Origin: Synergistaceae bacterium
Lineage (GTDB): Bacteria > Synergistota > Synergistia > Synergistales > Aminobacteriaceae
Length of the DNA stretch: 64,000 nucleotides
Direction of reading: 5' to 3'
Assembly (NCBI GenBank): GCA_018436785.1
Contig: JAHDKR010000008.1
Coordinates: 1-64,000 of the forward strand
In this document: one piece after another, positions 1 to 64,000 of the stretch
Position numbering within the stretch: position 1 is the stretch's first letter
How the letters are laid out: each line of letters opens with the position of its first letter
The notes under the pieces: generated by a model
Database searches by the model: none
Seen by the model: only the letters and a program-made list of their open reading frames with translations
What the model was told of the DNA's origin: nothing
Made by a program: the position numbers and the translations under genes

Positions 1-53
1 CAGTGACACTGCGGGTATGAACCGCATGCTCTAGCCATCTGAGCTACACCGCC
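1..53 (-). tRNA. tRNA-Met (CAT), elongator, cut by window edge
   Basis: Read on the minus strand, the sequence starts with an acceptor strand GGCGGTG, then a D-arm of the form TAGCTCAG...TAGAGC, then an anticodon stem GCGGT/ACCCGC around a loop carrying CAT. The 3' half (T-arm and acceptor 3' strand) lies beyond base 1. The G-initial acceptor and the D-arm fit an elongator methionine tRNA, in contrast to the initiator next to it. It is the last of three closely spaced minus-strand tRNAs. Confidence 0.85.
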
Positions 54-57
54 AAAT

Positions 58-134
58 TGGTTGCGGGGGCAGGATTCGAACCTGCGACCTTCGGGTTATG
101 AGCCCGACGAGCTTCCTGACTGCTCCACCCCGCG
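58..134 (-). tRNA. tRNA-fMet (CAT), initiator
   Basis: The minus strand gives a 77-nt cloverleaf with acceptor CGCGGGG, anticodon loop CTCATAA and an encoded CCA end at 58-60. The acceptor begins with C opposite A, leaving the unpaired 1-72 position that is the hallmark of bacterial initiator tRNA, and the anticodon stem has the GGG/CCC run expected of an initiator. Only four bases separate it from the tRNA-Met downstream, so the three tRNAs are likely cotranscribed. Confidence 0.95.
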
Positions 135-146
135 ATAACCTATTCT

Positions 147-233
147 TGGTGGGAGTGACGGGACTCGAACCCGTAAGGGCCACTGCCCGGAGGATTTTAA
201 GTCCGCTGCGTCTACCGGTTCCGCCACACTCCC
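147..233 (-). tRNA. tRNA-Leu (TAA)
   Basis: The minus strand gives an 87-nt class II tRNA with acceptor GGGAGTG/CACTCCC, a long variable arm, anticodon TAA in the loop CTTAAAA, and an encoded CCA at 147-149. The long variable arm and the anticodon identify it as leucine. It is the first gene of the tRNA-Leu, tRNA-fMet, tRNA-Met cluster reading leftward. Confidence 0.95.
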
Positions 234-330
234 GCAAGCGACAGGAGCGATTCTACACCAAGCGTCGGCCACTGTCAATAGACGGCGCGAGGATCAGATA
301 GGAAAAAGGAAAAACATAAATTAATAATAT

Positions 331-1557
331 TTACTCTAATCTGGCAGGTGATCGATATTTCCTGAAGAGCACATTCGTCCTGTCTTCACCTACTGCAGCA
401 AGCGGAGGAACAGGCATTGCGCCGAAATCATCTATTGCACGCCGTATAGAAACGGAGGTGGTGATACGGAGATCGACGATTTCAGGAGCAAGCTCTCTTT
501 GTTTCCTGAGGCCTGTCATCAGGAGGATTCTGGGACGGATGAGATTGCGCTCGCGAGTTTCGAGTACTATGCCGTTCCGGCCATCCGAAAGTTCAACCAC
601 AGACCCCGGAGGAAAAAGCCCGACCGAAGAGAGGAGGGCGCGGACGATAAAGTGATCGAACCTGCCGAGTGCTGAGGCAATGAGCGAGGAGATTGCCTGA
701 TCGCTTCGTTTCTTCCCTTCTCCCTTCTCGGAGAGTACGTTGTGAAAGACATTGGCGACCGCGAGTATTCTGGCCCCGACCGGAATATTCTCTCCTGTGA
801 GTCCGTCGGGATAGCCGCTGCCATCCCAGACTTCATGATGAGAACGAACAAAAGAAAGAATGTCCTGGCTTCGGATTCCGGCATCCCGAAGAAGAGCTTC
901 CCCAAGAAGCGGGTGCGTTTGGGTGATTCTGTCGTCACGGAGCATCTTTAATATATCCGCGGAGTAGCCCGACGAGAGAATAAACGCCTTCCCAATATCA
1001 TGAAAAAGCCCGCTAATAGTTACCGAGCGGATAAAATCCGGCCATAAAGGAAAAAGGCGCGTTGCTATGTGTCCAGCAACGAGGGCCACGTTTACGCCGT
1101 GAAACGCGGCGTCGAGCTTTCCTTCGGCGTCCTCGCCCAATGAGAGTGTAATTTGCGGAATACGCCGGACTTCTGAAGCGAGAGTAGCTCCTACGGAAAA
1201 AAGGGAACGTACGCCTTCTTCACGAAGTTCTCTATTGCCGATGTTGGTATAAATGGCGCCCATTTGATGTGCGATGACCCTGGAAAGCAAGGGATTCAGC
1301 CGGGCAATCGGAGGAGTGAACGATGAAATGAGACGCTGGAACTCCTCAATCGTAACGGGCTCATGTTTCTTGACAGGGATTTTGTCGACCCCATGTTTTT
1401 GAAGCAATTCGATCGCGTCCGGACGCGTGGAACGCAGAGAATCGAGGTCAAGACCCGAGGGGAGCAAAAGGACTCCCGCAGGAGAAAGAATATCCCCGGC
1501 AAGAATTCCTTCTTCTTCAAAAAGACGTTCGACGACAATCATTTCGATGGAGTTCAA
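331..1557 (-). CDS. HD-GYP domain protein (putative cyclic-di-GMP phosphodiesterase)
   Basis: This 408-residue protein has a C-terminal HD-GYP domain. Visible motifs are HDIGK at about residues 186-190, HHE at about 240-242 and the DGSGYPDGL signature at about 245-253. HD-GYP enzymes hydrolyse cyclic di-GMP using a bimetal centre, and the key metal-binding residues appear intact. The N-terminal 150 residues look like a non-catalytic DUF3391-like or regulatory region rather than a response-regulator receiver. I chose a TTG start at 1557 because AAGGAGGG lies 6 bases before it; a longer form starting at 1629 lacks a good ribosome site. No transmembrane segment is evident, so it is probably cytoplasmic. 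Its target pathway is unknown. Confidence 0.88.
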   Translation of the reverse strand: MNSIEMIVVERLFEEEGILAGDILSPAGVLLLPSGLDLDSLRSTRPDAIELLQKHGVDKIPVKKHEPVTIEEFQRLISSFTPPIARLNPLLSRVIAHQMGAIYTNIGNRELREEGVRSLFSVGATLASEVRRIPQITLSLGEDAEGKLDAAFHGVNVALVAGHIATRLFPLWPDFIRSVTISGLFHDIGKAFILSSGYSADILKMLRDDRITQTHPLLGEALLRDAGIRSQDILSFVRSHHEVWDGSGYPDGLTGENIPVGARILAVANVFHNVLSEKGEGKKRSDQAISSLIASALGRFDHFIVRALLSSVGLFPPGSVVELSDGRNGIVLETRERNLIRPRILLMTGLRKQRELAPEIVDLRITTSVSIRRAIDDFGAMPVPPLAAVGEDRTNVLFRKYRSPARLE

Positions 1558-1622
1558 TTTTTTCCCTCCTTGATGCGCAGTGCGAAACATGAACTGGCAA
1601 CGCACACAACGCGCACTTATCG

Positions 1623-1651
1623 TTGACATTGACGCGGTAGAATGCTAGACT
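1623..1651 (+). promoter_or_regulatory. Predicted sigma70 promoter for the hisC-like operon
   Basis: TTGACA at 1623-1628 and TAGACT at 1646-1651 are separated by exactly 17 bases. Transcription would begin near 1658 and leave about 160 bases of untranslated leader before the aminotransferase. I saw no known riboswitch or terminator hairpin in that leader. The -35 box is consensus, so the call is fairly strong, but it rests on sequence only. Confidence 0.6.
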
Positions 1652-1821
1652 GCCAAATAAATACATTGTAACATGCTAAAGTCCAAGTGCGCTTCGAGCA
1701 TAGAAAGAGTTTTTGTGTTTTGAAGCAGATGGCATAGTACAGATGTTCCTGGAAATTGATATGGTATTCTCCTCTGTACGTCGTAGTTCAAAGATTCTCT
1801 TGCTGAAAATAGAAGGAGGCG

Positions 1822-2850
1822 GTGAACCCATTGCGCCGTTTGCTTGATAAAAACGAAAATCCGTTCGACCTCCCTGAAGAGATTAAGGCGCTTATCCTGC
1901 AAAAAATCGGGCGCGCGTCCTTTAATAGATATCCGGACCCGGAGTATGCAGTTTTAAAAGAGAGACTCTCCATGTATTGTGGTTTCTCCGCTGACTCTAT
2001 AGTTCCCGGAAACGGCGGCGATGAAATTCTCTGGATGCTTTTTTCCCGTTATGTCAAACCAGGAGATTCCGTGCTCGTATTTTCACCTGCTTTTTCAGAG
2101 TACTATCGCCTCGCAGATCTTTTCGGAGCCAGTTTATGTACCGTTCAAGCAGACTTAAACGGTGACGAACCGCGCTTCGATCATACGCTTTTTTTAAGCA
2201 GGATGGCGGAGCTGAAACCTTCGCTGGTCCTCGTGGATTCTCCGAACAACCCGACGGGCCAATCACACCCCGTTTCCTTTATCGGCAAGGCAGTTGCGCT
2301 TTGTGAATCAACCATTGTGATCGACGAGGCGTACGGGGAGTTCGCGCGGGATAACTGGCTTTCATCGATGCGAGGAAAGGTATTGCCTGCAAACGTCGTT
2401 GTATTGAAAACGCTTTCCAAAGCGTGGGGGCTTGCGGGGCTCCGGCTTGGGTACGCTGTTTGCGGAAAAGATTCGGCTTCAGCGCTGAATGCTGCCCGAT
2501 CACCGTTCAACGTAAATATTCTTTCGGGAACTGCCGCCGAAATTATTCTGGAGCATTCAGAAGTGATGCTCGCAAGAGTTAAACTCCTTTGCGGCATCCG
2601 GGACGGATTTATATCGCTTGTTAATCGCCTCCAGGGGTGGAGAGCCTTTTCGAGCGACGCGAATTTTGTACTTATCCGAGCTCCTTTTCCCTGGAGCAGT
2701 TTTGCTTCTTCTCTTGGAGATTTGTGCTTGAAGCGCTTCGCTCTTTCGTCCGATACAGAGGACTCAACATGCTGGTTACGTGTAAGTATTGGAACAGAGG
2801 AAGATATGGAGTCCGTCATTTCTCTTTTCGACACAATGCAAAGGAGGTAG
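1822..2850 (+). CDS. HisC-like class I/II aminotransferase (histidinol-phosphate aminotransferase family)
   Basis: A PLP-dependent fold type I aminotransferase of about 342 residues. The sequence shows KNENPF near residue 10, NNPTG at 142-146, DEAY at 168-171 and the PLP lysine in LKTLSKAWGL (Lys200), all arranged as in HisC. HisC converts imidazole acetol phosphate and glutamate to histidinol phosphate; the same family also serves threonine-phosphate decarboxylase (CobD) and aromatic amino acid transaminases, and no other his gene is present, so the substrate is uncertain. The start is ambiguous: GTG at 1822 is only two bases after AGGAGG, whereas TTG at 1831 is 11 bases after it. The gene is followed six bases later by the TrpR-like gene, suggesting one operon. 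Confidence 0.85.
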   Translation: MNPLRRLLDKNENPFDLPEEIKALILQKIGRASFNRYPDPEYAVLKERLSMYCGFSADSIVPGNGGDEILWMLFSRYVKPGDSVLVFSPAFSEYYRLADLFGASLCTVQADLNGDEPRFDHTLFLSRMAELKPSLVLVDSPNNPTGQSHPVSFIGKAVALCESTIVIDEAYGEFARDNWLSSMRGKVLPANVVVLKTLSKAWGLAGLRLGYAVCGKDSASALNAARSPFNVNILSGTAAEIILEHSEVMLARVKLLCGIRDGFISLVNRLQGWRAFSSDANFVLIRAPFPWSSFASSLGDLCLKRFALSSDTEDSTCWLRVSIGTEEDMESVISLFDTMQRR

Positions 2851-2856
2851 AATGCT

Positions 2857-3186
2857 ATGACTGAAAAATGGAAGGATAAGTTGACAGACCAGCTGTGCCG
2901 CGCCCTCCTCTCTCTAGAAACGCCGGATGAGGTCTACTGTTTCCTTGAAGATGTCGCTACCATTGGCGAGATCCGCGCTCTTGCTCAGCGGCTCGAAGTT
3001 GCCCGGTTGTTGAGCGAGGCGTACACCTATCCGCAAATTGCGCAGCAAACGGGAGCAAGCACTGCGACGATCAGCAGAGTAAAAAAGTTCCTTGAGTACG
3101 GCGCCGACGGGTACAAAATTGTACTTGATCGTTTGAAAGAGGCCGGTGAAGCGACGAATCCCGAAGACAAATCTTCCAAGGCCTGA
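2857..3186 (+). CDS. TrpR-like DNA-binding protein, YerC/YecD type
   Basis: This 109-residue protein matches the TrpR/YerC/YecD family: an all-helical protein with a helix-turn-helix around residues 57-80, where TYPQIAQQTGASTATISRV is the recognisable core. Members are short DNA-binding proteins; the Escherichia coli relative TrpR binds tryptophan, but YerC-type members are not known to do so. It starts at ATG with AGGAGG nine bases upstream inside the end of the aminotransferase gene, so the two are probably translated from one message. It may regulate this operon, but that is inference. Confidence 0.85.
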   Translation: MTEKWKDKLTDQLCRALLSLETPDEVYCFLEDVATIGEIRALAQRLEVARLLSEAYTYPQIAQQTGASTATISRVKKFLEYGADGYKIVLDRLKEAGEATNPEDKSSKA

Positions 3187-3207
3187 TCCTTCTTCTCTTT
3201 TCTAAAC

Positions 3208-3243
3208 CAGCAGAGGGAGCTCGAAAAATGCTCTCCTCTGCTG
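3208..3243. terminator. Bidirectional terminator between the TrpR-like gene and nth
   Basis: CAGCAGAGGGAGC at 3208 onward pairs with GCTCTCCTCTGCTG ending at 3243, giving a stem of about 12 pairs with one mismatch around an A-rich loop. It sits between two convergent genes, so it can serve both. Flanking T-runs are modest. Confidence 0.6.
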
Positions 3244-3255
3244 ATTTACATTTGT

Positions 3256-3960
3256 TTATTCTTGAACCGACGGGCATAGGTTGTTGCTGTGCAACGGGCA
3301 CTTCCCACACTCGGGGGTACGGGCGTGACACAGCCCTCTTCCGTGTTCAATAATGTTGACATGTCCTCCCAGAAAACGTCTCTCTGGAACCCATTCTTCA
3401 AGCAAAGGCTGTATCTCGTCGGGAGGGAGTGATTCCGCCGCCCACTTCATTCTCCGGCAGAACCTGGCGATATGCGTGTCGACCGGAAAGGCAGACATCC
3501 CTAAGTCGAAGAGCATCACACACGCCACGGTCTTCGCCCCTATCCCGGGGAGCGAGGAAAGATACTCTCGTACTGCATCGTTGTCCATGTCTTTCAATGC
3601 CATGAGCGAATACTCGCCGAATCTTTCCTTGAGTGCCGCGAGTATCTGGAGCATTCTCTCCGATTTTGTCTTTGCAAGACCAGCCGGGCGGATTCGATCG
3701 GCAATAGCTTCAGCCGATGCCGATGCCACAAGTTCCCAAGAAGGGAACGAATTTTTCAGTGCGGCGAAGCCCTTATCCCTGTTGCGATCATTCGTGTTTT
3801 GGGAAAGAAGTGTGAGAATGAGCCCGTCTAAGGGTTCTTCATGTCCCAGGCGGGGCTCGTTCTTTTCATTTCCCCACAGCTCTTCCAGTATGTCGAAAAC
3901 CGTGTCGATATCTTGCGGCCTGGATGGGGGCTCTTTCTTGCTATTCTTCTTCGGAGTCAT
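3256..3960 (-). CDS. nth: Endonuclease III (DNA glycosylase/AP lyase)
   Basis: A 234-residue base-excision-repair enzyme that removes oxidised pyrimidines and cleaves the abasic site. The helix-hairpin-helix LPGIGAKTVA carries the catalytic lysine (Lys143), and the following VDTH carries the catalytic aspartate (Asp161). Four cysteines (211, 218, 221, 229) at the C-terminus form the 4Fe-4S loop; the last gap is seven residues instead of the usual five. The N-terminus is extended by about 15 charged residues. The ATG overlaps the end of the Lon-like gene by 20 bases with GGAGGAG just upstream, so the two are probably translationally coupled. Confidence 0.93.
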   Translation of the reverse strand: MTPKKNSKKEPPSRPQDIDTVFDILEELWGNEKNEPRLGHEEPLDGLILTLLSQNTNDRNRDKGFAALKNSFPSWELVASASAEAIADRIRPAGLAKTKSERMLQILAALKERFGEYSLMALKDMDNDAVREYLSSLPGIGAKTVACVMLFDLGMSAFPVDTHIARFCRRMKWAAESLPPDEIQPLLEEWVPERRFLGGHVNIIEHGRGLCHARTPECGKCPLHSNNLCPSVQE

Positions 3961-6433
3961 CGTCTCCTCCTGCCTCGGAGTCTTTGCCTTTTTTGAGTTT
4001 TTCCGTCTTCTTCGCCCATTTTTTTAGCTTGTTCTTTACCTTGCGATGAATCGATTCTGCGGAAACTCCGGTAAGCGCCTCAATCCCTTCGTCGATCGTC
4101 GAGACTGCGCGGATGAAGAATTTCCCTTTGCTGACTGCCTCGATCACCGTGTCGTCGAGCATGAGATGCCGTGTGTTCTGCACGGGGATGAGTACCCCCT
4201 GCTCTCCGGTGAGACCGCCGTGTTCGCAGTACTCGAAGAAACCTTCGATCTTTTCGTTGACCCCGCCGATGGGCTGGATGTTCCCGAACTGGTCAACCGA
4301 TCCGGTTACCGCTATCCCCTGCTTGAGCGGAACCTCGGAGAGCGCCGAGAGGAGGCAGTAAAGCTCCGTCGAGGAAGCGCTGTCTCCTTCGATCCCGCCA
4401 TACATCTGTTCGAATGTCAGTTTAGCGGAGAGTGAAAGCGGCATATCCTGCGCGTACTTTCGCCCCATGTAGCTGGTCAGAATCAAGAGCCCCTTATTGT
4501 GGATAGGTCCCGTCATCTTGACTTCTCTCTCGATATTGACGACCCCGTCCTGTCCCATAAAGACGTTGGCGGTGATTCTGGAGGGGTGTCCGAAACGATA
4601 GTCCATCAGGTCGATGACTGAAAGGCCGTTGATCTGGCCGACTACTTTTCCCGAAGTGTCGATCCTGACCAGACCATCCTGGTAGGCGCGTGCTATCTTC
4701 TCTTGGATTAAATCCGAACGGAAGCGCTTTTCTCGAATAGCCTTCTTCACGTGTTCACGTTGAACAGTATCGGCATTTTCCGCTTTAGCCCAGGCTGTGG
4801 ACTCGACGATGATCTCCGTAATTTTGTTGAACTCCGTGGAGATTCGCCCTTGATCGTCGGCGATTCTGGCCGAACAGTCTATCACCTCGGCGACTCCGGA
4901 TGCGTCGAAAGGAAGCCCGTTTTCTTTTTTAAGGCACGAAGCGATGAACTGGGCCATCTGTTTTTCTGTCTCAGGCGTTCGCTCCATGTCGGTGTCGAAA
5001 TCCGCCTTGATCTTGAACATCTTCTGAAACTCCGGGTCGTAATACTGAAGCAGCGCATGAAGAAAAGGCGTTCCCACCATCACGACCTTCATGTTTATCG
5101 GTATGGGTTGAGGGCGCAGGGAAGAGACGGGAACGGCGCCGTACTGCTCTCCCAGGTTTTCTATGGTCGCTTCGCCGGTGCGGAGAATGCGCTTCAGCGC
5201 TTCCCACGACATGAAATTGAGCAGTACTTTCTCGGCGTCAAGGACGAGGAATCCTCCGTTGGCCTTCTGAAATGCTCCGGGGACAATTTTTTTGAAGTCG
5301 GTATAAAGATACCCTTGGCGGCTTTCGTATTCAACCTTTCCGCCCAAATTGTAGTATGTAGGGTTTGTCTCCCAAATAACGGGAGCGCCGTTCTCGGGAT
5401 CGTTGCAGACAAAAACGTTTACTGTGTACCGGGTAAAATCGATCTCGGCGTTTTCATCTTTGACCGCCGCCACAAACATGCCGAAGTTGTCAATGATATC
5501 TTCGGCAAGGGCGTCGATCCAGCTTCCAAGAACGTCGTTGCTCTTTTGATTCTCATCCTTGGAGGAATCCCCGTTCGTTCCAAACTTTTCTTTGATGTCG
5601 GAAAGATAGGGCATGATTGCATTGCGGCATATTTCAGCCTCTAGTTTGACAATGCGTTCCTTCAGTCCTTTTTCAAGGTCGCGGATCTTTCGGAGCGTTT
5701 CAAGCGTCTTTTGGGAAACCTCCTCCGATTTCTTCTGGAGACTTTTCTGTTCCTCCTCGGAGAGCGCCTCAAATTCTTCCTGCTGAATCTCCCGCTTTGT
5801 TTTTTCTCCGCTCTCCGTTTCTTCTTCCGTCAAGGGGATATTAACAAAACCCTGCGGGGTCCTCTTCAAGGAAAAACCGTTTTCAGCAGCCCAGGCCTTG
5901 ACTTCATCCATGAGTTGATTGACTTCTTCCTGAAACTCTTTGACGAGCTGTGCTTTGGCGTCTTCGTACTGACTTTTTTCGAACGCCTTACTTATCGATG
6001 TCTTCAGCTCTTCGACCATTTCGTCGAACGCCGTACCCATTTCTTTCCCTTTGCCTGCCGGGAGGTTGATAGCAAGTGGCTGCCCCGGGTCCTCAAAGTT
6101 ATATACATACACCCAGTCGTCGGGAGGAGTGCGTTTGCGAGCTGCTGTGCGGAGGCGTTCAAGAGCATACGTTGTTCTACCGCTGCCGGGATTCCCGAGC
6201 ACGACGATGTTGTATCCCTTGCTCTCAACTTCGAGGCCGAAGGAGATCGAGGATACAGCCCGTTTCTGACCAAGGAACTCCTCAAGAGGTGCAATTTCGT
6301 TCGTCGTTGAAATGCCGAGCGAGGCGGCATCGGTTTTTTTCCGAAGCTGCTCAATTGTGAGCGATTTGTTTTGAGCGCTCCCTGCTGTTATTTTTGATCC
6401 CTTGCGGGAGGGGTTCGTCGTGGCTTTTGTCAT
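3941..6433 (-). CDS. Lon-like ATP-dependent protease (AAA_32 / LonB-like family)
   Basis: About 830 residues. A Walker A motif GNPGSGRTT lies near residues 80-88, an acidic coiled-coil-like insertion follows, and the C-terminal third is a Lon-type serine-lysine protease. The catalytic serine is in GDSASS (about Ser685) and the catalytic lysine in GGVNEK (about Lys728); the 43-residue separation equals that of Escherichia coli Lon (679 and 722). The N-terminal substrate-binding domain of classical Lon is absent, which places it in the soluble COG1067-type group. The C-terminal tail is very lysine-rich then acidic. I chose ATG at 6433 because GGAGGT sits seven bases upstream; a start at 6463 lacks a good site. 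It overlaps nth downstream. Confidence 0.9.
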   Translation of the reverse strand: MTKATTNPSRKGSKITAGSAQNKSLTIEQLRKKTDAASLGISTTNEIAPLEEFLGQKRAVSSISFGLEVESKGYNIVVLGNPGSGRTTYALERLRTAARKRTPPDDWVYVYNFEDPGQPLAINLPAGKGKEMGTAFDEMVEELKTSISKAFEKSQYEDAKAQLVKEFQEEVNQLMDEVKAWAAENGFSLKRTPQGFVNIPLTEEETESGEKTKREIQQEEFEALSEEEQKSLQKKSEEVSQKTLETLRKIRDLEKGLKERIVKLEAEICRNAIMPYLSDIKEKFGTNGDSSKDENQKSNDVLGSWIDALAEDIIDNFGMFVAAVKDENAEIDFTRYTVNVFVCNDPENGAPVIWETNPTYYNLGGKVEYESRQGYLYTDFKKIVPGAFQKANGGFLVLDAEKVLLNFMSWEALKRILRTGEATIENLGEQYGAVPVSSLRPQPIPINMKVVMVGTPFLHALLQYYDPEFQKMFKIKADFDTDMERTPETEKQMAQFIASCLKKENGLPFDASGVAEVIDCSARIADDQGRISTEFNKITEIIVESTAWAKAENADTVQREHVKKAIREKRFRSDLIQEKIARAYQDGLVRIDTSGKVVGQINGLSVIDLMDYRFGHPSRITANVFMGQDGVVNIEREVKMTGPIHNKGLLILTSYMGRKYAQDMPLSLSAKLTFEQMYGGIEGDSASSTELYCLLSALSEVPLKQGIAVTGSVDQFGNIQPIGGVNEKIEGFFEYCEHGGLTGEQGVLIPVQNTRHLMLDDTVIEAVSKGKFFIRAVSTIDEGIEALTGVSAESIHRKVKNKLKKWAKKTEKLKKGKDSEAGGDDDSEEE

Positions 6434-6526
6434 AGATGCTACCTCCAGAGATGTCAATTTCATTGTTTGTATGCATTCACGAGAGAACAGATCTGTTTCG
6501 TTTTCGTGAGAAGGGCAAGAAACTTC

Positions 6527-7054
6527 TCAGCAATCGATCCCCTTGCGGGCAAGAATACCTTTTTGATAAGGGTGCCGGATTTCAATCATTTCTGTAATGA
6601 GATCGGCTCGGTCAATGAGTTCCTGCGGAGGATTTCTCCCCGTAAAAACGAGCTCCACATGAGGCGGTTTACGTCCAATAAGAGCTAGCACCCGGTCTAG
6701 CGGGACAAGCCCGAACGAAAGCGCGACATTCAGTTCGTCAAGAACCACGAGGTCATACTCCCCCGAAAACACCGCTTCGGCGCCGATGGAAAGGCCGCGC
6801 TCCGCCTCGCTGTAATCCAAAGGATCTATCTTGTCCGGATACACGTAATCTGCTCTCCCCGTCTGGAAGAGCGTCACTCCGGGGAGAAACTGAAGCCCTT
6901 TTGCTTCGCTGTACGGCCAGCCTTTCATGAACTGGACGACAGCGGATTTCCCTCCGCATCCAGCCATTCGAAGCACGATACCGAGCGCGCTTGTGGTCTT
7001 CCCTTTGCCGTGTCCCATATACACGTGAACCAAACCGTATTCAAGTATCGGCAT
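6527..7054 (-). CDS. cobA: Cob(I)alamin adenosyltransferase, CobA/BtuR type
   Basis: A 175-residue P-loop enzyme that transfers the adenosyl group of ATP to cob(I)alamin to make coenzyme B12. The family-specific P-loop GHGKGKTT is at residues 14-21, and VVLDELNVAL and VFTGRNPP match conserved CobA blocks. The start at 7054 is preferred because GGGGGAG lies five bases upstream; six residues of a longer form would have no site. No other cobalamin synthesis gene is nearby, so it probably supports salvage of corrinoids for B12-dependent enzymes elsewhere. It is divergent from hypF with about 72 bases between the starts. Confidence 0.93.
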   Translation of the reverse strand: MPILEYGLVHVYMGHGKGKTTSALGIVLRMAGCGGKSAVVQFMKGWPYSEAKGLQFLPGVTLFQTGRADYVYPDKIDPLDYSEAERGLSIGAEAVFSGEYDLVVLDELNVALSFGLVPLDRVLALIGRKPPHVELVFTGRNPPQELIDRADLITEMIEIRHPYQKGILARKGIDC

Positions 7055-7126
7055 TGTATCTCCCCCGTCCATCTATGCATTTCCCCTCCATATGCATTAC
7101 AATGCCTTCAGAACGGAGGTTTGTCA

Positions 7127-9430
7127 ATGCTTTTTCAAACGCGAATTCTTGTTTCAGGTATAGTCCAGGGCGTAGGGTTTCGCCCCTTTTGTGTTCGTCT
7201 TGCGAATTCCGAGAGTATTTCAGGGTATGCGCTGAATACCTCGCACGGCGTCGAGATGGAACTGCATGGCGAGGAAGAGAATCTTGACAGCTTCCTCTTC
7301 AGAATCGTTCGGGAAAACCCTCCGGCGTCCTTCATCAGCTCCGTTGCAATCCTTGACGAGAAACGGAAGTCTTCGAGTCCGCCCGCTCGTTTTGAGATAA
7401 TGGAGAGCCGAAAAGAAACACTGCAGACCGCCCTGATTCCGGCCGATCTTGCTGTGTGCGCACAGTGTCTTGCCGAGATGAAGGATCCGGAAAACCGCCG
7501 GTATCGCTACCCTTTTATCAACTGTACCGACTGTGGTCCCCGTTACACTATTATACGCGAACTTCCCTATGATCGTCCGAAGACCACAATGGCTTCGTTT
7601 GTTATGTGCCCCAAGTGCAGCAGTGAGTATGCGGATTTGGAGCACAGGCGTTTTCATGCCGAGCCGAATGCGTGCCCCCTCTGCGGTCCGGAGGTCTGGC
7701 TTACGGATTCGAATGGAACGGAGCTGACAAGGGGGGACGAAGCTGTCCGACTTTGTTCCTCGCTGCTTGACCAGGGCAAAATCGTTGCAATAAAAGGTAT
7801 AGGCGGTTTTCATATTGCGTGTACCCCTTTCAGTGACGAGACAGTTGCCTTGTTGCGAGACCGGAAGCGAAGAGCGCATAAACCGTTTGCGCTGATGGTT
7901 TCTTCTCTTGAAATTGCAGAGGAGCTTACCTATCTGCCCGCTGTCGCAAAGAGACTCATGGAATCTCCCGCAAGTCCTGTGGTGCTCTGCTGCGTTCGCC
8001 CGAAGCCGCGTTCCTCCGATGTCGCCGCTGTATCTCCTCTTGTTGCTCCCGGGCAGCGGACTCTTGGATTAATGCTCCCGTACACGCCGGTGCATCATCT
8101 GCTTCTCGAAGGAAAGAGGGCGCTTATCATGACCAGCGCGAACTTTTCGGACGCCCCGATCGTCTCCGACAATGCTGCGGCTCTTGCCTCGCTCTCCTCA
8201 ATCGCGGACTTTTTCCTTTTTTCGAATCGCGATATCGAGATGCCCATCGACGATTCCGTTGCGATGCCGTTTGGACGTTCATTTTTCCTCCTGCGGCGCG
8301 CCAGAGGGTACACTCCGCTTCCGATGAATTTCCGCCGTGGAGACAGCTGCGTTATCTTCGGTGCGGGCGCCGAGATGAAAGGGAGCTTCTGTTTCTCCCG
8401 GGAGGACGTGCTGCTCCCCGGGCAGTATCTTGGCGACATGAAACAGCGCGACACCGTGAAGTACTACAACAGGGCGCTGGAGCACTTCGTGAAACTCTAC
8501 GAGCTGAAACCAGGGAAGGTCGCTTTCGATATGCACCCCCAGTATCTTTCCACGCAGATCGCGAAAAAGGTTGCCGAAAATTACTCCGCCGAAACCGTAC
8601 CGGTTCAGCATCATCATGCGCACTTCGCGGCGTGTCTTTTTGAAAACAACGTCGAAGAGACTTCTGCCGGAATACTCTTTGATGGTACTGGATACGGCGA
8701 GGACGGCACTATCTGGGGCGGGGAGATTTTTATCGGAAACAGATCGCGTTATGAGCGGATAGGGCATTTTTACCCCTCGCGGCTTCCCGGAGGAGACGCG
8801 GCTGTAATGGAACCATGGCGCTATGCTCTTGGACTTTTGCACGACGTATACGGGAAGGAGGAGGCCTCTGTCATGGGAGAAAGGCTGTGGAGCGCTCATT
8901 CACAGAAAGTACGACTGGTTCTCGACATTCTCCCCTCCTCCCCGGAAACGACATCCTGCGGACGCTTCTTTGATGCTGCCGCAGCTTTGCTGGGGTGCGG
9001 AGAGGTCGTCACTTTTGACGGACAGGCGGCGATGAGTCTGGAGGCAATGGCCAGAGGAACGCTGATAGCTCCTTTTCTTGTTACGCGACAAGACGGCCGT
9101 TTCATTATCGATTGGAGGCCTGTGATCCGTTGGATTCTCGATTCGATGGAGACTATGCCTGCTCCGGATATCGCGGGAGGCATCCATGGCGGTCTTGCCC
9201 GGGCAGTCGCGGATATTTGCGGTACGCTCCGTAAAGAGCGAGGGATTCGTTATGCTGCCCTTTCGGGCGGAGTATGGCAGAATCGGCGACTCGCGGCGAT
9301 AACATCCATTTTCTTACGGCGGCGAGGAGTGGAGCCTCTTCTCCACAAACTCTTGCCCCCGAACGACGAGTGCGTCTCTGCGGGGCAAATTGTGGTTGCG
9401 GCGGAATTTTTTCATCAGGAGGAGCGATAA
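7127..9430 (+). CDS. hypF: Carbamoyltransferase HypF (hydrogenase maturation)
   Basis: A 767-residue protein with the full HypF order: an N-terminal acylphosphatase domain (VQGVGFRPF near residues 13-21), two zinc-finger-like CXXC pairs spaced as C-A-Q-C...C-T-D-C and C-P-K-C...C-P-L-C, a YrdC-like domain (KGIGGFHIAC), and a C-terminal Kae1-like domain (VQHHHAH and FDGTGYGEDG). HypF makes carbamoyl-AMP from carbamoyl phosphate and passes the carbamoyl to HypE for the cyanide ligands of NiFe hydrogenase. ATG at 7127 follows GGAGGT by six bases. No other hyp or hydrogenase gene is in the window, so its partners must be elsewhere. Confidence 0.95.
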   Translation: MLFQTRILVSGIVQGVGFRPFCVRLANSESISGYALNTSHGVEMELHGEEENLDSFLFRIVRENPPASFISSVAILDEKRKSSSPPARFEIMESRKETLQTALIPADLAVCAQCLAEMKDPENRRYRYPFINCTDCGPRYTIIRELPYDRPKTTMASFVMCPKCSSEYADLEHRRFHAEPNACPLCGPEVWLTDSNGTELTRGDEAVRLCSSLLDQGKIVAIKGIGGFHIACTPFSDETVALLRDRKRRAHKPFALMVSSLEIAEELTYLPAVAKRLMESPASPVVLCCVRPKPRSSDVAAVSPLVAPGQRTLGLMLPYTPVHHLLLEGKRALIMTSANFSDAPIVSDNAAALASLSSIADFFLFSNRDIEMPIDDSVAMPFGRSFFLLRRARGYTPLPMNFRRGDSCVIFGAGAEMKGSFCFSREDVLLPGQYLGDMKQRDTVKYYNRALEHFVKLYELKPGKVAFDMHPQYLSTQIAKKVAENYSAETVPVQHHHAHFAACLFENNVEETSAGILFDGTGYGEDGTIWGGEIFIGNRSRYERIGHFYPSRLPGGDAAVMEPWRYALGLLHDVYGKEEASVMGERLWSAHSQKVRLVLDILPSSPETTSCGRFFDAAAALLGCGEVVTFDGQAAMSLEAMARGTLIAPFLVTRQDGRFIIDWRPVIRWILDSMETMPAPDIAGGIHGGLARAVADICGTLRKERGIRYAALSGGVWQNRRLAAITSIFLRRRGVEPLLHKLLPPNDECVSAGQIVVAAEFFHQEER

Positions 9431-9435
9431 AAAAC

Positions 9436-9466
9436 GCCTGCGGGATATGCAGAGTGTCCCGCAGGC
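9436..9466. terminator. Terminator between hypF and glpX
   Basis: GCCTGCGGGA at 9436-9445 pairs perfectly with TCCCGCAGGC at 9457-9466 around an 11-base loop. On the minus strand it is followed by GTTTTTT, so it is a good intrinsic terminator for glpX; on the plus strand it lies just after the hypF stop but lacks a U-run. Confidence 0.8.
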
Positions 9467-9501
9467 AAAAGAGGGTTTCCGCTTCTCTTAAGGGCTGTGT
9501 G

Positions 9502-10515
9502 TCAAACCGTACTGTAGTCTATTCCGCTTACCTTGGAGAGCTCCGAGAGTTTTTTCGGGACATGGATGCTGTCCACAAAACGGATAGTGCCGCTTTTTGA
9601 GCGCATGACCATTGAGCTGGTGCGAATTTGGCGTCCCTCATAACGGACGCCCTGAAGGAACGCTCCGTCGGTGACCCCGGTTGCCGCAAAGAATATGTTG
9701 TCGCCCTGCACAAGGTCATGTATTGTCAGCACCTGATCGAGGTCGAGTCCTCGTTTTCTGCTTTCCTCGGCGTCGCCTTCATTGCGGGCCCACAGTTTAC
9801 ACTGCATGTTTCCGTCCAGGCACTTGATTGCACATGCGGTGATGACTGCTTCGGGCGAGCCGCCTATTCCCATAAGGAGATCGGCGCCGCCCTGGTCTTT
9901 ACATGTAAGAAGGGCGCCTGCGATATCGCCGTCGGGGATGAGTTTGATCCTTGCGCCTGCTTTTCGGATGTGGTCCTTGATCTCATCATTGCGTGGCCTG
10001 TCGAGAACGACAACTGTGACGTCGTCCACGGCTTTTTTTTTCGCTTGCGCCACTCGGACGATATTCTCCTCCGGTGAAAGATTGATATCGATGACGTCTG
10101 CTGCGTCCGGGCCTGTAACCAGTTTGTTCATATAAAAAATATTTTTCGGGTTGAACATCGTTCCTCTTTCCGAGAGCGCGACCACGCTGATCGCTCCGGC
10201 AAGTCCGAGAGCCGTCAAGCGAGTTCCGTCGACCGGATCCACAGCGATGTCCATTTGAGGCTCGTCGGAAGCGCCAAGCTGTTCTCCGTTGAAGAGCATG
10301 GGGGCTTCGTCTTTTTCGCCTTCTCCAATGACGACAACCCCGGACATCGGAACAGTGTTCATCATGTATCGAAGCGCATTGACGGCCGCGCCGTCGACGG
10401 CGTTCTTGTCGCCGCGCCCCATCCATCTTCCCGCAGCCATAGCCGCAGCTTCGGTTGCCCGTACCAATTCGAGAGCGAGGTTCCTGTCAGCAGCAAAAAT
10501 ATCTGCAGCACACAT
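9502..10515 (-). CDS. glpX: Class II fructose-1,6-bisphosphatase, GlpX type
   Basis: A 337-residue gluconeogenic enzyme that hydrolyses fructose 1,6-bisphosphate to fructose 6-phosphate. It carries the GlpX motifs GEGEKDEAP (residues 64-72) and DPVDGT (93-98) that bind metal and phosphate. Length matches the family. The ATG is preceded by AAGGAGG. It stands alone between the 9436 terminator and a 155-base gap after purB, so it is probably its own transcription unit. Some GlpX proteins also act on sedoheptulose bisphosphate; the sequence does not settle that. Confidence 0.95.
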   Translation of the reverse strand: MCAADIFAADRNLALELVRATEAAAMAAGRWMGRGDKNAVDGAAVNALRYMMNTVPMSGVVVIGEGEKDEAPMLFNGEQLGASDEPQMDIAVDPVDGTRLTALGLAGAISVVALSERGTMFNPKNIFYMNKLVTGPDAADVIDINLSPEENIVRVAQAKKKAVDDVTVVVLDRPRNDEIKDHIRKAGARIKLIPDGDIAGALLTCKDQGGADLLMGIGGSPEAVITACAIKCLDGNMQCKLWARNEGDAEESRKRGLDLDQVLTIHDLVQGDNIFFAATGVTDGAFLQGVRYEGRQIRTSSMVMRSKSGTIRFVDSIHVPKKLSELSKVSGIDYSTV

Positions 10516-10670
10516 TGAGATATCCTCCTTGAAATTAGTATTTTACAAGGCCAATCGTTCACTTTGGTACAACTGCAAAAAGGACAGTATCCGAGTACCT
10601 TGTCGCTTGCTAGTAATTCCCCCCTAAGAAACCCCTTAGCGTTCTCTACCTTATTTTGTTGCGGATATTT

Positions 10671-11969
10671 CTACTCATCGGAAAATCGGCTGAATACTTC
10701 GTCAACCCATCGAAAATAGTATTCCGGTGCAAAGTACGAACGCAACTGTGTTTCGGAAACCAAAGAAGAAACCCTCTCGTCACGAAGCAGAAGATCGCAA
10801 AACGGAATCTTCTCTTGCCAGCATTTCATCGCATTCTCCTGAACTATGGCGTACGCCTCCTCGCGGAGCATCCCAAATCGCTCGACGAGTTCCAGGAGGA
10901 TACGTTGACTGTACACCAGTCCGCGCGTTAATTCAAGGTTCTCTTTCATTTTTTCAGTATCGACTCGTAAATTTTCAACTACAGTCTTCATTTTCGAAAG
11001 CATATAGCAAATTGTGTGAAAAGCGTCGGGCCAGACAACTCTTTCTGCGGACGAGTGACTGATATCCCGTTCGTGCCAGAGATTGATGTTTTCCATTCCT
11101 GTGAGCGCGTAGCCTCGAAGCAGCCTGCTCATACCGGAAATACGTTCACAGAGAATCGGGTTCCGCTTATGCGGCATGGCGCTCGACCCTTTCTGCCGTG
11201 CGCCGAAAGGTTCCAGGACTTCCATAACCTCGGTTCTCTGAAGATGACGGATCTCCGTTGCAAAACGGTCGAGGGCGCTTCCAAGAAGAGCGAGCGTGTT
11301 CAAAATGTTCGCATGCCGGTCGCGCTGCAGAATTTGTGTGGAAACGAGGGCAGGCCGAAGCCCCAGTAAGTCGCAAACCCGTTTTTCAAGGCCGGGATCG
11401 CAGTGAGCGTACGTGCCCACTGCCCCGGAGATTTTTCCGTAATTTATCTGCTCAACCGCAAGAGCAATTCGCTGGCGGTCTCTTTGAAGCTGATATTGCC
11501 AGTTCATCAGTTTCAATCCGAAAGTAGTCGGCTCTCCGTGAATCCCATGTGTTCTGCCTGCGCACGGCGTGTATCGGAACTCTTCCGCGCGTTTGTTTAC
11601 AACCGAAATCAGCTGGACTACTTTTTCGTCCACTACAGTCAGAGAACGTTTGAGCGAAAGAGAAGAAGCAGTGTCGATGACATCGCTGCTCGTCAGTCCT
11701 AGATGAATATAGCGGCCGTTCTTCCCTACGGTCTCCGCAACGGCTGAGACGAAAGCAATGACGTCGTGTTGTACCTGTTCTTCGATCTCGTTGATCCGTT
11801 CAATACGAAAATCCGCTTTCGCGCATATTTCGTTGTACGCTTCAGACGGGATAACGCCGCGTTCGTTCCACACTTTGCATACGGCGAGTTCAACTTCGAG
11901 CCATGTCCTGAACTTGTTCTCCTCGCTCCAAATAGCATTCATTTCTTTGGTTGTATATCTGTCAATCAT
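10671..11969 (-). CDS. purB: Adenylosuccinate lyase
   Basis: A 432-residue member of the fumarase/aspartase superfamily. It catalyses two purine steps: SAICAR to AICAR plus fumarate, and adenylosuccinate to AMP plus fumarate. The signature GSSAMPHKRNP is at 261-271, and GRTHG near 138-142 carries the catalytic histidine. Its start overlaps the stop of the DUF4416 gene by eight bases, so it is the last gene of the long minus-strand run that starts with prfB. A small hairpin just past the stop (about 10625-10641) lacks a U-run. Confidence 0.95.
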   Translation of the reverse strand: MIDRYTTKEMNAIWSEENKFRTWLEVELAVCKVWNERGVIPSEAYNEICAKADFRIERINEIEEQVQHDVIAFVSAVAETVGKNGRYIHLGLTSSDVIDTASSLSLKRSLTVVDEKVVQLISVVNKRAEEFRYTPCAGRTHGIHGEPTTFGLKLMNWQYQLQRDRQRIALAVEQINYGKISGAVGTYAHCDPGLEKRVCDLLGLRPALVSTQILQRDRHANILNTLALLGSALDRFATEIRHLQRTEVMEVLEPFGARQKGSSAMPHKRNPILCERISGMSRLLRGYALTGMENINLWHERDISHSSAERVVWPDAFHTICYMLSKMKTVVENLRVDTEKMKENLELTRGLVYSQRILLELVERFGMLREEAYAIVQENAMKCWQEKIPFCDLLLRDERVSSLVSETQLRSYFAPEYYFRWVDEVFSRFSDE

Positions 11970-12531
11970 TCCGCAGCCTCCTCGCAGTCATTTCATCGAG
12001 CCAGCGTTTCCGTACAAGCGAGAGGAAATCGTTGTAACGTCCGTCCGCAAAATCTGGGAAAGTATAATCGAAGGGCGTCCATCGCTTTCGCCTGTATCGC
12101 AACGTCACCTCCGCATGGATCCCCCCGCCGATATAGATTCTGTGCGCATGGTCTTTCGTAGAGGCAAGAACGAGTCTCGCTCCGTTCACATACCCGGGAT
12201 CGACGTTCACTTTTCTCGGCGTCCCGCTCCTCTTCTCCGTCTCACATGCGGAAATTTTCCATTCCTGCAGCTCTCCTGCATCCCGGAGAGTTTGGAACGA
12301 GAGAAAACGTCGAAACAAAACCGGAGCTATGTCGGCGTAATAATCAGTGAGCGAAGAAAAAAGGTACGGAGCGCTTTCATCTTCGGGAGATCCCCACAGG
12401 GCTGCCAACGCATTCTTTGTCCACGTCCAACGAGCTTCGTCGGGGTAGAGAACCCCGACGATCAACTTCACAGGATAGAAGTACGCGGTGTTCCTACTCG
12501 GTTTGTCCGTTGTCGATACAGACATATCCAA
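11962..12531 (-). CDS. DUF4416 family protein
   Basis: About 189 residues. The sequence VKLIVGVLYPD near the start, the LTDYYADIAP stretch and the VNVDPGYVNGARLVLAS block are characteristic of the DUF4416 family, whose function is not known. There is no signal peptide or membrane segment. TTG at 12531 is chosen because GGAGG is nine bases upstream; ATG at 12525 is 15 bases from it and is the alternative. It overlaps the end of the preceding unknown gene and the start of purB, so it is embedded in the operon. Confidence 0.72.
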   Translation of the reverse strand: MDMSVSTTDKPSRNTAYFYPVKLIVGVLYPDEARWTWTKNALAALWGSPEDESAPYLFSSLTDYYADIAPVLFRRFLSFQTLRDAGELQEWKISACETEKRSGTPRKVNVDPGYVNGARLVLASTKDHAHRIYIGGGIHAEVTLRYRRKRWTPFDYTFPDFADGRYNDFLSLVRKRWLDEMTARRLRND

Positions 12532-13324
12532 GAAGTTTTTCCTCCCATATGCACGCCAGGCGCCTTCCGTTCTCTTCTTCGGCTGTATATTCGGGCGAAC
12601 GAATCTGCCGGACCGGTATTCCTTTGCACTTGAGATCGGAAAGAAATGCTTGGCCGATGGAAGCAAGCCATGCCATTTGTTCCGCACTCTGCAGATCTTC
12701 CGTAACCTCCTGGATCAGGAAAAAAGAGTCCTTTACCTCAGTGAACAGAAAATGCCTTGAGATAGTATTTCGCTTTTTCGTTGATTTGCTGCCGAGCTCG
12801 ATGAGGAACTCAGTGGGGTGCTTTTTTTTCCGGGCGAAAGAAGGCAGTGTAAACCCGTCGAGGAGTTTGTCGGCAGCAGGGTTTAAAACCGGTTTTTTCC
12901 CCGTTAAGAAAGCGAGAGGAAGCGGTATTGTCCACCAGCATGGGAGGCCTGAGTCCGTTGTTCCCTCGTCCGGAGCTGTGCATTCTTGTTTGGGGGAAGG
13001 TTGCGGAATTTTTCCCGCGGGAACGAGCTCAACACCCCTGTCAGTAACCAGTAAAACCGGAGTTAAAGGTTCCATTAGACGCTGTTCAGCGAGGCAGGCG
13101 AAACCGTTTGATGAAAGCAACGCGATTGCATCGCCGACTTTTGTATCGGCGTTTCCTCTTTCGAGAAGAGAGACAATCTGATCCTTCGAGTAGAGTGAAA
13201 AACCTTGAGATGTCGCAAGCGCGCAATGCTCAACTCCGTGCAGATAGAGGGAGCGAAGAAGCGACGACAGAGGAGATTCGAGCGTAGTGTTGTATCGCAC
13301 TTCTGCTCTATTCTCGTCCGGCAT
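12494..13324 (-). CDS. Unknown protein in the ftsY-purB operon
   Basis: I do not recognise this 276-residue protein. The first 100 residues have alternating hydrophobic strands and a 'VGDAIALL' segment that loosely recalls a CBS domain pair. The C-terminal third has a strand-rich stretch ending in FFLIQEVTEDLQSAEQ, which resembles the end of a PAS domain and the helical linker after it. No catalytic motif, signal peptide or membrane segment is visible. ATG at 13324 is set by GGAGGGAG seven bases upstream and overlaps the ftsY stop by 17 bases; its end overlaps the DUF4416 start. It could be a small-molecule or redox sensor, but that is inference from weak resemblance. Confidence 0.6.
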   Translation of the reverse strand: MPDENRAEVRYNTTLESPLSSLLRSLYLHGVEHCALATSQGFSLYSKDQIVSLLERGNADTKVGDAIALLSSNGFACLAEQRLMEPLTPVLLVTDRGVELVPAGKIPQPSPKQECTAPDEGTTDSGLPCWWTIPLPLAFLTGKKPVLNPAADKLLDGFTLPSFARKKKHPTEFLIELGSKSTKKRNTISRHFLFTEVKDSFFLIQEVTEDLQSAEQMAWLASIGQAFLSDLKCKGIPVRQIRSPEYTAEEENGRRLACIWEEKLLGYVCIDNGQTE

Positions 13325-14249
13325 TTTTATCTCCCTCCAGAAGCGCTGAAATAAAATCATGGATATCGAATGGACGAAGGTCGTCTTCCCCTTCTCCAAG
13401 GCCTACATACCGTACCGGCATTTTTAACTCCTCTGCTATAGCAAGGAGAATGCCGCCTTTCGCAGTATTGTCGTACTTGGAGAGGACAACGCCTGAAAGA
13501 GGCAGAATTTTATTGAACGTCTGCGCCTGAGCCAGTCCGTTCTGTCCCATCACGGCATCCAGTACGAGCAGCGTTTCGAGAGGAGCGTCGCCCCGTTCCT
13601 TTTCGAGCACTCTGTAAATCTTTCCGAGTTCTTCCATAAGGTTATGTTTCGAGTGAAGACGTCCGGCAGTATCGACAAGAAGAACGTGCGCACGGCTCGA
13701 TTTTGCGGCAGAGAGTGCGTCAAAGGCTACTGCGGCTGCATCGCTCCCTTGTTGTTGCGCGATGACGCGTACTCCCGAACGCTCCCCCCATACTTTTAAT
13801 TGATCAATCGCGGCGGCACGAAACGTGTCGGCAGCCGCAAAGACAACTCGGAAGCCTTCTTTCGTCCATTGGGAAGCGAGTTTACCTGCTGTTGTGGTTT
13901 TCCCGCTTCCATTGACGCCGACAAGAATGACTATGGTCAACGAATTTTTGTCCGGCGTTACCGGCTGTCCCATCAGAGGAACAGCAGAAAGGCGGGCTCC
14001 TAAGATGTCCGCGAAGAATTGAAAAAGCTCTTCCGGCGTCTTGGCGCCGCGTGCACGCGCCTCTTTTTTCAAATCCTCAATCAGACGCAGTGAGAGCGTG
14101 ACGCCTACATCTCCTGAGATAAGGACTTCTTCGAGACGATCCCAGAACTCCTCATCTATTGCGCTGCCCGAAAAAATTCCGGAGAGTCCGCTGCTCCATT
14201 TTTTGCGTACTCCCTGCAGACTTTTTTTGAGCTTTTCAAAGAAAGACAT
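13308..14249 (-). CDS. ftsY: Signal recognition particle receptor FtsY
   Basis: A 313-residue NG-domain SRP GTPase that docks ribosome-SRP complexes at the membrane. An N-domain helical bundle (about 1-95) precedes the G-domain with P-loop GVNGSGKTTT at 111-120 and the DTAGR motif, followed by the SKYD-type specificity motif (VLSKYDNTAKGG). The long acidic A domain of Escherichia coli is missing, as in many Gram-positive and Synergistota-like forms. ATG follows GAGGAGG. It lies 35 bases after ricT. Confidence 0.96.
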   Translation of the reverse strand: MSFFEKLKKSLQGVRKKWSSGLSGIFSGSAIDEEFWDRLEEVLISGDVGVTLSLRLIEDLKKEARARGAKTPEELFQFFADILGARLSAVPLMGQPVTPDKNSLTIVILVGVNGSGKTTTAGKLASQWTKEGFRVVFAAADTFRAAAIDQLKVWGERSGVRVIAQQQGSDAAAVAFDALSAAKSSRAHVLLVDTAGRLHSKHNLMEELGKIYRVLEKERGDAPLETLLVLDAVMGQNGLAQAQTFNKILPLSGVVLSKYDNTAKGGILLAIAEELKMPVRYVGLGEGEDDLRPFDIHDFISALLEGDKNAGRE

Positions 14250-14284
14250 GTACTGTCAGGCCTCCTCCTCGGGACGTGCAGCCG

Positions 14285-15913
14285 TTATTCCGGCCCCTTT
14301 TCTTTGCGGGATTCTCCAGATTCTTCTTTAGGGCGGGGGTGCGGTTTGTTTTTCTGTCGTTTTTGTTGCGCTCCGCCCGAGGAAGCGTTCTTTGATTCGG
14401 ATCCTTCAGTTTTTTGTTCCGGAGACTTATTTTGCTCGTGTGTGTCTCTGTTTCCTCCGCCTTTTCCGGAACGTCTTCTTCTGGAACTCGAAGACCGTCT
14501 GGCGGAAGGGGCGGTAGTATTCTCAGGAGAATGGGGAGCTCCATCGGTTTTCTCTGCCGATAAATTGCTCTGGTTAAGCTCAGGCGACGGATGTTTCCTG
14601 GACGGTCGACCACCGGAAGAGGCTTCTTCCGAGTATTTTGACTCTGTTTGTTTTCCGTCTCCGCGTTCCTGTTGACGCGGCTGTTGGGTTCCAACCGGTG
14701 TGGTTTTGTTGTCGCCGGAAGCTGAAGGTTTCTTTCTTCGTCTCTTTTTTTTCGCCGGTTTGGCTACCTCTTCAGGTGCAAGAAGACTTTCCTGAAGCTT
14801 TTTCTCTTTTTCTCGTTTGTTCTTTTCTGTTCCGGAAACCGCAGGTTTGCCTTCCGTTTTTTTCTCTTTTGCGAGAGATCCTTGTTCCTGCACTTTCTCA
14901 TGCCCGCCGGATTCAGCTGCTCTCTTGCGAGGAGTGCGGGACGAGTCGTCTGAGAATGAACGTGTGCCTTTTGACGCCGGGCTGTCAAAAAGAGACTTCG
15001 CCGATGAGAAATCACGGGGCGTACGAGTAGAGTCCTCCCATTCCTTCCCTTCTAAGACAGTCTCTTTGAAACGCGGAAAATCTTCAATTACGATGAGAAG
15101 GCTTCCCCCGTCCGGACGGCGTACGCGTACGGAGTTGGATGAGAGCTCAACTCCCTCAACGATATAATTGCCGGCGGGAGTGCGGATTTTTGCACCCGGA
15201 TTCGGGAGCGTTTTCCAGAGGCTGCTGTACGATGTGTGCTCATAGGACATGCAACACATCAGCCTTCCGCAGATGCCCGATATTTTCGTCGGATTCAGAG
15301 CGAGATTCTGCTCCTTTACCATCTTTATGCAGATTGGTGTGAACCTATGAAGCCAGTGGCTGCAGCAACATTCTCTGCCGCACGGCGCGATCCCTTTCAC
15401 TGTTTTTGCCTCGTCGCGCACGCCTATCTGACGGAGTTCGATACGGGTTTTGAATTCTTTCGCCAGATCCCGGACATACGCACGGAAGTCAACTCTTTGT
15501 TCGGACGTAAAATAGAAAAAGAGTTTCTTCTTGTCAAGAAGATATTCAACGTCAACAAGCTTCATAGAGAGGTTATGATTACGAAGCAGTTTTCTCGCCC
15601 TGATAAGGACTTCGTTTTCTTCTTCCCGTTCGAGTTCAGCAGCTGCAAGATCTTCATCCAGCGCCGTCCGTACGAGCGAGATTTCCTGGAGAATCGGTTC
15701 GCCTCCCTTGACCTGACCGTCAGAGGCATCGTCATTACAAGAAGCCCGGTAACGCGCTTCTTGTTCGTCCGAGAGGGGACCGCCAAGAAGAGCCAGTTCA
15801 GAACCTCTCATCGTTTCGACAACGAGCCAGGTTCCCTTGGAAGGGAAAGGGGCTTCTATGTTGAGAAGCCCAAGATATCGAGGTTTACCAAAGATCGCCA
15901 AATGAATGCTCAA
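14285..15913 (-). CDS. ricT: PSP1-domain protein, RicT/YaaT family, with long basic tail
   Basis: About 542 residues. Residues 70-235 are the PSP1/YaaT core with the family block GICGRLMCCMSYE and the upstream PCGRECCCSHW, giving the cysteine-rich pattern used in Bacillus RicT to bind an iron-sulfur cluster within the RicAFT complex that promotes mRNA maturation with RNase Y. The last 250 residues are an unusual low-complexity tail rich in Lys, Arg, Glu, Pro and Ser, including runs such as KKKRRRKK. A TTG start at 15913 is nine bases after AGGAGG. The gene overlaps holB by 29 bases, giving the classic tmk-yaaR-holB-yaaT order. No RicA or RicF partner is in the window. Confidence 0.88.
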   Translation of the reverse strand: MSIHLAIFGKPRYLGLLNIEAPFPSKGTWLVVETMRGSELALLGGPLSDEQEARYRASCNDDASDGQVKGGEPILQEISLVRTALDEDLAAAELEREEENEVLIRARKLLRNHNLSMKLVDVEYLLDKKKLFFYFTSEQRVDFRAYVRDLAKEFKTRIELRQIGVRDEAKTVKGIAPCGRECCCSHWLHRFTPICIKMVKEQNLALNPTKISGICGRLMCCMSYEHTSYSSLWKTLPNPGAKIRTPAGNYIVEGVELSSNSVRVRRPDGGSLLIVIEDFPRFKETVLEGKEWEDSTRTPRDFSSAKSLFDSPASKGTRSFSDDSSRTPRKRAAESGGHEKVQEQGSLAKEKKTEGKPAVSGTEKNKREKEKKLQESLLAPEEVAKPAKKKRRRKKPSASGDNKTTPVGTQQPRQQERGDGKQTESKYSEEASSGGRPSRKHPSPELNQSNLSAEKTDGAPHSPENTTAPSARRSSSSRRRRSGKGGGNRDTHEQNKSPEQKTEGSESKNASSGGAQQKRQKNKPHPRPKEESGESRKEKGPE

Positions 15914-16694
15914 AAACAATACCCTCCTTGAGAGCCAATACAATAAGGTCGAGAACCATGGTTCGGGAAAGACGTTTCGTCTGGATCAAAAGGCGTATTC
16001 GCTCTAGCGCTGCCGCCTTGTCATACGCTCCCCGTTCTACTTCATAGGATATCCATGGAGCAAAGAGCACAATCAGCTCGTCGACTTCAGACTTGGCATT
16101 TTTTTCAATCCACCGAATCCACTCTTCCTCTGTTTGCGGCGGCGGCATGCTCTCACCCGAACGAGGCACAGGAAGAGAAACACTCCACGAACGGCTTCTC
16201 AGTGTGGGCAGAAAGAGTTTCTCGTCCGTAAGTAAAAAAAGCATATGAACATACTCCGGCGGTTCTTCTGCCAGTTTTAACAGACTGTTTGCCGCAGGAA
16301 GCATCATTCTGTCTGCAGAAAAAACAACAGCAACTCTTTTTGATGATACCACCGGACGATACGCCATTGCATCGATTATCTCACGACACTCGTCAATAGA
16401 AGGAGGTTTTGAGGGAGCGCCGCAATACAAAAGATCCGGATGCCTCTCGCCGGACCAGGCTGAACAGACCCTGCAATCATCATCTCCCGAACCGTTACTA
16501 CAGAGCAGCACGCGAACAATTCCGAGCGCTGCGTGCATATGGAGGTTCTCGTCGATCACTACTGCGCACGAGTGAGGGAAGGCTCCTCTTGATGCCAAAA
16601 ACAGCAAACGTTTCCATGCCGAAGAGTCCTTCCATGAAGCGCCGCGCTGCTCGGAGATTCCTTCCGTGTTCAGAACAGAAGAGAAAACAGACAT
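15885..16694 (-). CDS. holB: DNA polymerase III delta-prime subunit (clamp loader)
   Basis: A 269-residue protein with the delta-prime features: a zinc-binding-type pair C-R-V-C with upstream cysteine, the block HPDLLY, the segment SSKRVAVVFSADRM, and NSLLKLAEEPPEYVHMLFLL, which contains the sensor-like LLK.LEEPP motif. Delta-prime lacks ATPase activity and helps the tau complex open the sliding clamp. A classic P-loop is absent, as expected. It sits between yaaR and ricT with overlaps at both ends (25 and 29 bases). Confidence 0.88.
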   Translation of the reverse strand: MSVFSSVLNTEGISEQRGASWKDSSAWKRLLFLASRGAFPHSCAVVIDENLHMHAALGIVRVLLCSNGSGDDDCRVCSAWSGERHPDLLYCGAPSKPPSIDECREIIDAMAYRPVVSSKRVAVVFSADRMMLPAANSLLKLAEEPPEYVHMLFLLTDEKLFLPTLRSRSWSVSLPVPRSGESMPPPQTEEEWIRWIEKNAKSEVDELIVLFAPWISYEVERGAYDKAAALERIRLLIQTKRLSRTMVLDLIVLALKEGIVFEHSFGDLW

Positions 16695-17104
16695 CCCTTG
16701 ATCTCCTCCATTAATTGCAACATCCTGGTTCGCTCTCCTTCCCGAGCGAAAACAGATTCCAATTCATCAAGCATGGAGTCTGTCTTTTCCACAATAACGA
16801 AGAAATTCTTATCCCCTCTACGCCATTTCATATCCCGCCGTACACGTAAACCGGCTACTGCCCGTCGCACCAGCTCGGAAACAAGTTTACGGTACTGAAT
16901 AAGGAGCGCCTCCGCAGGGAAAATAGAAAGTTTTCTTCCGATAATGTCAAGGCGATCCAAAAGATCGCGGATTTCAGCATCCTCAAGAGAAGCCGAAAAA
17001 ACGGAAGCAGTCGATTCACGAGAAGGCAACTGCCCGCTTCTTTTCGATGTTTTGGAAAATTCTCCTCCGCTTAGTGTTTCTTTGGAAGTTTTTTTTACCC
17101 TCAA
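16670..17104 (-). CDS. yaaR: YaaR family protein (DUF327)
   Basis: About 144 residues, with the helical DUF327 features DLLDRLDIIGRKLSIFPAEA and YRKLVSELVRRAV. The family's function is not established; it is conserved next to tmk and holB. I place the start at TTG 17104, which overlaps the tmk stop as TTGA; a site GGAGG lies 13 bases before it. The long form starting at 17182 would run inside tmk without a ribosome site. The N-terminal 35 residues are Ser/Lys-rich and probably disordered. Confidence 0.8.
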   Translation of the reverse strand: MRVKKTSKETLSGGEFSKTSKRSGQLPSRESTASVFSASLEDAEIRDLLDRLDIIGRKLSIFPAEALLIQYRKLVSELVRRAVAGLRVRRDMKWRRGDKNFFVIVEKTDSMLDELESVFAREGERTRMLQLMEEIKGCLFSLLF

Positions 17105-17715
17105 CGGGACAAAGACACCTCCACAAGAGAGAGAATTCTTGACGCAAGAGCTTGCGGTTCTGAAGAAGCCTCGACCGTGCAAATCCTTTGAGGCTCTCTC
17201 TTGGCCAGGGAAGAAAAGCCCTCGCGAACCCTCTCAAGAAACGAATACCCTTCCGCCTCGAAACGGTCGCGTCCTCCGCGGAGGCAGACTCTCTCCATCG
17301 CAGTTTTTACAGGGACATCAAGCCAGAATGTCTTATGCGGCCTCGGGAAAGAACACCATTCGAACAGCGTCTCTACCTTTTCCGACGGAATTCCTCTTCC
17401 CCAGGATTGGTATGCCAGTGTAGAGTCTGTGTACCGTTCGCAAATAACGACGCCGCCGCCCTCAAGTACGGGCAGAATCTCCTTGCGAACGTGCTCGCAA
17501 CGGTCCACAAGAAAGAGAAACAACTCGCTCATTGGATGAGAAAAATCTCCTTCCAAAATGCGTTCCCGTATCCACGAGCCGCCGTCCCACCCTCCGGGTT
17601 CTCTTGTCCATACTACGCGCCGGTTTCCCCGGTATTTTCCCTCAAGGAAATTGGCAAGGAGTGCAGCTTGCGTTGTTTTTCCGCATCCGTCAATACCTTC
17701 GAATGTGATAAACAT
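17101..17715 (-). CDS. tmk: Thymidylate kinase
   Basis: A 204-residue P-loop kinase that phosphorylates dTMP to dTDP. It shows GIDGCGKTT at residues 7-15, TREPGG for the DR-type substrate loop and ERYTDSTLAYQ for thymidine binding. Length matches the family. It lies four bases after the S55 peptidase gene and its stop overlaps the yaaR start codon, so the cluster is translationally coupled. Confidence 0.95.
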   Translation of the reverse strand: MFITFEGIDGCGKTTQAALLANFLEGKYRGNRRVVWTREPGGWDGGSWIRERILEGDFSHPMSELFLFLVDRCEHVRKEILPVLEGGGVVICERYTDSTLAYQSWGRGIPSEKVETLFEWCSFPRPHKTFWLDVPVKTAMERVCLRGGRDRFEAEGYSFLERVREGFSSLAKREPQRICTVEASSEPQALASRILSLVEVSLSR

Positions 17716-17719
17716 CTGA

Positions 17720-19576
17720 TTAACTCTCCGTTTCCGGCTCGTCTGATTGCGATGAGTTGCCGGGCGTGACAGTGATCAGTTTTCGAAGAAGCCCCTCGAC
17801 GACAAATTCCGATTTGAATATCTGAAGCGTCCCATCTTTTAAACGGCGCTGTTTCAGCTCGCTCAGAAGCTCTTGTTCTTCTTTTGAAACAGGCTCGTCT
17901 TCATCGGAACGGCCTTTTCCGTCTTTTGACCGTTTCTCGTAATTAAATTCGATGATAAGTTCATTGTTCGTCTCAAGTGCGGACATCTCGGTGAAAAGCT
18001 GACGGAAATTTTCAATGGTTTTCCAGCCTTGGACTATTGCCGATTGGTTCAGCGGTTCTATCCCGCCGCCTCGAACAAGAATTTCACAGATACCGGAAGC
18101 ATCCTTCGGGATGGTAATCGTAAATGATTTCTTTACCTGTTTCTTCCTGTAAGGGCGAATAAGAACTTCAACTTCGACAGTTTCTCCGGAGGAGAACGAT
18201 TCTCCTTTGAGATTCACGCCTTCTATATACATAAGCTTCGGCATCGGGGAGAATTCGGTAGTTACAGTTATCCCCAGGGGATACACTTCGGCAAAAGGGT
18301 TCAAGAACACAACGTCGAGCAGCTCGCTTGTCTCTTTTAAAGCGGCCGCTGCAAGATCGCTGTCTGAAAAGAACATATTTGTCCTCGTCCATCCGCTTAT
18401 CAACCCTCTTCCCTGCACATTAAGGGTGAGGGTCGCCGTACCTTGTCCCTTTCGTCCCCACAGATCGTCGATCAGCCCGGTAAAGACTCCCGCAGTCAGC
18501 TTTGCGCCTATGAAAGGATCCGGAACGACGTGAAAACGCTTCCTTTCTTTTATATTCCGTTCAGCATCAGTAAAATCGAGAGTTGCAGAAATGGAAGGCG
18601 TAAAATATCCGATTCTTCCCCCTATTCCCTGCGGTCTGTCCTGAGTAACCGTCCCGACAATTTGCAGCGGGCTCCCTACTTTAAACGGAGACTCTAAACT
18701 GGGGATTACTTTATGGATGTATGCCCTTGCCACAGGATAGTTTACAGCCCCTCTCCCGAGGAAAGGGTGAGCGAAGGCGATAAACCTTCCGTCAGGCGCC
18801 ACAGCTGTTAATGTGCCGGTAGCACCGATGGTTACATCTCCCCATGCCAGAAGCACTGTAATGGCGTCCCCGGGCAGCATTGTGGCGTTCATCTCGACCG
18901 GAACAGCATCGGTGAATCCGCCGCCCGGAATAAAATTGTCCCTTCCGAGAAGGGCGGCAGTTTCAAGGGCCTTGCGAGTGCTGATACCATTGATAAAGAG
19001 AGGCGAGGAGAGCTGCTCTGCGGCTACCGGTACTACAAGTTTATCCTCTTCTTTGTCTTCCTTTCCGTTATCCGCTTCTTGACCTGCCTGACTCTCGTCT
19101 TCCTGATCTTTTTTCTTATCTGCATCATCAAGTGCCGGGGCTGGAGGAATGGACACGATTTTTTCCGGCCAACTCCAGATGCTTGCCATATCGCTGAAAG
19201 AGGTGGCCAATCCGAGCGTGTGTTCACTGAAATTCCAGCCATATCCAATCGCCCCGATCAGCTTGTCGTTGATAAATACGGGACTGCCGCTCATGCCTGC
19301 GGCAATTCCGCCTGTCGCCGCGATTACAGAGCCGGAAGCCTTAATCATTATCAGGTGTTTAGGGCTTCCTTTTCCCGGGATCACGCTTACAATTTCAACA
19401 GGGAAGCGCACGATCTCTCTGCCGGAAACGACGGTAAGCGCGTACCCCTTCATTCCGGGGCGAAGATTTTCTACCCCCAGCACCGGGACGGAGGGAGTAA
19501 ACCGCGACGCTTCGGACTGCTCCGCAGGAGCGAGAAGAAGAACAAGCGCGCATATCAGTAGGCGAAATAAGTTCAT
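17720..19576 (-). CDS. Secreted SpoIVB-type S55 peptidase family protein
   Basis: A 618-residue protein with a signal peptide (about residues 1-24, hydrophobic core LLICALVLLLAP). The SpoIVB/S55 serine peptidase signature GMSGSPV gives catalytic Ser96, and the block GAIGYGWNF follows. In Bacillus, SpoIVB cleaves SpoIVFA to activate sigma-K; no sporulation genes are seen here, so this member probably acts in the envelope on another target. A long C-terminal region of beta-strand-like repeats after residue 400 may bind a partner. A charged, Lys/Glu/Asp-rich linker around residues 150-165 separates it from the peptidase core. It is cotranscribed between prfB and tmk. Confidence 0.82.
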   Translation of the reverse strand: MNLFRLLICALVLLLAPAEQSEASRFTPSVPVLGVENLRPGMKGYALTVVSGREIVRFPVEIVSVIPGKGSPKHLIMIKASGSVIAATGGIAAGMSGSPVFINDKLIGAIGYGWNFSEHTLGLATSFSDMASIWSWPEKIVSIPPAPALDDADKKKDQEDESQAGQEADNGKEDKEEDKLVVPVAAEQLSSPLFINGISTRKALETAALLGRDNFIPGGGFTDAVPVEMNATMLPGDAITVLLAWGDVTIGATGTLTAVAPDGRFIAFAHPFLGRGAVNYPVARAYIHKVIPSLESPFKVGSPLQIVGTVTQDRPQGIGGRIGYFTPSISATLDFTDAERNIKERKRFHVVPDPFIGAKLTAGVFTGLIDDLWGRKGQGTATLTLNVQGRGLISGWTRTNMFFSDSDLAAAALKETSELLDVVFLNPFAEVYPLGITVTTEFSPMPKLMYIEGVNLKGESFSSGETVEVEVLIRPYRKKQVKKSFTITIPKDASGICEILVRGGGIEPLNQSAIVQGWKTIENFRQLFTEMSALETNNELIIEFNYEKRSKDGKGRSDEDEPVSKEEQELLSELKQRRLKDGTLQIFKSEFVVEGLLRKLITVTPGNSSQSDEPETES

Positions 19577-19604
19577 GGGCGGCGATCCTCCCGAGTAAAT
19601 TTTA

Positions 19605-20706
19605 TTATTTTTGTCGCTTCCATCTGAGGAAGCTCATAATGAACCCGTCAATGTCTCCATCAAGCACGGAGTGAACATTTCCGACCTCAAAGCCGGTCCG
19701 ATGATCCTTCACAATAGTATAAGGATGCAGAACATAGGAACGTATCTGGCTCCCCCAGCTTATCTCCTTCTTCTCTCCCTGAATCGAGAGAAGTTCTTGC
19801 TGGCGCTCCTGAGTCGCCTTTTCAAAGAGACGGCTCCGAAGGACCTGCATCGCAACCTGACGATTCATGTGCTGGGATCTTTCGTTCTGACACCCAACGA
19901 CGATCCCGGTGGGAATATGTGTAATACGGACCGCCGAATCCGTCCTGTTGACATACTGACCGCCGGCTCCGCTTGCCCGGAACGTATCGACTTTGAGGTC
20001 TTCCGGGCGGATTTCCACGGGAACATCCTCAGCCAATTCGGGAGCGACATCAACCGATGCAAAGCTGGTATGTCGTCTCTTTGCGGCATCGAATGGAGAT
20101 ATTCGTACTAATCGGTGGACTCCCTTTTCCGCTTTTAAGTACCCGTAAGCATACTCTCCCTGCACAAGTACGGTTGCGCTTTTAATGCCAGCCTCCTCGT
20201 CCTGAAGGATATCAAGCACTTTCGCGGAAAAGCCTTCTCTTTCAGACCATCGAAGGTAAAGGCGCAAAAGCATCTCGGCCCAATCCTGAGAATCGAGCCC
20301 GCCGGATCCGGCATGTACTGTGAGTATTGCGTTGCTGCTGTCATACTCCTCGGAAAGAAGCAGCACCATCTGCTCTTTATCGACAAATTTCCGAAGCGCA
20401 TCCGCCGTCTGCGTAAATTCCCTCTGTAACTCATCGTCATCATCTTCCGAGAGCATCTCATCAAGAGTTTCGAGGTCGCTGAACATGTGCTCCGCCTGAT
20501 CCCAGGAATCCAGGCTGCGCTGTAAACGTGCGATATCACGGGATACTTCACGGCTTTCCTCTTTTGTCCAGAAATCCGGAGCAGTTGTACGCGCTTCAAG
20601 TTCCTCTTTTTTCTGTCTTATTGAATCGAGGTCAAAGACTGTCCTGAAGATCTTTACGTAAAATCCTCAGTTCCTCCAAAACTGTCGCATTCGGCGTGAG
20701 CGCCAT
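19605..20706 (-). CDS. prfB: Peptide chain release factor 2 (programmed +1 frameshift)
   Basis: Recognises UGA and UAA stops and triggers peptide release. Reading starts at ATG 20706 (AAGGAGGAG six bases upstream), runs 24 codons to CTT, meets TGA at 20632-20634, and resumes +1 as GAC. The shifted product is about 366 residues, matching Escherichia coli RF2 (365). The SPF recognition motif is at about 203-205 and GGQ at about 248-250, both within two residues of the E. coli positions. RF2 shortage increases shifting at its own UGA, an autoregulatory loop. It heads the long minus-strand run; the first part alone is not a usable gene. Confidence 0.95.
20631..20646 (-). promoter_or_regulatory. 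prfB programmed frameshift site
   Basis: The codons read CAG GAC AGT CTT TGA C on the minus strand. The slip codon CTT followed by TGA C is the universal RF2 context. The usual internal Shine-Dalgarno AGGGGG is replaced by a weaker AGGA four bases before CTT, so stimulation may rest more on the slow UGA C context. Confidence 0.93.
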
Positions 20707-20797
20707 GCTTTCTCCTCCTTAGTGGTGACGATCATTGTATTGAACGATTTTTTATTATATCATTTCGAGGCATGCCAAAGGAGGAAGAACAAAGGAA

Positions 20798-21808
20798 ATG
20801 ATGAAAGCGCGCCCCGGAACCGTGGACCTCTGCCGTATTCTCATGAACACAGGTGGCGAAGTCATTTCAGGAGGTACTCTCGCCGGGCTGCTCTCATGTT
20901 CCCGGCAGAGCGTCTGGAAGAGTATTCGCAGCCTCGTTGAAGAAGGCTTTTCAATAGAGTCCATCCCTCAAAAAGGATATATCCTTCGTGAATTGCCTCG
21001 CTATGATCTTGCTCCCTCGTATATTGGCGCGCTCATGAATAATACGGTTTTTTCTAAAACGGAAATCTACCTCTATGAAACGCTTTCCTCAACACAGGTA
21101 AGTGCAAAACAACATGGCCGCCAGAGCGGAACGGAGAATGTCGTCGTCATTTCCGAAGAACAGACACAGGGGAGAGGAAGAAGAGACAGAAGCTGGATTT
21201 CTCCGCACGGAAGCGGTCTTTTTCTCTCGTTCTTTTTTAAACCTCGTCTTCTTCCCGGAAGACTACAACTTGTCAATCTCGCCGCCGGGCTTGCTGTGAA
21301 AGACGCAGTGGAAAAAACATGTTCCGTAAGGCTTGCGCTCAAATGGCCAAACGATCTCCTCTGGGAGAATAGAAAGGTGTGCGGTATTCTTTCAGAAGCA
21401 TCCAGTGAGTCTGATCGTATCCGCGACTGTTGCACAGGAATAGGAATTAATATAACGTCTCCGTCTCTTGAAAACAACCGAGAGGCGGCGGCTGTCCTTT
21501 CCCAAGCAGCTTTTTTAAATGATATGACCGGCGGGGTTCACCGTGGAGTCTTGGCGGCTACGCTTTTGGATCGCTTCGCGGATATTCTTGCCGTGATGGA
21601 GATCGATGGCGGGAAAAGCCTTCTTGAGAGATACAGAAAAGAGTGCGCAACTTTAGGGAGAGATGTTGCCGTCATAACCGACGACGGAACAGAGAGAGGC
21701 CGGGGCGTGGGTATCGGCGAAAACGGCGAGCTTATTGTCCAGAATCAACACGGAACTGTAGCCTACTGTGCTGCGGATATAGTGCACGCGACTCCGGAAG
21801 AAAGTTAA
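20798..21808 (+). CDS. birA: Biotin-[acetyl-CoA carboxylase] ligase / repressor, BirA type
   Basis: A 336-residue bifunctional protein. Residues 8-60 form a winged helix (SRQSVWKSIRSL), and the ligase domain has GRGRRDRSW at 125-133, the biotin- and AMP-binding loop, and KWPNDLLW with CGIL. It activates biotin to biotinyl-AMP and attaches it to biotin carboxyl carrier proteins, and the wing domain could repress biotin genes. No biotin gene is nearby. The start may be either ATG of the pair at 20798 and 20801; AAGGAGG is 13 bases upstream and AAAGG is closer. It is divergent from prfB. Confidence 0.93.
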   Translation: MMKARPGTVDLCRILMNTGGEVISGGTLAGLLSCSRQSVWKSIRSLVEEGFSIESIPQKGYILRELPRYDLAPSYIGALMNNTVFSKTEIYLYETLSSTQVSAKQHGRQSGTENVVVISEEQTQGRGRRDRSWISPHGSGLFLSFFFKPRLLPGRLQLVNLAAGLAVKDAVEKTCSVRLALKWPNDLLWENRKVCGILSEASSESDRIRDCCTGIGINITSPSLENNREAAAVLSQAAFLNDMTGGVHRGVLAATLLDRFADILAVMEIDGGKSLLERYRKECATLGRDVAVITDDGTERGRGVGIGENGELIVQNQHGTVAYCAADIVHATPEES

Positions 21809-21856
21809 AAACATGTGTTATAATAATGTTTATTATAACGCAAGGGAGAAGATGGA

Positions 21857-22903
21857 ATGCGTTTGACTGAGATGTCCACTACAAGCGGCTGAGCGGCTAA
21901 AATAGGTCCGGCGGACCTTTCTAAGATACTTAAGAATATCCCTCTCCCATCGGACGAGCGGATTTTTTCTTCATGGGCCTCAGGAGAAGACGCGGCTCTT
22001 TGGAAGATAGACGAGAAAAGGGCCGGGATTCTTACCGTTGATTTCATCACTCCGGTAGTCGACGATCCTCTTGTTTGGGGAAGGATTGCCGCTGCAAATT
22101 CGCTAAGCGATGTTTTCGCTATGGGCGGTTTCCCCTTGGTCGCATTGAACATCGTGGGATTTCCGGTAAAAAGTCTTGATATGAGCGTATTAGAGGCTGT
22201 TTTGGCCGGAGGGTTCGAAAAGGTTCGGGAGGCGGGAGCCTTCCTCCTTGGCGGACACAGCGTCGAGGATAAAGAACCGAAATACGGCCTCGTTGCGTAC
22301 GGCGAGGTTGCTATGGATTCTGTATGGAGGGTAACGGGCGCCTGTCCCGGAGATATGCTGCTCCTGACCAAACCAATCGGGACGGGGATTGTAGCCACAG
22401 CGCTGAAGGCGGATATGCTGGAGGATGAACGTAGCCTGCAGGAGGCAATTCGGTGGATGTCGATGTTGAATGATCTTCCGCGACGCCTGGATACCGGCCT
22501 CCTTACATCTGTTCGCGCATGCACCGATGTAACAGGGTTCGGGTTAGCGGGCCATGCATTGGATATGCTCTCCTCGAAAGAGATGAACCTGGTCCTGGGC
22601 ATCCACGATATACCGTTGCTTCCCGGAACCATCAGCCTTGCGGAGTCAGGCCTCATACCTGCCGGAACATACAATAACCGTATCGAATACGAAGACCGAG
22701 TTCGCGATCCCCAGAAACATGATGAAGTGTTAATGGATATGCTCTTCGATGCCCAGACTTCTGGCGGTCTGTTACTGGCTCTTCCTGAGGAAAAGGTTCA
22801 AGATTTTCTCAAAGCGGTCCAAGGTATAGGATTTGAATTGAGTTCTGTTATTGGACGGTTTACGAAGGGAAACGGCGAACTTGAAATTGTAGACAATATA
22901 TAG
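21857..22903 (+). CDS. selD: Selenide, water dikinase (SelD), selenoprotein with UGA codon 12
   Basis: A 348-residue enzyme that makes selenophosphate from selenide and ATP for selenoprotein synthesis. The reading frame is open from ATG 21857 to 22903 except for one TGA at 21890-21892. That codon falls in the sequence SG-U-AAKIGP and aligns with catalytic Cys17 of Escherichia coli SelD, with the following lysine matching Lys20. Conserved blocks such as LGGHSVED, TDVTGFGLAGH and FDAQTSGGLL are intact, which argues against a pseudogene. A hairpin directly downstream has SECIS geometry. The start uses AAGGGAGA upstream; its neighbour birA is 49 bases upstream. Confidence 0.93.
21890..21930 (+). 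promoter_or_regulatory. Predicted bacterial SECIS element in selD
   Basis: After the UGA at 21890-21892, AGGTCC at 21904-21909 and GGACCT at 21913-21918 pair perfectly around a three-base loop GGC that starts 17 bases past the UGA. Bacterial SECIS hairpins have an apical loop with a G among its first two bases at about this distance, as in fdhF. SelB binding would occur here. The stem and loop are visible; function is inferred. Confidence 0.75.
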
Positions 22904-22968
22904 TATCATAGCCAAGGAATATTTTCTTTCCATCGTGTTTATCGAGGAAAGATAGGGGATGTGTTTCC

Positions 22969-24144
22969 TTGTTGCTATCACAAAAAAAGTCGCGGAGAGT
23001 CCGGTTTGTACTGAGTCTTTCAATGTTTTGTGCTATGTTAGGTATAGGAATTATTGCACCGGTCATACCTCTTTATGCGAAGTCTCTTGGCGCAAGCAGC
23101 GTCGCGATTGGATTCATAATTGGCTCTTTTTCTTTTTCCCGTATTTGGGGGATGCTTGTGTCGGGAGAACTCGCTGAACGTATGGACCGGAAAAAGCTTC
23201 TTTTAGGCGGTCTTTTTGTGTATGCGGCGGCTTCGGTTGCCTATACGTTTTCTTTTTCAACCGAGATGCTGATTTTCATAAGGACGTTGCACGGGATAGG
23301 TTCTGCGATGGTAGTGCCGATTACGATGGCGATCGCGGCCGATATTGCTCCAAAGGGCGAAGAAGGAGCAATTTTCGGGTCTCTTCAGGCGGCCTTGTTT
23401 CTTGGGGTTGGTTCCGGTCCGCTTCTCAGCGGTTTCTTAGCCGACACTTTTGGGTTCTATGCTCCGTTTTACGCCATGACAGCACTCACTCTCCTCGCCC
23501 TTTTTCTCGTTCTGGCCCTCTTCCCCTCTTCCCCACCGAAAAATACAGTCAAGGAAGAAGTGGGCGCCTTGAAAGCTTTTAAGGGCATCATTTCTGATCC
23601 GGAGATGCTCAACGTATTTATTTTCCAGTTTTCTTCGGCGATGTGCCGTGGTGTTCTCGTAATGGTTATTCCTCTTTTTGCTTCGCAGTTTGACCTTTCC
23701 TTGTCGAGGATCGGCATTATTGTTTCACTGAATTCTATTTCGACCGGTATTCTACAGAATGTATCCGGTAAAATGGCGGATAATGTGCATAAAAATACCC
23801 TGATCATTATTGGTGGAGTGATTTCAGCTGTGACGCTGATAGGACTCCCTAATTTGACGACACCTCTCAGCCTCTCTGTAGCAAGCGTGGCTTTCGGAGT
23901 CGGGCATGCGTTTGCTTCCCCTTCGCTTGCTGCGATTGCAGCGGCTAGGGGTAAAAACTTCGGTTCAGGGAGGACGATGGGCCTTTTTAATATTGCATTC
24001 AGCATAGGCATGACGATTGGCCCTATAATGGTCGGCTCTTTGTTGGACATTACCGGAAACGGCATACCTTTTTATATCCTAAGCGCTTTTCTGGCAGCTT
24101 CTGCGCTTCCATTTTTTCCGGTTTTTAAACGCGGCGTGTGCTAA
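22969..24144 (+). CDS. Major facilitator superfamily transporter
   Basis: A 391-residue integral membrane protein with about 12 hydrophobic segments. The motif A-like loop SGELAERMDRKK lies at residues 65-76 between segments 2 and 3, and GHAFASPSL and GRTMGLFN mark the second half. This fits a drug/H+ antiporter-like MFS exporter, but no substrate is clear. The start is probably TTG at 22969, with AGGGGATG about ten bases upstream. It follows selD by 65 bases, which hold a CTTTCC/GGAAAG hairpin without a U-run, so cotranscription with selD is possible. Confidence 0.85.
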   Translation: MLLSQKKSRRVRFVLSLSMFCAMLGIGIIAPVIPLYAKSLGASSVAIGFIIGSFSFSRIWGMLVSGELAERMDRKKLLLGGLFVYAAASVAYTFSFSTEMLIFIRTLHGIGSAMVVPITMAIAADIAPKGEEGAIFGSLQAALFLGVGSGPLLSGFLADTFGFYAPFYAMTALTLLALFLVLALFPSSPPKNTVKEEVGALKAFKGIISDPEMLNVFIFQFSSAMCRGVLVMVIPLFASQFDLSLSRIGIIVSLNSISTGILQNVSGKMADNVHKNTLIIIGGVISAVTLIGLPNLTTPLSLSVASVAFGVGHAFASPSLAAIAAARGKNFGSGRTMGLFNIAFSIGMTIGPIMVGSLLDITGNGIPFYILSAFLAASALPFFPVFKRGVC

Positions 24145-24152
24145 AAAAAGAG

Positions 24153-24171
24153 ACGGGAGAAGTCCTCCCGT
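24153..24171. terminator. Terminator between MFS gene and ZnuA-like gene
   Basis: ACGGGAG at 24153-24159 pairs with CTCCCGT at 24165-24171 around a five-base loop. The plus side has little T-run, and the minus side is followed by CTCTTTTTTT, so it is stronger for the minus-strand gene. Confidence 0.7.
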
Positions 24172-24186
24172 TCAGAATGGTATTTT

Positions 24187-25023
24187 CTATTTCTGCGGGG
24201 TACGGAGTTGTCTCAGAGCGGCAAGTCTGTTCCACAAGAAAATATACTGATCGTGAAAGAAAAGCAGTATATCCTGGTCAAGGGCGGGTTTCTCCAGGAA
24301 GAGTATCTCTTTGTTGTTGCGTAGCGATTCTTTAAGCTTTTTGGAAGATGTATCGACGATTACTGGAATTCTCCTTTTGAGAGCATCCTCAAGGAGAGCG
24401 AAAAGAAGGTCGAGTTCTTTTCCTTGCTCCCAAAGTGTATTCAATGACTCATCCCTTGATTCCATCGAACATCCAGCTGCAGTCAGCATCCCGGAAAAAT
24501 CACCCCCAATATAGATAAAGGCTGATCCGCTCAAAAGCCTTCTTCCCACGATGACCGTGCTGTCGAGACGCGTCTGAAATTCTGAAAGCCGACGTTGGTA
24601 GTAGGGGTAGTTTGCCGGGTCGAAATGTGAGAGGACCGTGAAAACCTTCTGTGCTATGAATGGAAGCGAAGACGGGTCAGCAAAGAAATAATCCAAACGT
24701 TTTTTGTCAAAAGGAGCTGTACGGTAAAGAAGTGCAAGCGACATCCACTCTTTTTGGTTCAATCCAAGCCGGGAAGCTTCTTCAGTATCAAGCGCAATGA
24801 TACGGCTGTCTTTGGGTATTGCACGGTTTTGTACTTTGCGTACAACTTGACCGTCTTCAGACCAAAACTCAATCGGACGAACCGCTACAAAAACGCCTCC
24901 GATAAAGCGGCTTACGAGAGCAAGCCAAGGCGTCGTCGTCCATACTTCCCAAGCGAAGGCGGAGGAAGCGCGAAGAAGGAAAAATCCAAGAAAGAAAATG
25001 AAAAGAAATCGTTTCGTTTTCAT
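24187..25023 (-). CDS. Secreted protein resembling ZnuA-type metal-binding proteins
   Basis: A 278-residue protein with a clear signal peptide (residues 1-24, hydrophobic core FLFIFFLGFFLL and cleavage after AFA). The stretch FDPANYPYYQRRLSEFQTRLD near residue 145 resembles the DPxN..Y...l..f...L helix of ZnuA/TroA substrate-binding proteins. The metal-ligand histidines and histidine-rich loop of true ZnuA are not evident, and no ABC permease or ATPase gene is adjacent, so transport function is doubtful. Its start overlaps the end of rnc by four bases, implying it is translated with rnc. Confidence 0.6.
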   Translation of the reverse strand: MKTKRFLFIFFLGFFLLRASSAFAWEVWTTTPWLALVSRFIGGVFVAVRPIEFWSEDGQVVRKVQNRAIPKDSRIIALDTEEASRLGLNQKEWMSLALLYRTAPFDKKRLDYFFADPSSLPFIAQKVFTVLSHFDPANYPYYQRRLSEFQTRLDSTVIVGRRLLSGSAFIYIGGDFSGMLTAAGCSMESRDESLNTLWEQGKELDLLFALLEDALKRRIPVIVDTSSKKLKESLRNNKEILFLEKPALDQDILLFFHDQYIFLWNRLAALRQLRTPQK

Positions 25024-25727
25024 GGCGTGGCTGTCTCCTTCGTGAAGAAAGTATACCCTTCTCTTGCCGCATTGAATTCTGCCGCTTTTTTCGATGTTCC
25101 TCTTCCTTCTCCAGCCGGGGAACCTCCAAGGAGCACTCGCACATGAAATAGAGGTTGATGAGAAGGACCGGTTACGGAAAGAATTTCGTAGGAAGGAATG
25201 CCGATGCCTCTCTCTTGAGCGAGAATCTGAAGCTCGGTTTTCGGGTCGGCAGGTTCCGGAGAAGAAAGAAACATTAGAAAATCAAGATATCTTAGTATAA
25301 CAGCATCAGCGGCTTTATATCCTCCATCGAGAAAAACTGCTCCGAAAAGGGCTTCAGCGGCATCTTCGTAGATTGAACTGCGGACAGTGCCGCCAGACAT
25401 TCCTTTCCCTGTCCTCAGAAGCGTTGGAATATCAATAAATTCCGCCCATCGGCGAAGAGAGTTTCCGCAAACAAGTGCGGCTCTCCTCCGTGAAAGAGCT
25501 CCTTCATCAAGCTGTTTTTCCGAGATAAAAAGCAAATGGGAAGCGCTGAGCTGAAGCACCGAGTCGCCGAGGAATTCCAGGCGTTCATTGTGATCGTTCC
25601 CGCCGTGTTCGTGCGTAAACGAAGAATGCAGCAATGCCATTCGCAAAAGAGTGGGATCGTCGAAAAAGTAACCGATACTCTCTTGCAGCTTTTCAAGCTT
25701 TCCGTTGTACCAGTCTTCGAAATTCAT
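25020..25727 (-). CDS. rnc: Ribonuclease III
   Basis: A 235-residue endonuclease for double-stranded RNA that processes rRNA precursors and some mRNAs. The catalytic signature HNERLEFLGDSVL is at about 46-58, a second acidic motif IYEDAAEALFGAVFLD follows at about 110-125, and the last 70 residues form the dsRNA-binding domain (AEFNAAREGY). It sits after fabF with a terminator in between, and its end overlaps the ZnuA-like gene. Confidence 0.96.
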   Translation of the reverse strand: MNFEDWYNGKLEKLQESIGYFFDDPTLLRMALLHSSFTHEHGGNDHNERLEFLGDSVLQLSASHLLFISEKQLDEGALSRRRAALVCGNSLRRWAEFIDIPTLLRTGKGMSGGTVRSSIYEDAAEALFGAVFLDGGYKAADAVILRYLDFLMFLSSPEPADPKTELQILAQERGIGIPSYEILSVTGPSHQPLFHVRVLLGGSPAGEGRGTSKKAAEFNAAREGYTFFTKETATP

Positions 25728-25749
25728 TCTTCCTCGAAAAGAAAAATAC

Positions 25750-25769
25750 AGCCCCGAAAAAACGGGGCT
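25750..25769 (-). terminator. Terminator after fabF
   Basis: AGCCCCG at 25750-25756 pairs with CGGGGCT at 25763-25769 around six A bases. On the minus strand it is followed by GTATTTTTC, so it can end the fab operon before rnc, perhaps partially because the U-run is broken. Confidence 0.6.
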
Positions 25770-25780
25770 ATACTTTCTTT

Positions 25781-27019
25781 TTACTCCTCAAACCTCTGAA
25801 GCGCAATAACACCGTTGTGGCCGCCGAAGCCAAAACTGTTCACCAGAAGCCTGGAAACATGAGCTTTCACGGGGGAAACCCCCACAACGTTGATAGCGCA
25901 CTCAGGATCGAGATGCTCCAAGTTGATTGTCGGATGAATAATACCCTCTTCGATAGTCTGAAGAGCGGCTACGGTCTCCAAGGCGCCGGCTGCTCCAAGG
26001 CAATGGCCTATCATGGATTTTGTTGAGTTTACATAAGCCTTGTCTGTATGATCACCGAGAACACTGCGAATAGCTATGGCTTCCATTTTGTCATTAAGAG
26101 GCGTGGATGTTCCGTGCGCATTGATGTACTCGACGTCTTCAGGAAGCCACTTCGCATGCGTCATGGCCTTGCGCATGGCCCGGGCAGCGCCGTCGCCCTC
26201 GGGATCTGGAGCTGTAATATGGCTTGCGTCGCAAGTATTGCCGTAACCGACGAGCTCCGCATATATGTGAGCCCCTCGTCGTTTTGCATGTTCCAGTTCT
26301 TCAAGAACCAGAACGCCGGCGCCTTCACCCATGACGAAGCCATCTCTGTCGACATCGAACGGACGGGAAGCTCTCTCCGGTTCGTCCATCCTTGTGGAAA
26401 GGGCTTTCATCGCCGCGAATCCTGCAATACTGATGGTCCGAAGCGCTGCTTCAGTTCCCCCCGCAAGGATGACGTCGGCGTCGTCGCGAAGAATTGTGTG
26501 ATATGCTTCACCTAAACTATGAACAGAGGTCGCGCATGCAGTGACAACACACATGTTGGGCCCCTTCGCATTGTGTTTGATGGCGACGTATGCCGTCGAC
26601 ATGTTGCTTATCATCATCGGAATGAAGAAGGGGCTCACCCTCTTGGGGCCCTTCTCCATCATCGTCTTGAAATTGTTGAATGTGGTCTCTATTCCGCCCT
26701 GACCACTTCCAATATATACTCCGAATTTATATGGATCCAGGCTTCCAGTATCGAGCTTTGCATCCGCCACCGCAAGACCGGCCGCGGCGACAGCAAATTG
26801 AATGACTCTATCGGAACGTTTGGCTTCTTTATTGTCCATCCATTGGGAGGGGTCAAAATCCTTTATATCCGCGCCAAATGGGACGGGACTATCGCTTGCA
26901 TCAAACGTGGTCAGAGGACCAATACCGTTTTTGCCGTCTTTCAAAGCTTGCCAGTAGTCTTCTTTTCCTGTGGCGATAGGGCTGACAACTCCGAGCCCTG
27001 TAATTACAACCCTTCTCAA
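25781..27019 (-). CDS. fabF: Beta-ketoacyl-ACP synthase II
   Basis: A 412-residue condensing enzyme that elongates acyl-ACP with malonyl-ACP. It carries the cysteine motif VTACATSVHSLGEA, the histidine motif NAHGTSTPLND and the second histidine in KSMIGHCLGAAG. Length matches FabF. The start is TTG, ten bases after GGAGGAG. It is the last gene of the fab operon and lies about 107 bases after acpP. Confidence 0.96.
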   Translation of the reverse strand: MRRVVITGLGVVSPIATGKEDYWQALKDGKNGIGPLTTFDASDSPVPFGADIKDFDPSQWMDNKEAKRSDRVIQFAVAAAGLAVADAKLDTGSLDPYKFGVYIGSGQGGIETTFNNFKTMMEKGPKRVSPFFIPMMISNMSTAYVAIKHNAKGPNMCVVTACATSVHSLGEAYHTILRDDADVILAGGTEAALRTISIAGFAAMKALSTRMDEPERASRPFDVDRDGFVMGEGAGVLVLEELEHAKRRGAHIYAELVGYGNTCDASHITAPDPEGDGAARAMRKAMTHAKWLPEDVEYINAHGTSTPLNDKMEAIAIRSVLGDHTDKAYVNSTKSMIGHCLGAAGALETVAALQTIEEGIIHPTINLEHLDPECAINVVGVSPVKAHVSRLLVNSFGFGGHNGVIALQRFEE

Positions 27020-27126
27020 AATGCTTCACTCCTCCACCGCAAGGGTCGATACAGACGATGTTTCGCGGAAAAACTCCGCAATAGGGGGGATGCGCGGAAG
27101 CGCTCCCCCCTTCGCTTCTCGGCGAC

Positions 27127-27378
27127 CTACTCGTCCACACCGAGCTTGCTCAATGTGTAATTCATCGCCTCACCGACTGTGGTGAGTTTCTCGGCGTCTT
27201 CATCAGGAATCTCTATGTCGAATTCCTCTTCGATTCCCATAATGAGTTCGACAATATCAAGGGAGTCCGCCCCAAGGTCTTCGACAAAGGAAGCTTCAGC
27301 AACTATCTGGTCCTCTTCCACGTCAAGCCTGTCGATAATAATCTCCTTCAACCGAGCGAGCATTTCTTCTTTTTTCAT
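27127..27378 (-). CDS. acpP: Acyl carrier protein
   Basis: An 83-residue acidic four-helix protein. The phosphopantetheine attachment serine is Ser39 in [13 protein letters not shown]. It carries growing acyl chains between the fab enzymes encoded around it, and CoaD and CoaBC in this window make its cofactor precursor. GGGGGGTGAACGAGA lies just before its ATG. Confidence 0.97.
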
Positions 27379-27405
27379 TCTCGTTCACCCCCCTTCACTC
27401 TCTTT

Positions 27406-28146
27406 TTAGCACATGGTCATGCCGCCGTCGACGGCAATAACCTGTCCCGTTATATACGACGCTTCATCGGAAGCAAGGAAACACGCGATATTTGCAACGT
27501 CTTCGGGTGTTCCCGGCCTTCCGGCGGGCACTTGTTTCAAAAGAGTTTCCCTCGCCTCCTGCGGCAACGCATCAGTCATATCCGTGCCAATGAAACCGGG
27601 TGCGAGAGCGTTTACGGTGATCCCTTTTGCGGCATACTCTCTGGCGGCCGATTTTGTAAAACCTATGACTCCAGCTTTTGAGGCGCAATAGTTCGCCTGC
27701 CCGGGGTTACCTATCAGGCCGACAACCGAGGCGATATTTATGACACGTCCCCACTTGGCCCGTACCATTCCCCTGAGAGCTTCTCTGGTGCAATAATACA
27801 CCGAGGAGAGATTCGCTGTCAGCACCGAATTCCAATCTTCGTCTTTCATTCTGATGAGCAGGGCGTCCTTTGTAATTCCGGCATTGTTCACAAGTACGCT
27901 TACGCTCCCGGCTTTTTCATTGACAAAGGAGAATACCCGTTTTACCTCTTCGGGATCGGACACATCTCCTTTGACGGGGAAGGCGCTTCCTCCTCCGGCG
28001 GCAATGATATCACAAACTTCCAAGGCTGCCTTCTCGCTGCTGCGAAAATTCACGGCGACAGAAAAACCGTTCTTCGCCAGGCGGATTGCCACAGCCCGCC
28101 CGATCCCTTTGCCTGCGCCTGTTACAAGAGCGATGCGCTGCTCCAT
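27406..28146 (-). CDS. fabG: 3-oxoacyl-ACP reductase
   Basis: A 246-residue NADPH-dependent short-chain dehydrogenase. The cofactor motif GAGKGIG is at residues 10-16, NNAG at 87-90, and the catalytic triad is Ser140, Tyr153 and Lys157 in YCASK. It reduces beta-ketoacyl-ACP in the elongation cycle. It starts one base after the fabD stop region and is 27 bases upstream of acpP. Confidence 0.96.
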   Translation of the reverse strand: MEQRIALVTGAGKGIGRAVAIRLAKNGFSVAVNFRSSEKAALEVCDIIAAGGGSAFPVKGDVSDPEEVKRVFSFVNEKAGSVSVLVNNAGITKDALLIRMKDEDWNSVLTANLSSVYYCTREALRGMVRAKWGRVINIASVVGLIGNPGQANYCASKAGVIGFTKSAAREYAAKGITVNALAPGFIGTDMTDALPQEARETLLKQVPAGRPGTPEDVANIACFLASDEASYITGQVIAVDGGMTMC

Positions 28147-28147
28147 A

Positions 28148-29095
28148 TCACATCATCTCCTTTAAAAGAGCCGCTGTTTTTTCAAGGGTAGCAAGAGTTC
28201 CGCACGGATATGCCGTGAGACCCTTGCGGCACTTCTTCACCAATGCTCCCAAAACTGTACCGGGGCCTATTTCAAAAAAAGTGTCTACCCCGGAATCTGC
28301 CATCCAGTGAACAGATTTCTCCCAGAGGACCGGCATATACGTTTGATGGAAGAGGGCGTCCTGTATGTCTTGTACGTTGGCTACAGGCAGCGCGCGCACG
28401 TTGGAGACAATAGGTGCGGAGGGATTCCCCCACGCGCACTGCTTAAAAGCTGTAAGAAGCTGATCTGCCACAGGGCGCATCAAACGGCTGTGGAAGGGAG
28501 CGCTGACATTCAAGAGCACTGTTTTTTTGGCGCCTTTTTCTTTTGCCAAAAGCATCGCTTTCTCAACAAATTCTGTTTCTCCGGAGATGACAATCTGACC
28601 GGGAGAATTAAAGTTTGCGGGCTGACACTCGTGCAAAGGAGCGACCTCCTGGCAAATGTCGGAGACAGCCTGCGCATCAAGTCCAAGTATAGCCGCCATC
28701 GCGCCCTTGCCCTCAGGAACCGCTTCCTGCATGAGCCTCCCACGAAGATGAACCAGGCGGACGCCGTCTTCAAGAGAGAGCGTTCTTGCAGCTACCAGAG
28801 CCGTATACTCCCCGAGACTGTGTCCTGCGAGAGAAGCTGGTTGAAGATGTTTCCCCACAAGTTCCTCTAAAACGGAGATTGCGGCTATGCTTGCGACGAG
28901 AATGGCAGGTTGCGTATATGCCGTCCTCCGCAGTTCCTCTTCAGGGCCATCAAAAATTATCTTTGAAAGAGAAAAGGAGAGTGCATCATCGGCACGCTGA
29001 AAGACTTCCGCAGCACTTTTAAATGCATCACGAATGTCTCTGCCCATCCCTACTTCTTGAGATCCCTGACCGGGGAAGATCAGCGAATATGACAT
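28148..29095 (-). CDS. fabD: Malonyl-CoA:ACP transacylase
   Basis: A 315-residue enzyme that loads malonyl onto ACP. It shows FPGQGSQ at residues 7-13, the catalytic serine Ser93 in GHSLGEY, and the catalytic histidine in SAPFHSRLM. It lies between fabK and fabG with ten or fewer bases of spacing. Confidence 0.96.
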   Translation of the reverse strand: MSYSLIFPGQGSQEVGMGRDIRDAFKSAAEVFQRADDALSFSLSKIIFDGPEEELRRTAYTQPAILVASIAAISVLEELVGKHLQPASLAGHSLGEYTALVAARTLSLEDGVRLVHLRGRLMQEAVPEGKGAMAAILGLDAQAVSDICQEVAPLHECQPANFNSPGQIVISGETEFVEKAMLLAKEKGAKKTVLLNVSAPFHSRLMRPVADQLLTAFKQCAWGNPSAPIVSNVRALPVANVQDIQDALFHQTYMPVLWEKSVHWMADSGVDTFFEIGPGTVLGALVKKCRKGLTAYPCGTLATLEKTAALLKEMM

Positions 29096-29104
29096 CTTTT
29101 CACC

Positions 29105-30079
29105 TCATTCCAAAGAAAGAGCTGCAGAAAGCCCCTGACTGATTATTTCTGCATCACGAAAAAGATTCCGGATAATCTCTGCGGCAGGAAGGATATCGTT
29201 GACCAGGGCGGCGCTCTGTCCAGCCATGAGAGACCCCCATTCGACGTCGCCTTCGACAACGGCGGCGCGAAGACGTCCTGCTCCCAGCTTTTCATACTCC
29301 TCGACCGGTGCGTTCTCTTTTTCAAGCTCTTCAAAACGGCTGGTAAGCTTGTTTTTTAGACAGCGCACAGGGTGCCCAGTAATACGGCCGGTAATGACGT
29401 TGCTTCTGTCCCGAGCTGCGAGAATAGCCTCTTTGTAGGACGGGTGGACAGTTGACTCTGTGCAACAGACAAACCGTGTTCCAACCTGTACGCCTTCGGC
29501 GCCGAGCGCAAATGCAGCCGCGACGGCTCTTCCGTCGGCGATACCACCTGCTGCAACGACAGGAATCTCTACAGAATCAACTATTTGAGGTACGAGAACC
29601 ATCGTCGTTAGTTCGCCGATGTGTCCTCCCGCTTCCATGCCTTCTGCGACTACCGCGTCCGCCCCCTGCTTCTCCACTCGTTTAGCCTGTGCAACGGAAG
29701 CAATAACGGGAACGACGATAGTTCCGGACGGTTTCAAGCGTTCAATGACCTTGCCGGGACTTCCTGCTCCGGTAGTGACAATGGGGACGCTGTATTTTGC
29801 AGCTAACTCGATTACGTCCTCAACAGTCGGTGACATGAGCATGATGTTCAGCCCAAAAGGTCTGTCGGTAAGCGTACGCACTTTAACAAGCTGTTGTTCG
29901 AGGAGTTCCGGGGGCATATTTGCGGCGGCAATGACTCCTAGCCCTCCCCCATTGCTTACCGCTGCTGCGAGCTCAGCATCCGCAACCCAGGCCATACCTC
30001 CTTGAATAAGAGGATAGGAGCATCCGAGGAGTCGGACTATGCGGTTTCTACGGTGCGACGATGTTGTACTATGATTCAT
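29105..30079 (-). CDS. fabK: Enoyl-ACP reductase II (FMN-dependent)
   Basis: About 324 residues with an FMN-binding TIM barrel of the nitronate monooxygenase/FabK superfamily: PLIQGGMAWV at the start, ANMPPELLEQQ, the MEAGGHIGELTTM block and AAGGIADGRAVAAAF. Its place between fabH and fabD makes enoyl-ACP reduction the likely role. FabK replaces FabI and is not inhibited by triclosan in species where it has been tested. ATG at 30079 is eight bases after GGAGG, and GTG at 30088 overlaps that site. The gene overlaps the fabH stop. Confidence 0.92.
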   Translation of the reverse strand: MNHSTTSSHRRNRIVRLLGCSYPLIQGGMAWVADAELAAAVSNGGGLGVIAAANMPPELLEQQLVKVRTLTDRPFGLNIMLMSPTVEDVIELAAKYSVPIVTTGAGSPGKVIERLKPSGTIVVPVIASVAQAKRVEKQGADAVVAEGMEAGGHIGELTTMVLVPQIVDSVEIPVVAAGGIADGRAVAAAFALGAEGVQVGTRFVCCTESTVHPSYKEAILAARDRSNVITGRITGHPVRCLKNKLTSRFEELEKENAPVEEYEKLGAGRLRAAVVEGDVEWGSLMAGQSAALVNDILPAAEIIRNLFRDAEIISQGLSAALSLE

Positions 30080-31064
30080 AGATGACACCTCCGTATGTCA
30101 TACCTGCCCCGAAAGCGGTGAAGAGCAGTTTCTGTCCCCGAAGGAGTTCCCCTTGTTTCATAAACTCGGACAGAGCGATAAAGACGGATGCCGCGGATGT
30201 GTTGCCGTATTCGTCAAGATTGATGAATACTCTCTCGGGATTGATGCCGAGACGCTCTGCTGTGCGTTCAATGATTCGCTGGTTTGCCTGATGAAAAAAC
30301 CACCAATCAATTCCCTCAGGCAACATGCCTGCGTCTTCGCACAGCGTTTTCAAAAACGGGGGAATAACTCGATTGACAAATTTAAAGACGTCATTCCCTT
30401 TCATTGCGACATAGTGTTTTTTCTGATCGATGGTTTCGTGCGAGGCAGGGTTTTCGATAAGCCCTCCGAGGAACGTTATCTGGTCGTGTTTCGTGCCGTC
30501 CGACTTCAGTTGAGCCGAGATAAAGCGTCCGTTGCCGTTGGAAGGAGCGAGAACCATCGCGCCCGCGCCGTCGCCGAAAAGAACGCACGTATTCCGGTCA
30601 GTCCAGTCAATAAGCGGCGAAAGCACCTCGGCGCCAATGACGAGAACATTTTTCCAAAGACCTGAAGCTATACCGTTAACGGCGAGGACTATAGAGTACA
30701 CTCCGCTGGTGCATCCCGACTGAACGTCGAACGCCCCAGCATTCTCTGCTTTAAGCAACCCCTGGACTTTCGGGGCTACTCCCGGGAATAGAGTATCCGG
30801 GCTGTTCGTGGCAACAATGACCATATCGAGTTCAGAAGGCAAGATACCAGCATTTTCAAGTGCTGCACGCCCTGCCTTTTCGGCGATTGTGCTCGTGAGC
30901 TCTCCCGGTTCAGCAATGTGTCTTCTCTGAATGCCAGTCCTTTCACGAATCCATTCATCGCTTGTATCGACTATTTGTGATAAGTCGTTATTCGTCACTA
31001 CTTTTCTCGGGGCATACATACCGCTACCGCGAATGGCGACGGGCACTCCTTGAAAAAAAGACAT
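30069..31064 (-). CDS. fabH: Beta-ketoacyl-ACP synthase III
   Basis: A 331-residue initiating condensing enzyme that joins acetyl-CoA (or branched acyl-CoA) and malonyl-ACP. The catalytic cysteine is Cys118 in QSGCTSGVYS, the histidine is in WFFHQANQRI and the asparagine in EYGNTSAAS. ATG follows AAAGGAGGT. It is 14 bases downstream of plsX. Confidence 0.96.
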   Translation of the reverse strand: MSFFQGVPVAIRGSGMYAPRKVVTNNDLSQIVDTSDEWIRERTGIQRRHIAEPGELTSTIAEKAGRAALENAGILPSELDMVIVATNSPDTLFPGVAPKVQGLLKAENAGAFDVQSGCTSGVYSIVLAVNGIASGLWKNVLVIGAEVLSPLIDWTDRNTCVLFGDGAGAMVLAPSNGNGRFISAQLKSDGTKHDQITFLGGLIENPASHETIDQKKHYVAMKGNDVFKFVNRVIPPFLKTLCEDAGMLPEGIDWWFFHQANQRIIERTAERLGINPERVFINLDEYGNTSAASVFIALSEFMKQGELLRGQKLLFTAFGAGMTYGGVIYES

Positions 31065-31077
31065 GAGAAGACCTCCT

Positions 31078-32067
31078 TTACCCTAACTCTTCCCTTATCA
31101 GCTCAACGCCGTTTTGCTTAACGAAGTTCCTGGCAACTCTCAGCGCACTCACGATAGCCGGCGCCTTCGACCGTCCATGAGCCTTTATTACAGCTCCGTT
31201 GACGCCCAGAAGCGGCGTGCCGCCGTGCTTCTCATAGTGAAAGCGTGCAATGAGATCTTTCATCATAGGGAGCATAAAGACCATTCCCACCTTGGGAAGA
31301 ATCCGATGGCCGATCTCTTCTTTGAGCATAGAAGCGACTGCAGTCATCAGGCCCTCTGCGAATTTGAGAACGATGTTTCCCGAGAAGCCGTCGCAGACAA
31401 CGACGTCCGCCCTGCTGTACGGGATGTCGTCTCCCTCAACGTATCCCGAAAAATTGAGCGCGCTCTCTTTAATAAGCGTTTTTGCGCCGGAGATCACCTC
31501 GTCGCCCTTTATATCCTCCGAGCCGTTTGAGAGCAGCGCTATCTGCGGCGTCGTAACGCCCAGGATGCGCTTTGAATAGATATTACCCATGTGAGCGAAC
31601 TGAAAAAGATGATACGGTTTATTCCGTACGTTTGCGCCCACGTCGAGAAGAAAGGTGTACTTGTTCAGCGTGGGGAGCGCAACACCCATTGCAGGACGGT
31701 CGATCCCGGAAATCCTGCCTACGACAAGCACTCCTCCGGCAACAATCGCGCCTGTGTTACCGGAGGATACACATCCGGATGCTTCGCCGGAACGAACCAT
31801 CTCCATCGCAAGACGCATGCTGGAGTTTCTTTTTTTTCGTATGGCAAGCGTTGGATGTTCGTCCATATCTATACGTTCATCAGTGTGTATAATGGAAAGA
31901 CGCTTTGCCAAGGAAGAAGGAGCTTTTTCCAGCAGAGGCTTGATGAGCGGTTCCGATCCAACGAGCAGAAGCTCAAGATCGCTATACTCTTCGCAGGCGA
32001 GCAGCGCCGCCTTGCATATTTCGGAAGGGCCATGGTCGCCTCCCATTGCGTCAAGGGCAAGAATCAA
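31078..32067 (-). CDS. plsX: Phosphate acyltransferase PlsX
   Basis: About 329 residues. PlsX makes acyl-phosphate from acyl-ACP for the PlsX/PlsY/PlsC phospholipid route. The N-terminus LALDAMGGDHGP and the block GNTGAIVAGG identify the family. I chose TTG 32067 because AGGTGA lies seven bases before it and the protein then begins at the conserved strand; TTG 32094 overlaps the fapR stop but would add nine non-conserved residues. PlsC is encoded at 51240, and no plsY is seen. Confidence 0.93.
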   Translation of the reverse strand: MILALDAMGGDHGPSEICKAALLACEEYSDLELLLVGSEPLIKPLLEKAPSSLAKRLSIIHTDERIDMDEHPTLAIRKKRNSSMRLAMEMVRSGEASGCVSSGNTGAIVAGGVLVVGRISGIDRPAMGVALPTLNKYTFLLDVGANVRNKPYHLFQFAHMGNIYSKRILGVTTPQIALLSNGSEDIKGDEVISGAKTLIKESALNFSGYVEGDDIPYSRADVVVCDGFSGNIVLKFAEGLMTAVASMLKEEIGHRILPKVGMVFMLPMMKDLIARFHYEKHGGTPLLGVNGAVIKAHGRSKAPAIVSALRVARNFVKQNGVELIREELG

Positions 32068-32090
32068 ACAGGGTTCACCTCTCTCCAGAC

Positions 32091-32660
32091 TCAAAAAAGC
32101 CGATTTTCCGCGACGATAGCGGCTATGAACCTTCCGACAAAAATCTCTCTGTCTCCGACCTTCGTCCGTACGCTGACTATATATTTATCATCCTTGCGGA
32201 CTCCTACCTTCGCTCTGGCTATAAGGGCATCTCCCACGCGAGCGTGTCCTTTGTATTCGCCTCTCATCGAGTCCACTATTACGAAATCAGCTTCTACCAC
32301 CGCAATCGCAATAGAACTTGCTTGAGCATAGATGTAGTGGTCCCATACCATGTCCGTTTCGCGGAACGCCATTTCCCTGCGGGTTTCCAAAACGGACAGA
32401 GCCCATTTGTTGGGTTCCAGTTCAAGAAGGTCGCCGACAACCTCGCTTTGCTTTAAAGAACGCAGTCGACTGGTGGCTTTCTGCGCCATAGAACGCATTC
32501 TTTCGCGAAGCTCCGGCACGGCAAGAACGGCCCTGTCAAGACGAATAGTACTGATACTCGCGGAAAGAATGCCTGCGAGTTGTTCGTCTGTCGCGAGCGG
32601 GTTTTGTTCGATGAGTTTCAGCAACTTCTCCTGTCGGTTTTTTTTTCTTTGAGACTTGAT
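32091..32660 (-). CDS. fapR: Transcription factor FapR
   Basis: About 189 residues. An N-terminal DeoR-like helix-turn-helix (ATDEQLAGILSASISTIRLDR) joins a hot-dog thioesterase-like domain that binds malonyl-CoA; in Bacillus FapR represses fap/plsX/fab genes until malonyl-CoA releases it. Here it sits upstream of plsX and fab genes, as expected. The start is a problem: a good ribosome site GAGGGGGG (around 32670) points to ATC at 32660, which also gives the same N-terminal length as Bacillus FapR. TTG at 32678 and 32708 are less well placed; the latter is only a few bases after the predicted transcription start. No classical FapR palindrome is seen at the promoter. Confidence 0.85.
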   Translation of the reverse strand: MKSQRKKNRQEKLLKLIEQNPLATDEQLAGILSASISTIRLDRAVLAVPELRERMRSMAQKATSRLRSLKQSEVVGDLLELEPNKWALSVLETRREMAFRETDMVWDHYIYAQASSIAIAVVEADFVIVDSMRGEYKGHARVGDALIARAKVGVRKDDKYIVSVRTKVGDREIFVGRFIAAIVAENRLF

Positions 32661-32717
32661 GGAAGTCGCCCCCCTCAATAACCACCTGATGATAACATCT
32701 GCTCTCAAGACAAGGTA

Positions 32718-32746
32718 AGTATAATTGGGTTACAGCGAGCGGTCAA
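32718..32746 (-). promoter_or_regulatory. Predicted promoter for fapR-plsX-fab operon
   Basis: On the minus strand TTGACC (32741-32746) and TATACT (32718-32723) are separated by exactly 17 bases. Transcription would start near 32711, about 50 bases before the ATC start of fapR. It follows the rpmF terminator directly. Confidence 0.7.
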
Positions 32747-32771
32747 TAGGTGAAGCATGGAAGATGAAACA

Positions 32772-32801
32772 AAAAGAGAGAGGGTTTCCCCTCTCTCTTT
32801 T
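32772..32801 (-). terminator. Terminator after rpmF
   Basis: AAAAGAGAGAGGG at 32772-32784 pairs with CCCTCTCTCTTTT at 32789-32801 over 13 base pairs around a four-base loop. On the minus strand the T-tract is part of the stem end, giving a typical U-rich intrinsic terminator. Confidence 0.85.
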
Positions 32802-32833
32802 GCAACTAAACCGTTCTGAGTATAGTCTGCAAG

Positions 32834-33031
32834 CTACTCTTTTGCTTCCGTCTTGGTTTCGAGTACTTTTCGGCCTCTATAAAATCCGCATTCTCCGCAA
32901 GCCGTGTAGTTCATTACCACTTCTCCGCAGTGCGGACATGTGGTCAGCTCAGGGCCGGACAAGGACCGGATCCACTCCGACTTTCTTTTATGTGTACGGG
33001 CGTGGGATACCCTGCTTTTCGGCGTCGCCAT
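32834..33031 (-). CDS. rpmF: 50S ribosomal protein L32
   Basis: A 65-residue ribosomal protein of the zinc-ribbon (C+) type: CPHC and CGEC sit 10 residues apart for zinc binding. The N-terminus MATPKSRVSHARTHKRKS is typical. It is 18 bases downstream of yceD, which is the usual gene pair, and ends at the terminator at 32772. Confidence 0.96.
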   Translation of the reverse strand: MATPKSRVSHARTHKRKSEWIRSLSGPELTTCPHCGEVVMNYTACGECGFYRGRKVLETKTEAKE

Positions 33032-33049
33032 TCTGCATTCCCCTCCTTT

Positions 33050-33670
33050 TCACTCTGTATCCTGATCGAATTGTATTGCAAGAAGCTTTTCAAACCGCGG
33101 GTCCTTTGTTTCGGAAGAGCAAATACATTCTCCCGAGTTCAGAGACTTTCCGCACGTCGGACATATGCCGCGGCAATCCCTAGAGCAGAGCACCTGCGTC
33201 GGAAGAGTAAGAATCAAGCTTTCCCAGACCTGGTCCGAAATGTCCAGACGATTTTTCCAGGAAGCGACTGGTACTACTTGATACTCATCATCCGTTTCCT
33301 CCGTAGCGTTACGGTTTGCGGCAGTCTTCTTCCGCAAAGAATAAAGATACATGAAATCATCCAGAATTTCAATATCTGTCGGCTCAAGACATCGAGAACA
33401 TTGCGTTGTAAAAAAAGCTTTTACGGCAATTGTAACGCACAAACTATCGTCTGCCCAACGCGCTTCTGCTTCTATCTTCAGCGGGGAAGCAAAACGGAAA
33501 AGAAGCCCGTCGTAAAGAATTTCCGCCCGGGCTGAATCGGGTGCGGAACCAAGTCCGGGCCGGGACAGAACTTCCTGCTCCCAAAGGGCCGTGGTAACCG
33601 CATCCTCATTCCCAAGCTCCGGGGTATCAATTTCAAAACGCCATGAGTCCGGTTTTTCCGTTATTGGCAC
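33050..33670 (-). CDS. yceD: YceD family protein (DUF177)
   Basis: A 206-residue protein with two metal-type cysteine pairs: C-S-R-C near the middle, and CRGICPTCGKSLNSGEC near the C-terminus. The family is linked to 23S rRNA or ribosome assembly in plants and bacteria and is typically cotranscribed with rpmF, as here. The start is GTG preceded by AGGAGGGG. The exact role is not settled. Confidence 0.88.
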   Translation of the reverse strand: MPITEKPDSWRFEIDTPELGNEDAVTTALWEQEVLSRPGLGSAPDSARAEILYDGLLFRFASPLKIEAEARWADDSLCVTIAVKAFFTTQCSRCLEPTDIEILDDFMYLYSLRKKTAANRNATEETDDEYQVVPVASWKNRLDISDQVWESLILTLPTQVLCSRDCRGICPTCGKSLNSGECICSSETKDPRFEKLLAIQFDQDTE

Positions 33671-33697
33671 GTCCTTCCCCTCCTAGGGCTCTAGCGA

Positions 33698-34897
33698 CTA
33701 GTTTTTAATCGCGATCTTCTTAGTATCCCGAGCTATAACGAGCTCTTCGTCCGTCGGTATTACGATTACTTTTACACGGCTGTCGTCGGTGCTGACAATG
33801 CGTTCTTTACCACGGACGTTATTTTTCTCTTTGTCCAATTTGATTCCCATAAATTCAAGGCCGGCGCAGATGCTCTCGCGGGCGCGGGCGCTGTTTTCCC
33901 CTATGCCGGCGGTGAAGACAAGCACATCAATGCCTCCCATGGCGGCAGCATACGACGCAACGTATTTCTTGACGCCGTAATAGAGCATGTCCTCGGCAAG
34001 TTTGGCCCGCTGGTTTCCGGAATCGGCCGCTTCTTCTATATCACGGAGATCGCTGCTGACGCCGGAAATACCAAGAAGCCCGCTTTCCTTGTTCAGGACG
34101 TGACTCATCGCCTTGTTGTCGATTCCTTCCTGGTCTGAAAGGTAAGAGATGAGCAGCGGGTCAACGTCGCCGGATCGAGTCCCCATAATGACGCCTGGAA
34201 GGGGGCTGAATCCCATGCTTGTATCGACCGACTTCCCGCCTTTTACCGCGGCAAGAGAGCTGCCGTTCCCCATGTGGCATGTGACAATATTGAGCGACTC
34301 GACAGGTTTGCCAAGAATTTCAGCGGCTCTGTGGGAAACATAGTAGTGGCTGGTACCGTGAAAGCCGTAGCGTCGCACTTTGTACTTCTCGTAGTAATGA
34401 TAGGGGACGCCGTACATATAGGCATATCCGGGCATGGTCTGGTGGAACGCCGTGTCGAATACGCCTACCTGGGGGATATTTGGAAGGGCTTCTGTAACAG
34501 CGTAAATGCCCATGAGGTTGGCGGGGTTATGAAGAGGAGCAAGAGGGACGCACTCTTCCAGAGCATCGATGACGTCATGGGTGATAAGGACCGAGCCTGC
34601 GTACCGCTCTCCGGCGTGAACAACCCTGTGCCCGACGGCGGCGAGTTCATCGAGGCTCTTCAATACGCCATGTTCCGGGTCAAGGAGGGCCTCGACGACG
34701 ACTTTGAAGGCAACTTTGTGATTGGGGATTTCTCTGTTTTTGATTACGGCGTCCATTCCGGTCTTCGTGTGCTTGATTCGGGCTCCTTCAATGCCTATTC
34801 TCTCAATAAGCCCCTTTGCCAGCACAGATTCGTCGGTCATATCGAAAAGCTGATACTTGAGAGATGAACTACCGCAGTTTACAACAAGAATCTTCAT
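33698..34897 (-). CDS. ackA: Acetate kinase
   Basis: A 399-residue ASKHA-fold kinase that interconverts acetyl phosphate and acetate with ATP formation. It starts with LVVNCGSSSLKY and carries the family signatures HRVVHAGE and FDTAFHQTMP, GFHGTSHYY, CHMGNGSS and FTAGIGENS. No phosphotransacetylase gene is adjacent, but PFOR lies 3.7 kb away, so it fits acetate-producing fermentation. ATG follows GGAAGGGGT. It is divergent from tmcAL. Confidence 0.96.
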   Translation of the reverse strand: MKILVVNCGSSSLKYQLFDMTDESVLAKGLIERIGIEGARIKHTKTGMDAVIKNREIPNHKVAFKVVVEALLDPEHGVLKSLDELAAVGHRVVHAGERYAGSVLITHDVIDALEECVPLAPLHNPANLMGIYAVTEALPNIPQVGVFDTAFHQTMPGYAYMYGVPYHYYEKYKVRRYGFHGTSHYYVSHRAAEILGKPVESLNIVTCHMGNGSSLAAVKGGKSVDTSMGFSPLPGVIMGTRSGDVDPLLISYLSDQEGIDNKAMSHVLNKESGLLGISGVSSDLRDIEEAADSGNQRAKLAEDMLYYGVKKYVASYAAAMGGIDVLVFTAGIGENSARARESICAGLEFMGIKLDKEKNNVRGKERIVSTDDSRVKVIVIPTDEELVIARDTKKIAIKN

Positions 34898-34975
34898 GAA
34901 TACTACCCCTTCCTCTCATCTTGACCGGACGCTTTCGCAGGTTGTATTGTAATAAACAAAAGGAGGCCGGTCGCC

Positions 34976-36229
34976 ATATATGGAAATTATGTTGGTATTG
35001 TAGCCGAGTATAATCCATTGCATAACGGCCATCAGCATCACATACGCCGAACGCGGGAAAAAGTAAATCCCGACGGCATTGTTGTTGTGCTCTCATCCTA
35101 TTTCACACAAAGAGGAGAGCCCGCGCTTCTAAGTAAGTGGGATCGTGCGGAAAGCGCGCTTCATGCCGGAGCTAACCTTGTTCTGGAACTGCCTGTTTTC
35201 TTTTCCAGTCATAATGCAGGCGTCTTTGCATCGGGAGCGGTCGATGTTCTTGCAGCCACCGGCCTGGTTCAAACCATTTCTTTCGGGATGGAAGAACCTG
35301 ATTTTGATGTTGCTCCACTGGTTGATATTCTAGTCCAGGAACCGATTACTTTCAAGGATTCTCTGAAAAAACATCTGAATTCGGGATTTTCCTATGTAAA
35401 AGCGCGAGCGGAAGCTCTTGCTTCAATCAATGCTGAATATGGCGTTTTCGTCTCTTCCCCTAATAATTCACTCGCATTGGCGTACATGGAGCATATTGCG
35501 AGAAAAGGGCTGAACATTCAGTGCATGCCAATTCAGCGGACCGGCGCCGGTTATCACAATACTTCCGTTACCGCATCCGGCGAAGAATCCTGTTTTGCCA
35601 GCGCCTCCGCTATACGTCGCGAACTACTTGAAAGTGGACTCGATGCTGTGGCGCACACGCTTCCGGTCCCAAGCTTTGAAATTCTGCGGCGGTCTATGGA
35701 AACCGGGTATTACGTTCTCTCGACCGATTTGCTCTGGAGAATGATACGTATGGTTCTGCTGCGCACAACGAAGAAAAATTTGAGCCATTCATCGGAGATG
35801 ACGGAAGGGATGGAAAACAGGTTGCTTCGTTATGCCTCAGAATGCGGCTCATGGGATGAATTTTTGAGGAAATGCGTGACTCATCGATACCCGCGAGCCA
35901 GAATCCAACGGCAGCTCATTCATCTTCTGCTGGGTATTGATCACACCGAAAACCGGACTTTTCAGGAAAACGGTCCTGCGTATATTCACCCGCTTGCAGC
36001 GGATAAAAAGGGAGTGGAGATGCTTCGGGCAATGCGGAAGAAAGCATCGCTTCCCATACGAGGGAAGCTGCCCCTTCACGCGCAGGGAGCCGAAGGAAAG
36101 TTGGCTTCTATTGAATGTTTGGCCGCAGAAATCTGGGAAAGTCTCACCCCTGCCTTCATTCCCGGGACTGAAAAAAAAAGGCATCTCATCAGGGGGCAAG
36201 AGTATGCGGAAGAGGGAAACGCTCCCTGA
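34976..36229 (+). CDS. tmcAL: tRNA(Met) cytidine acetate ligase TmcAL, apparent ATA start
   Basis: About 417 residues. TmcAL uses ATP and acetate to make N4-acetylcytidine at the wobble base of elongator tRNA-Met. The nucleotidyltransferase motif VGIVAEYNPLHNGH begins the protein, and SNNSLALAY and TGAGYHNT-like blocks follow. The frame from the upstream stop at 34922 contains no ATG, GTG or TTG before the TTG that lies inside NPLHNGH (35018), which would remove the essential first strand. AGGAGG at 34961-34966 lies nine bases before ATA at 34976, so ATA is my start. ATG at 34979 is out of frame and ends at a stop after seven codons. The tail overlaps coaD, which is convergent, by 41 bases. 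Confidence 0.85.
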   Translation: MYGNYVGIVAEYNPLHNGHQHHIRRTREKVNPDGIVVVLSSYFTQRGEPALLSKWDRAESALHAGANLVLELPVFFSSHNAGVFASGAVDVLAATGLVQTISFGMEEPDFDVAPLVDILVQEPITFKDSLKKHLNSGFSYVKARAEALASINAEYGVFVSSPNNSLALAYMEHIARKGLNIQCMPIQRTGAGYHNTSVTASGEESCFASASAIRRELLESGLDAVAHTLPVPSFEILRRSMETGYYVLSTDLLWRMIRMVLLRTTKKNLSHSSEMTEGMENRLLRYASECGSWDEFLRKCVTHRYPRARIQRQLIHLLLGIDHTENRTFQENGPAYIHPLAADKKGVEMLRAMRKKASLPIRGKLPLHAQGAEGKLASIECLAAEIWESLTPAFIPGTEKKRHLIRGQEYAEEGNAP

Positions 36230-36695
36230 GACGCCGGAAGACCCCCGGCGGAACCATTTCGTGGACGGCTCCTCCGAACTGATATATCTCCTTTACAGCA
36301 TGGCTTGAAAGATATGAGTACCTTGCGTCGGTTACGATGAACAACGTTTCTATATCGGGGGCTAATTGTCTGTTCATCAGAGCCAGCTGAAACTCGTACT
36401 CGAAATCCGAGAGCGCCCGGAGCCCCCTGATGATGATACGGCTCCGTTCCTGTCGCAGAAAATCAACGAGAAGACCGGAGAAGGAACCGACTTTGACGTT
36501 GGTCAGATGGCTCAACGCCTCTCTGGCCATGGCTTTCCTTTCGTCGACGGTAAACGCCGCCTTTTTCTGAGGATTCAAGAGAACGCTTACAATGACTTCA
36601 TCGAAGAGCGCAGCTGCTCTCTCCGCGATGTAGATGTGTCCGTTGGTGATAGGATCGAACGACCCGGGGTAGACTGCGCTTATACATCTCTTCAT
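36189..36695 (-). CDS. coaD: Phosphopantetheine adenylyltransferase
   Basis: A 168-residue nucleotidyltransferase for the fourth step of coenzyme A synthesis. The N-terminal YPGSFDPITNGH carries the HxGH-type motif, and IRGLRALSDFEYEFQ and the SSHAVKEI block are family-specific. ATG 36695 is preceded by GAGAGGAG; a longer reading frame to 36911 is an unconserved overlap with rsmD. It overlaps rsmD by four bases. CoaBC, the previous two steps, is at 46968. Confidence 0.96.
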   Translation of the reverse strand: MKRCISAVYPGSFDPITNGHIYIAERAAALFDEVIVSVLLNPQKKAAFTVDERKAMAREALSHLTNVKVGSFSGLLVDFLRQERSRIIIRGLRALSDFEYEFQLALMNRQLAPDIETLFIVTDARYSYLSSHAVKEIYQFGGAVHEMVPPGVFRRLRERFPLPHTLAP

Positions 36696-37252
36696 ACTTT
36701 TTCTCCTCTCTCTCCGGAAGTATCTGTGGGCAAAACGGCCGATGCAAGAAAAGAAAGGACCGTCTCTCCGTACTCGCGGCGATCGATGATCCTGTAGTTT
36801 TCGCCGGAAGGGATGGGCTCCCGAAGGGAATGCTCTATTACCGCAACTCCGTTCGGAACGAGAATACCTCCCGATTTCGGAAAAAGCAGTTCCCCGAGGA
36901 TGCCGGGCCACCCCGCGCCATACGGCGGGTCGGCAAAGATTACTTCAAAACGATGACCTTTCCGTTCCAGGAAAGAAAGCGCTCTTCGAATATCCATTGC
37001 GAGGAGAAGAAAAGAGGGGGCGGCGGGAAAAAGAGAGCGAATATCCCGGGCACGAACGGGCAATATCTCCACCGCTGCAACAAAAGAAGCTCCCTGTTGG
37101 GCTGCGCGATACGCAACCCTGCCGGTTCCGGAGAAAAGGTCGAGGAAAGAGCGACCTTGCAAGGGACCGAGGATACTAAAGAGCGCCCCTAGAACCTTTC
37201 CGGAAGTAGGGCGGACCTCCTTGGGCGGCGCCCCCTTCTTTCCTCTGGTCAC
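36692..37252 (-). CDS. rsmD: 16S rRNA m2G966 methyltransferase
   Basis: A 186-residue SAM-dependent methyltransferase acting on G966 of 16S rRNA. It shows the SAM-binding FLDLFSGTGRVA, the N6/N2-type catalytic DPPYGAGW and the N-terminal RPTSGKVLGALFS block. It lies in a trmB-rsmD-coaD operon with four-base overlaps, a common rsmD-coaD pairing. Confidence 0.92.
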   Translation of the reverse strand: MTRGKKGAPPKEVRPTSGKVLGALFSILGPLQGRSFLDLFSGTGRVAYRAAQQGASFVAAVEILPVRARDIRSLFPAAPSFLLLAMDIRRALSFLERKGHRFEVIFADPPYGAGWPGILGELLFPKSGGILVPNGVAVIEHSLREPIPSGENYRIIDRREYGETVLSFLASAVLPTDTSGERGEKV

Positions 37253-38256
37253 TGCGAAAACGCCTTTCCAGCAGGTTGCTCAAGTGAAGCGGCGCAGGAG
37301 GAGACGATCGATAGATAGTGCGTCTCAATCAAGTGAGCCATACCTTCGAGAGCCCCGCGTACTGAATCAGTCAAAAACGGGCTCGAATACGGCGCTATTT
37401 TTATGAGGGCGTCCTCTTCGCGCTCTACGATCTGGATGAAAAATTTTTGTTCGAAGGAGCCGTCGCCGGCCACTGTTTCGATAATATAAGCGCTTCCTTC
37501 CGCAGATTCGTAGAACCTTTTATACACCCAGAGAGCGTCGCCCTTTTCTCCTCCCATGTTATGTATATCGTTCACGAATTTTTTTAAAGATCCCTTTCCC
37601 GGAACTCGAATATGCACGTCCTCCGTCCTCCCTAGACAGCGGTATCCGACAGATGATTCCGCTTCTTTTTTCTGTAGTCTGGAAAGAAAAATACGTTTCC
37701 CCATCTCCATCCATTTGCGTTCGTATTTTGTTGTAACCGGCCTGGGCGGATTTATCTTCCACTCCGTAAGTTCAAGCAAAGGATGAGCGGCCAGCACATT
37801 TCGCACTTCCATACCGTACCATTCCTCGTCGGTTACAAGTTCAAAGAACGCCCCCTTCTTGAGAACGCTCGCAATCTCCGAGGGAAAATCTCCGCTGGAA
37901 ACTCTTCTTTTAGTGTGTTTTTTCTTAGGCCAAGGACAGGGGAAATTCATGTAAATGCCGTCGAGAGATTCTTTTGGAAGGCATTCTTTCAGAATGAAAC
38001 GCGCATCGCCGCACAGGAGGAAGATGTTTCGCAGTTCTTCTCTGCGAATTCTTTTCAGAGCGCGCAGAACGCACGACCGGGACATCTCGACGCCCCAAAA
38101 AACGGCATCCGGGTTTTGCCGTGCAAGATGAACGAGAAATTCACCGTTTCCGAAACCTATTTCAAGAAATACGCGCGTTTCCCCTCTCGCTCTCAGTATA
38201 TTCAGAGGAAGCTGTTGCTTTTCAGGCATGATAATAATTTCTCGTATGTCGATCAC
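37249..38256 (-). CDS. trmB: tRNA (guanine-N7-)-methyltransferase with C-terminal extension
   Basis: A 335-residue protein. The first 210 residues are a TrmB core that methylates G46: LEIGFGNGEFL binds SAM, and NFPCPWPKKKHTKRR replaces the usual PDPWPK..H.KRR motif. In most members the third residue is aspartate; here it is cysteine. The last ~120 residues form an extension absent from Escherichia coli TrmB; a C-terminal extension is known for the Aquifex-type enzyme. The start is GTG at 38256, ten bases after AGGAG. It overlaps rsmD by four bases. Confidence 0.88.
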   Translation of the reverse strand: MIDIREIIIMPEKQQLPLNILRARGETRVFLEIGFGNGEFLVHLARQNPDAVFWGVEMSRSCVLRALKRIRREELRNIFLLCGDARFILKECLPKESLDGIYMNFPCPWPKKKHTKRRVSSGDFPSEIASVLKKGAFFELVTDEEWYGMEVRNVLAAHPLLELTEWKINPPRPVTTKYERKWMEMGKRIFLSRLQKKEAESSVGYRCLGRTEDVHIRVPGKGSLKKFVNDIHNMGGEKGDALWVYKRFYESAEGSAYIIETVAGDGSFEQKFFIQIVEREEDALIKIAPYSSPFLTDSVRGALEGMAHLIETHYLSIVSSCAASLEQPAGKAFSQ

Positions 38257-38361
38257 AATTCCAACCTCTCCTTGAGCAAACTCGTACCGGAATGCATACG
38301 ATTATAGCAGCCTTCGGAACGAAATCGGCAAAAGTGAAGCGTTTGGAGTGAAATGAACGAA
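38257..38361. other. Intergenic upstream region between trmB and the nifJ promoter
   Basis: The trmB ribosome site AAGGAG lies at the left end of this gap. I see no gene here. It is about 100 bases of AT-rich sequence before the predicted nifJ promoter. Confidence 0.5.
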
Positions 38362-38389
38362 TTGACCCGTAGAAGGTTTATGGTAATAT
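38362..38389 (+). promoter_or_regulatory. Candidate nifJ promoter
   Basis: TTGACC at 38362-38367 and TAATAT at 38384-38389 are separated by 16 bases. Initiation would be near 38396, leaving a leader of about 260 bases before nifJ. A second weak -10-like TGTAAAAT lies near 38472-38480. Confidence 0.5.
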
Positions 38390-38395
38390 CAATAC

Positions 38396-38657
38396 GTGAA
38401 AAAAATACTTTTTGGTTGTCGTTTTTTTCCAGAAGTGCGGATTATACAGAATGCAAAATCCCGATCTTGTTGTAAAATAGAAGGGTGTTAACCGGAAGTC
38501 GAATTCCCATCTGACCTTCGGCGTATTTGTGCGGACATTACAAGAGCCCGCTGGAAAGATCACAATGGGGCTTATTGCGTCTATGGATCAAGAATAATAA
38601 AACAGGAGCGGGTTGCGACAACGCTGCCCCTCCTGTAATTCAAGAGGGGGTACATCA
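38396..38657 (+). promoter_or_regulatory. Structured 5' leader of nifJ with alternative hairpins
   Basis: Four segments can pair in alternative ways. Segment 1 CCCGCT (38547-38552) pairs with AGCGGG (38607-38612), which belongs to segment 2, ACAGGAGCGGG (38602-38612). Segment 2 pairs with segment 3, CCCCTCCTGT (38627-38636), over 10 pairs with one bulged C, with a small inner GCG/CGC stem. Segment 3 also pairs with the nifJ ribosome site GAGGGG (38644-38649). Pairings 1:2, 2:3 and 3:4 are therefore mutually exclusive, the geometry of an attenuator or riboswitch. The ligand or signal is unknown, and no described riboswitch family is recognised. Confidence 0.5.
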
Positions 38658-41600
38658 ATGAAGAGAAATTGGAAAACGATGGACGGCAACACTGCTGCAG
38701 CGCATGTTTCATATGCGTTCACCGAGGTTGCTGCAATTTACCCGATTACGCCGTCCTCCAATATGCCCGAAGTTGTCGATGAATGGGCTGCCCACGGCAG
38801 GAAGAATATTTTCGGCAAGACTGTCAGGGTCACGGAACTTCAGTCTGAAGCGGGAGCCGCAGGCGCCGTGCACGGTTCTCTTTCAGCCGGATCGCTTTCG
38901 ACCACCTTCACAGCATCTCAGGGTTTGTTGCTTATGATGCCGAATATGTACAAAATCGCCGGCGAACTACTTCCCGGTGTCTTTGACGTGACTGCCCGCG
39001 CAGTCGCCGCGCATGCCCTTTCCATCTTCGGCGACCACAGCGACGTCATGGCTTGCCGCGGAACGGGTTTTGCATTTCTCGCATCCGGCAGCGTCCAGGA
39101 AGTAATGGATCTGACCGCTGTCTCCCACCTCTCCGCAATCAAGGGGAGTCTTCCTTTTGTCAACTTCTTCGACGGCTTCAGAACCTCTCACGAAATTCAG
39201 AAGATCGACGTGCTTGAGTACGACGATCTTGCCAAACTTGTCGACTATGACGCGCTTGCAAAATTCAAGGCGCGCGCAATGAATCCGGAACACCCCTACC
39301 AGAAGGGAACCGCGCAGAACCCCGACATCTTCTTCCAGGCGAAAGAAGCGGTCAACAGATTCTATACTGTTATCCCGGACATCGTCGAGTCGTACATGCA
39401 GGAGATCAAGAAGCTCACAGGCAGAGAGTATCACCCGTTCAACTACTACGGCGACCCGAACGCTGAAAACATCATCATCGCAATGGGTTCTGTCTGTCAG
39501 GCGATTGAGGAAACGGTCGACTACCTCAACGCGCGCGGCGAGAAGACAGGCGTTGTAGAAGTACATCTGTATCGCCCCTTCTCCGAGAAATACTTCTTCG
39601 ACGTGCTTCCCGCATCCGTAAAGCGCATTGCTGTGCTCGACAGATGCAAGGAGCCCGGCGCTCTCGGCGAGCCCCTCTTCGAGGATATTTGCGCTATTTT
39701 CAAGGACAAAGCGGAAAGTCCGATCATTGTCGGGGGACGCTACGGCCTCGGTTCCAAGGACACCACACCGACACATATCAAATCCGTTTTCGACAATCTG
39801 AAGCTTTATCAGCCCAGGGATCGTTTCACCATCAGCATCGTCGACGACGTTACCGGCACGTCACTCCCGGTAAACGAGCAAATTGTCGCAGCCCCTGAAG
39901 GAACAATCAGATGCAAATTCTGGGGCCTTGGGTCCGATGGAACTGTGGGCGCCAACAAGAACTCGATTAAAATCATCGGCGACGAAACAGACCTTTACGC
40001 ACAAGGGTATTTTGCGTACGATTCCAAAAAATCCGGCGGGATTACCGTTTCCCACCTTCGTTTTGGCAAAAAACCGATCAAGTCCACCTATCTCATTGAT
40101 ACTGCCGACTTCATCGCTTGCCACAAGCAGGAGTATGTCAATCTCTACGATGTTCTCGGCGGCCTGAAAAAAGGCGGTTCGTTCCTTCTGAACACCCAGT
40201 GGGACACTATCGAAAAGCTTGAGAAGCATCTTCCTTCAAGGATGAGACGCGCCCTTGCAAACAACGATATTCAGTTTTATATCCTCAATGGAACGGACAT
40301 CGGCGAGGAGCTCGGTCTTGGCAACAGGATCAACATGATCATGCAGGCCGCATTCTTCAAGCTGACCAATGTCATTCCTATAAACGACGCCGTGAAATAT
40401 ATGAAGGACGCCATCGACCACACCTACAGCAGGAAGGGCGAGGCCATTCTCGAGATGAACTACAAGGCAGTGGATGCAGGCATCAATGCGATCAAGAAGA
40501 TCGACGTGCCTGCTGAGTGGGCGAACGCGACGTCCGAACCGGTGCTTCTTTCCGGTCTGCCGTCGGAGATTCCCGATTTTGTCAAGGATGTCTGCATGCC
40601 CATCAATGCGCAGCAGGGCGATTCTCTTCCTGTCAGCGCATTCCTCGGACGCGAAGACGGCAAATTCCCTTCGGGAACCGCCGCTTTCGAGAAACGTGGC
40701 GTTGCGGTAAATGTTCCGGAATGGAAAAGCGACAAGTGCATCCAGTGCAACCAGTGCTCGATGGTCTGTCCGCACGCTGCCATTCGCCCGTTTATTCTGA
40801 ACGAGCAGGAACTCGCGGCCGCGCCTCAAGGCTTCGGCGCAGTCGAAGTCAAAGGAAAAGAGTTCCCCGGCTGCAAGTACAAGATGCAGGTTGACACGCT
40901 CGACTGCATGGGCTGCGGCAACTGCGCCGATATCTGCCCAGTGGGCGCGCTCGAAATGAAACCGATCGTTTCTCAGGAAAAAGAGATACCGAACTGGCTC
41001 TATGCCGTAGAAGAGGTTTCCGACAAGTCTGCGGAGACGAACAAGTTTACGGTCAAGGGAAGCCAGTTTTCCCAGCCGCTCCTCGAGTTCTCAGGAGCGT
41101 GCGCCGGGTGCGGCGAGACGCCGTACATTAAGCTCGTTACACAGCTCTTCGGCGACCGGATGATTGTTGCGAACGCCACTGGCTGCTCTTCGATCTGGGG
41201 CGGATCGGCTCCCAGCATGCCCTATACGAAGAACTCCAAGGGGCAGGGACCTGCATGGGCCAACTCCCTCTTTGAGGACAACGCGGAATACGGCTATGGC
41301 ATGAAGCTCTCTGTCAACGCCACAATGCAATATGTCATCGATGCAATGAACGGTCTTCTGGCGCTCGACATCCCCGAGGATGTAAAAGCCGTGGTTTCAG
41401 AGTGGCTTGAGTCGAAGGATGACGGAGACAAATCCAAAGCTGCCGCAGAAAAGGTGCTTGCTATTCTTGATCGCGACATCGGCGAAGAAGGGAACAAGCT
41501 GCTCTGCGAAATCGCCTGCCACAAGGATTATCTTGTTAAAAAGTCCGTCTGGATTTTCGGCGGCGACGGCTGGGCATACGATATCGGTTTCGGCGGCCTC

Positions 41601-42215
41601 GACCACGTGCTTGCGTCGGGTGAAGACATCAATGTCTTCGTACTCGACACCGAAGTGTACTCCAACACCGGCGGCCAGTCCTCGAAATCCACGCAGACGG
41701 CGGCAATCGCAAAATTCGCGGCCTCCGGCAAACGGGTAAAGAAAAAGGACCTCGGCCGGATCGCGATGACCTACGGATATGTATATGTCGCTCAAGTCGC
41801 GATGGGCGCCGACAAGAACCAGCTGATGAAAGCCATTAAAGAAGCGGAAGCCTACAACGGGCCCTCTCTGGTCATTGCGTACGCTCCCTGCATTGCGCAT
41901 GGCATCAGCGCCGGAATGGGCAAGACGCAGGATCAGACGAAAAAAGCCGTGGAGGCAGGATACTGGCATCTCTACCGCTATAACCCCGAACTCGCCGAGG
42001 CAGGGAGCAACCCGTTTGTACTCGACTCCAAGGAGCCCAAAGCAGACTTTAAGGACTTCCTGATGAGCGAAGTTCGTTATGCTTCCTTGAAAAAGGAGTT
42101 CCCGGATACCGCGGACGAGCTCTTCGAAAAGGCGGCAAAGGATGCCCGGGAGCGTTACGAAATCTATAAGCAGCTTGCCGAGATGGGCAAACAGCCTGTA
42201 AAGGCTGAAGCGTAA
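38658..42215 (+). CDS. nifJ: Pyruvate:ferredoxin (flavodoxin) oxidoreductase
   Basis: A single-chain 1185-residue PFOR that oxidises pyruvate to acetyl-CoA and CO2 and reduces ferredoxin. It starts with KTMDGNTAAAHVSYAF and YPITPSS, has two bacterial ferredoxin 4Fe-4S motifs (CIQCNQCSMVCP and CMGCGNCADICP), the TPP-domain cysteines CAGCGETPY, and the thiamine-binding block from GDGWAYDIG to NTGGQ. ATG 38658 is preceded by GAGGGGG. A TTG at 38613, in frame and four bases after AGGAGCGGG, would add 15 residues (MRQRCPSC...). Codon use is strong, so it is probably highly expressed. With ackA and the ferredoxin at 57700 it forms an acetate energy branch. Confidence 0.97.
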   Translation: MKRNWKTMDGNTAAAHVSYAFTEVAAIYPITPSSNMPEVVDEWAAHGRKNIFGKTVRVTELQSEAGAAGAVHGSLSAGSLSTTFTASQGLLLMMPNMYKIAGELLPGVFDVTARAVAAHALSIFGDHSDVMACRGTGFAFLASGSVQEVMDLTAVSHLSAIKGSLPFVNFFDGFRTSHEIQKIDVLEYDDLAKLVDYDALAKFKARAMNPEHPYQKGTAQNPDIFFQAKEAVNRFYTVIPDIVESYMQEIKKLTGREYHPFNYYGDPNAENIIIAMGSVCQAIEETVDYLNARGEKTGVVEVHLYRPFSEKYFFDVLPASVKRIAVLDRCKEPGALGEPLFEDICAIFKDKAESPIIVGGRYGLGSKDTTPTHIKSVFDNLKLYQPRDRFTISIVDDVTGTSLPVNEQIVAAPEGTIRCKFWGLGSDGTVGANKNSIKIIGDETDLYAQGYFAYDSKKSGGITVSHLRFGKKPIKSTYLIDTADFIACHKQEYVNLYDVLGGLKKGGSFLLNTQWDTIEKLEKHLPSRMRRALANNDIQFYILNGTDIGEELGLGNRINMIMQAAFFKLTNVIPINDAVKYMKDAIDHTYSRKGEAILEMNYKAVDAGINAIKKIDVPAEWANATSEPVLLSGLPSEIPDFVKDVCMPINAQQGDSLPVSAFLGREDGKFPSGTAAFEKRGVAVNVPEWKSDKCIQCNQCSMVCPHAAIRPFILNEQELAAAPQGFGAVEVKGKEFPGCKYKMQVDTLDCMGCGNCADICPVGALEMKPIVSQEKEIPNWLYAVEEVSDKSAETNKFTVKGSQFSQPLLEFSGACAGCGETPYIKLVTQLFGDRMIVANATGCSSIWGGSAPSMPYTKNSKGQGPAWANSLFEDNAEYGYGMKLSVNATMQYVIDAMNGLLALDIPEDVKAVVSEWLESKDDGDKSKAAAEKVLAILDRDIGEEGNKLLCEIACHKDYLVKKSVWIFGGDGWAYDIGFGGLDHVLASGEDINVFVLDTEVYSNTGGQSSKSTQTAAIAKFAASGKRVKKKDLGRIAMTYGYVYVAQVAMGADKNQLMKAIKEAEAYNGPSLVIAYAPCIAHGISAGMGKTQDQTKKAVEAGYWHLYRYNPELAEAGSNPFVLDSKEPKADFKDFLMSEVRYASLKKEFPDTADELFEKAAKDARERYEIYKQLAEMGKQPVKAEA

Positions 42216-42222
42216 AACCGTT

Positions 42223-42256
42223 GAGAGGGGGGAGGCGACTCCCTCCTCTTTTTTTT
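42223..42256 (+). terminator. Terminator after nifJ
   Basis: GAGAGGGGGGAG pairs with CTCCCTCCTC around GCGA, followed by eight T bases. It is a strong intrinsic terminator about ten bases past the nifJ stop. Confidence 0.88.
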
Positions 42257-42374
42257 GTACATCTTGGGGCGAACTGTTTTGAGCATGGGCTGATGTTCGC
42301 AACATGGAATATTTCCACTTTAATTTGGATCATTGACCGCAAGCGCGTTTCAATGTAGAATACCAAGGTCGAAA

Positions 42375-42452
42375 CGGGACGTAGCGCAGCCTGGTTAGCG
42401 TACCTGCATGGGGTGCAGGTGGTCGGAGGTTCGAATCCTCTCGTCCCGACCA
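42375..42452 (+). tRNA. tRNA-Pro (GGG)
   Basis: A 78-nt tRNA with acceptor CGGGACG/CGTCCCG, D-arm AGCGCAG, anticodon loop ATGGGGT giving GGG, T-arm GGAGG.TTCGAAT.CCTC and an encoded CCA. It resembles Escherichia coli tRNA-Pro(GGG) with one extra T in the D-loop. It is followed immediately by a strong terminator. Confidence 0.95.
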
Positions 42453-42459
42453 GAATATT

Positions 42460-42487
42460 AAAGCGGGGGCATACCCCCGCTTTTTTT
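42460..42487 (+). terminator. Terminator after tRNA-Pro
   Basis: AAAGCGGGGG at 42460-42469 pairs perfectly with CCCCCGCTTT at 42474-42483 around CATA, followed by TTTT. It ends tRNA-Pro transcription and separates it from rsmA, so rsmA needs read-through or its own promoter. Confidence 0.88.
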
Positions 42488-42514
42488 GTATTTGTCGAGG
42501 AGCGAAAAGAGAGA

Positions 42515-43351
42515 ATGGGAAGAGAACAAAAGGGGTTTAAAAATAAAAAAAGCCTCGGGCAGAACTTTCTTGTCGACCGGAATATACTTCGCCATATTCT
42601 GGAACAGGCCGATCTTTCCGTGGACGATACCGTTCTGGAAATAGGAGCCGGCCAAGGAGTGCTGACAAGGGAACTTGCGGCCTCTCCGTGCTCGTTCGTT
42701 TTCTCTGTAGAAATCGATGAAGGGCTTTCGGAGTATCTGCGGGACATCACTCTGCTCTATCCAAACACGTTTTCTCTTCTGTGGGGAGATGCGCTTGCCG
42801 TGGACTATTCTTCCCTTTCTCCCGTTCCAACGAAGGTTGTAGCAAACATCCCATACAACATTACCACTCCCCTGCTCTGGAGGCTCCTGGAGCAACTCCC
42901 GGAGGCCGGGACGGGCTATTTCCTCCTTATGGTACAGAAAGAGGCGGCAGAGAGGATTACAGCCCCTCCAGGAACAAAGGAACGCTACCCCCTTGGGATA
43001 ACGCTCGAGCTTATGGGAAAGGCGCGAAGTGTTCGGACCGTCCATCCTCAGTCTTTCCGTCCGGTTCCTGCTGTTGAATCATCGCTTCTTGAAATCCGTC
43101 TTTCCGGAATGCATGCGACTCTCCCGAAGGATAGCCTCTGGAGGAATCTCCTCCGTTCCAGTTTTGCTCAAAGGCGTAAGAAGCTCTCGAACAATCTGCG
43201 CGGTTTTTATCCTTCAGTTAGCTGGAGCGAGGCTTTTGAACGTACGGAGATACATGAAAATGCACGGGCCGAGGAACTGACGGGAGAACAGTGGTTGGCG
43301 TTATGGTTTTTTTTAAAGACCTTTGAAAAAAAGAGCCTCTCCCCGGAGTAA
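42515..43351 (+). CDS. rsmA: 16S rRNA dimethyladenosine transferase (KsgA)
   Basis: A 278-residue SAM-dependent enzyme that dimethylates A1518 and A1519. It shows LGQNFLVDRNI, SAM motif EIGAGQGVLT and the NIPYNITTPLLW catalytic motif (NLPY type). The ATG at 42515 has GAGAGA upstream, and a GAGGAG lies 13 bases before it; a longer frame extending to 42413 overlaps the tRNA and is not used. It is convergent with hup. Confidence 0.93.
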   Translation: MGREQKGFKNKKSLGQNFLVDRNILRHILEQADLSVDDTVLEIGAGQGVLTRELAASPCSFVFSVEIDEGLSEYLRDITLLYPNTFSLLWGDALAVDYSSLSPVPTKVVANIPYNITTPLLWRLLEQLPEAGTGYFLLMVQKEAAERITAPPGTKERYPLGITLELMGKARSVRTVHPQSFRPVPAVESSLLEIRLSGMHATLPKDSLWRNLLRSSFAQRRKKLSNNLRGFYPSVSWSEAFERTEIHENARAEELTGEQWLALWFFLKTFEKKSLSPE

Positions 43352-43363
43352 GCGGGAAGAGGC
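43335..43363 (-). terminator. Terminator after hup
   Basis: On the minus strand GCCTCT...CCCGC pairs with GGGGAGAGGC, followed by TCTTTTTTT. It overlaps the end of rsmA and lies past the hup stop. Confidence 0.65.
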
Positions 43364-43383
43364 AAAAAAGGAAGGAAAGAGGC

Positions 43384-43659
43384 CTACTCTACCTTGTCCT
43401 TCAAAGCTTTGCCGGGCCGGAAAACAGGAATCTTCTTCGCGGGGATCTTGATAACTTTCTTCGGATCCTGGGGATTACGTCCTTCACGAGCCGCTCTTTC
43501 CCGGACCTCAAACGTACCGAAACCAACGAGCTGAATCTTCTCGCCCTTTTCAAGAGCGGCTTCGATCGCCTCAAAAACCGCTCCTACCGCCGCGCCGGAC
43601 TCCTTTTTGTTCAAGCCGGTCGCCTTCGCTACTTCTGTGATGAGTTCTGCCTTGGTCAC
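43384..43659 (-). CDS. hup: DNA-binding protein HU
   Basis: A 91-residue histone-like protein. It starts with [20 protein letters not shown], contains the [20 protein letters not shown] arm and ends with [16 protein letters not shown]. It bends DNA as a dimer. The start is GTG at 43659, nine bases after GGAGG, and the longer frame upstream is not conserved. A good promoter lies about 100 bases upstream. Confidence 0.96.
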
Positions 43660-43759
43660 CGTATACAGCCTCCTCCAAATATGATATGAATCTGAAACTG
43701 ACTCCGAACCTGGTTCGTTTTGATAAAGCCTTGCGGTATCCGAACCTATCAGTTCTTTA

Positions 43760-43788
43760 TTATTACCAGCAACTGCAATTCCGGTCAA
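43760..43788 (-). promoter_or_regulatory. Predicted hup promoter
   Basis: On the minus strand TTGACC (43783-43788) and TAATAA (43760-43765) are separated by 17 bases, followed by a leader of about 95 bases. It lies just after the der stop. Confidence 0.65.
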
Positions 43789-43797
43789 GCGGAATCT

Positions 43798-45114
43798 TCA
43801 TTTTTCCTCTTTTCCACGCCAAAAAATGCGAATTGGTGTGCCAGAAAAGTCCTCCAGACCTCTCAAGGCCTTCTCCATATGGTTCTCAAAGGCCGGAGAG
43901 GCTAGGTCCGGATGGTTAACGAAGAAGATAAATGTAGGAGGTTCTACGCCGGATTGCGTGCAGTAATAAATCTTGAACGGCCGTCCTTTTTGGTCGGTGG
44001 GAAGCGTATCGAACGCAAGAATGTCCCGTACAAGACGGTTCAATTGAGTGGTACCGATTCTTCTGTTTCTGTTCTCTGCGACATGAAGAATCTGTTCGCT
44101 TATTCTGTGCATCCCTCTTCCAGTTAATGCGGAAATGAATGCAAACGGAGCGTACTGTAGAAAGACCATTTCATCGCGGAATTTTTTTCTCATTGAATCC
44201 CCGAGTTTTTCGTTATTCCCCAGCAGATCCCATTTGTTGAGCAGAAGTACGATCCCTTTACCGCGTTCGACGACCAGAGCTGCGAGTTTTTTGTCCTGAT
44301 CGGTAAAAGGTTCTTCGGCGTCGAGAACAAGTAAAGCGACATCGCAGCGATCAATCGCTTGCAGGGTTCTGACAAACGAGTAGTATTCAATGTCGTTCTC
44401 CACTCTGCTTTTTCTGCGGAGTCCGGCAGTATCGATGAAGTTGAAAACAGTTCCGTTGATGGTAACGAGCGTATCTAAAGCGTCGCGAGTCGTGCCGGGG
44501 ATATTGCTCACCAACGCCCGCTCTTCTCCGGCCAAACTATTCAGTATGCTTGATTTGCCAACATTTGGACGACCGACAATCGCAACGCGGATTTCTCCGG
44601 TTTCCGAAGGCTGCTCCTTTTCGGGGGGCAGTTTTGAAACGATAAGATCCTGAAGATCATAGATATACCGTTTGTGCTCGGCGCTAATACCTATGACCTC
44701 TTCGAAGCCGAGAGTGTAGGCCTGAAAGACGTCGTCCTCATGAACGCCGTCGTCGATCTTGTTAGCAACGACGATGACTGGTTTTCCTGATTTCCGAAGC
44801 ATGTCCGCCACGTCCTCGTCCATCCAGACGGGTCCTTCCCTACCGTCTATGACGAAGAGTACAAGGTCGCTCTCTTCGATTGCCAGCTTCACCTGCACGC
44901 GCATTCCTTCTACGAACTCATTCTCGTCCCGCGCAAGAAATCCACCGGTATCAACGACGAAAAACTTTCTGTCGCGCCATTCCGCCTCTCCGTAAAGCCT
45001 GTCTCTTGTTACTCCGGGCATATCGTCCACGATTGCCTCTCGTCTTCCTAGAAGGCGATTGAACAGCGACGATTTGCCAACATTCGGTCTTCCAATTATT
45101 GATACTACTGGCAT
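43798..45114 (-). CDS. der: Ribosome-associated GTPase Der (EngA)
   Basis: A 438-residue protein with two tandem GTPase domains for 50S assembly. G1 motifs are [11 protein letters not shown] near residue 9 and [11 protein letters not shown] in the second domain, each with DTAG and N/TKXD motifs (NKID and NKWD), followed by a KH-like C-terminal domain. ATG 45114 has GGGGAGGAAG upstream. It is 23 bases past priA. Confidence 0.96.
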
Positions 45115-45137
45115 TGCCTCTTCCTCCCCGATAAAGC

Positions 45138-46952
45138 TCAATCAATCCAGACGGTAACTTCAGGAAAACCATTTCTGGAACAGCCTATGGAAAAAAACGG
45201 AGCGATGATATCTTGAACATCCGATACCGAGCACACAGTCACCCAAAAATGAAGCGGAGGGTCGCCCGGATCCATCGGAAAGAGTCCCCGCTCCTCCATC
45301 CGTGATATCATATCGGACTTTTGCTGAAGCGATGAAGTCTTTATTTCCAGGAGATAGGAGTACGGAGGAAGGCCCAGCTCTTTTCGTTCCTCGAGCTCAT
45401 GGTTCCAAAACGCTTTCCATCCCTGCACAACGCCCTTTTGCCAGCCCGCTCCCGGCCTTCTGCTTTGTAAAAGAACGACTCTTTCCGAATGGTTCATTCC
45501 CCGCCATAAGGACTCCCAGACCATTGAAAAAACAGTAAATTTCGCCTGGTAGGCGATGCTGCGCACTTCAGCGTCAACATCAATCCACCCTGCGAAGCCG
45601 GTATTGACTATATCACATAAAGCCAGCGCCGCACGTGTTCCTACAACAATACCTCCGGAGGAGAGGCGACCAGCGAGAGAACGTACAGCGCCTTTCCCGG
45701 CGGTTTTAAAATCCTCCAGAAAAAGTGTAGGCTGATCTGCGGATTCCAAACTCTTCGCAACCGGAAAAAGAGCTTCCAGTCCCGGCCTTTTTCCGATAAG
45801 AAAGTGCCCTCTGCACACAGGACACACCTGAGGAATGGAACGAAGAGATGCGCAGGCAGGGCAGCGCAGACGATCGTTTTTTTCTTCCCAGACCATTGCC
45901 GTTCCGCATTTGGGACAACGTGCGGCATTTCCGCAGTCTTCACATGCGATTTCTCCAGCGTATCCTTTCCTGTCAAGAAGCCAGAGCGCCGTCTTCCCTG
46001 ATGCAAGACACCTTTTCGTCTCCGAGAGGAGCGTATGTGTCAACGGCAAAGAGTCCCCCACTCCCTGAACAGAGGAAGCAAAAGCCTCCCGAAGGTCGAC
46101 GATCCTGACATTATTCCGTGCCGGGCGTTCGTTAGACTGCGGTTTCCCGCGCAGAAAAATACGGGAAGAGGGGACCCGCCCCGAGAGTACAAGCAAGGCG
46201 GACTCCAGCCTGGCTCTTTTGCCGGCAAGAGTCCGTGCATTAACGAACGGTTTTTTATAGGAGCGATATGCTCCGCTGCTTTCCTCATCAACAATAATGG
46301 TTTCAATCTGTTGTAAAGGGGCAAAAACTGCGCCGGGCCCCCCGATGATTCCTCTCGGTATATTATTGCGCGCTTGAATCCATGCCGCAATGAGTTTCTT
46401 CCCTCCCTGGGACGGCCAGAGAATGGTCTCTTTCTTTTGAGACTCGGAAAGCTGCTTCCAAAACGCGGAGGCAAGTCCCTGCTCAGGGAAAAGAACAAGA
46501 AAACGCTCGCTTCTTTCCAGAAGAGAGAGGAATTTGTTACAACGCTCTTGGAAACTACACGCATAAAAAAACAACTCTTCCTGAGCCTTGGTCTCCATCC
46601 GAGGCAATGGAAGAGGTACGGGAGTGGCATCCGAGGGTGAAAGGAAAGCGGACGGAATTCCGATACGAAGCAGTTCTCCACTTCCGCAAAGAAACACTCT
46701 TCCTCCCCAGTCAAAAAGCTCCCATAAAGGCGGTGGGAAAAAAGAAACGTCGTCAATAATCCTCTTTATGCGCCGAATCGAGAACGCGCCGTCTCCCTCC
46801 TGAACAGCGTTGCTGAGGCGCTGCACAAAACCGATACGCTCTCCACGTCCTAAAGGAACGACGACTCGTGCGCCGAGCGGGACGTTCAACTCTGTCGTAT
46901 ACGTCAGACTGTTCCACCATGGGCCTGGAACGAGAACGTCATAATATGGCAT
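45138..46952 (-). CDS. priA: PriA-like primosomal protein lacking helicase motifs
   Basis: A 604-residue protein, shorter than Escherichia coli PriA (732). The N-terminal DNA-binding region (residues 1-115) and the eight-cysteine zinc domain (C-E-D-C, C-P-K-C, C-P-A-C, C-P-V-C) are intact. Where PriA normally has GVTGSGKT this protein has YACSFQER, so Walker A is absent. The DEEH motif reads DEES, and the arginine-finger-like GRAGR region is lost. It is therefore probably a loader or DnaB-interacting scaffold without ATPase activity, like the degenerate PriA known in actinobacteria. It lies between coaBC and der, the usual location. Confidence 0.85.
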
Positions 46953-46967
46953 GGAGGCGCCTCTTCT

Positions 46968-48185
46968 TCACGATAACTGTTTGTCTGCGAGAACGGTATT
47001 CCAGATCTCTTCGGCTACGTCTTCCTTGGTCCCTGCAAACTCCGATACAGAGCCGTCGGCACTCAGTATGCGGACAGTGTTGGTATCTGCACCGAAGCCT
47101 GCTGCAGGGGCTGTTATATCGTTTGCGACAATGAAGTCTAAATTTTTCTTTCGTATCTTTTCGGAGGCATTTTTCTGAAGGTCATGGCTTTCGGCAGCAA
47201 ACCCAATGAGCACCTGCCCCGGTCTTTTTCGTTCACCGAGGGCGGCGGCGATGTCGGTATTCTGGATGAGATCTATCCGAAGCGTATCCGACCCGCTTCG
47301 TTTTATCTTTTCTCCTGCATAGGAAGCGGGGCGATAGTCCCCTACCGCAGCTGCTTTTACAATGTACTCCATTTCCCCGGAGCGTGAGAGGACAGCCTCT
47401 TTCATCTCTTCAGCGGAAACGACGCGAACTACCTCGAATCCCGAAAGATTGGTCAAGGAGACCGGACCAAGCACAAGGGTGACGGAAGCTCCTCTGTACC
47501 AGGCAGCCCGGGCCACGGCGACCCCCATCTTTCCGGTGCTCGGATTACTGAGAAAACGCACCGGATCAAGGAACTCCCAGGTTGGTCCGGCAGTGACAAG
47601 GACATTTTTCCTTTGAAGCTCTTTCTTGGGACAGGCTACACGCCACATTTCCTCAAGAAGTACATCCGGGGAGGGAAGGCGGCCTTTCCCTTCATAACCG
47701 CACGCCAAGTCTCCGGAGTCGGGATCGACAACCGCATACCCCCTGTTCTTTAGAGTTCGGATGTTTTCCGCCGTGGCAGGATTGGAGAGCATATTCACGT
47801 TCATCGCCGGACAGAGAAGCACCTGCGCCCGAGTCGCGAGAAGAAGAGAACCGAGTAGCTCTTTACCTCTTCCTTGAACTGTATTTGCAAGCGTTTCCGC
47901 CGTACAAGGAGCGACCACCACAACGTCCGCCCAATCCGCCAGCGAAATGTGAGGAATCCTCCACCCGTATTCATCCGACAAAAAATCACGCTGACGCCAG
48001 ATTCTTCTTCCCGCGAGGGTTGAAAGCACCATTGGACTGACGAACTTTTCTCCGTCCTCGGTCAACACAACTTCGACCTCGCACCCGGACTTCACAAAGG
48101 TTCGTACAAGCTCCGGGGCTTTGTAAGCGGCGATTCCGCCCGTTATGCCGAGGACGATTTTTACTTTATTCTTCCACGTGGGCAT
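46968..48185 (-). CDS. coaBC: Coenzyme A biosynthesis bifunctional protein CoaBC
   Basis: About 405 residues. The N-terminal CoaC domain (FMN-dependent decarboxylase) has [24 protein letters not shown] and PAMNVNML with the catalytic region; the C-terminal CoaB domain (phosphopantothenoylcysteine synthetase) has [17 protein letters not shown] and the block [11 protein letters not shown]. It makes 4'-phosphopantetheine for CoaD. I use ATG 48185, which overlaps the rpoZ end by 20 bases; no strong ribosome site is seen, so coupled translation is inferred. Confidence 0.93.
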
Positions 48186-48420
48186 CTGAGACAAAGGCAA
48201 CGGGAGCTTCTTCGCTTTCCCGCTCATCTGATGAAAGGCGCACTAGGCCAAGATCAAAATCCCGCAGAGCTGTCGAGATGAACTTCTCGTTGTCCTCTTC
48301 AAGCGTTCGACCTTTCTGCTCGCTGAGCGAGCGCGCTCTTGCCGCTACTGCTGCCGTGAGGATATACTTGTTATCCAGACCCTGCTTTTCTGCGAGAGAA
48401 TCCAAATCATAAAATTTCAT
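48166..48420 (-). CDS. rpoZ: DNA-directed RNA polymerase omega subunit
   Basis: An 84-residue omega subunit with the core YILTAAVAARARSLSEQ. It stabilises RNA polymerase assembly. It overlaps gmk upstream by four bases and coaBC downstream by 20, the classic gmk-rpoZ-coaBC order. Confidence 0.9.
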   Translation of the reverse strand: MKFYDLDSLAEKQGLDNKYILTAAVAARARSLSEQKGRTLEEDNEKFISTALRDFDLGLVRLSSDERESEEAPVAFVSDAHVEE

Positions 48421-49004
48421 CTTCGCGCCTCCCTGTTCTTTCTCTGTTCAAGGATGATACCTTCGAGTTCTTCTGCGGCCCTCTCAATATCATCGTTAAT
48501 TATCACATAATCATATAACGGCGCCTTTTCCATTTCCCATCGAGCATTTCGAAGGCGAATTTGTAAACGTTCCTCTGATTCCGTTCCTCTGTCACGAAGA
48601 CGCTGTTCAAGCTCTTCAAACGAGGGTGGCGCGACGAACAGCAGGATACTTCCGGGCATCTTCTCCCTGACCTGCAAAGCCCCCTGAACGTCGATTTCCA
48701 AGAGGATGTCGCTTCCTGAATTCAGCACACGCACCGCATCTTCGCGCAAAGTACCGTATAAGTGGCCGTGGACATCCGCATTTTCAAGAAATTCGCCTCT
48801 CTCAAGACGTGAGTGGAACTCATCCGCAGAAATAAAATGATAGTCGATTCCTTCGCGCTCACCTTCGCGCGGCTCGCGGGTAGTGCACGAAATCGAGAAG
48901 GTGATACCGGGCACCTTCTCGAACATTTTTTTCCGGAGTGTTCCTTTCCCTGCCCCGCTAGGACCTGAGAGGACAAAAAGACTACCCGTCGTTCGTTTTT
49001 TCAT
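48417..49004 (-). CDS. gmk: Guanylate kinase
   Basis: A 195-residue kinase that phosphorylates GMP to GDP. The P-loop [10 protein letters not shown] and the block [19 protein letters not shown] identify it, with EIDVQGA in the second half. It overlaps remA by 23 bases and rpoZ by four. Confidence 0.96.
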
Positions 49005-49251
49005 CTTCAGCCTCTTCTTCGTATCGATTGACTATCGTCTCTGGCTGAATCGCAGAGAGGACGACATGATTGCTGTCTGTAATCAAAACTGCCCGTGTCT
49101 TTCGGCCTTGCGTCGCGTCAATCAGGCGACCGTCCTCTCTTGCCTCTTCCTTCAGGCGCTTTATAGGAGCGGAGGACGGATGCACAATAGCGACGATACG
49201 TTCAGCGACAAGCATATTGCCAAAACCAATGTGAACGAGCCTTCCGGTCAT
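48982..49251 (-). CDS. remA: RemA/DUF370 family protein
   Basis: About 89 residues. The sequence [20 protein letters not shown] and the [19 protein letters not shown] block match DUF370, which includes Bacillus RemA, a DNA-binding activator of extracellular matrix and osmoprotection genes. Its place between yicC and gmk is the conserved context. ATG 49251 is eight bases past the yicC stop; a longer frame lies inside yicC. Confidence 0.88.
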
Positions 49252-49258
49252 ATTCTTA

Positions 49259-50143
49259 TCACTCCACGTTTTGTACTTGTTCTCTGATCTTTTCAAGGAG
49301 CGACTTCGCTTCAACGACCATCCACCGGAGTTCAGCGTCGGAAATCTTCGACCCCATGGTGTTAATTTCCCGGTTCATCTCTTGAAGAAGAAAATCGAGT
49401 TTGCGCCCTTCCGATGATTTTCCGTTGAGCACGGCAGCAAACTGTTTCAGGTGGCTTCGTGAACGAACAAACTCCTCGGCAATATCCCACTTGTCGGAGA
49501 GAATAACTACTTCCTGAGCAACCCGGTTCTGGTCAACCTCTATCGACATGGCTTCCAGAAGGTTCGTAATTCTTGATCGCATATCCTCGATAGCCTGATC
49601 TCGCTTGGGGTCCCATGCTTTCTCCAAAGAATTGAGGAGGGATTCAAACGCGTTGAGGTACTCTTCAATGGCGTGCAAGAGATTTGTTCCCTCCGTACTT
49701 CGCATCGCTTGAAGATGTTCTATGGCTTGTTCCAACAGAGACTCAAGCGCTGCGTTCAGTTCATCTTCGATGCCTGCGAGAACGGAAGGAGATTCAAAAA
49801 CGCCGGGCAGCGATAAAAGCGACGCAAGAGGAAGAGTTTCTCCAGTTCCGAGACGTTCGGCCAACTCCGCAAGCTGTGTATGATAATTCGAAAGCACAGT
49901 TGCGTCAAGTGTGGCGGTTCGAAACTGCGGAGCCCAGTGCAATTCCACAGAACAACGAATTTTACCTCTGCCAACGCCTTGTCTCAGTCTTCCTGTGATC
50001 AAAGGCTCCAATGACGCCATCTCCCGAGGCAGACGAGGTGAAATTTCCTGATATCTATGATTTACCGAGGAGAGTTCCACGGTGAGCGTTCCCCATTCAA
50101 AAGCGCGGGTTTCCCGCGTAAATCCGGTCATGCTGCGTATCAT
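49259..50143 (-). CDS. yicC: YicC/YloC family endoribonuclease
   Basis: A 294-residue protein with SMTGFTRE at the N-terminus and the YicC_N and DUF1732 C-terminal blocks ([16 protein letters not shown] and [18 protein letters not shown]). Escherichia coli YicC cleaves RNA and affects sRNA RyhB. Here it starts the yicC-remA-gmk-rpoZ-coaBC-priA-der group and overlaps hflX by four bases. Confidence 0.92.
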
Positions 50144-51243
50144 ATTTGGGAGACCTCCATTTTTTCAAGAAAAAGATCCATTGAATCGAGTAGTTCATGT
50201 AATCCTCGCTTTTCAAGGACGCTTGTCGCGATTGACTGCGAGTGTTCAATGCCTAAGCGAGCCGTTGTCGCGTCCAAATATTCTGGTGATGTCAGGTCGA
50301 TCTTGTTCAAGACGAAAAGACGAGGAATTTCCCCTGCGCCTATTTCGTGCAAGGTATGCTCTACCACGTCCCGGATTTCTTGAACGTCGGTTGTAGAGAT
50401 ATCGAGAACAACTATGAGAAATGTAGATGCGACTATCTCTTCGAGAGTCGTACGGAACGCTGTTACCAGACCGGGAGGAAGATCTCGTATAAACCCGACC
50501 GTATCGGACAGAAGAACTGTCCTCCCGGAGGGGAGATCAACCCTGCGCATGAACGTATCCAGTGTTGAGAAAAGCCTGTTTTCCGCGATAAGCGATGTGT
50601 CGCCGCTTAATGCTCTCAGGATCGAAGATTTTCCGCTGTTTGTATAACCGACCAAAGAAACAACCGGTACATCCATCTTCCTGCGGCGATCTCTTTGGAG
50701 CGCCCTCTTGTGTTTCATCGCCTCAAGTTTTCTGCCGATATCCCGGACTCTTCGTTCAAGTTTCCGACGATGTCTTTCAAATTCGGTTTCACCCGGACCG
50801 CGTGTTCCGATACCTCCTCCAAGGCGCGACATCTGTGCTCCCAACCCTTTGAGATGAGGAATTTCGTATCTGCACAACGCCATCTCGACCTGCAGCTTTG
50901 CTTCGGACGTCCTCGCGCGCTTTTCGAATATCTTCATGATGACAAAAGGACGGTCCCAGACTTCCAGGCCAATTGTATGCTGCAGATTACTCTTCTGTCC
51001 CGGGTTGAGGCTTTCGTTACAAACAACGAGGTCAGCCCCCGCAGCTTTACAAAAAAGAGCGATTTCGTCGACTTTCCCCTTGCCAAGAAGAAACGCTGAA
51101 TCCGGTCGTTCGCGGCGCTGTATTACAGTCCCTGCCGTTTGGATTCCAAGATTTTCAAGAAGAAGCGTCAGTTCGTCGAGGAGGACTGTCGGAGCAAACT
51201 CCTGCTTTGGAAGTTCAATCGCCGCAAGGATTGCTTTTCTCAT
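50140..51243 (-). CDS. hflX: GTPase HflX
   Basis: A 367-residue ribosome-splitting GTPase. The N-terminal HflX domain contains GKGKVDEIA and the GGGIGTRGPGETEFE linker; the G domain has GYTNSGKSS, DTVGFIRDLP and NKID. It overlaps plsC and yicC by four bases (ATGA). It rescues stalled ribosomes in other bacteria. Confidence 0.95.
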   Translation of the reverse strand: MRKAILAAIELPKQEFAPTVLLDELTLLLENLGIQTAGTVIQRRERPDSAFLLGKGKVDEIALFCKAAGADLVVCNESLNPGQKSNLQHTIGLEVWDRPFVIMKIFEKRARTSEAKLQVEMALCRYEIPHLKGLGAQMSRLGGGIGTRGPGETEFERHRRKLERRVRDIGRKLEAMKHKRALQRDRRRKMDVPVVSLVGYTNSGKSSILRALSGDTSLIAENRLFSTLDTFMRRVDLPSGRTVLLSDTVGFIRDLPPGLVTAFRTTLEEIVASTFLIVVLDISTTDVQEIRDVVEHTLHEIGAGEIPRLFVLNKIDLTSPEYLDATTARLGIEHSQSIATSVLEKRGLHELLDSMDLFLEKMEVSQI

Positions 51244-51896
51244 GAATTGTTCCTGGATTTGCCAGGCAGATCAGCAGTGCTCAAAGAGATGAAAACCTCG
51301 TTAAGATCCTTGAGCAACATCTCTCTTCCTTCTTTCCCGAAAGGGATGTATTTCACCGAATCAATGGTATCCCCAAAGACAATCGAAAGATGAAGAGGTT
51401 TTACCCAGCGGCTTCCGGGGGGCATTGCCTCGAAAGTACCGGAGATGAAAGAGGGAATGATCGGCGCTCCGGATTTTAACGCAATGAGCGCCACCCCTCC
51501 TTCGAGAGGCTGAAGTTCCCCGTTTAGAGAACGGCTTCCCTCCGGAAAGATCAATACGTTCTCTCCGCTTTCCAGGAGTTTCAGGAAAGTGCGGAGGGCT
51601 GTCCCTGCGCTCTGGCTGTCGCTCTTTCGTACGGGTATGGAGCCAAGCGCCCTGACCATATTGCCGAATATGAACGGTTTGAAGAGCTCTTCCTTCGCAA
51701 GATAGCGAAGACGCCGCGGGAATACAGCGCCCATGATTACGGGATCCAGATTGCTCGCATGATTGGCGACAACAATGACGTTGCGTTGAGGGAGTGAAGA
51801 CGTCCATCTGATGGACAAACGGTTGTAGATCTTCAAGGCAATGAAGAAAAACCATTTGACAAAAAAATAGAAAACGCGGTTCCAATACGTCATCAT
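51240..51896 (-). CDS. plsC: 1-acyl-sn-glycerol-3-phosphate acyltransferase
   Basis: A 218-residue membrane-associated acyltransferase that makes phosphatidic acid. The HX4D motif NHASNLD places His46 and Asp51; FPEGSRS follows. An N-terminal hydrophobic segment (residues 8-24) likely anchors it. The start is MMTYWN with overlapping ATG codons. It sits four bases after cmk and overlaps hflX. Confidence 0.93.
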   Translation of the reverse strand: MMTYWNRVFYFFVKWFFFIALKIYNRLSIRWTSSLPQRNVIVVANHASNLDPVIMGAVFPRRLRYLAKEELFKPFIFGNMVRALGSIPVRKSDSQSAGTALRTFLKLLESGENVLIFPEGSRSLNGELQPLEGGVALIALKSGAPIIPSFISGTFEAMPPGSRWVKPLHLSIVFGDTIDSVKYIPFGKEGREMLLKDLNEVFISLSTADLPGKSRNNS

Positions 51897-51900
51897 CCGG

Positions 51901-52569
51901 TCACGCTCCTTTTCGTTTTGAGATGATCGAAGCGAGCGCCGCTACGGCTTCTTCGATAGAAAGAGCGTCAGTATTCACTTCGATAGCTCCTTCCGCTTTC
52001 CGAAGCGGCGCGGTTGAACGCTCGCTGTCGACTCTGTCGCGTTCGCGAATTGTTTGCAGCACTTCCTCATAGGTCACATCTTCGCCTCGTTCACGTAGTT
52101 CAAGAAGGCGACGCTTCGCACGCACTTCGTCGGAAGCCGTGAGGAAAATCTTGACGTCGGCGTCAGGGAAGACCACAGTACCCATATCCCGGCCGTCGGC
52201 GACGAGAGAGCCGTGTTTTCCCTGTTCACGTTGAATCGAGAGGAGGCGTTTCCGAACTGAGGGAAGGGCGGCATAAGAAGATACGATGGAATCAACAAGA
52301 GGAGAACGAATTTCTTTCCCCACTTCTTTTCCGTTGAGCAAAAGACCGTTTTCAAGAATTTCCACGGAGATACCGGCGATTGCCGCTTCCATTCCGGGGC
52401 CCTCTTCCGGCGAGACTTGACTCGAGTAAAGAGAAAACGCAAGAGCCCTGTAGAGCGCGCCCGTGTCGAGATAGCGCATACGAAGAAGGTTCGCAACCTT
52501 TCGTGCAAGGGTGCTTTTCCCTGCTCCCGCCGGGCCGTCAATGGCCGCGACGAAAGAGACGCAATTCAT
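51901..52569 (-). CDS. cmk: Cytidylate kinase
   Basis: A 222-residue nucleotide kinase that phosphorylates CMP and dCMP. The P-loop GPAGAGKST is at the N-terminus, LDTGALYRA and DGRDMGTVVFP follow, and SERSTAPLRKAEGAIEV matches the CMP-binding region. Its ATG overlaps the HDOD gene stop by four bases. Confidence 0.96.
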   Translation of the reverse strand: MNCVSFVAAIDGPAGAGKSTLARKVANLLRMRYLDTGALYRALAFSLYSSQVSPEEGPGMEAAIAGISVEILENGLLLNGKEVGKEIRSPLVDSIVSSYAALPSVRKRLLSIQREQGKHGSLVADGRDMGTVVFPDADVKIFLTASDEVRAKRRLLELRERGEDVTYEEVLQTIRERDRVDSERSTAPLRKAEGAIEVNTDALSIEEAVAALASIISKRKGA

Positions 52570-53456
52570 TGAAAAGCTTCCTCCATCTCCGATAACTCCG
52601 CCTCGGCCTGAGCTACGAAATCCACGAGATCCGACATGAGCATTTCGTAATCGGAAATACCAAGACGCTCCAGCACTTCAGGATAGAGATAGTTCTGGAG
52701 ACCGTCGGCTCCAATACCAACTCCGAGCATCAAGCAGAGGGAATTCGCAAGATGCACTACATCCACGAGATTCTGATGTTTGGGTTCAGCCAGGTTGTTG
52801 GGAGAGTGATGATGGGCGACTGCATATTTATACGGTTCCGGCAATCCCCACTTTTCCACAAGCATGGCCCCCACCATCGCATGATCGAAGCCAAGCACCT
52901 GTATTTCAGCCTCAAGAAATGGAATCTGCTGTTCCTCGACCATTTTGACGATGATGCCGTATCCGAAGCGAACGTAGTCGTTCAAAACAACTTTCCCGAT
53001 ATCGTGCAAAAGGCCGCCGACGTAGGCTTCTTCGGGAAGACCTTTTTTTGTGAGTTGAGCTATATAGCGGGATGAATAGGCGACGGTCAGGGAGTGACGC
53101 CACAGCATACCCCGGTCCAGCGCGTAGCCTGCGAGCGGTTTGTCCATTACAGAATACACCGAAGCGGCGAGGACAATACTGCTGATGTTTTTGTACCCGA
53201 GGAGCGCAATAGCCTCGGCGACGCTGGAAATATCACGTGAAATGCCGTATGCCGCGGAATTGGCAAGTTTCAACGTCCGAATCACCAAGCCCTCATCCCT
53301 CGAAAGACTCGCAGCGACATCATGAGCGCTGCTGTCGGGATCATTCAGCTTTCGCAAAGTTTCCACCACGAACTGCGGGAATGACCGAATTTCTTTTATC
53401 TTACCGAGAATGCGCGTCTTGATCAGTTCTCGGGACCGTTCGTCAATTCCTTCCAT
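52566..53456 (-). CDS. HDOD domain protein
   Basis: A 296-residue HDOD (HD-related output) protein. FPQFVVETLRKLN and VIRTLKLANSAAYG are typical of the HDOD start, and GGLLHDIGK keeps the HD residues, with a downstream DHAMVGAMLVEKW and HHHS. HDOD proteins act in signalling and stress regulation; many have lost catalytic HD residues, whereas this one retains HD and a histidine cluster, so phosphohydrolase activity remains possible. It starts before cmk in the same operon. Confidence 0.85.
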   Translation of the reverse strand: MEGIDERSRELIKTRILGKIKEIRSFPQFVVETLRKLNDPDSSAHDVAASLSRDEGLVIRTLKLANSAAYGISRDISSVAEAIALLGYKNISSIVLAASVYSVMDKPLAGYALDRGMLWRHSLTVAYSSRYIAQLTKKGLPEEAYVGGLLHDIGKVVLNDYVRFGYGIIVKMVEEQQIPFLEAEIQVLGFDHAMVGAMLVEKWGLPEPYKYAVAHHHSPNNLAEPKHQNLVDVVHLANSLCLMLGVGIGADGLQNYLYPEVLERLGISDYEMLMSDLVDFVAQAEAELSEMEEAFQ

Positions 53457-53477
53457 CTTCCGCCCTCCTCCATACCA

Positions 53478-54206
53478 TCAGACAACCCCTCCGGATCGGA
53501 TCGCATTCCACAGAGATCCTCGGGACATCTCGATAAACTGCCCCTGCTGCAGATTTTTCAACTCCATTTTACCAATTCTTTTCCGAACTAGCACGACAAC
53601 ATCGCAACCAATTTCGGCGGCCATACGACGAACTTCGCGTTTTACCCCTTCGGCGAGTACAACGGAAACCCAACAACCGGCTGGTTCCTTGTCAAGCAAA
53701 AAAACGTTGACCGGCTTGATCAAGCGCCCGTCAAGAAGAGATCCCGCCATCCATTTCCGTACTTCTTTCCGTGTAATGGCATGATCAAGCATCGCTTCGT
53801 ACTCCCTAAGAATCCTCTTCGAAGGGTGCAATATTTCTTGAGCAAATACCCCGTCGTTGGTCAGAATCAACAGCCCCTGGCTTTCCCTGTCAAGACGTCC
53901 AACAGGAAAAAGCCGAACCGTCTGGAATTCCGGAGGGAGCAATCCAAGCACCGTCGGATCATACCCATCCTCTACGGCGCACACAACTCCATCCGGTTTG
54001 TTCATAACGAGGTATCGATGTTCTTGGGGCTGAACAGTCTGTCCGTCAACGCTCACATCCATGTCATTTTCGACGCGATATCCTGGCAGAAGGACGACCT
54101 TGCCGTTGATACGGACGCGTCCGGAAGCGATGACATCCTCCACTTTCCGTCGGGCGCCTATACCGCACATCGCAAGGAATCTGTTCAGTCGCGTCCCGTT
54201 TTCCAC
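53478..54206 (-). CDS. RsuA/RluB-family pseudouridine synthase
   Basis: A 242-residue enzyme. An N-terminal S4 domain (RLNRFLAMCGIGARRKVEDVI) precedes the catalytic domain with GRLDRESQGLLILTNDG, where the aspartate is the catalytic residue. The family includes RluB (23S rRNA), RluE/F and RsuA (16S); exact target is not clear, and I favour RluB-like because it lies next to scpB. The start is GTG with GGAGGAGGAG upstream. Confidence 0.9.
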   Translation of the reverse strand: MENGTRLNRFLAMCGIGARRKVEDVIASGRVRINGKVVLLPGYRVENDMDVSVDGQTVQPQEHRYLVMNKPDGVVCAVEDGYDPTVLGLLPPEFQTVRLFPVGRLDRESQGLLILTNDGVFAQEILHPSKRILREYEAMLDHAITRKEVRKWMAGSLLDGRLIKPVNVFLLDKEPAGCWVSVVLAEGVKREVRRMAAEIGCDVVVLVRKRIGKMELKNLQQGQFIEMSRGSLWNAIRSGGVV

Positions 54207-54255
54207 GGCGTACTCCTCCTCCGCTCAAAGAGCTTTATAAAATCTTCAGGGGAAA

Positions 54256-54864
54256 TCACCCGTTCGTGCGTTCCTCCTCGTCCACGGGAACAAAATGCGG
54301 TTCGTCAACCGGCGCAAGTTCGTCGAGTTCCTCCAAAGTGGGAAGTTCCGAGATTGAAAGAACGCCGAATGTTTCTAAAAAACGATCCGTTGTGCGATAC
54401 AGGAGGGGCGAACCAGTCGCCTTTCTTCGTCCCGCTATCCGGATAAGCGCGTGCGAGAGAAGCGTTTCGATCACTCTTTCGCACCGAACACCTCTTAGTT
54501 CCTCGATCTCGCTGCGCGTTACCGGTTGATTATATGCGATGACCGCCAATGTCTCCACTGCCGCTTTGCTGAGACGTATCTTCTGTGCGATCGCTGTCTC
54601 GCGGAAGGCTCCCACAATTTCCGATACATCCTCCGCCGTCGCCATCCGCCACCCTCCTGCGGACTCGATTACGGTAATGCCGTGTCCATGGCGCAGGAGA
54701 TACGAACGAAGATCCTCCAGCTCTGATTTTACTGCGGAAGGAGAAAGCGAAAGCAGCGTAGCCATCTCATTTACAGAAACGGGAGAAGGCGCCGCGAAGA
54801 GGATTGCTTCGATTATCTTCGCAGTACTTGAAAGCGTCTCAAAGCGGGGTAATGACGATGTCAT
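54256..54864 (-). CDS. scpB: Segregation and condensation protein B
   Basis: A 202-residue winged-helix protein that binds ScpA and SMC. It has EAILFAAPSPVSVNEMA at the start and the VIAYNQPVTRSEIEELRGVRCE block. A C-terminal acidic tail is present. It overlaps scpA by 26 bases. Confidence 0.93.
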   Translation of the reverse strand: MTSSLPRFETLSSTAKIIEAILFAAPSPVSVNEMATLLSLSPSAVKSELEDLRSYLLRHGHGITVIESAGGWRMATAEDVSEIVGAFRETAIAQKIRLSKAAVETLAVIAYNQPVTRSEIEELRGVRCERVIETLLSHALIRIAGRRKATGSPLLYRTTDRFLETFGVLSISELPTLEELDELAPVDEPHFVPVDEEERTNG

Positions 54865-55612
54865 CGAAAAGCTCCTCCTGCAGTATCCGGATTCGTCCCA
54901 TCCTGCTCATTTCAAGGAGAGCGAGAAGAGTCACAACAAAATTCGCCATCGCTCGGTTTTCGCGGAGAAGGAATGAGAGACGAAGAGAACCGTCTGAGTT
55001 CAGTTCAGAAAGAATCTCTGAAATCTTGCGTTCAATTTGTTCCTCTTCCGGTAGGGACGACGGAACGCCGCTCCAATCGTCCTCATTCTCGAAAATGTAT
55101 GGCGCTGCATTTTTTGTCCGTCGTTTTAAATCTCTCAAGCTCCACCAAAGACGGCATAGAGCAAACAGGTCGCCAAGGTCAAAAGACGGTTCATCGTCCT
55201 CTTCCTCGGGGGCGCTGCGGAAGAAAAAACGGTCGCGTTCCTCTTTGAGAATTGCAAGATCCCGTGCAGCCGACCGATAGGGACGATACCTCGATAGTTT
55301 TTCGAGGACATCTTCACCGGGATCGTTCTCGGGTTCTTCGCTTTCGTACAGTGATTCGCGTCCTGGCAGAAGGGCGCGAATCTTGTTGAGAACAAGAGAA
55401 GCTGCCATAAACAAAAACTCCGAAACTACGGAAACGGAGACCTTGTTCGTGTTGGCCAGGTAGGCGCCGTAAATGCGGACGACCTGACCGACGGAGATAC
55501 TGGCGGCTTCCAGCTCTCTGCTTTCAACGAGCCAGCAGAGTAAATCAAAGGGACCGGAAAAACCGTCGATCTCCGCCTGGAACTCTGCGAGTTCTCCCAG
55601 GCGCTCCTCCAC
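54839..55612 (-). CDS. scpA: Segregation and condensation protein A
   Basis: A 257-residue kleisin with the N-terminal block FSGPFDLLCWLVE and a C-terminal winged helix that binds SMC. Together with ScpB it forms the SMC condensin that compacts chromosomes; SMC is not in this window. The start is GTG overlapping the region after the trpS stop, with GAGAGG upstream. Confidence 0.93.
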   Translation of the reverse strand: MEERLGELAEFQAEIDGFSGPFDLLCWLVESRELEAASISVGQVVRIYGAYLANTNKVSVSVVSEFLFMAASLVLNKIRALLPGRESLYESEEPENDPGEDVLEKLSRYRPYRSAARDLAILKEERDRFFFRSAPEEEDDEPSFDLGDLFALCRLWWSLRDLKRRTKNAAPYIFENEDDWSGVPSSLPEEEQIERKISEILSELNSDGSLRLSFLLRENRAMANFVVTLLALLEMSRMGRIRILQEELFDDIVITPL

Positions 55613-55614
55613 TC

Positions 55615-56610
55615 CTAGCCTCTCTTGAAAAAGCCGATTGCGTTGATCACTTCGTCAATCGTACGGCGGGCAACCTCTCCGGCTTTTTCCGCACCCTCGC
55701 GAAGAATATCGGAAAGTAGATCGGGCGACTTCTCATAAAACGTCCGCCGTTCCTGAATCGGTCCCATAACTCTTTCAACGTGCGCCTGCAGCTTCTTCTT
55801 GCAGTCCACGCAGCCAATTCCGGCTGACCTGCATCCGGAAGCAATCTCATTTTTTTCATCTTCGTTGTTGTTGAAGACTTTATGGATATCCCACACGGGG
55901 CACTTCTCAGGATCACCGGGGTCGGTGCGCCGTTCTCTCGCAGGATCTGTGATCATCGGACGAATCTTGTTCCACATCTCTGAAGGCGTATCGGCAATGT
56001 TGATGGCGTTCCCGTAGGATTTGCTCATCTTTCGTCCGTCCGTTCCGGGAACCTTTGGCGTCGGGGTCAACATGATTTGCGGTTCAGGAAGGATATTGCC
56101 GAAAAAGGAGTTGAATCTCCGGGCCATCTCCCGCGTAATTTCCAGATGCGCGCTCTGATCTTCTCCGACTGGTACTATTTCCGCTTTGTACAGGAGAATA
56201 TCCGCCGCCATGAGGACAGGATACCCTAAGAAAGCATAGTTGCTCAGATCCTTATTTTGGATATTGAGAATCTGCTCCTTATACGTCGGGCATCTCTGGA
56301 GCCATCCGAGCGGCGTTACCATTGAAAGAGCAAGATGAAGCTCTGCATGCTGGGGAATATGCGACTGGACAAAAATTACGCACTTTTCAGGATCGAGCCC
56401 GGATGCAAGCCAGTCGAGCAAAACCTCTTTGCAGTTCTCCGCTATCATAGAGCTGTCCGCGTACTCGGACATGAGGGCATGCCAGTCGACGATGGAGTAA
56501 AAACATTTATAGTTCTCCTGAAGCTTTACCCAATTCGTCAACGCTCCTGCAAGATGCCCGAGATGGAGCTTTCCTGTAGGTCTCATTCCACTGAAAACAC
56601 GCTGTGCCAT
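55615..56610 (-). CDS. trpS: Tryptophanyl-tRNA synthetase
   Basis: A 331-residue class I synthetase. The HIGH-like motif is GKLHLGHLAG near residues 11-20 and the KMSKS motif is in DGRKMSKSYGN. The segment GCVDCKKKLQAHV near the C-terminus is unusual in containing cysteines. ATG 56610 follows GAGGTGGT. It is three bases before scpA, so they are cotranscribed. Confidence 0.95.
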   Translation of the reverse strand: MAQRVFSGMRPTGKLHLGHLAGALTNWVKLQENYKCFYSIVDWHALMSEYADSSMIAENCKEVLLDWLASGLDPEKCVIFVQSHIPQHAELHLALSMVTPLGWLQRCPTYKEQILNIQNKDLSNYAFLGYPVLMAADILLYKAEIVPVGEDQSAHLEITREMARRFNSFFGNILPEPQIMLTPTPKVPGTDGRKMSKSYGNAINIADTPSEMWNKIRPMITDPARERRTDPGDPEKCPVWDIHKVFNNNEDEKNEIASGCRSAGIGCVDCKKKLQAHVERVMGPIQERRTFYEKSPDLLSDILREGAEKAGEVARRTIDEVINAIGFFKRG

Positions 56611-56701
56611 AATCAAACCACCTCGAATGGAAGTATCCTCTGCGTGCAAGGTTTATCAAGAATCATCATGATTCGGTACTCAGTCTTCAGCACCAAAAGA
56701 A

Positions 56702-57481
56702 CTATATCATACAAAATGCAGGCTGTGAAACATCCAGGATTTTTGCCTTTTCGCCCGTTGCTTTTGAAACTGTCTCCGCGAGCGCTGTGAGAGAAAAACG
56801 CTCCATTTCTCCGTGATCGGCAATGAAAAGAGAGACTCCTTTGTCAAGAGCGTCAAGACGCTCATGGTATTTCATATCCGCTGTGAAATACGCTTCAGCG
56901 CCGCATGCGAACGCCTCCGGCAAGAACGTTCCGCCGGAGCCTCCGCACAGAGCCAGCGTCGACACGCTTGTTTTCATATCGCCATGGAGTTCAAGCCTGG
57001 AGAGATGCAGCGAATCCCGTATTGCAGCTCCGCACTCCAGCAAGTTCAGAGGTCGTGGAAACTTTCCGGCTGCCCCGCTCCCCCAGGCGCCCGTTGTTGA
57101 AGGAAGAAGCGGCCGGACTTCCTGCAGAGAGAGAACCTCTGCAATAGCGGCATTCACTCCGCCGGGAGCAACATCCCAGTTCGTGTGAAGCGAAAATACC
57201 GTCAAGCCGTGGCGTATGGCGAAAGCGATCTGCGCGCCGGGTCCCTCTGCGCAGTCTATCCGTTTCAGCGGGTGAAAGATGAGCGGGTGGTGTGTGATCA
57301 ACACGGAGCAAGAGTGATCGAGCGCCGCCTTCATGGCATCGATCGACGGATCAAGAGCAACGGCCGTGCCGCGAACGAGGGTCGAACGGTCTCCCAGGAG
57401 AAGACCGACATTGTCCCATCCTTCAGCCCATATGAAAGGAATCGCTTCGTCTAGCCTGCGTTCAAGTTCTCCAACGATCAT
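56702..57481 (-). CDS. Nif3-like dinuclear metal centre protein
   Basis: A 259-residue NIF3/YbgI/YqfO family protein with EGWDNVGLLLGD, THHPLIFHPLK and the SLHTNWD histidine, residues that hold the two metals in known structures. Its biochemical role is not firmly established. It lies between trpS and the tRNA-Ile2 terminator. Confidence 0.88.
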   Translation of the reverse strand: MIVGELERRLDEAIPFIWAEGWDNVGLLLGDRSTLVRGTAVALDPSIDAMKAALDHSCSVLITHHPLIFHPLKRIDCAEGPGAQIAFAIRHGLTVFSLHTNWDVAPGGVNAAIAEVLSLQEVRPLLPSTTGAWGSGAAGKFPRPLNLLECGAAIRDSLHLSRLELHGDMKTSVSTLALCGGSGGTFLPEAFACGAEAYFTADMKYHERLDALDKGVSLFIADHGEMERFSLTALAETVSKATGEKAKILDVSQPAFCMI

Positions 57482-57511
57482 AGAGCATCACCTTCCAGAA
57501 AAATAAAAAAA

Positions 57512-57533
57512 CCGTTTCCCCGGAAGGAAACGG
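57512..57533 (-). terminator. Terminator after tRNA-Ile2
   Basis: On the minus strand CCGTTTCC pairs with GGAAACGG around a six-base loop, followed by TTTTTTTATTTTT. It is the strongest terminator in this region and separates tRNA-Ile2 from nif3. Confidence 0.85.
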
Positions 57534-57542
57534 CAATGTACG

Positions 57543-57619
57543 TGGTGGGCCTACCTGGACTCGAACCAGGAACCTTCCGGTTATGAGCCGGTGGCTCTAA
57601 CCACTTGAGCTATAGGCCC
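57543..57619 (-). tRNA. tRNA-Ile2 (CAT, lysidine type)
   Basis: A 77-nt tRNA on the minus strand with acceptor GGGCCTA/TAGGCCC, D-arm AGCTCAAGTGGTTAGAGC, anticodon loop CTCATAA and encoded CCA. CAT anticodons belong to Met, fMet or the AUA-reading Ile2. The body resembles bacterial tRNA-Ile2(CAU), and Met and fMet genes are already present at 1-134, so Ile2 is favoured. Confidence 0.75.
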
Positions 57620-57699
57620 TTCATGAAGCGTTGCTCATTATACGCCCGAGGAACAAGAAAAAGCAAGCGCATACCGCTTTTTCGAAAAAGTGGGCCTTG

Positions 57700-57882
57700 T
57701 CACTCCTCTACGGTAATACACCCAACCGGACAGCTGTCGGCGGCTTCTTTTGCACACTCGCCGCCTTCCGGCCGTATTACCTTGGACACGCCTGCATCAT
57801 CGTCCATGGAAAATACCTCCGGACACACCTGCGCACACACGCCGCATCCAATACATTCGTCTTTCTCAATGGAAACACGCAT
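57700..57882 (-). CDS. 4Fe-4S ferredoxin
   Basis: A 60-residue ferredoxin with CIGCGVCAQVCPEVF and a later cysteine at PVGC, giving one 4Fe-4S cluster with the acidic sequence of electron-carrier ferredoxins. It could accept electrons from PFOR encoded 15 kb away. ATG 57882 gives a protein starting MRVSIEKDECIG; GTG at 57897 would add five residues, with AAGGAGG overlapping it. Confidence 0.88.
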   Translation of the reverse strand: MRVSIEKDECIGCGVCAQVCPEVFSMDDDAGVSKVIRPEGGECAKEAADSCPVGCITVEE

Positions 57883-57948
57883 GGAAGATGTGGTCACCTC
57901 CTTCCGTCTACGGGATTGTATATCAGCGGAAAGATATCGTCAAATCCC

Positions 57949-58749
57949 TTACTCTTCCCACAAGGAAACTTTCGGCTGTCTCTTCTCAACGCCGTCAAGC
58001 CTGAGGAGCGCCTTGTACGAAGAGACCGCTTTTTCCTCAGGGTCGGAAGAGACGATGAATATTCCAGTCCCTGCTACTTCGGCGCCGAATTCCTTTGCGA
58101 CGAGGAGCATCCCGGCCGCAGTGCTTCCGCCGCGCATAAAGTCGTCGACAATGAGCACTCTCTTCCCGCGGGTTAATTGTTTCGTTCCCATGTACATAGC
58201 CTTGACCTCGCCGTTCTTTGTCGGGTAGTGAACTGTCACCGCCGACCCGTCGCTTGCCCTGTTACGAAACCGGCAGACCGCAAGCGGGATGCCCATCGCA
58301 TGGGCAGTAAAAATAGCGAGCGGAATGCCCTTTACTTCGGATGTCATGACAATGTCCGGACGAGTTTCACTGAAGAGCGAGGCCATCGCATAGCCAAGAC
58401 GAAGAGCGTAGTGCGGATTAAAGAGTATATCGCTGTAATACACAAGCCCGCCGGGCAGGAAACGATCCTCGCTGTTCAACAGATTAATGAGGTCGTTCAG
58501 GAGCGTATCCTTGATTTCGGGAGCTATGCGCGGTACAAATGAAGCTCCTCCGGTTCTCCCCCTGTCGACGATAATGCCGCCCAGGCCTTCCCTTGAAAAA
58601 GCCTCGTCAATTATCGCGACGTCATCGCTGATGACAGTCTTTGAGACAAGAAAATCCTCGGCCAGAGATGTCAGCGAGAGCTGTCTCGAAGGGCATGTGA
58701 GAAATCGTGCCGAAGTACGGATCAATCGTTCGGTTCGTTGTCCTTTCAT
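57949..58749 (-). CDS. purR: Pur operon repressor PurR (PRT-fold)
   Basis: A 266-residue regulator with an N-terminal winged helix (LTSLAEDFLVSKTVISDDVAI) and a C-terminal phosphoribosyltransferase-like domain carrying the PRPP-binding motif VLIVDDFMRGGSTA. In Bacillus it represses purine genes and PRPP relieves repression. It directly follows ispE, the same arrangement as in Bacillus. purB lies 46 kb away. Confidence 0.92.
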   Translation of the reverse strand: MKGQRTERLIRTSARFLTCPSRQLSLTSLAEDFLVSKTVISDDVAIIDEAFSREGLGGIIVDRGRTGGASFVPRIAPEIKDTLLNDLINLLNSEDRFLPGGLVYYSDILFNPHYALRLGYAMASLFSETRPDIVMTSEVKGIPLAIFTAHAMGIPLAVCRFRNRASDGSAVTVHYPTKNGEVKAMYMGTKQLTRGKRVLIVDDFMRGGSTAAGMLLVAKEFGAEVAGTGIFIVSSDPEEKAVSSYKALLRLDGVEKRQPKVSLWEE

Positions 58750-58755
58750 TCATCA

Positions 58756-59610
58756 TCACTCCACAAATAAGATTTTGCGTATCCATTGCATATGCCTGCA
58801 GCTCCGAATCATTCGCGAAAAACCGTCATTTTGATGAAACAGCCCGAAAGCCGAGCTGCCGCTTCCTGTGATACCCCATCCAAGCGATCCGCTTTCCCGG
58901 AATGCGCTAAAAACGTCGGCGTATTCCGGGTGCTCTTTCAGAAGAACTGTGCAGAAATCATTCGGCAGAAGCCCGCAAAACGTTTTATCATGCAATTTTG
59001 AGAGAATACCATTCCTCTCATCTTCGGCTTCCTCCTCGTTCATGGGGAAAAAACCGCCGTATTCGGCTGTGAGAAGAGAAAAGGCTCTTGCCGTCGACAT
59101 ACTCCATGAGGGAATGACAACGACTACGTGAAAGGGCGGCATAATCCCGGAGAGAGGTTCCACACGTTCACCTCTGCCTCCGACGAAAGCCCATTTCTCT
59201 GCGTTCAAAAAAAACGGAACGTCGGACCCAATCTCTTCGCCTCGAATTCCTTCATTCTCTTCACGCTGAGAGTTCAGCCAAGAAATCAGAGCTGCGGCGT
59301 TTCCGCTTCCCCCGCCGAGGCCGCTCCCAGGGGGTATGACCTTATGAAGCCGTATGCGCAGAGGATCCACTCCTCTTTTTTTTCGCGCCGCAGAAAGAAC
59401 TTCTTCAAGGATGTTTCTTCCGCGAATCATTTCTCCTGTTACGGAGATTATGTCCTTTACATTATGACCATAATCAGGTTCAATTGTCAATGATTCAATT
59501 GCGGGAAGCGCATAAAAAAGAGAACGAAGTTCATGATAACCGTCATCACGTTTTCTGGTGACTCGAAGCGTGATGTTCACCTTCGCCGCGGATTGCAGAC
59601 AGTGAATCAA
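58756..59610 (-). CDS. ispE: 4-diphosphocytidyl-2-C-methyl-D-erythritol kinase
   Basis: A 284-residue GHMP kinase in the MEP isoprenoid pathway. The N-terminal AAKVNITLRVTRKRDDGYHEL and the ATP-binding PPGSGLGGGSGNAAA identify it. The start is TTG at 59610, nine bases after AAGGAG. It is six bases upstream of purR. Confidence 0.94.
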   Translation of the reverse strand: MIHCLQSAAKVNITLRVTRKRDDGYHELRSLFYALPAIESLTIEPDYGHNVKDIISVTGEMIRGRNILEEVLSAARKKRGVDPLRIRLHKVIPPGSGLGGGSGNAAALISWLNSQREENEGIRGEEIGSDVPFFLNAEKWAFVGGRGERVEPLSGIMPPFHVVVVIPSWSMSTARAFSLLTAEYGGFFPMNEEEAEDERNGILSKLHDKTFCGLLPNDFCTVLLKEHPEYADVFSAFRESGSLGWGITGSGSSAFGLFHQNDGFSRMIRSCRHMQWIRKILFVE

Positions 59611-59641
59611 AAGGAGCAGCTCCTTCCTTGAATAATTAACA

Positions 59642-59684
59642 AAAAGTATGCCCCTCCACGGGCGACGTGGCGGGGCATACTTTT
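59642..59684 (-). terminator. Terminator after veg
   Basis: AAAAGTATGCCCC pairs with GGGGCATACTTTT over 13 pairs; a second inner stem CCACG/CGTGG is nested inside. It ends the veg gene before ispE. Confidence 0.85.
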
Positions 59685-59702
59685 AACATAAGCAGCAGAG
59701 AC

Positions 59703-59942
59703 TTAATTTCTGTTTCCGGACAAGAGCTCCAACTCGACTTCGCGAGTCAAAAGCTCCGCATAACTGAAGGAAACCTTGCTGTCCTGCGATTCGACGTAAA
59801 GAGTAAAGAGATTCGGATAGGTTTCGAGAATGACGCCTTGACGTTCCTCGACTTTGCGACGTCCTTTGGCTGTCCGGTAACGAACCGTCAGTCCCTTGTA
59901 CAATGCCACTTGTTCTCGGATCGATCGAATTGTTCCTGCCAT
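59703..59942 (-). CDS. veg: Veg family protein
   Basis: A 79-residue protein. IRSIREQVALYKGLTVRYRTAKGRRKVEER matches Veg, a small conserved protein whose role is linked to biofilm formation in Bacillus. ATG 59942 follows GGGAG. A promoter with near-consensus boxes lies just upstream and a strong terminator downstream, so it is monocistronic. Confidence 0.9.
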   Translation of the reverse strand: MAGTIRSIREQVALYKGLTVRYRTAKGRRKVEERQGVILETYPNLFTLYVESQDSKVSFSYAELLTREVELELLSGNRN

Positions 59943-59975
59943 ACAGGTCACTCCCAGCAACTCATCATTACAAGA

Positions 59976-60004
59976 ATGTTATCACAAATACTGAAAAATA
60001 TCAA
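59976..60004 (-). promoter_or_regulatory. Predicted veg promoter
   Basis: On the minus strand TTGATA (59999-60004) and TAACAT (59976-59981) are separated by 17 bases. Transcription would start about 30 bases before the veg ATG. Confidence 0.6.
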
Positions 60005-60169
60005 ATATCATCAGGCCCGATTGTGACGGGACTGCAAGCCTTCTCCTGTATGGACTATTTGCCTTTTCTCCGGCGAATTCCGTAGAGCGTCACACGAGAA
60101 AAGTCGCTTGGCGGCATGTCGTTCGCAGCCGGTACCGTCCTCTCCGGGTGGCGTTCCGTATTTCATCCT

Positions 60170-62173
60170 TCAGACGGTTTCTCTCCTTCGCGGGAGTTTT
60201 GAGGGAAGTAAAACCCGGACTTCTCCCGCTCTCCTCGTGTACCCCTTCGCATCGATATACTCCAGCAGGGGAAGGATGAACTTTCTGGAGCTGTTCGTCA
60301 GATCCCGAACCCTTGCAAGCGTGATGCCTTCTTTTTCCTTAATGAGAAGTTCGAGCAGCTTCTCTTCTATTTCGAACGAGAGAAGGAAGCCCGAAACGAT
60401 GGCTATCTTGCCTGTTTCTCGCATTCCTTTGAGGAGCGAGGAAAAACGTTTTTCGTCCATGCCAAGAGCCTGAGGCGCCTCTTCAAGAAGCGGAGGCTGG
60501 AATCCACGCTCCCTGCAGAGCGCAAGAAGCGATTCCGAGTCTTTGGAAAAGCGTTCATCGTCACGGGGAGTAAAAGCGCTCAAGCGAATAAACCCCTCCT
60601 CCATGACCAGTGTTCCGCCTTCAACAAGGAAATCGATAAAAGAGCGCGCCGTACGCGTATCAAACTCCTTGAGCACGCTGAGAACGACCTCGTCGAGCAG
60701 AGCGCCTTTCTGCGAGGGGTGCGATTGGTGGAATGTCTGTAAGAAAACGGAAATTTCCGAGGAGAGACGAGCGACGCTTCGCCCCGAGAGAAAGAACTTT
60801 CTCTCTCCCTGGAGAAAAATCGGGTGCTCATCCACTGGATGCTGTCCCGTTGATTCGGAAGACGTCTGTTTGGATGTCTGGCCGTCTGCGGGACGAAGCT
60901 TTGAACCGATACGGACTACCTCTTCCGGGGTTTCTTGAAGCAACCGGACCGCGTCGGCAAGATGGAGTATGCCTGCCGAGTCGATCAGAATTGCAAGGCG
61001 TTCAGCGGGGGTCGCAGCGTGCATAAGCGACTTGATTCGTTTGATACAGGCGGCACGTGCATTTCTCCCCCTTGGTTTCGAGGCGAAGGGTGAAAGGACT
61101 TTTCCTCCAGCGATCGTTTCGAGCGGACTGTACCTGCGGATGACAAATCGTTGATCAAGCAGACAGACTACGTCCTCTTCCGTGACTATCTGTGCGGGGA
61201 CAGTGTCCCCGCTCTGTATCGACGGCGACTCGAGAAGGGAAACTCTGGCCGTCACGTCTGAGGTTCCGATATGGAGTCGAACGCGTTGCCAGTGTTTCAG
61301 CGACGGCACGCTCTCAAGCAGGTGCAGCTCGCATTCAAAACAGCGTGTCGGGGCGTAGATGCCTTTGGCACAGAGGACGTCTCCGCGCGATATCTCATCA
61401 ATGGAAACGCCCGCGAGACTTACGGCTACTCGTTGCCCCGCCCAAGCAACCTTGGAATCGGCTCCGTGTACCTGGACGCTGCGGATTCTTCCTTCCCTGC
61501 CGGACGGGAGCACGATCCCTTCGTTTCCGGCGCTCAGCTCTCCTCTATAGGCGGTGCCTGTGAGCACCGTTCCAAAGCCTGACATCGGGAATGATCTGTC
61601 AATGGGGAGGAAAAAAGGCCCCTTTCGCGGGCGGGGCCGAATCCTGTCGACGAGGCGCCCCAGCTCCTCTCTCAGAAGGCCGATGTTGCTCCCCTTGATT
61701 GCCGAGACTGGAATAATAGGTTTTCCCTCTAAAAACGTTCCGGTGAGAAAATCGCGCACATCCTCCAAAGCAAGTTCAAGAAAATCCTCGTCGACCGCGT
61801 CAGTTTTCGTGAGCGCAACAAAACCGTCCTTCACCCCGAGAATACTGAGTATTTCCAAGTGCTCTCTCGTCTGCGGCATGACGCCCTCGTCTGCGGCGAT
61901 CACGAGAAGAACGCCGTCGATTCCGGAAGCTCCCGCAACCATCTGGCGGATGAACCGTTCGTGCCCCGGTACGTCCACAATGCTTACAATACGGCCGTCA
62001 TCCAGTTGCAGAGGAGCAAAACCAAGCTCAATCGTGATGCCGCGCTTTTTTTCTTCTATCAATCGGTCGCAGTCAACGCCCGTCACGGCCTTTACGAGCG
62101 TTGTCTTCCCGTGGTCTATATGACCGGCAGTACCCAGCACCAGAGAGATTTCTCTGCCTTCCACATTCTTCAT
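60170..62173 (-). CDS. selB: Selenocysteine-specific elongation factor SelB
   Basis: A 667-residue GTPase that carries Sec-tRNA(Sec) to UGA and binds the SECIS element. G1 is GTAGHIDHGKTT near residue 15, followed by DVPGHERFIRQM and TKTD. The C-terminal third holds winged helix repeats for SECIS binding (for example LARVRDLTNSSRKFILPLLEYID). Its start is ATG 62173; GAGAGG is upstream. It follows selA by 26 bases. The predicted SECIS in selD is a likely target. Confidence 0.96.
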   Translation of the reverse strand: MKNVEGREISLVLGTAGHIDHGKTTLVKAVTGVDCDRLIEEKKRGITIELGFAPLQLDDGRIVSIVDVPGHERFIRQMVAGASGIDGVLLVIAADEGVMPQTREHLEILSILGVKDGFVALTKTDAVDEDFLELALEDVRDFLTGTFLEGKPIIPVSAIKGSNIGLLREELGRLVDRIRPRPRKGPFFLPIDRSFPMSGFGTVLTGTAYRGELSAGNEGIVLPSGREGRIRSVQVHGADSKVAWAGQRVAVSLAGVSIDEISRGDVLCAKGIYAPTRCFECELHLLESVPSLKHWQRVRLHIGTSDVTARVSLLESPSIQSGDTVPAQIVTEEDVVCLLDQRFVIRRYSPLETIAGGKVLSPFASKPRGRNARAACIKRIKSLMHAATPAERLAILIDSAGILHLADAVRLLQETPEEVVRIGSKLRPADGQTSKQTSSESTGQHPVDEHPIFLQGERKFFLSGRSVARLSSEISVFLQTFHQSHPSQKGALLDEVVLSVLKEFDTRTARSFIDFLVEGGTLVMEEGFIRLSAFTPRDDERFSKDSESLLALCRERGFQPPLLEEAPQALGMDEKRFSSLLKGMRETGKIAIVSGFLLSFEIEEKLLELLIKEKEGITLARVRDLTNSSRKFILPLLEYIDAKGYTRRAGEVRVLLPSKLPRRRETV

Positions 62174-62199
62174 CCTCTCTCCATCTTCGTTGCGCTCTC

Positions 62200-63618
62200 C
62201 TATTCGTTGCCCCGAAGAGCTCTTGTTTCTGCGAAACGAAACGCTTCGAGAATCCGTTCTTCGTCCCCTGGAAGGAGCGTACGCACATGAAGTATTGTTT
62301 CGTTCTCACGTGCTCCTGCAACTACCGGAGGTTGTGCTCCCCTAAGAAGACGCTGTACCCTTCCTGCACTCCCCCAGTCTTCCATGGAAACGGAAACGCC
62401 CCAGCCGGGAAGCTTCTCCGCCGGAAATGCGCCTCCGCCTACCGCATCGTCCACCTCCGTCAGCGTAAACTGCCCGTTCGGGAAGGACGACCGAAGGGTG
62501 TTGAGCAGAGCTTCCGCCCTCAACTGTAAGGAATGCGATTCGGCGAAGAGCATTGATACCGTGGGGATTCGTTTTTCTTCTCCCCGCAGATAGAGCCGCA
62601 GAGTGGCCTCGAATGCAGCAAGGGTCATTTTGTCCACCCGGAGCGCGCGATGCAGCGGATAGGATCTCAGGGCGTCAACGAGCTGTTTCTTTCCCGCCAC
62701 TCCTCCGATCTGCGGGCCGCCAAGCATCTTGTCGCCTGAGAAGGTTACAAGGTGCACTCCCTGTTCAATACAATCTCTCACTGTAGGTTCCCCCAACAGC
62801 CCGCATCGGGAATAATCGATCAACATCCCGCTGCCGAGGTCCTCGATGAAGAAAAGTCCCCGATCCTTTGCGAGAGAAGCCAGTTCTTCGCGCGGCGTAG
62901 AAGAAACAAAACCCTCCATGCGGAAATTTGAAGGATGTACCTTGAGCAGCGCCGCCGTATTCTCCGTTACAGCGTTCGCGTAGTCCCGCAGATGCGTTCT
63001 GTTGGTTGCGCCGACCTCTACAAGGCGAACGCCGGAAAATGCCATGATATCCGGGATACGGAATGATCCGCCTATCTCCACGAGTTCTCCCCGGGAGACA
63101 ATCACTTCTTTCCCCTGACAGAGCGCTGCAAGAGAGAGAAGGACGGCTCCTGCGTTGTTGTTGACGACGAGCCCCGCTTCTGCGCCGGTGACGCGCCGAA
63201 GAAGCCATTCTACGTGGTCGGTTCGCCTTCCCCTTTTTCCTTCTTCCAAATTGAATTCAAGCGTGTTGTAGCGGCGCGCTACTGCCAGCACGGCCTCTGC
63301 CGCTTCCTCCGCAAGACAGGAACGGCCGAGGTTGGTGTGAACAACAACCCCTGTGGCGTTTACTACGGGGATTAAACTTTTCGCTCCTCGTCGTTCCAAA
63401 AGGGGTTTCGCGCGCGCGAGCACTGACTCGCAGGAGGCGTGGTCAGAACGTCCGTTGAGTAATTCTTTTCTTTCGGACTGGAGCGCTTCTGTGAGTATGG
63501 ACTTTACGGACTCGCGCCCGATCATCGAAAAGAAAGGTTCCACGCACGGCGAACCAAGAAGAACGTCCATTGAAGGAAGCGAGCGAAACGCCCCTGTTTG
63601 TTTTTCGTTCGGATTCAC
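62200..63618 (-). CDS. selA: L-seryl-tRNA(Sec) selenium transferase
   Basis: A 472-residue PLP enzyme that converts Ser-tRNA(Sec) to Sec-tRNA(Sec) using selenophosphate. The PLP lysine is in FSGDKMLGGPQIGG. LGRSCLAEEAAEAV and NNNAGAVLLSLAAL are family-typical. The start is GTG 63618, preceded by GGAAAGGTG. It is the first gene of selA-selB; no selC (tRNA-Sec) is visible in the window. Confidence 0.96.
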   Translation of the reverse strand: MNPNEKQTGAFRSLPSMDVLLGSPCVEPFFSMIGRESVKSILTEALQSERKELLNGRSDHASCESVLARAKPLLERRGAKSLIPVVNATGVVVHTNLGRSCLAEEAAEAVLAVARRYNTLEFNLEEGKRGRRTDHVEWLLRRVTGAEAGLVVNNNAGAVLLSLAALCQGKEVIVSRGELVEIGGSFRIPDIMAFSGVRLVEVGATNRTHLRDYANAVTENTAALLKVHPSNFRMEGFVSSTPREELASLAKDRGLFFIEDLGSGMLIDYSRCGLLGEPTVRDCIEQGVHLVTFSGDKMLGGPQIGGVAGKKQLVDALRSYPLHRALRVDKMTLAAFEATLRLYLRGEEKRIPTVSMLFAESHSLQLRAEALLNTLRSSFPNGQFTLTEVDDAVGGGAFPAEKLPGWGVSVSMEDWGSAGRVQRLLRGAQPPVVAGARENETILHVRTLLPGDEERILEAFRFAETRALRGNE

Positions 63619-63679
63619 GAGAAATCATTCACCTTTCCATCGTCCCGTAGTGTGGACGAACAGCTATTTCAAATATAAT

Positions 63680-63708
63680 TTGTCCTTGTTTCTATTCTAC
63701 ATTATAAT
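63680..63708 (+). promoter_or_regulatory. Predicted promoter for the yedF-like gene
   Basis: TTGTCC at 63680-63685 and TATAAT at 63703-63708 are separated by 17 bases. It drives transcription away from selA and leads into a leader of about 70 bases. Confidence 0.7.
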
Positions 63709-63745
63709 TGGTCCGACGGAGAGCAACACTGTGTCATTATTTCCT

Positions 63746-63767
63746 CCGCGCTTTCTAAAAAGCGCGG
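63746..63767 (+). promoter_or_regulatory. Leader hairpin before yedF-like gene
   Basis: CCGCGCTTT at 63746-63754 pairs perfectly with AAAGCGCGG at 63759-63767 around CTAA. There is no T-run, so it is not a terminator. TCCTCC just upstream can also pair with the GGGAGG ribosome site at about 63770-63776, which could affect translation. Confidence 0.45.
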
Positions 63768-63784
63768 GGTAGGGAGGCAGTAGA

Positions 63785-64000
63785 ATGGGGAAGATAGACG
63801 CACGGGGCAGGAGCTGCCCGCAACCGGTCATGATGACGAAGGCGCATGTAGAAAAAGGGGAAGATGAGATCGAAGTTTTCCTCGACAATGCGATTTCCGC
63901 ATCCAATGTACAGCGATATCTAGAAAAAAACGGCTACTTCGTCCGGATTTTCGATGAGGACGGATCGATCATTATTCGCGCTTCCGTGATTACCGAAGCC
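63785..64000 (+). CDS. yedF: YedF/TusA-like selenium metabolism protein, partial
   Basis: The first 72 residues of a TusA-fold protein that runs off the window. The CPxP motif is in DARGRSCPQPVMMTK. The N-terminal domain resembles the YedF family associated with selenium metabolism, and it is divergent from selA-selB, which supports that. Role in selenium trafficking is proposed in the literature but not established. ATG follows GGGAGGC. Confidence 0.82.
   Translation, partial: MGKIDARGRSCPQPVMMTKAHVEKGEDEIEVFLDNAISASNVQRYLEKNGYFVRIFDEDGSIIIRASVITEA

Follow-up and report, generated by a model that had tools for sequence, protein, structure and literature searches.

A conserved hairpin adjoining the nifJ ribosome site in Synergistaceae, with a possible role in stabilizing or insulating the message

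A stem-loop located directly upstream of the Shine-Dalgarno (SD) site of nifJ is conserved, with compensatory changes, in related Synergistaceae; its distance from the SD is fixed, and it is restricted to nifJ. The hairpin is best explained as a constitutive element of the nifJ 5'-UTR that most likely stabilizes or insulates the mRNA, a role to which we give about an even chance. The analyzed window was a 64,000-nt stretch of a contig from an 83%-complete Synergistaceae assembly and includes a full-length gene for pyruvate:ferredoxin (flavodoxin) oxidoreductase (PFOR; Table 1). The initial annotation had described four short segments in front of this gene, and all of them were located exactly as given: CCCGCT (38547–38552), ACAGGAGCGGG (38602–38612), CCCCTCCTGT (38627–38636), and GAGGGG (38644–38649). 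The TTG at 38613 and the nifJ ATG at 38658 were likewise confirmed by position in the window sequence. The segments had been proposed to pair as 1:2, 2:3, or 3:4 and thereby to switch access to the ribosome site; stem 2:3 was upheld by the comparison of related leaders, and the three-way switch was not supported.

Table 1. Features of nifJ and its leader in the analyzed window.
Feature	Position	Strand	Basis and remarks
Distal promoter-like element P1 (TTGACC, 16 nt, TAATAT)	38362..38389	+	Consensus scan; shared by 8 of 9 aligned leaders (G003 lacks it)
Conserved block ATTATACAGAATGCAAAATCCC...TTGTTGTAAAATA with proximal promoter-like element P2 (-10-like TAAAAT, 38473–38478)	38441..38479	+	Near-identical in 9 aligned leaders (genera g1, g3, g18)
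Segment 1 (CCCGCT)	38547..38552	+	Judged coincidental; in no relative; 8% of shuffles would contain a 6-nt complement
A/U-rich AATAATAA, directly 5' of the hairpin; candidate cleavage site	38593..38600	+	AATAA invariant in 11 leaders; cleavage putative
Conserved hairpin (segments 2 and 3; basal CAGG 38603–38606, CCTG 38632–38635)	38602..38636	+	Fold energy; covariation (10 leaders); present in 11 of 11 leaders
nifJ SD site GAGGGGGT, including segment 4	38644..38651	+	CAAGAGGGGGTAC conserved in 8 nifJ leaders; 8–9 nt from the hairpin
nifJ, pyruvate:ferredoxin (flavodoxin) oxidoreductase	38658..42215	+	TIGR02176, 1928.5 bits

Pairing 2:3 exceeds chance: the hairpin has a predicted energy of -23.5 kcal/mol (z = -3.3), which was equaled in 1 of 200 shuffles, and in the ensemble of the leader counted from its likely start near 38485 the seven basal pairs had probabilities of 0.92–1.0. 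A background of folds upstream of other genes was drawn from the 64-kb window only (49 crude gene calls); among those lying directly upstream of an SD, the nifJ hairpin ranked second by z. Three other folds at or below -20 kcal/mol preceded T-runs and resemble terminators of the gene before them. Such terminator-like T-run hairpins stand just before the reading frames 58756–59610, 25020–25727, and 42515–43351. The nifJ hairpin was itself ruled out as a terminator because its stem is followed by AATTCAAG with no U-run, and no intrinsic terminator was found within 38200–38800.

Transcription is predicted, from the promoter-like sequence of P2, to start near 38485. A start near 38640, which would have rendered the pairings coincidental, is made unlikely by the conserved promoter-like elements upstream, which put the hairpin within the transcript. 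The P2 block had a single match in the window, and a TTGTAGTA-V-AAT core was found upstream of nifJ in most genera of the family; its spacing is unusual for an extended -10. Before nifJ in genera g1, g3, and g18, the block ATTATACAGAATGCAAAATCCC...TTGTTGTAAAATA is better conserved than the hairpin. The first half of the block, a possible operator, is without counterpart in other genera. The SD context AGAGGGGGTAC (38641–38653) is also conserved before nifJ in most genera of the family, far beyond the needs of pairing, with a mid-site G in place of the usual A. A second exact CAAGAGGGGGTAC occurs outside nifJ in the genome of the window (G000:C166:5434-5446).

For the comparison, nifJ leaders were collected from 60 genomes of the family. 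In all 11 leaders from four Synergistaceae genera (g1, g3, g14, and g18), the same order was observed: AATAA(T), a hairpin closed by CAGG/CCTG, a spacer, and the SD. This bears out the claim of a conserved RNA structure next to the nifJ ribosome site. The spacer between the hairpin foot and the SD measured 8 nt (9 nt in G003), and the CCTG foot stood 22 nt from the ATG in 10 of the 11 leaders and 23 nt in G003. This spacing is constant despite hairpin spans of 16–33 nt, and the distance between the promoter core and the invariant AATAA varied from 40 to 116 nt.

The interior of the hairpin has diverged in both sequence and length among the related leaders, with pairing retained. In a 10-sequence alignment scored against the window structure, the covariation score was 0.298, compared with 0.152 in shuffles, and 73.4% of the cells were paired, compared with 63.5%; each value was attained in 1 of 500 shuffles, a control that ignores relatedness. 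When the arms were slid against each other, the paired cells reached at most 48.9% and the covariation at most 0.154. Among the changed pairs, 12:25 occurs as GC, UG, and CG, 6:30 as CG and AU, and 1:35 as UA and AU. The interiors taken together folded better than their shuffles (Fisher p = 3e-4, approximate for related sequences). An arm-swap test gave a mixed outcome: the native arms did better in 68% of the swaps, but not in G061 and G021. Thus, the compensatory changes that had been named as support for the pairings were found for stem 2:3, with covariation above both the shuffled and the slid controls; the stem is real and kept in related bacteria. Six pairs had changed on both sides, which by count alone was not above shuffles (116/500) and counts against the stabilizing role; the count was made on a realigned set in which G003 stood one column off, lowering it.

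This count also bears on an explanation at the level of DNA, according to which a transcription factor binds the element as an inverted repeat, or the element is a functionless structure drifting with the lineage. The CAGG and CCTG ends would then be inverted half-sites, and the comparison comprised just 10–11 sequences from few genera. However, such half-sites would be separated by 8–25 nt, a range that a dimer could not easily accommodate, the interior pairs covary and, by the same approximate test, fold better than shuffles, and the distance to the SD is fixed. We therefore consider the DNA reading improbable.

In a pattern search of 12 genomes, convincing matches to the element occurred only before nifJ. 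The pattern matched the nifJ leader in 10 of these genomes; G017 carries a short version that the pattern missed, and in G001 a close nifJ was not found. The two further matches, in G006 and G003, were unlike the element, and a dispersed repeat was rejected on this ground.

The specificity for nifJ, together with the near-invariant CAGG/CCTG base and AATAA beside a diverging interior, is also what would be expected if an RNA-binding protein recognized these motifs and controlled nifJ translation or decay, with the upper stem serving as a scaffold. The invariant parts suggest that sequence, and not just shape, is read by something, and because of them this explanation ranks next after stabilization or insulation; we nevertheless regard it as unlikely. 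A candidate protein is lacking, the hairpins of other genera have different feet, and a CsrA-controlled leader was rejected, since CsrA was not found in the hairpin-bearing genomes G004 (85% complete), G017, and G021 and the loops share no GGA.

Beyond the four genera, near-SD nifJ hairpins in many other genera of the family are more weakly supported and suggestive only. Their feet lie near the SD and differ in sequence, for example TGTCGTATTC/GGATGCGGCA in G106, TGTCGCG/CGCGACA in G020, GTGCCG/CGGCAC in G016, GCGCGC/GCGCGC in G035, and CGCGCC/GGCGCG in G018. The mean folding z of these hairpins was -1.32, compared with -0.29 in ten nifJ paralogues (p = 0.004), and the paralogues had no such structure (p = 6e-5). 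The nifJ leaders of the large genus g16 were A/U-rich and without structure (mean z of -0.39 in seven). At the level of the order, a strong hairpin was found in G043 (z = -3.5) and was absent in G047, G055, and G038. The G016 leader (L144, 171 nt) is highly structured (-77 kcal/mol, z = -6.0), and two long stems fill part of the interval from promoter to SD. A family-wide, uncatalogued cis-regulatory RNA is a further reading, which we hold to be rather improbable; the AATAA-CAGG/CCTG hairpin, or its counterparts with other feet in other genera, would then be recognized by a protein or processing enzyme that tunes PFOR, an enzyme central to fermentation.

In the proposed switch, pairings 1:2 and 3:4 would arise together under some condition and hide the SD, and 2:3 would expose it. 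The pairings can indeed be drawn. However, segment 1 was absent from every relative examined: the stretch is missing from most of them, and G004 and G002, of similar length there, have a different sequence. Pairings 1:2 and 3:4 are possible yet near chance. Shuffled leaders contained a 6-nt stretch complementary to segment 2 in 8% of cases at a length of 110 nt and in 10% at 199 nt, and a shuffled segment 3 gave a 6-nt match to the SD region in 18% of cases. The longest 3:4 match measured 6 bp in the window and 3–5 bp in the other leaders, which a G-rich SD would lead one to expect. Once a hairpin and such an SD are present, the remaining two pairings are therefore easily found. In the ensemble of the window leader, the state combining 1:2 and 3:4 was 5.5 kcal/mol weaker, with a pair probability of about 1e-4. 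The proposed check on homologous leaders, which upheld stem 2:3, thus speaks against the switch.

A conserved sensor region between promoter and hairpin was not found either. The relatives did not share mutually exclusive pairings, and the freely varying interior of the hairpin, with no Rfam family assigned, did not resemble an aptamer core or a known class. A riboswitch or attenuator is thus disfavored by both conservation and energy. Three relatives with weak hairpins (G061, G021, and G017) showed some 3:4-like pairing in their ensembles, and two of them (G021 and G061) also 1:2-like pairing. We take the 3:4-like pairing as the expected stickiness of a G-run; it is also the best remaining hint of a switch, which overall we judge very unlikely.

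It had further been claimed that only 2:3 leaves the SD free. Stem 2:3 does form; however, when the whole 173-nt leader of the window is folded, this stem is kept and the SD is predicted to bind a more distant C-rich stretch upstream. The latter pairing was not predicted in G003 or in the g3 relatives. The alternative TTG start within the leader is present and, among the 11 leaders, is in frame only in G004; a shared start at this position was rejected for that reason. A reading frame that in some genomes stays open across the hairpin as far as the ATG was rejected because leader lengths differ by non-multiples of three, and a leader peptide read by eye in the window (MGLIASMDQE, ending at TAATAA) is not common to the relatives.

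The statement that no described element was known at this site agreed with the database search: Rfam gave no match at the gathering score, and the sub-threshold matches were weak, to enterobacterial sRNA models, and on the opposite strand. A nifJ leader element was not found in the literature searched. The structure looks like an uncatalogued leader hairpin of an ordinary kind, in a gene where none was described.

As a constitutive structure, the stem-loop held 8–9 nt upstream of the SD would raise and steady nifJ expression. Transcripts initiated at P2 may be cleaved by an endonuclease in the A/U-rich AATAATAA, 5' of the hairpin, after which the structured block beside the start would resist decay of the message. 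The stem would also lock up nearby leader sequence, including C-runs that might otherwise bind the G-rich SD. Genes for RNase E/G and for an RNase J-type protein are present in the genome; as the processing enzyme, RNase Y was rejected, since none scored above the cut-off in the 83%-complete genome. The apical part is free to vary in both sequence and size, which fits a structural block and not a ligand pocket. Pairing, more than sequence, is conserved in the stem; the CAGG/CCTG base, however, is invariant in sequence. In the local fold, a stable stem-loop stands upstream of an unpaired SD, whereas the full-length leader of the window is predicted to engage the SD in another pairing, so that insulation would be incomplete. 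The stabilizing role is also countered by the weak hairpins in the full leaders of G061, G021, and G017 (pair probabilities of 0.56, 0.18, and 0.38, respectively) and by the hairpin-free leaders of g16.

Should the hairpin govern the amount of PFOR, it would offer, in a little-studied phylum, a compact test case of leader hairpins whose distance from the ribosome site is fixed. Otherwise, the leader illustrates how readily three-way switches can be drawn from a single genome when the SD is G-rich, and that a dozen relatives can settle such a proposal.

Among known systems, 5' stabilizers of the ompA type have a 5'-UTR stem-loop that occupies the extreme 5' end and precedes an SD region left single-stranded. 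The nifJ hairpin is similarly a 5'-UTR stem-loop upstream of the SD region; unlike in ompA, the predicted start in the window lies more than 100 nt upstream of the hairpin, and ompA-like protection would therefore need processing. With SD-sequestering riboswitches and attenuators, the leader shares a structure adjoining the SD and alternative pairings that can be drawn, but these alternatives are unconserved, and a sensor domain, a terminator, and an Rfam match were not found. In the cggR-gapA operon of Bacillus subtilis, a hairpin stabilizes the processed 5' end of gapA after cleavage by RNase Y (PMC11780869). As in nifJ, the stem-loop precedes a highly used gene of central metabolism and has an A/U-rich unpaired stretch 5' of the stem. 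The gapA hairpin, however, follows another gene in an operon, whereas that of nifJ lies in a leader after a promoter, where cleavage is only presumed and RNase Y was not found above the cut-off. In the cip-cel operon of Ruminiclostridium cellulolyticum, stem-loops beside genes are reported to act as cleavage signals and to stabilize processed ends (PMC10311766). These stem-loops adjoin genes, as in nifJ, but are intergenic and mostly cut 3' of the stem, whereas the A/U-rich candidate site of nifJ is 5' of it. With its A/U-rich single strand, strong stem, fixed spacer, and strong SD, the nifJ leader resembles the processing-and-stabilization sites of gapA and cip-cel. This resemblance, together with the encoded RNase E/G and RNase J-type proteins, makes stabilization or insulation of the nifJ message the most likely role of the hairpin.
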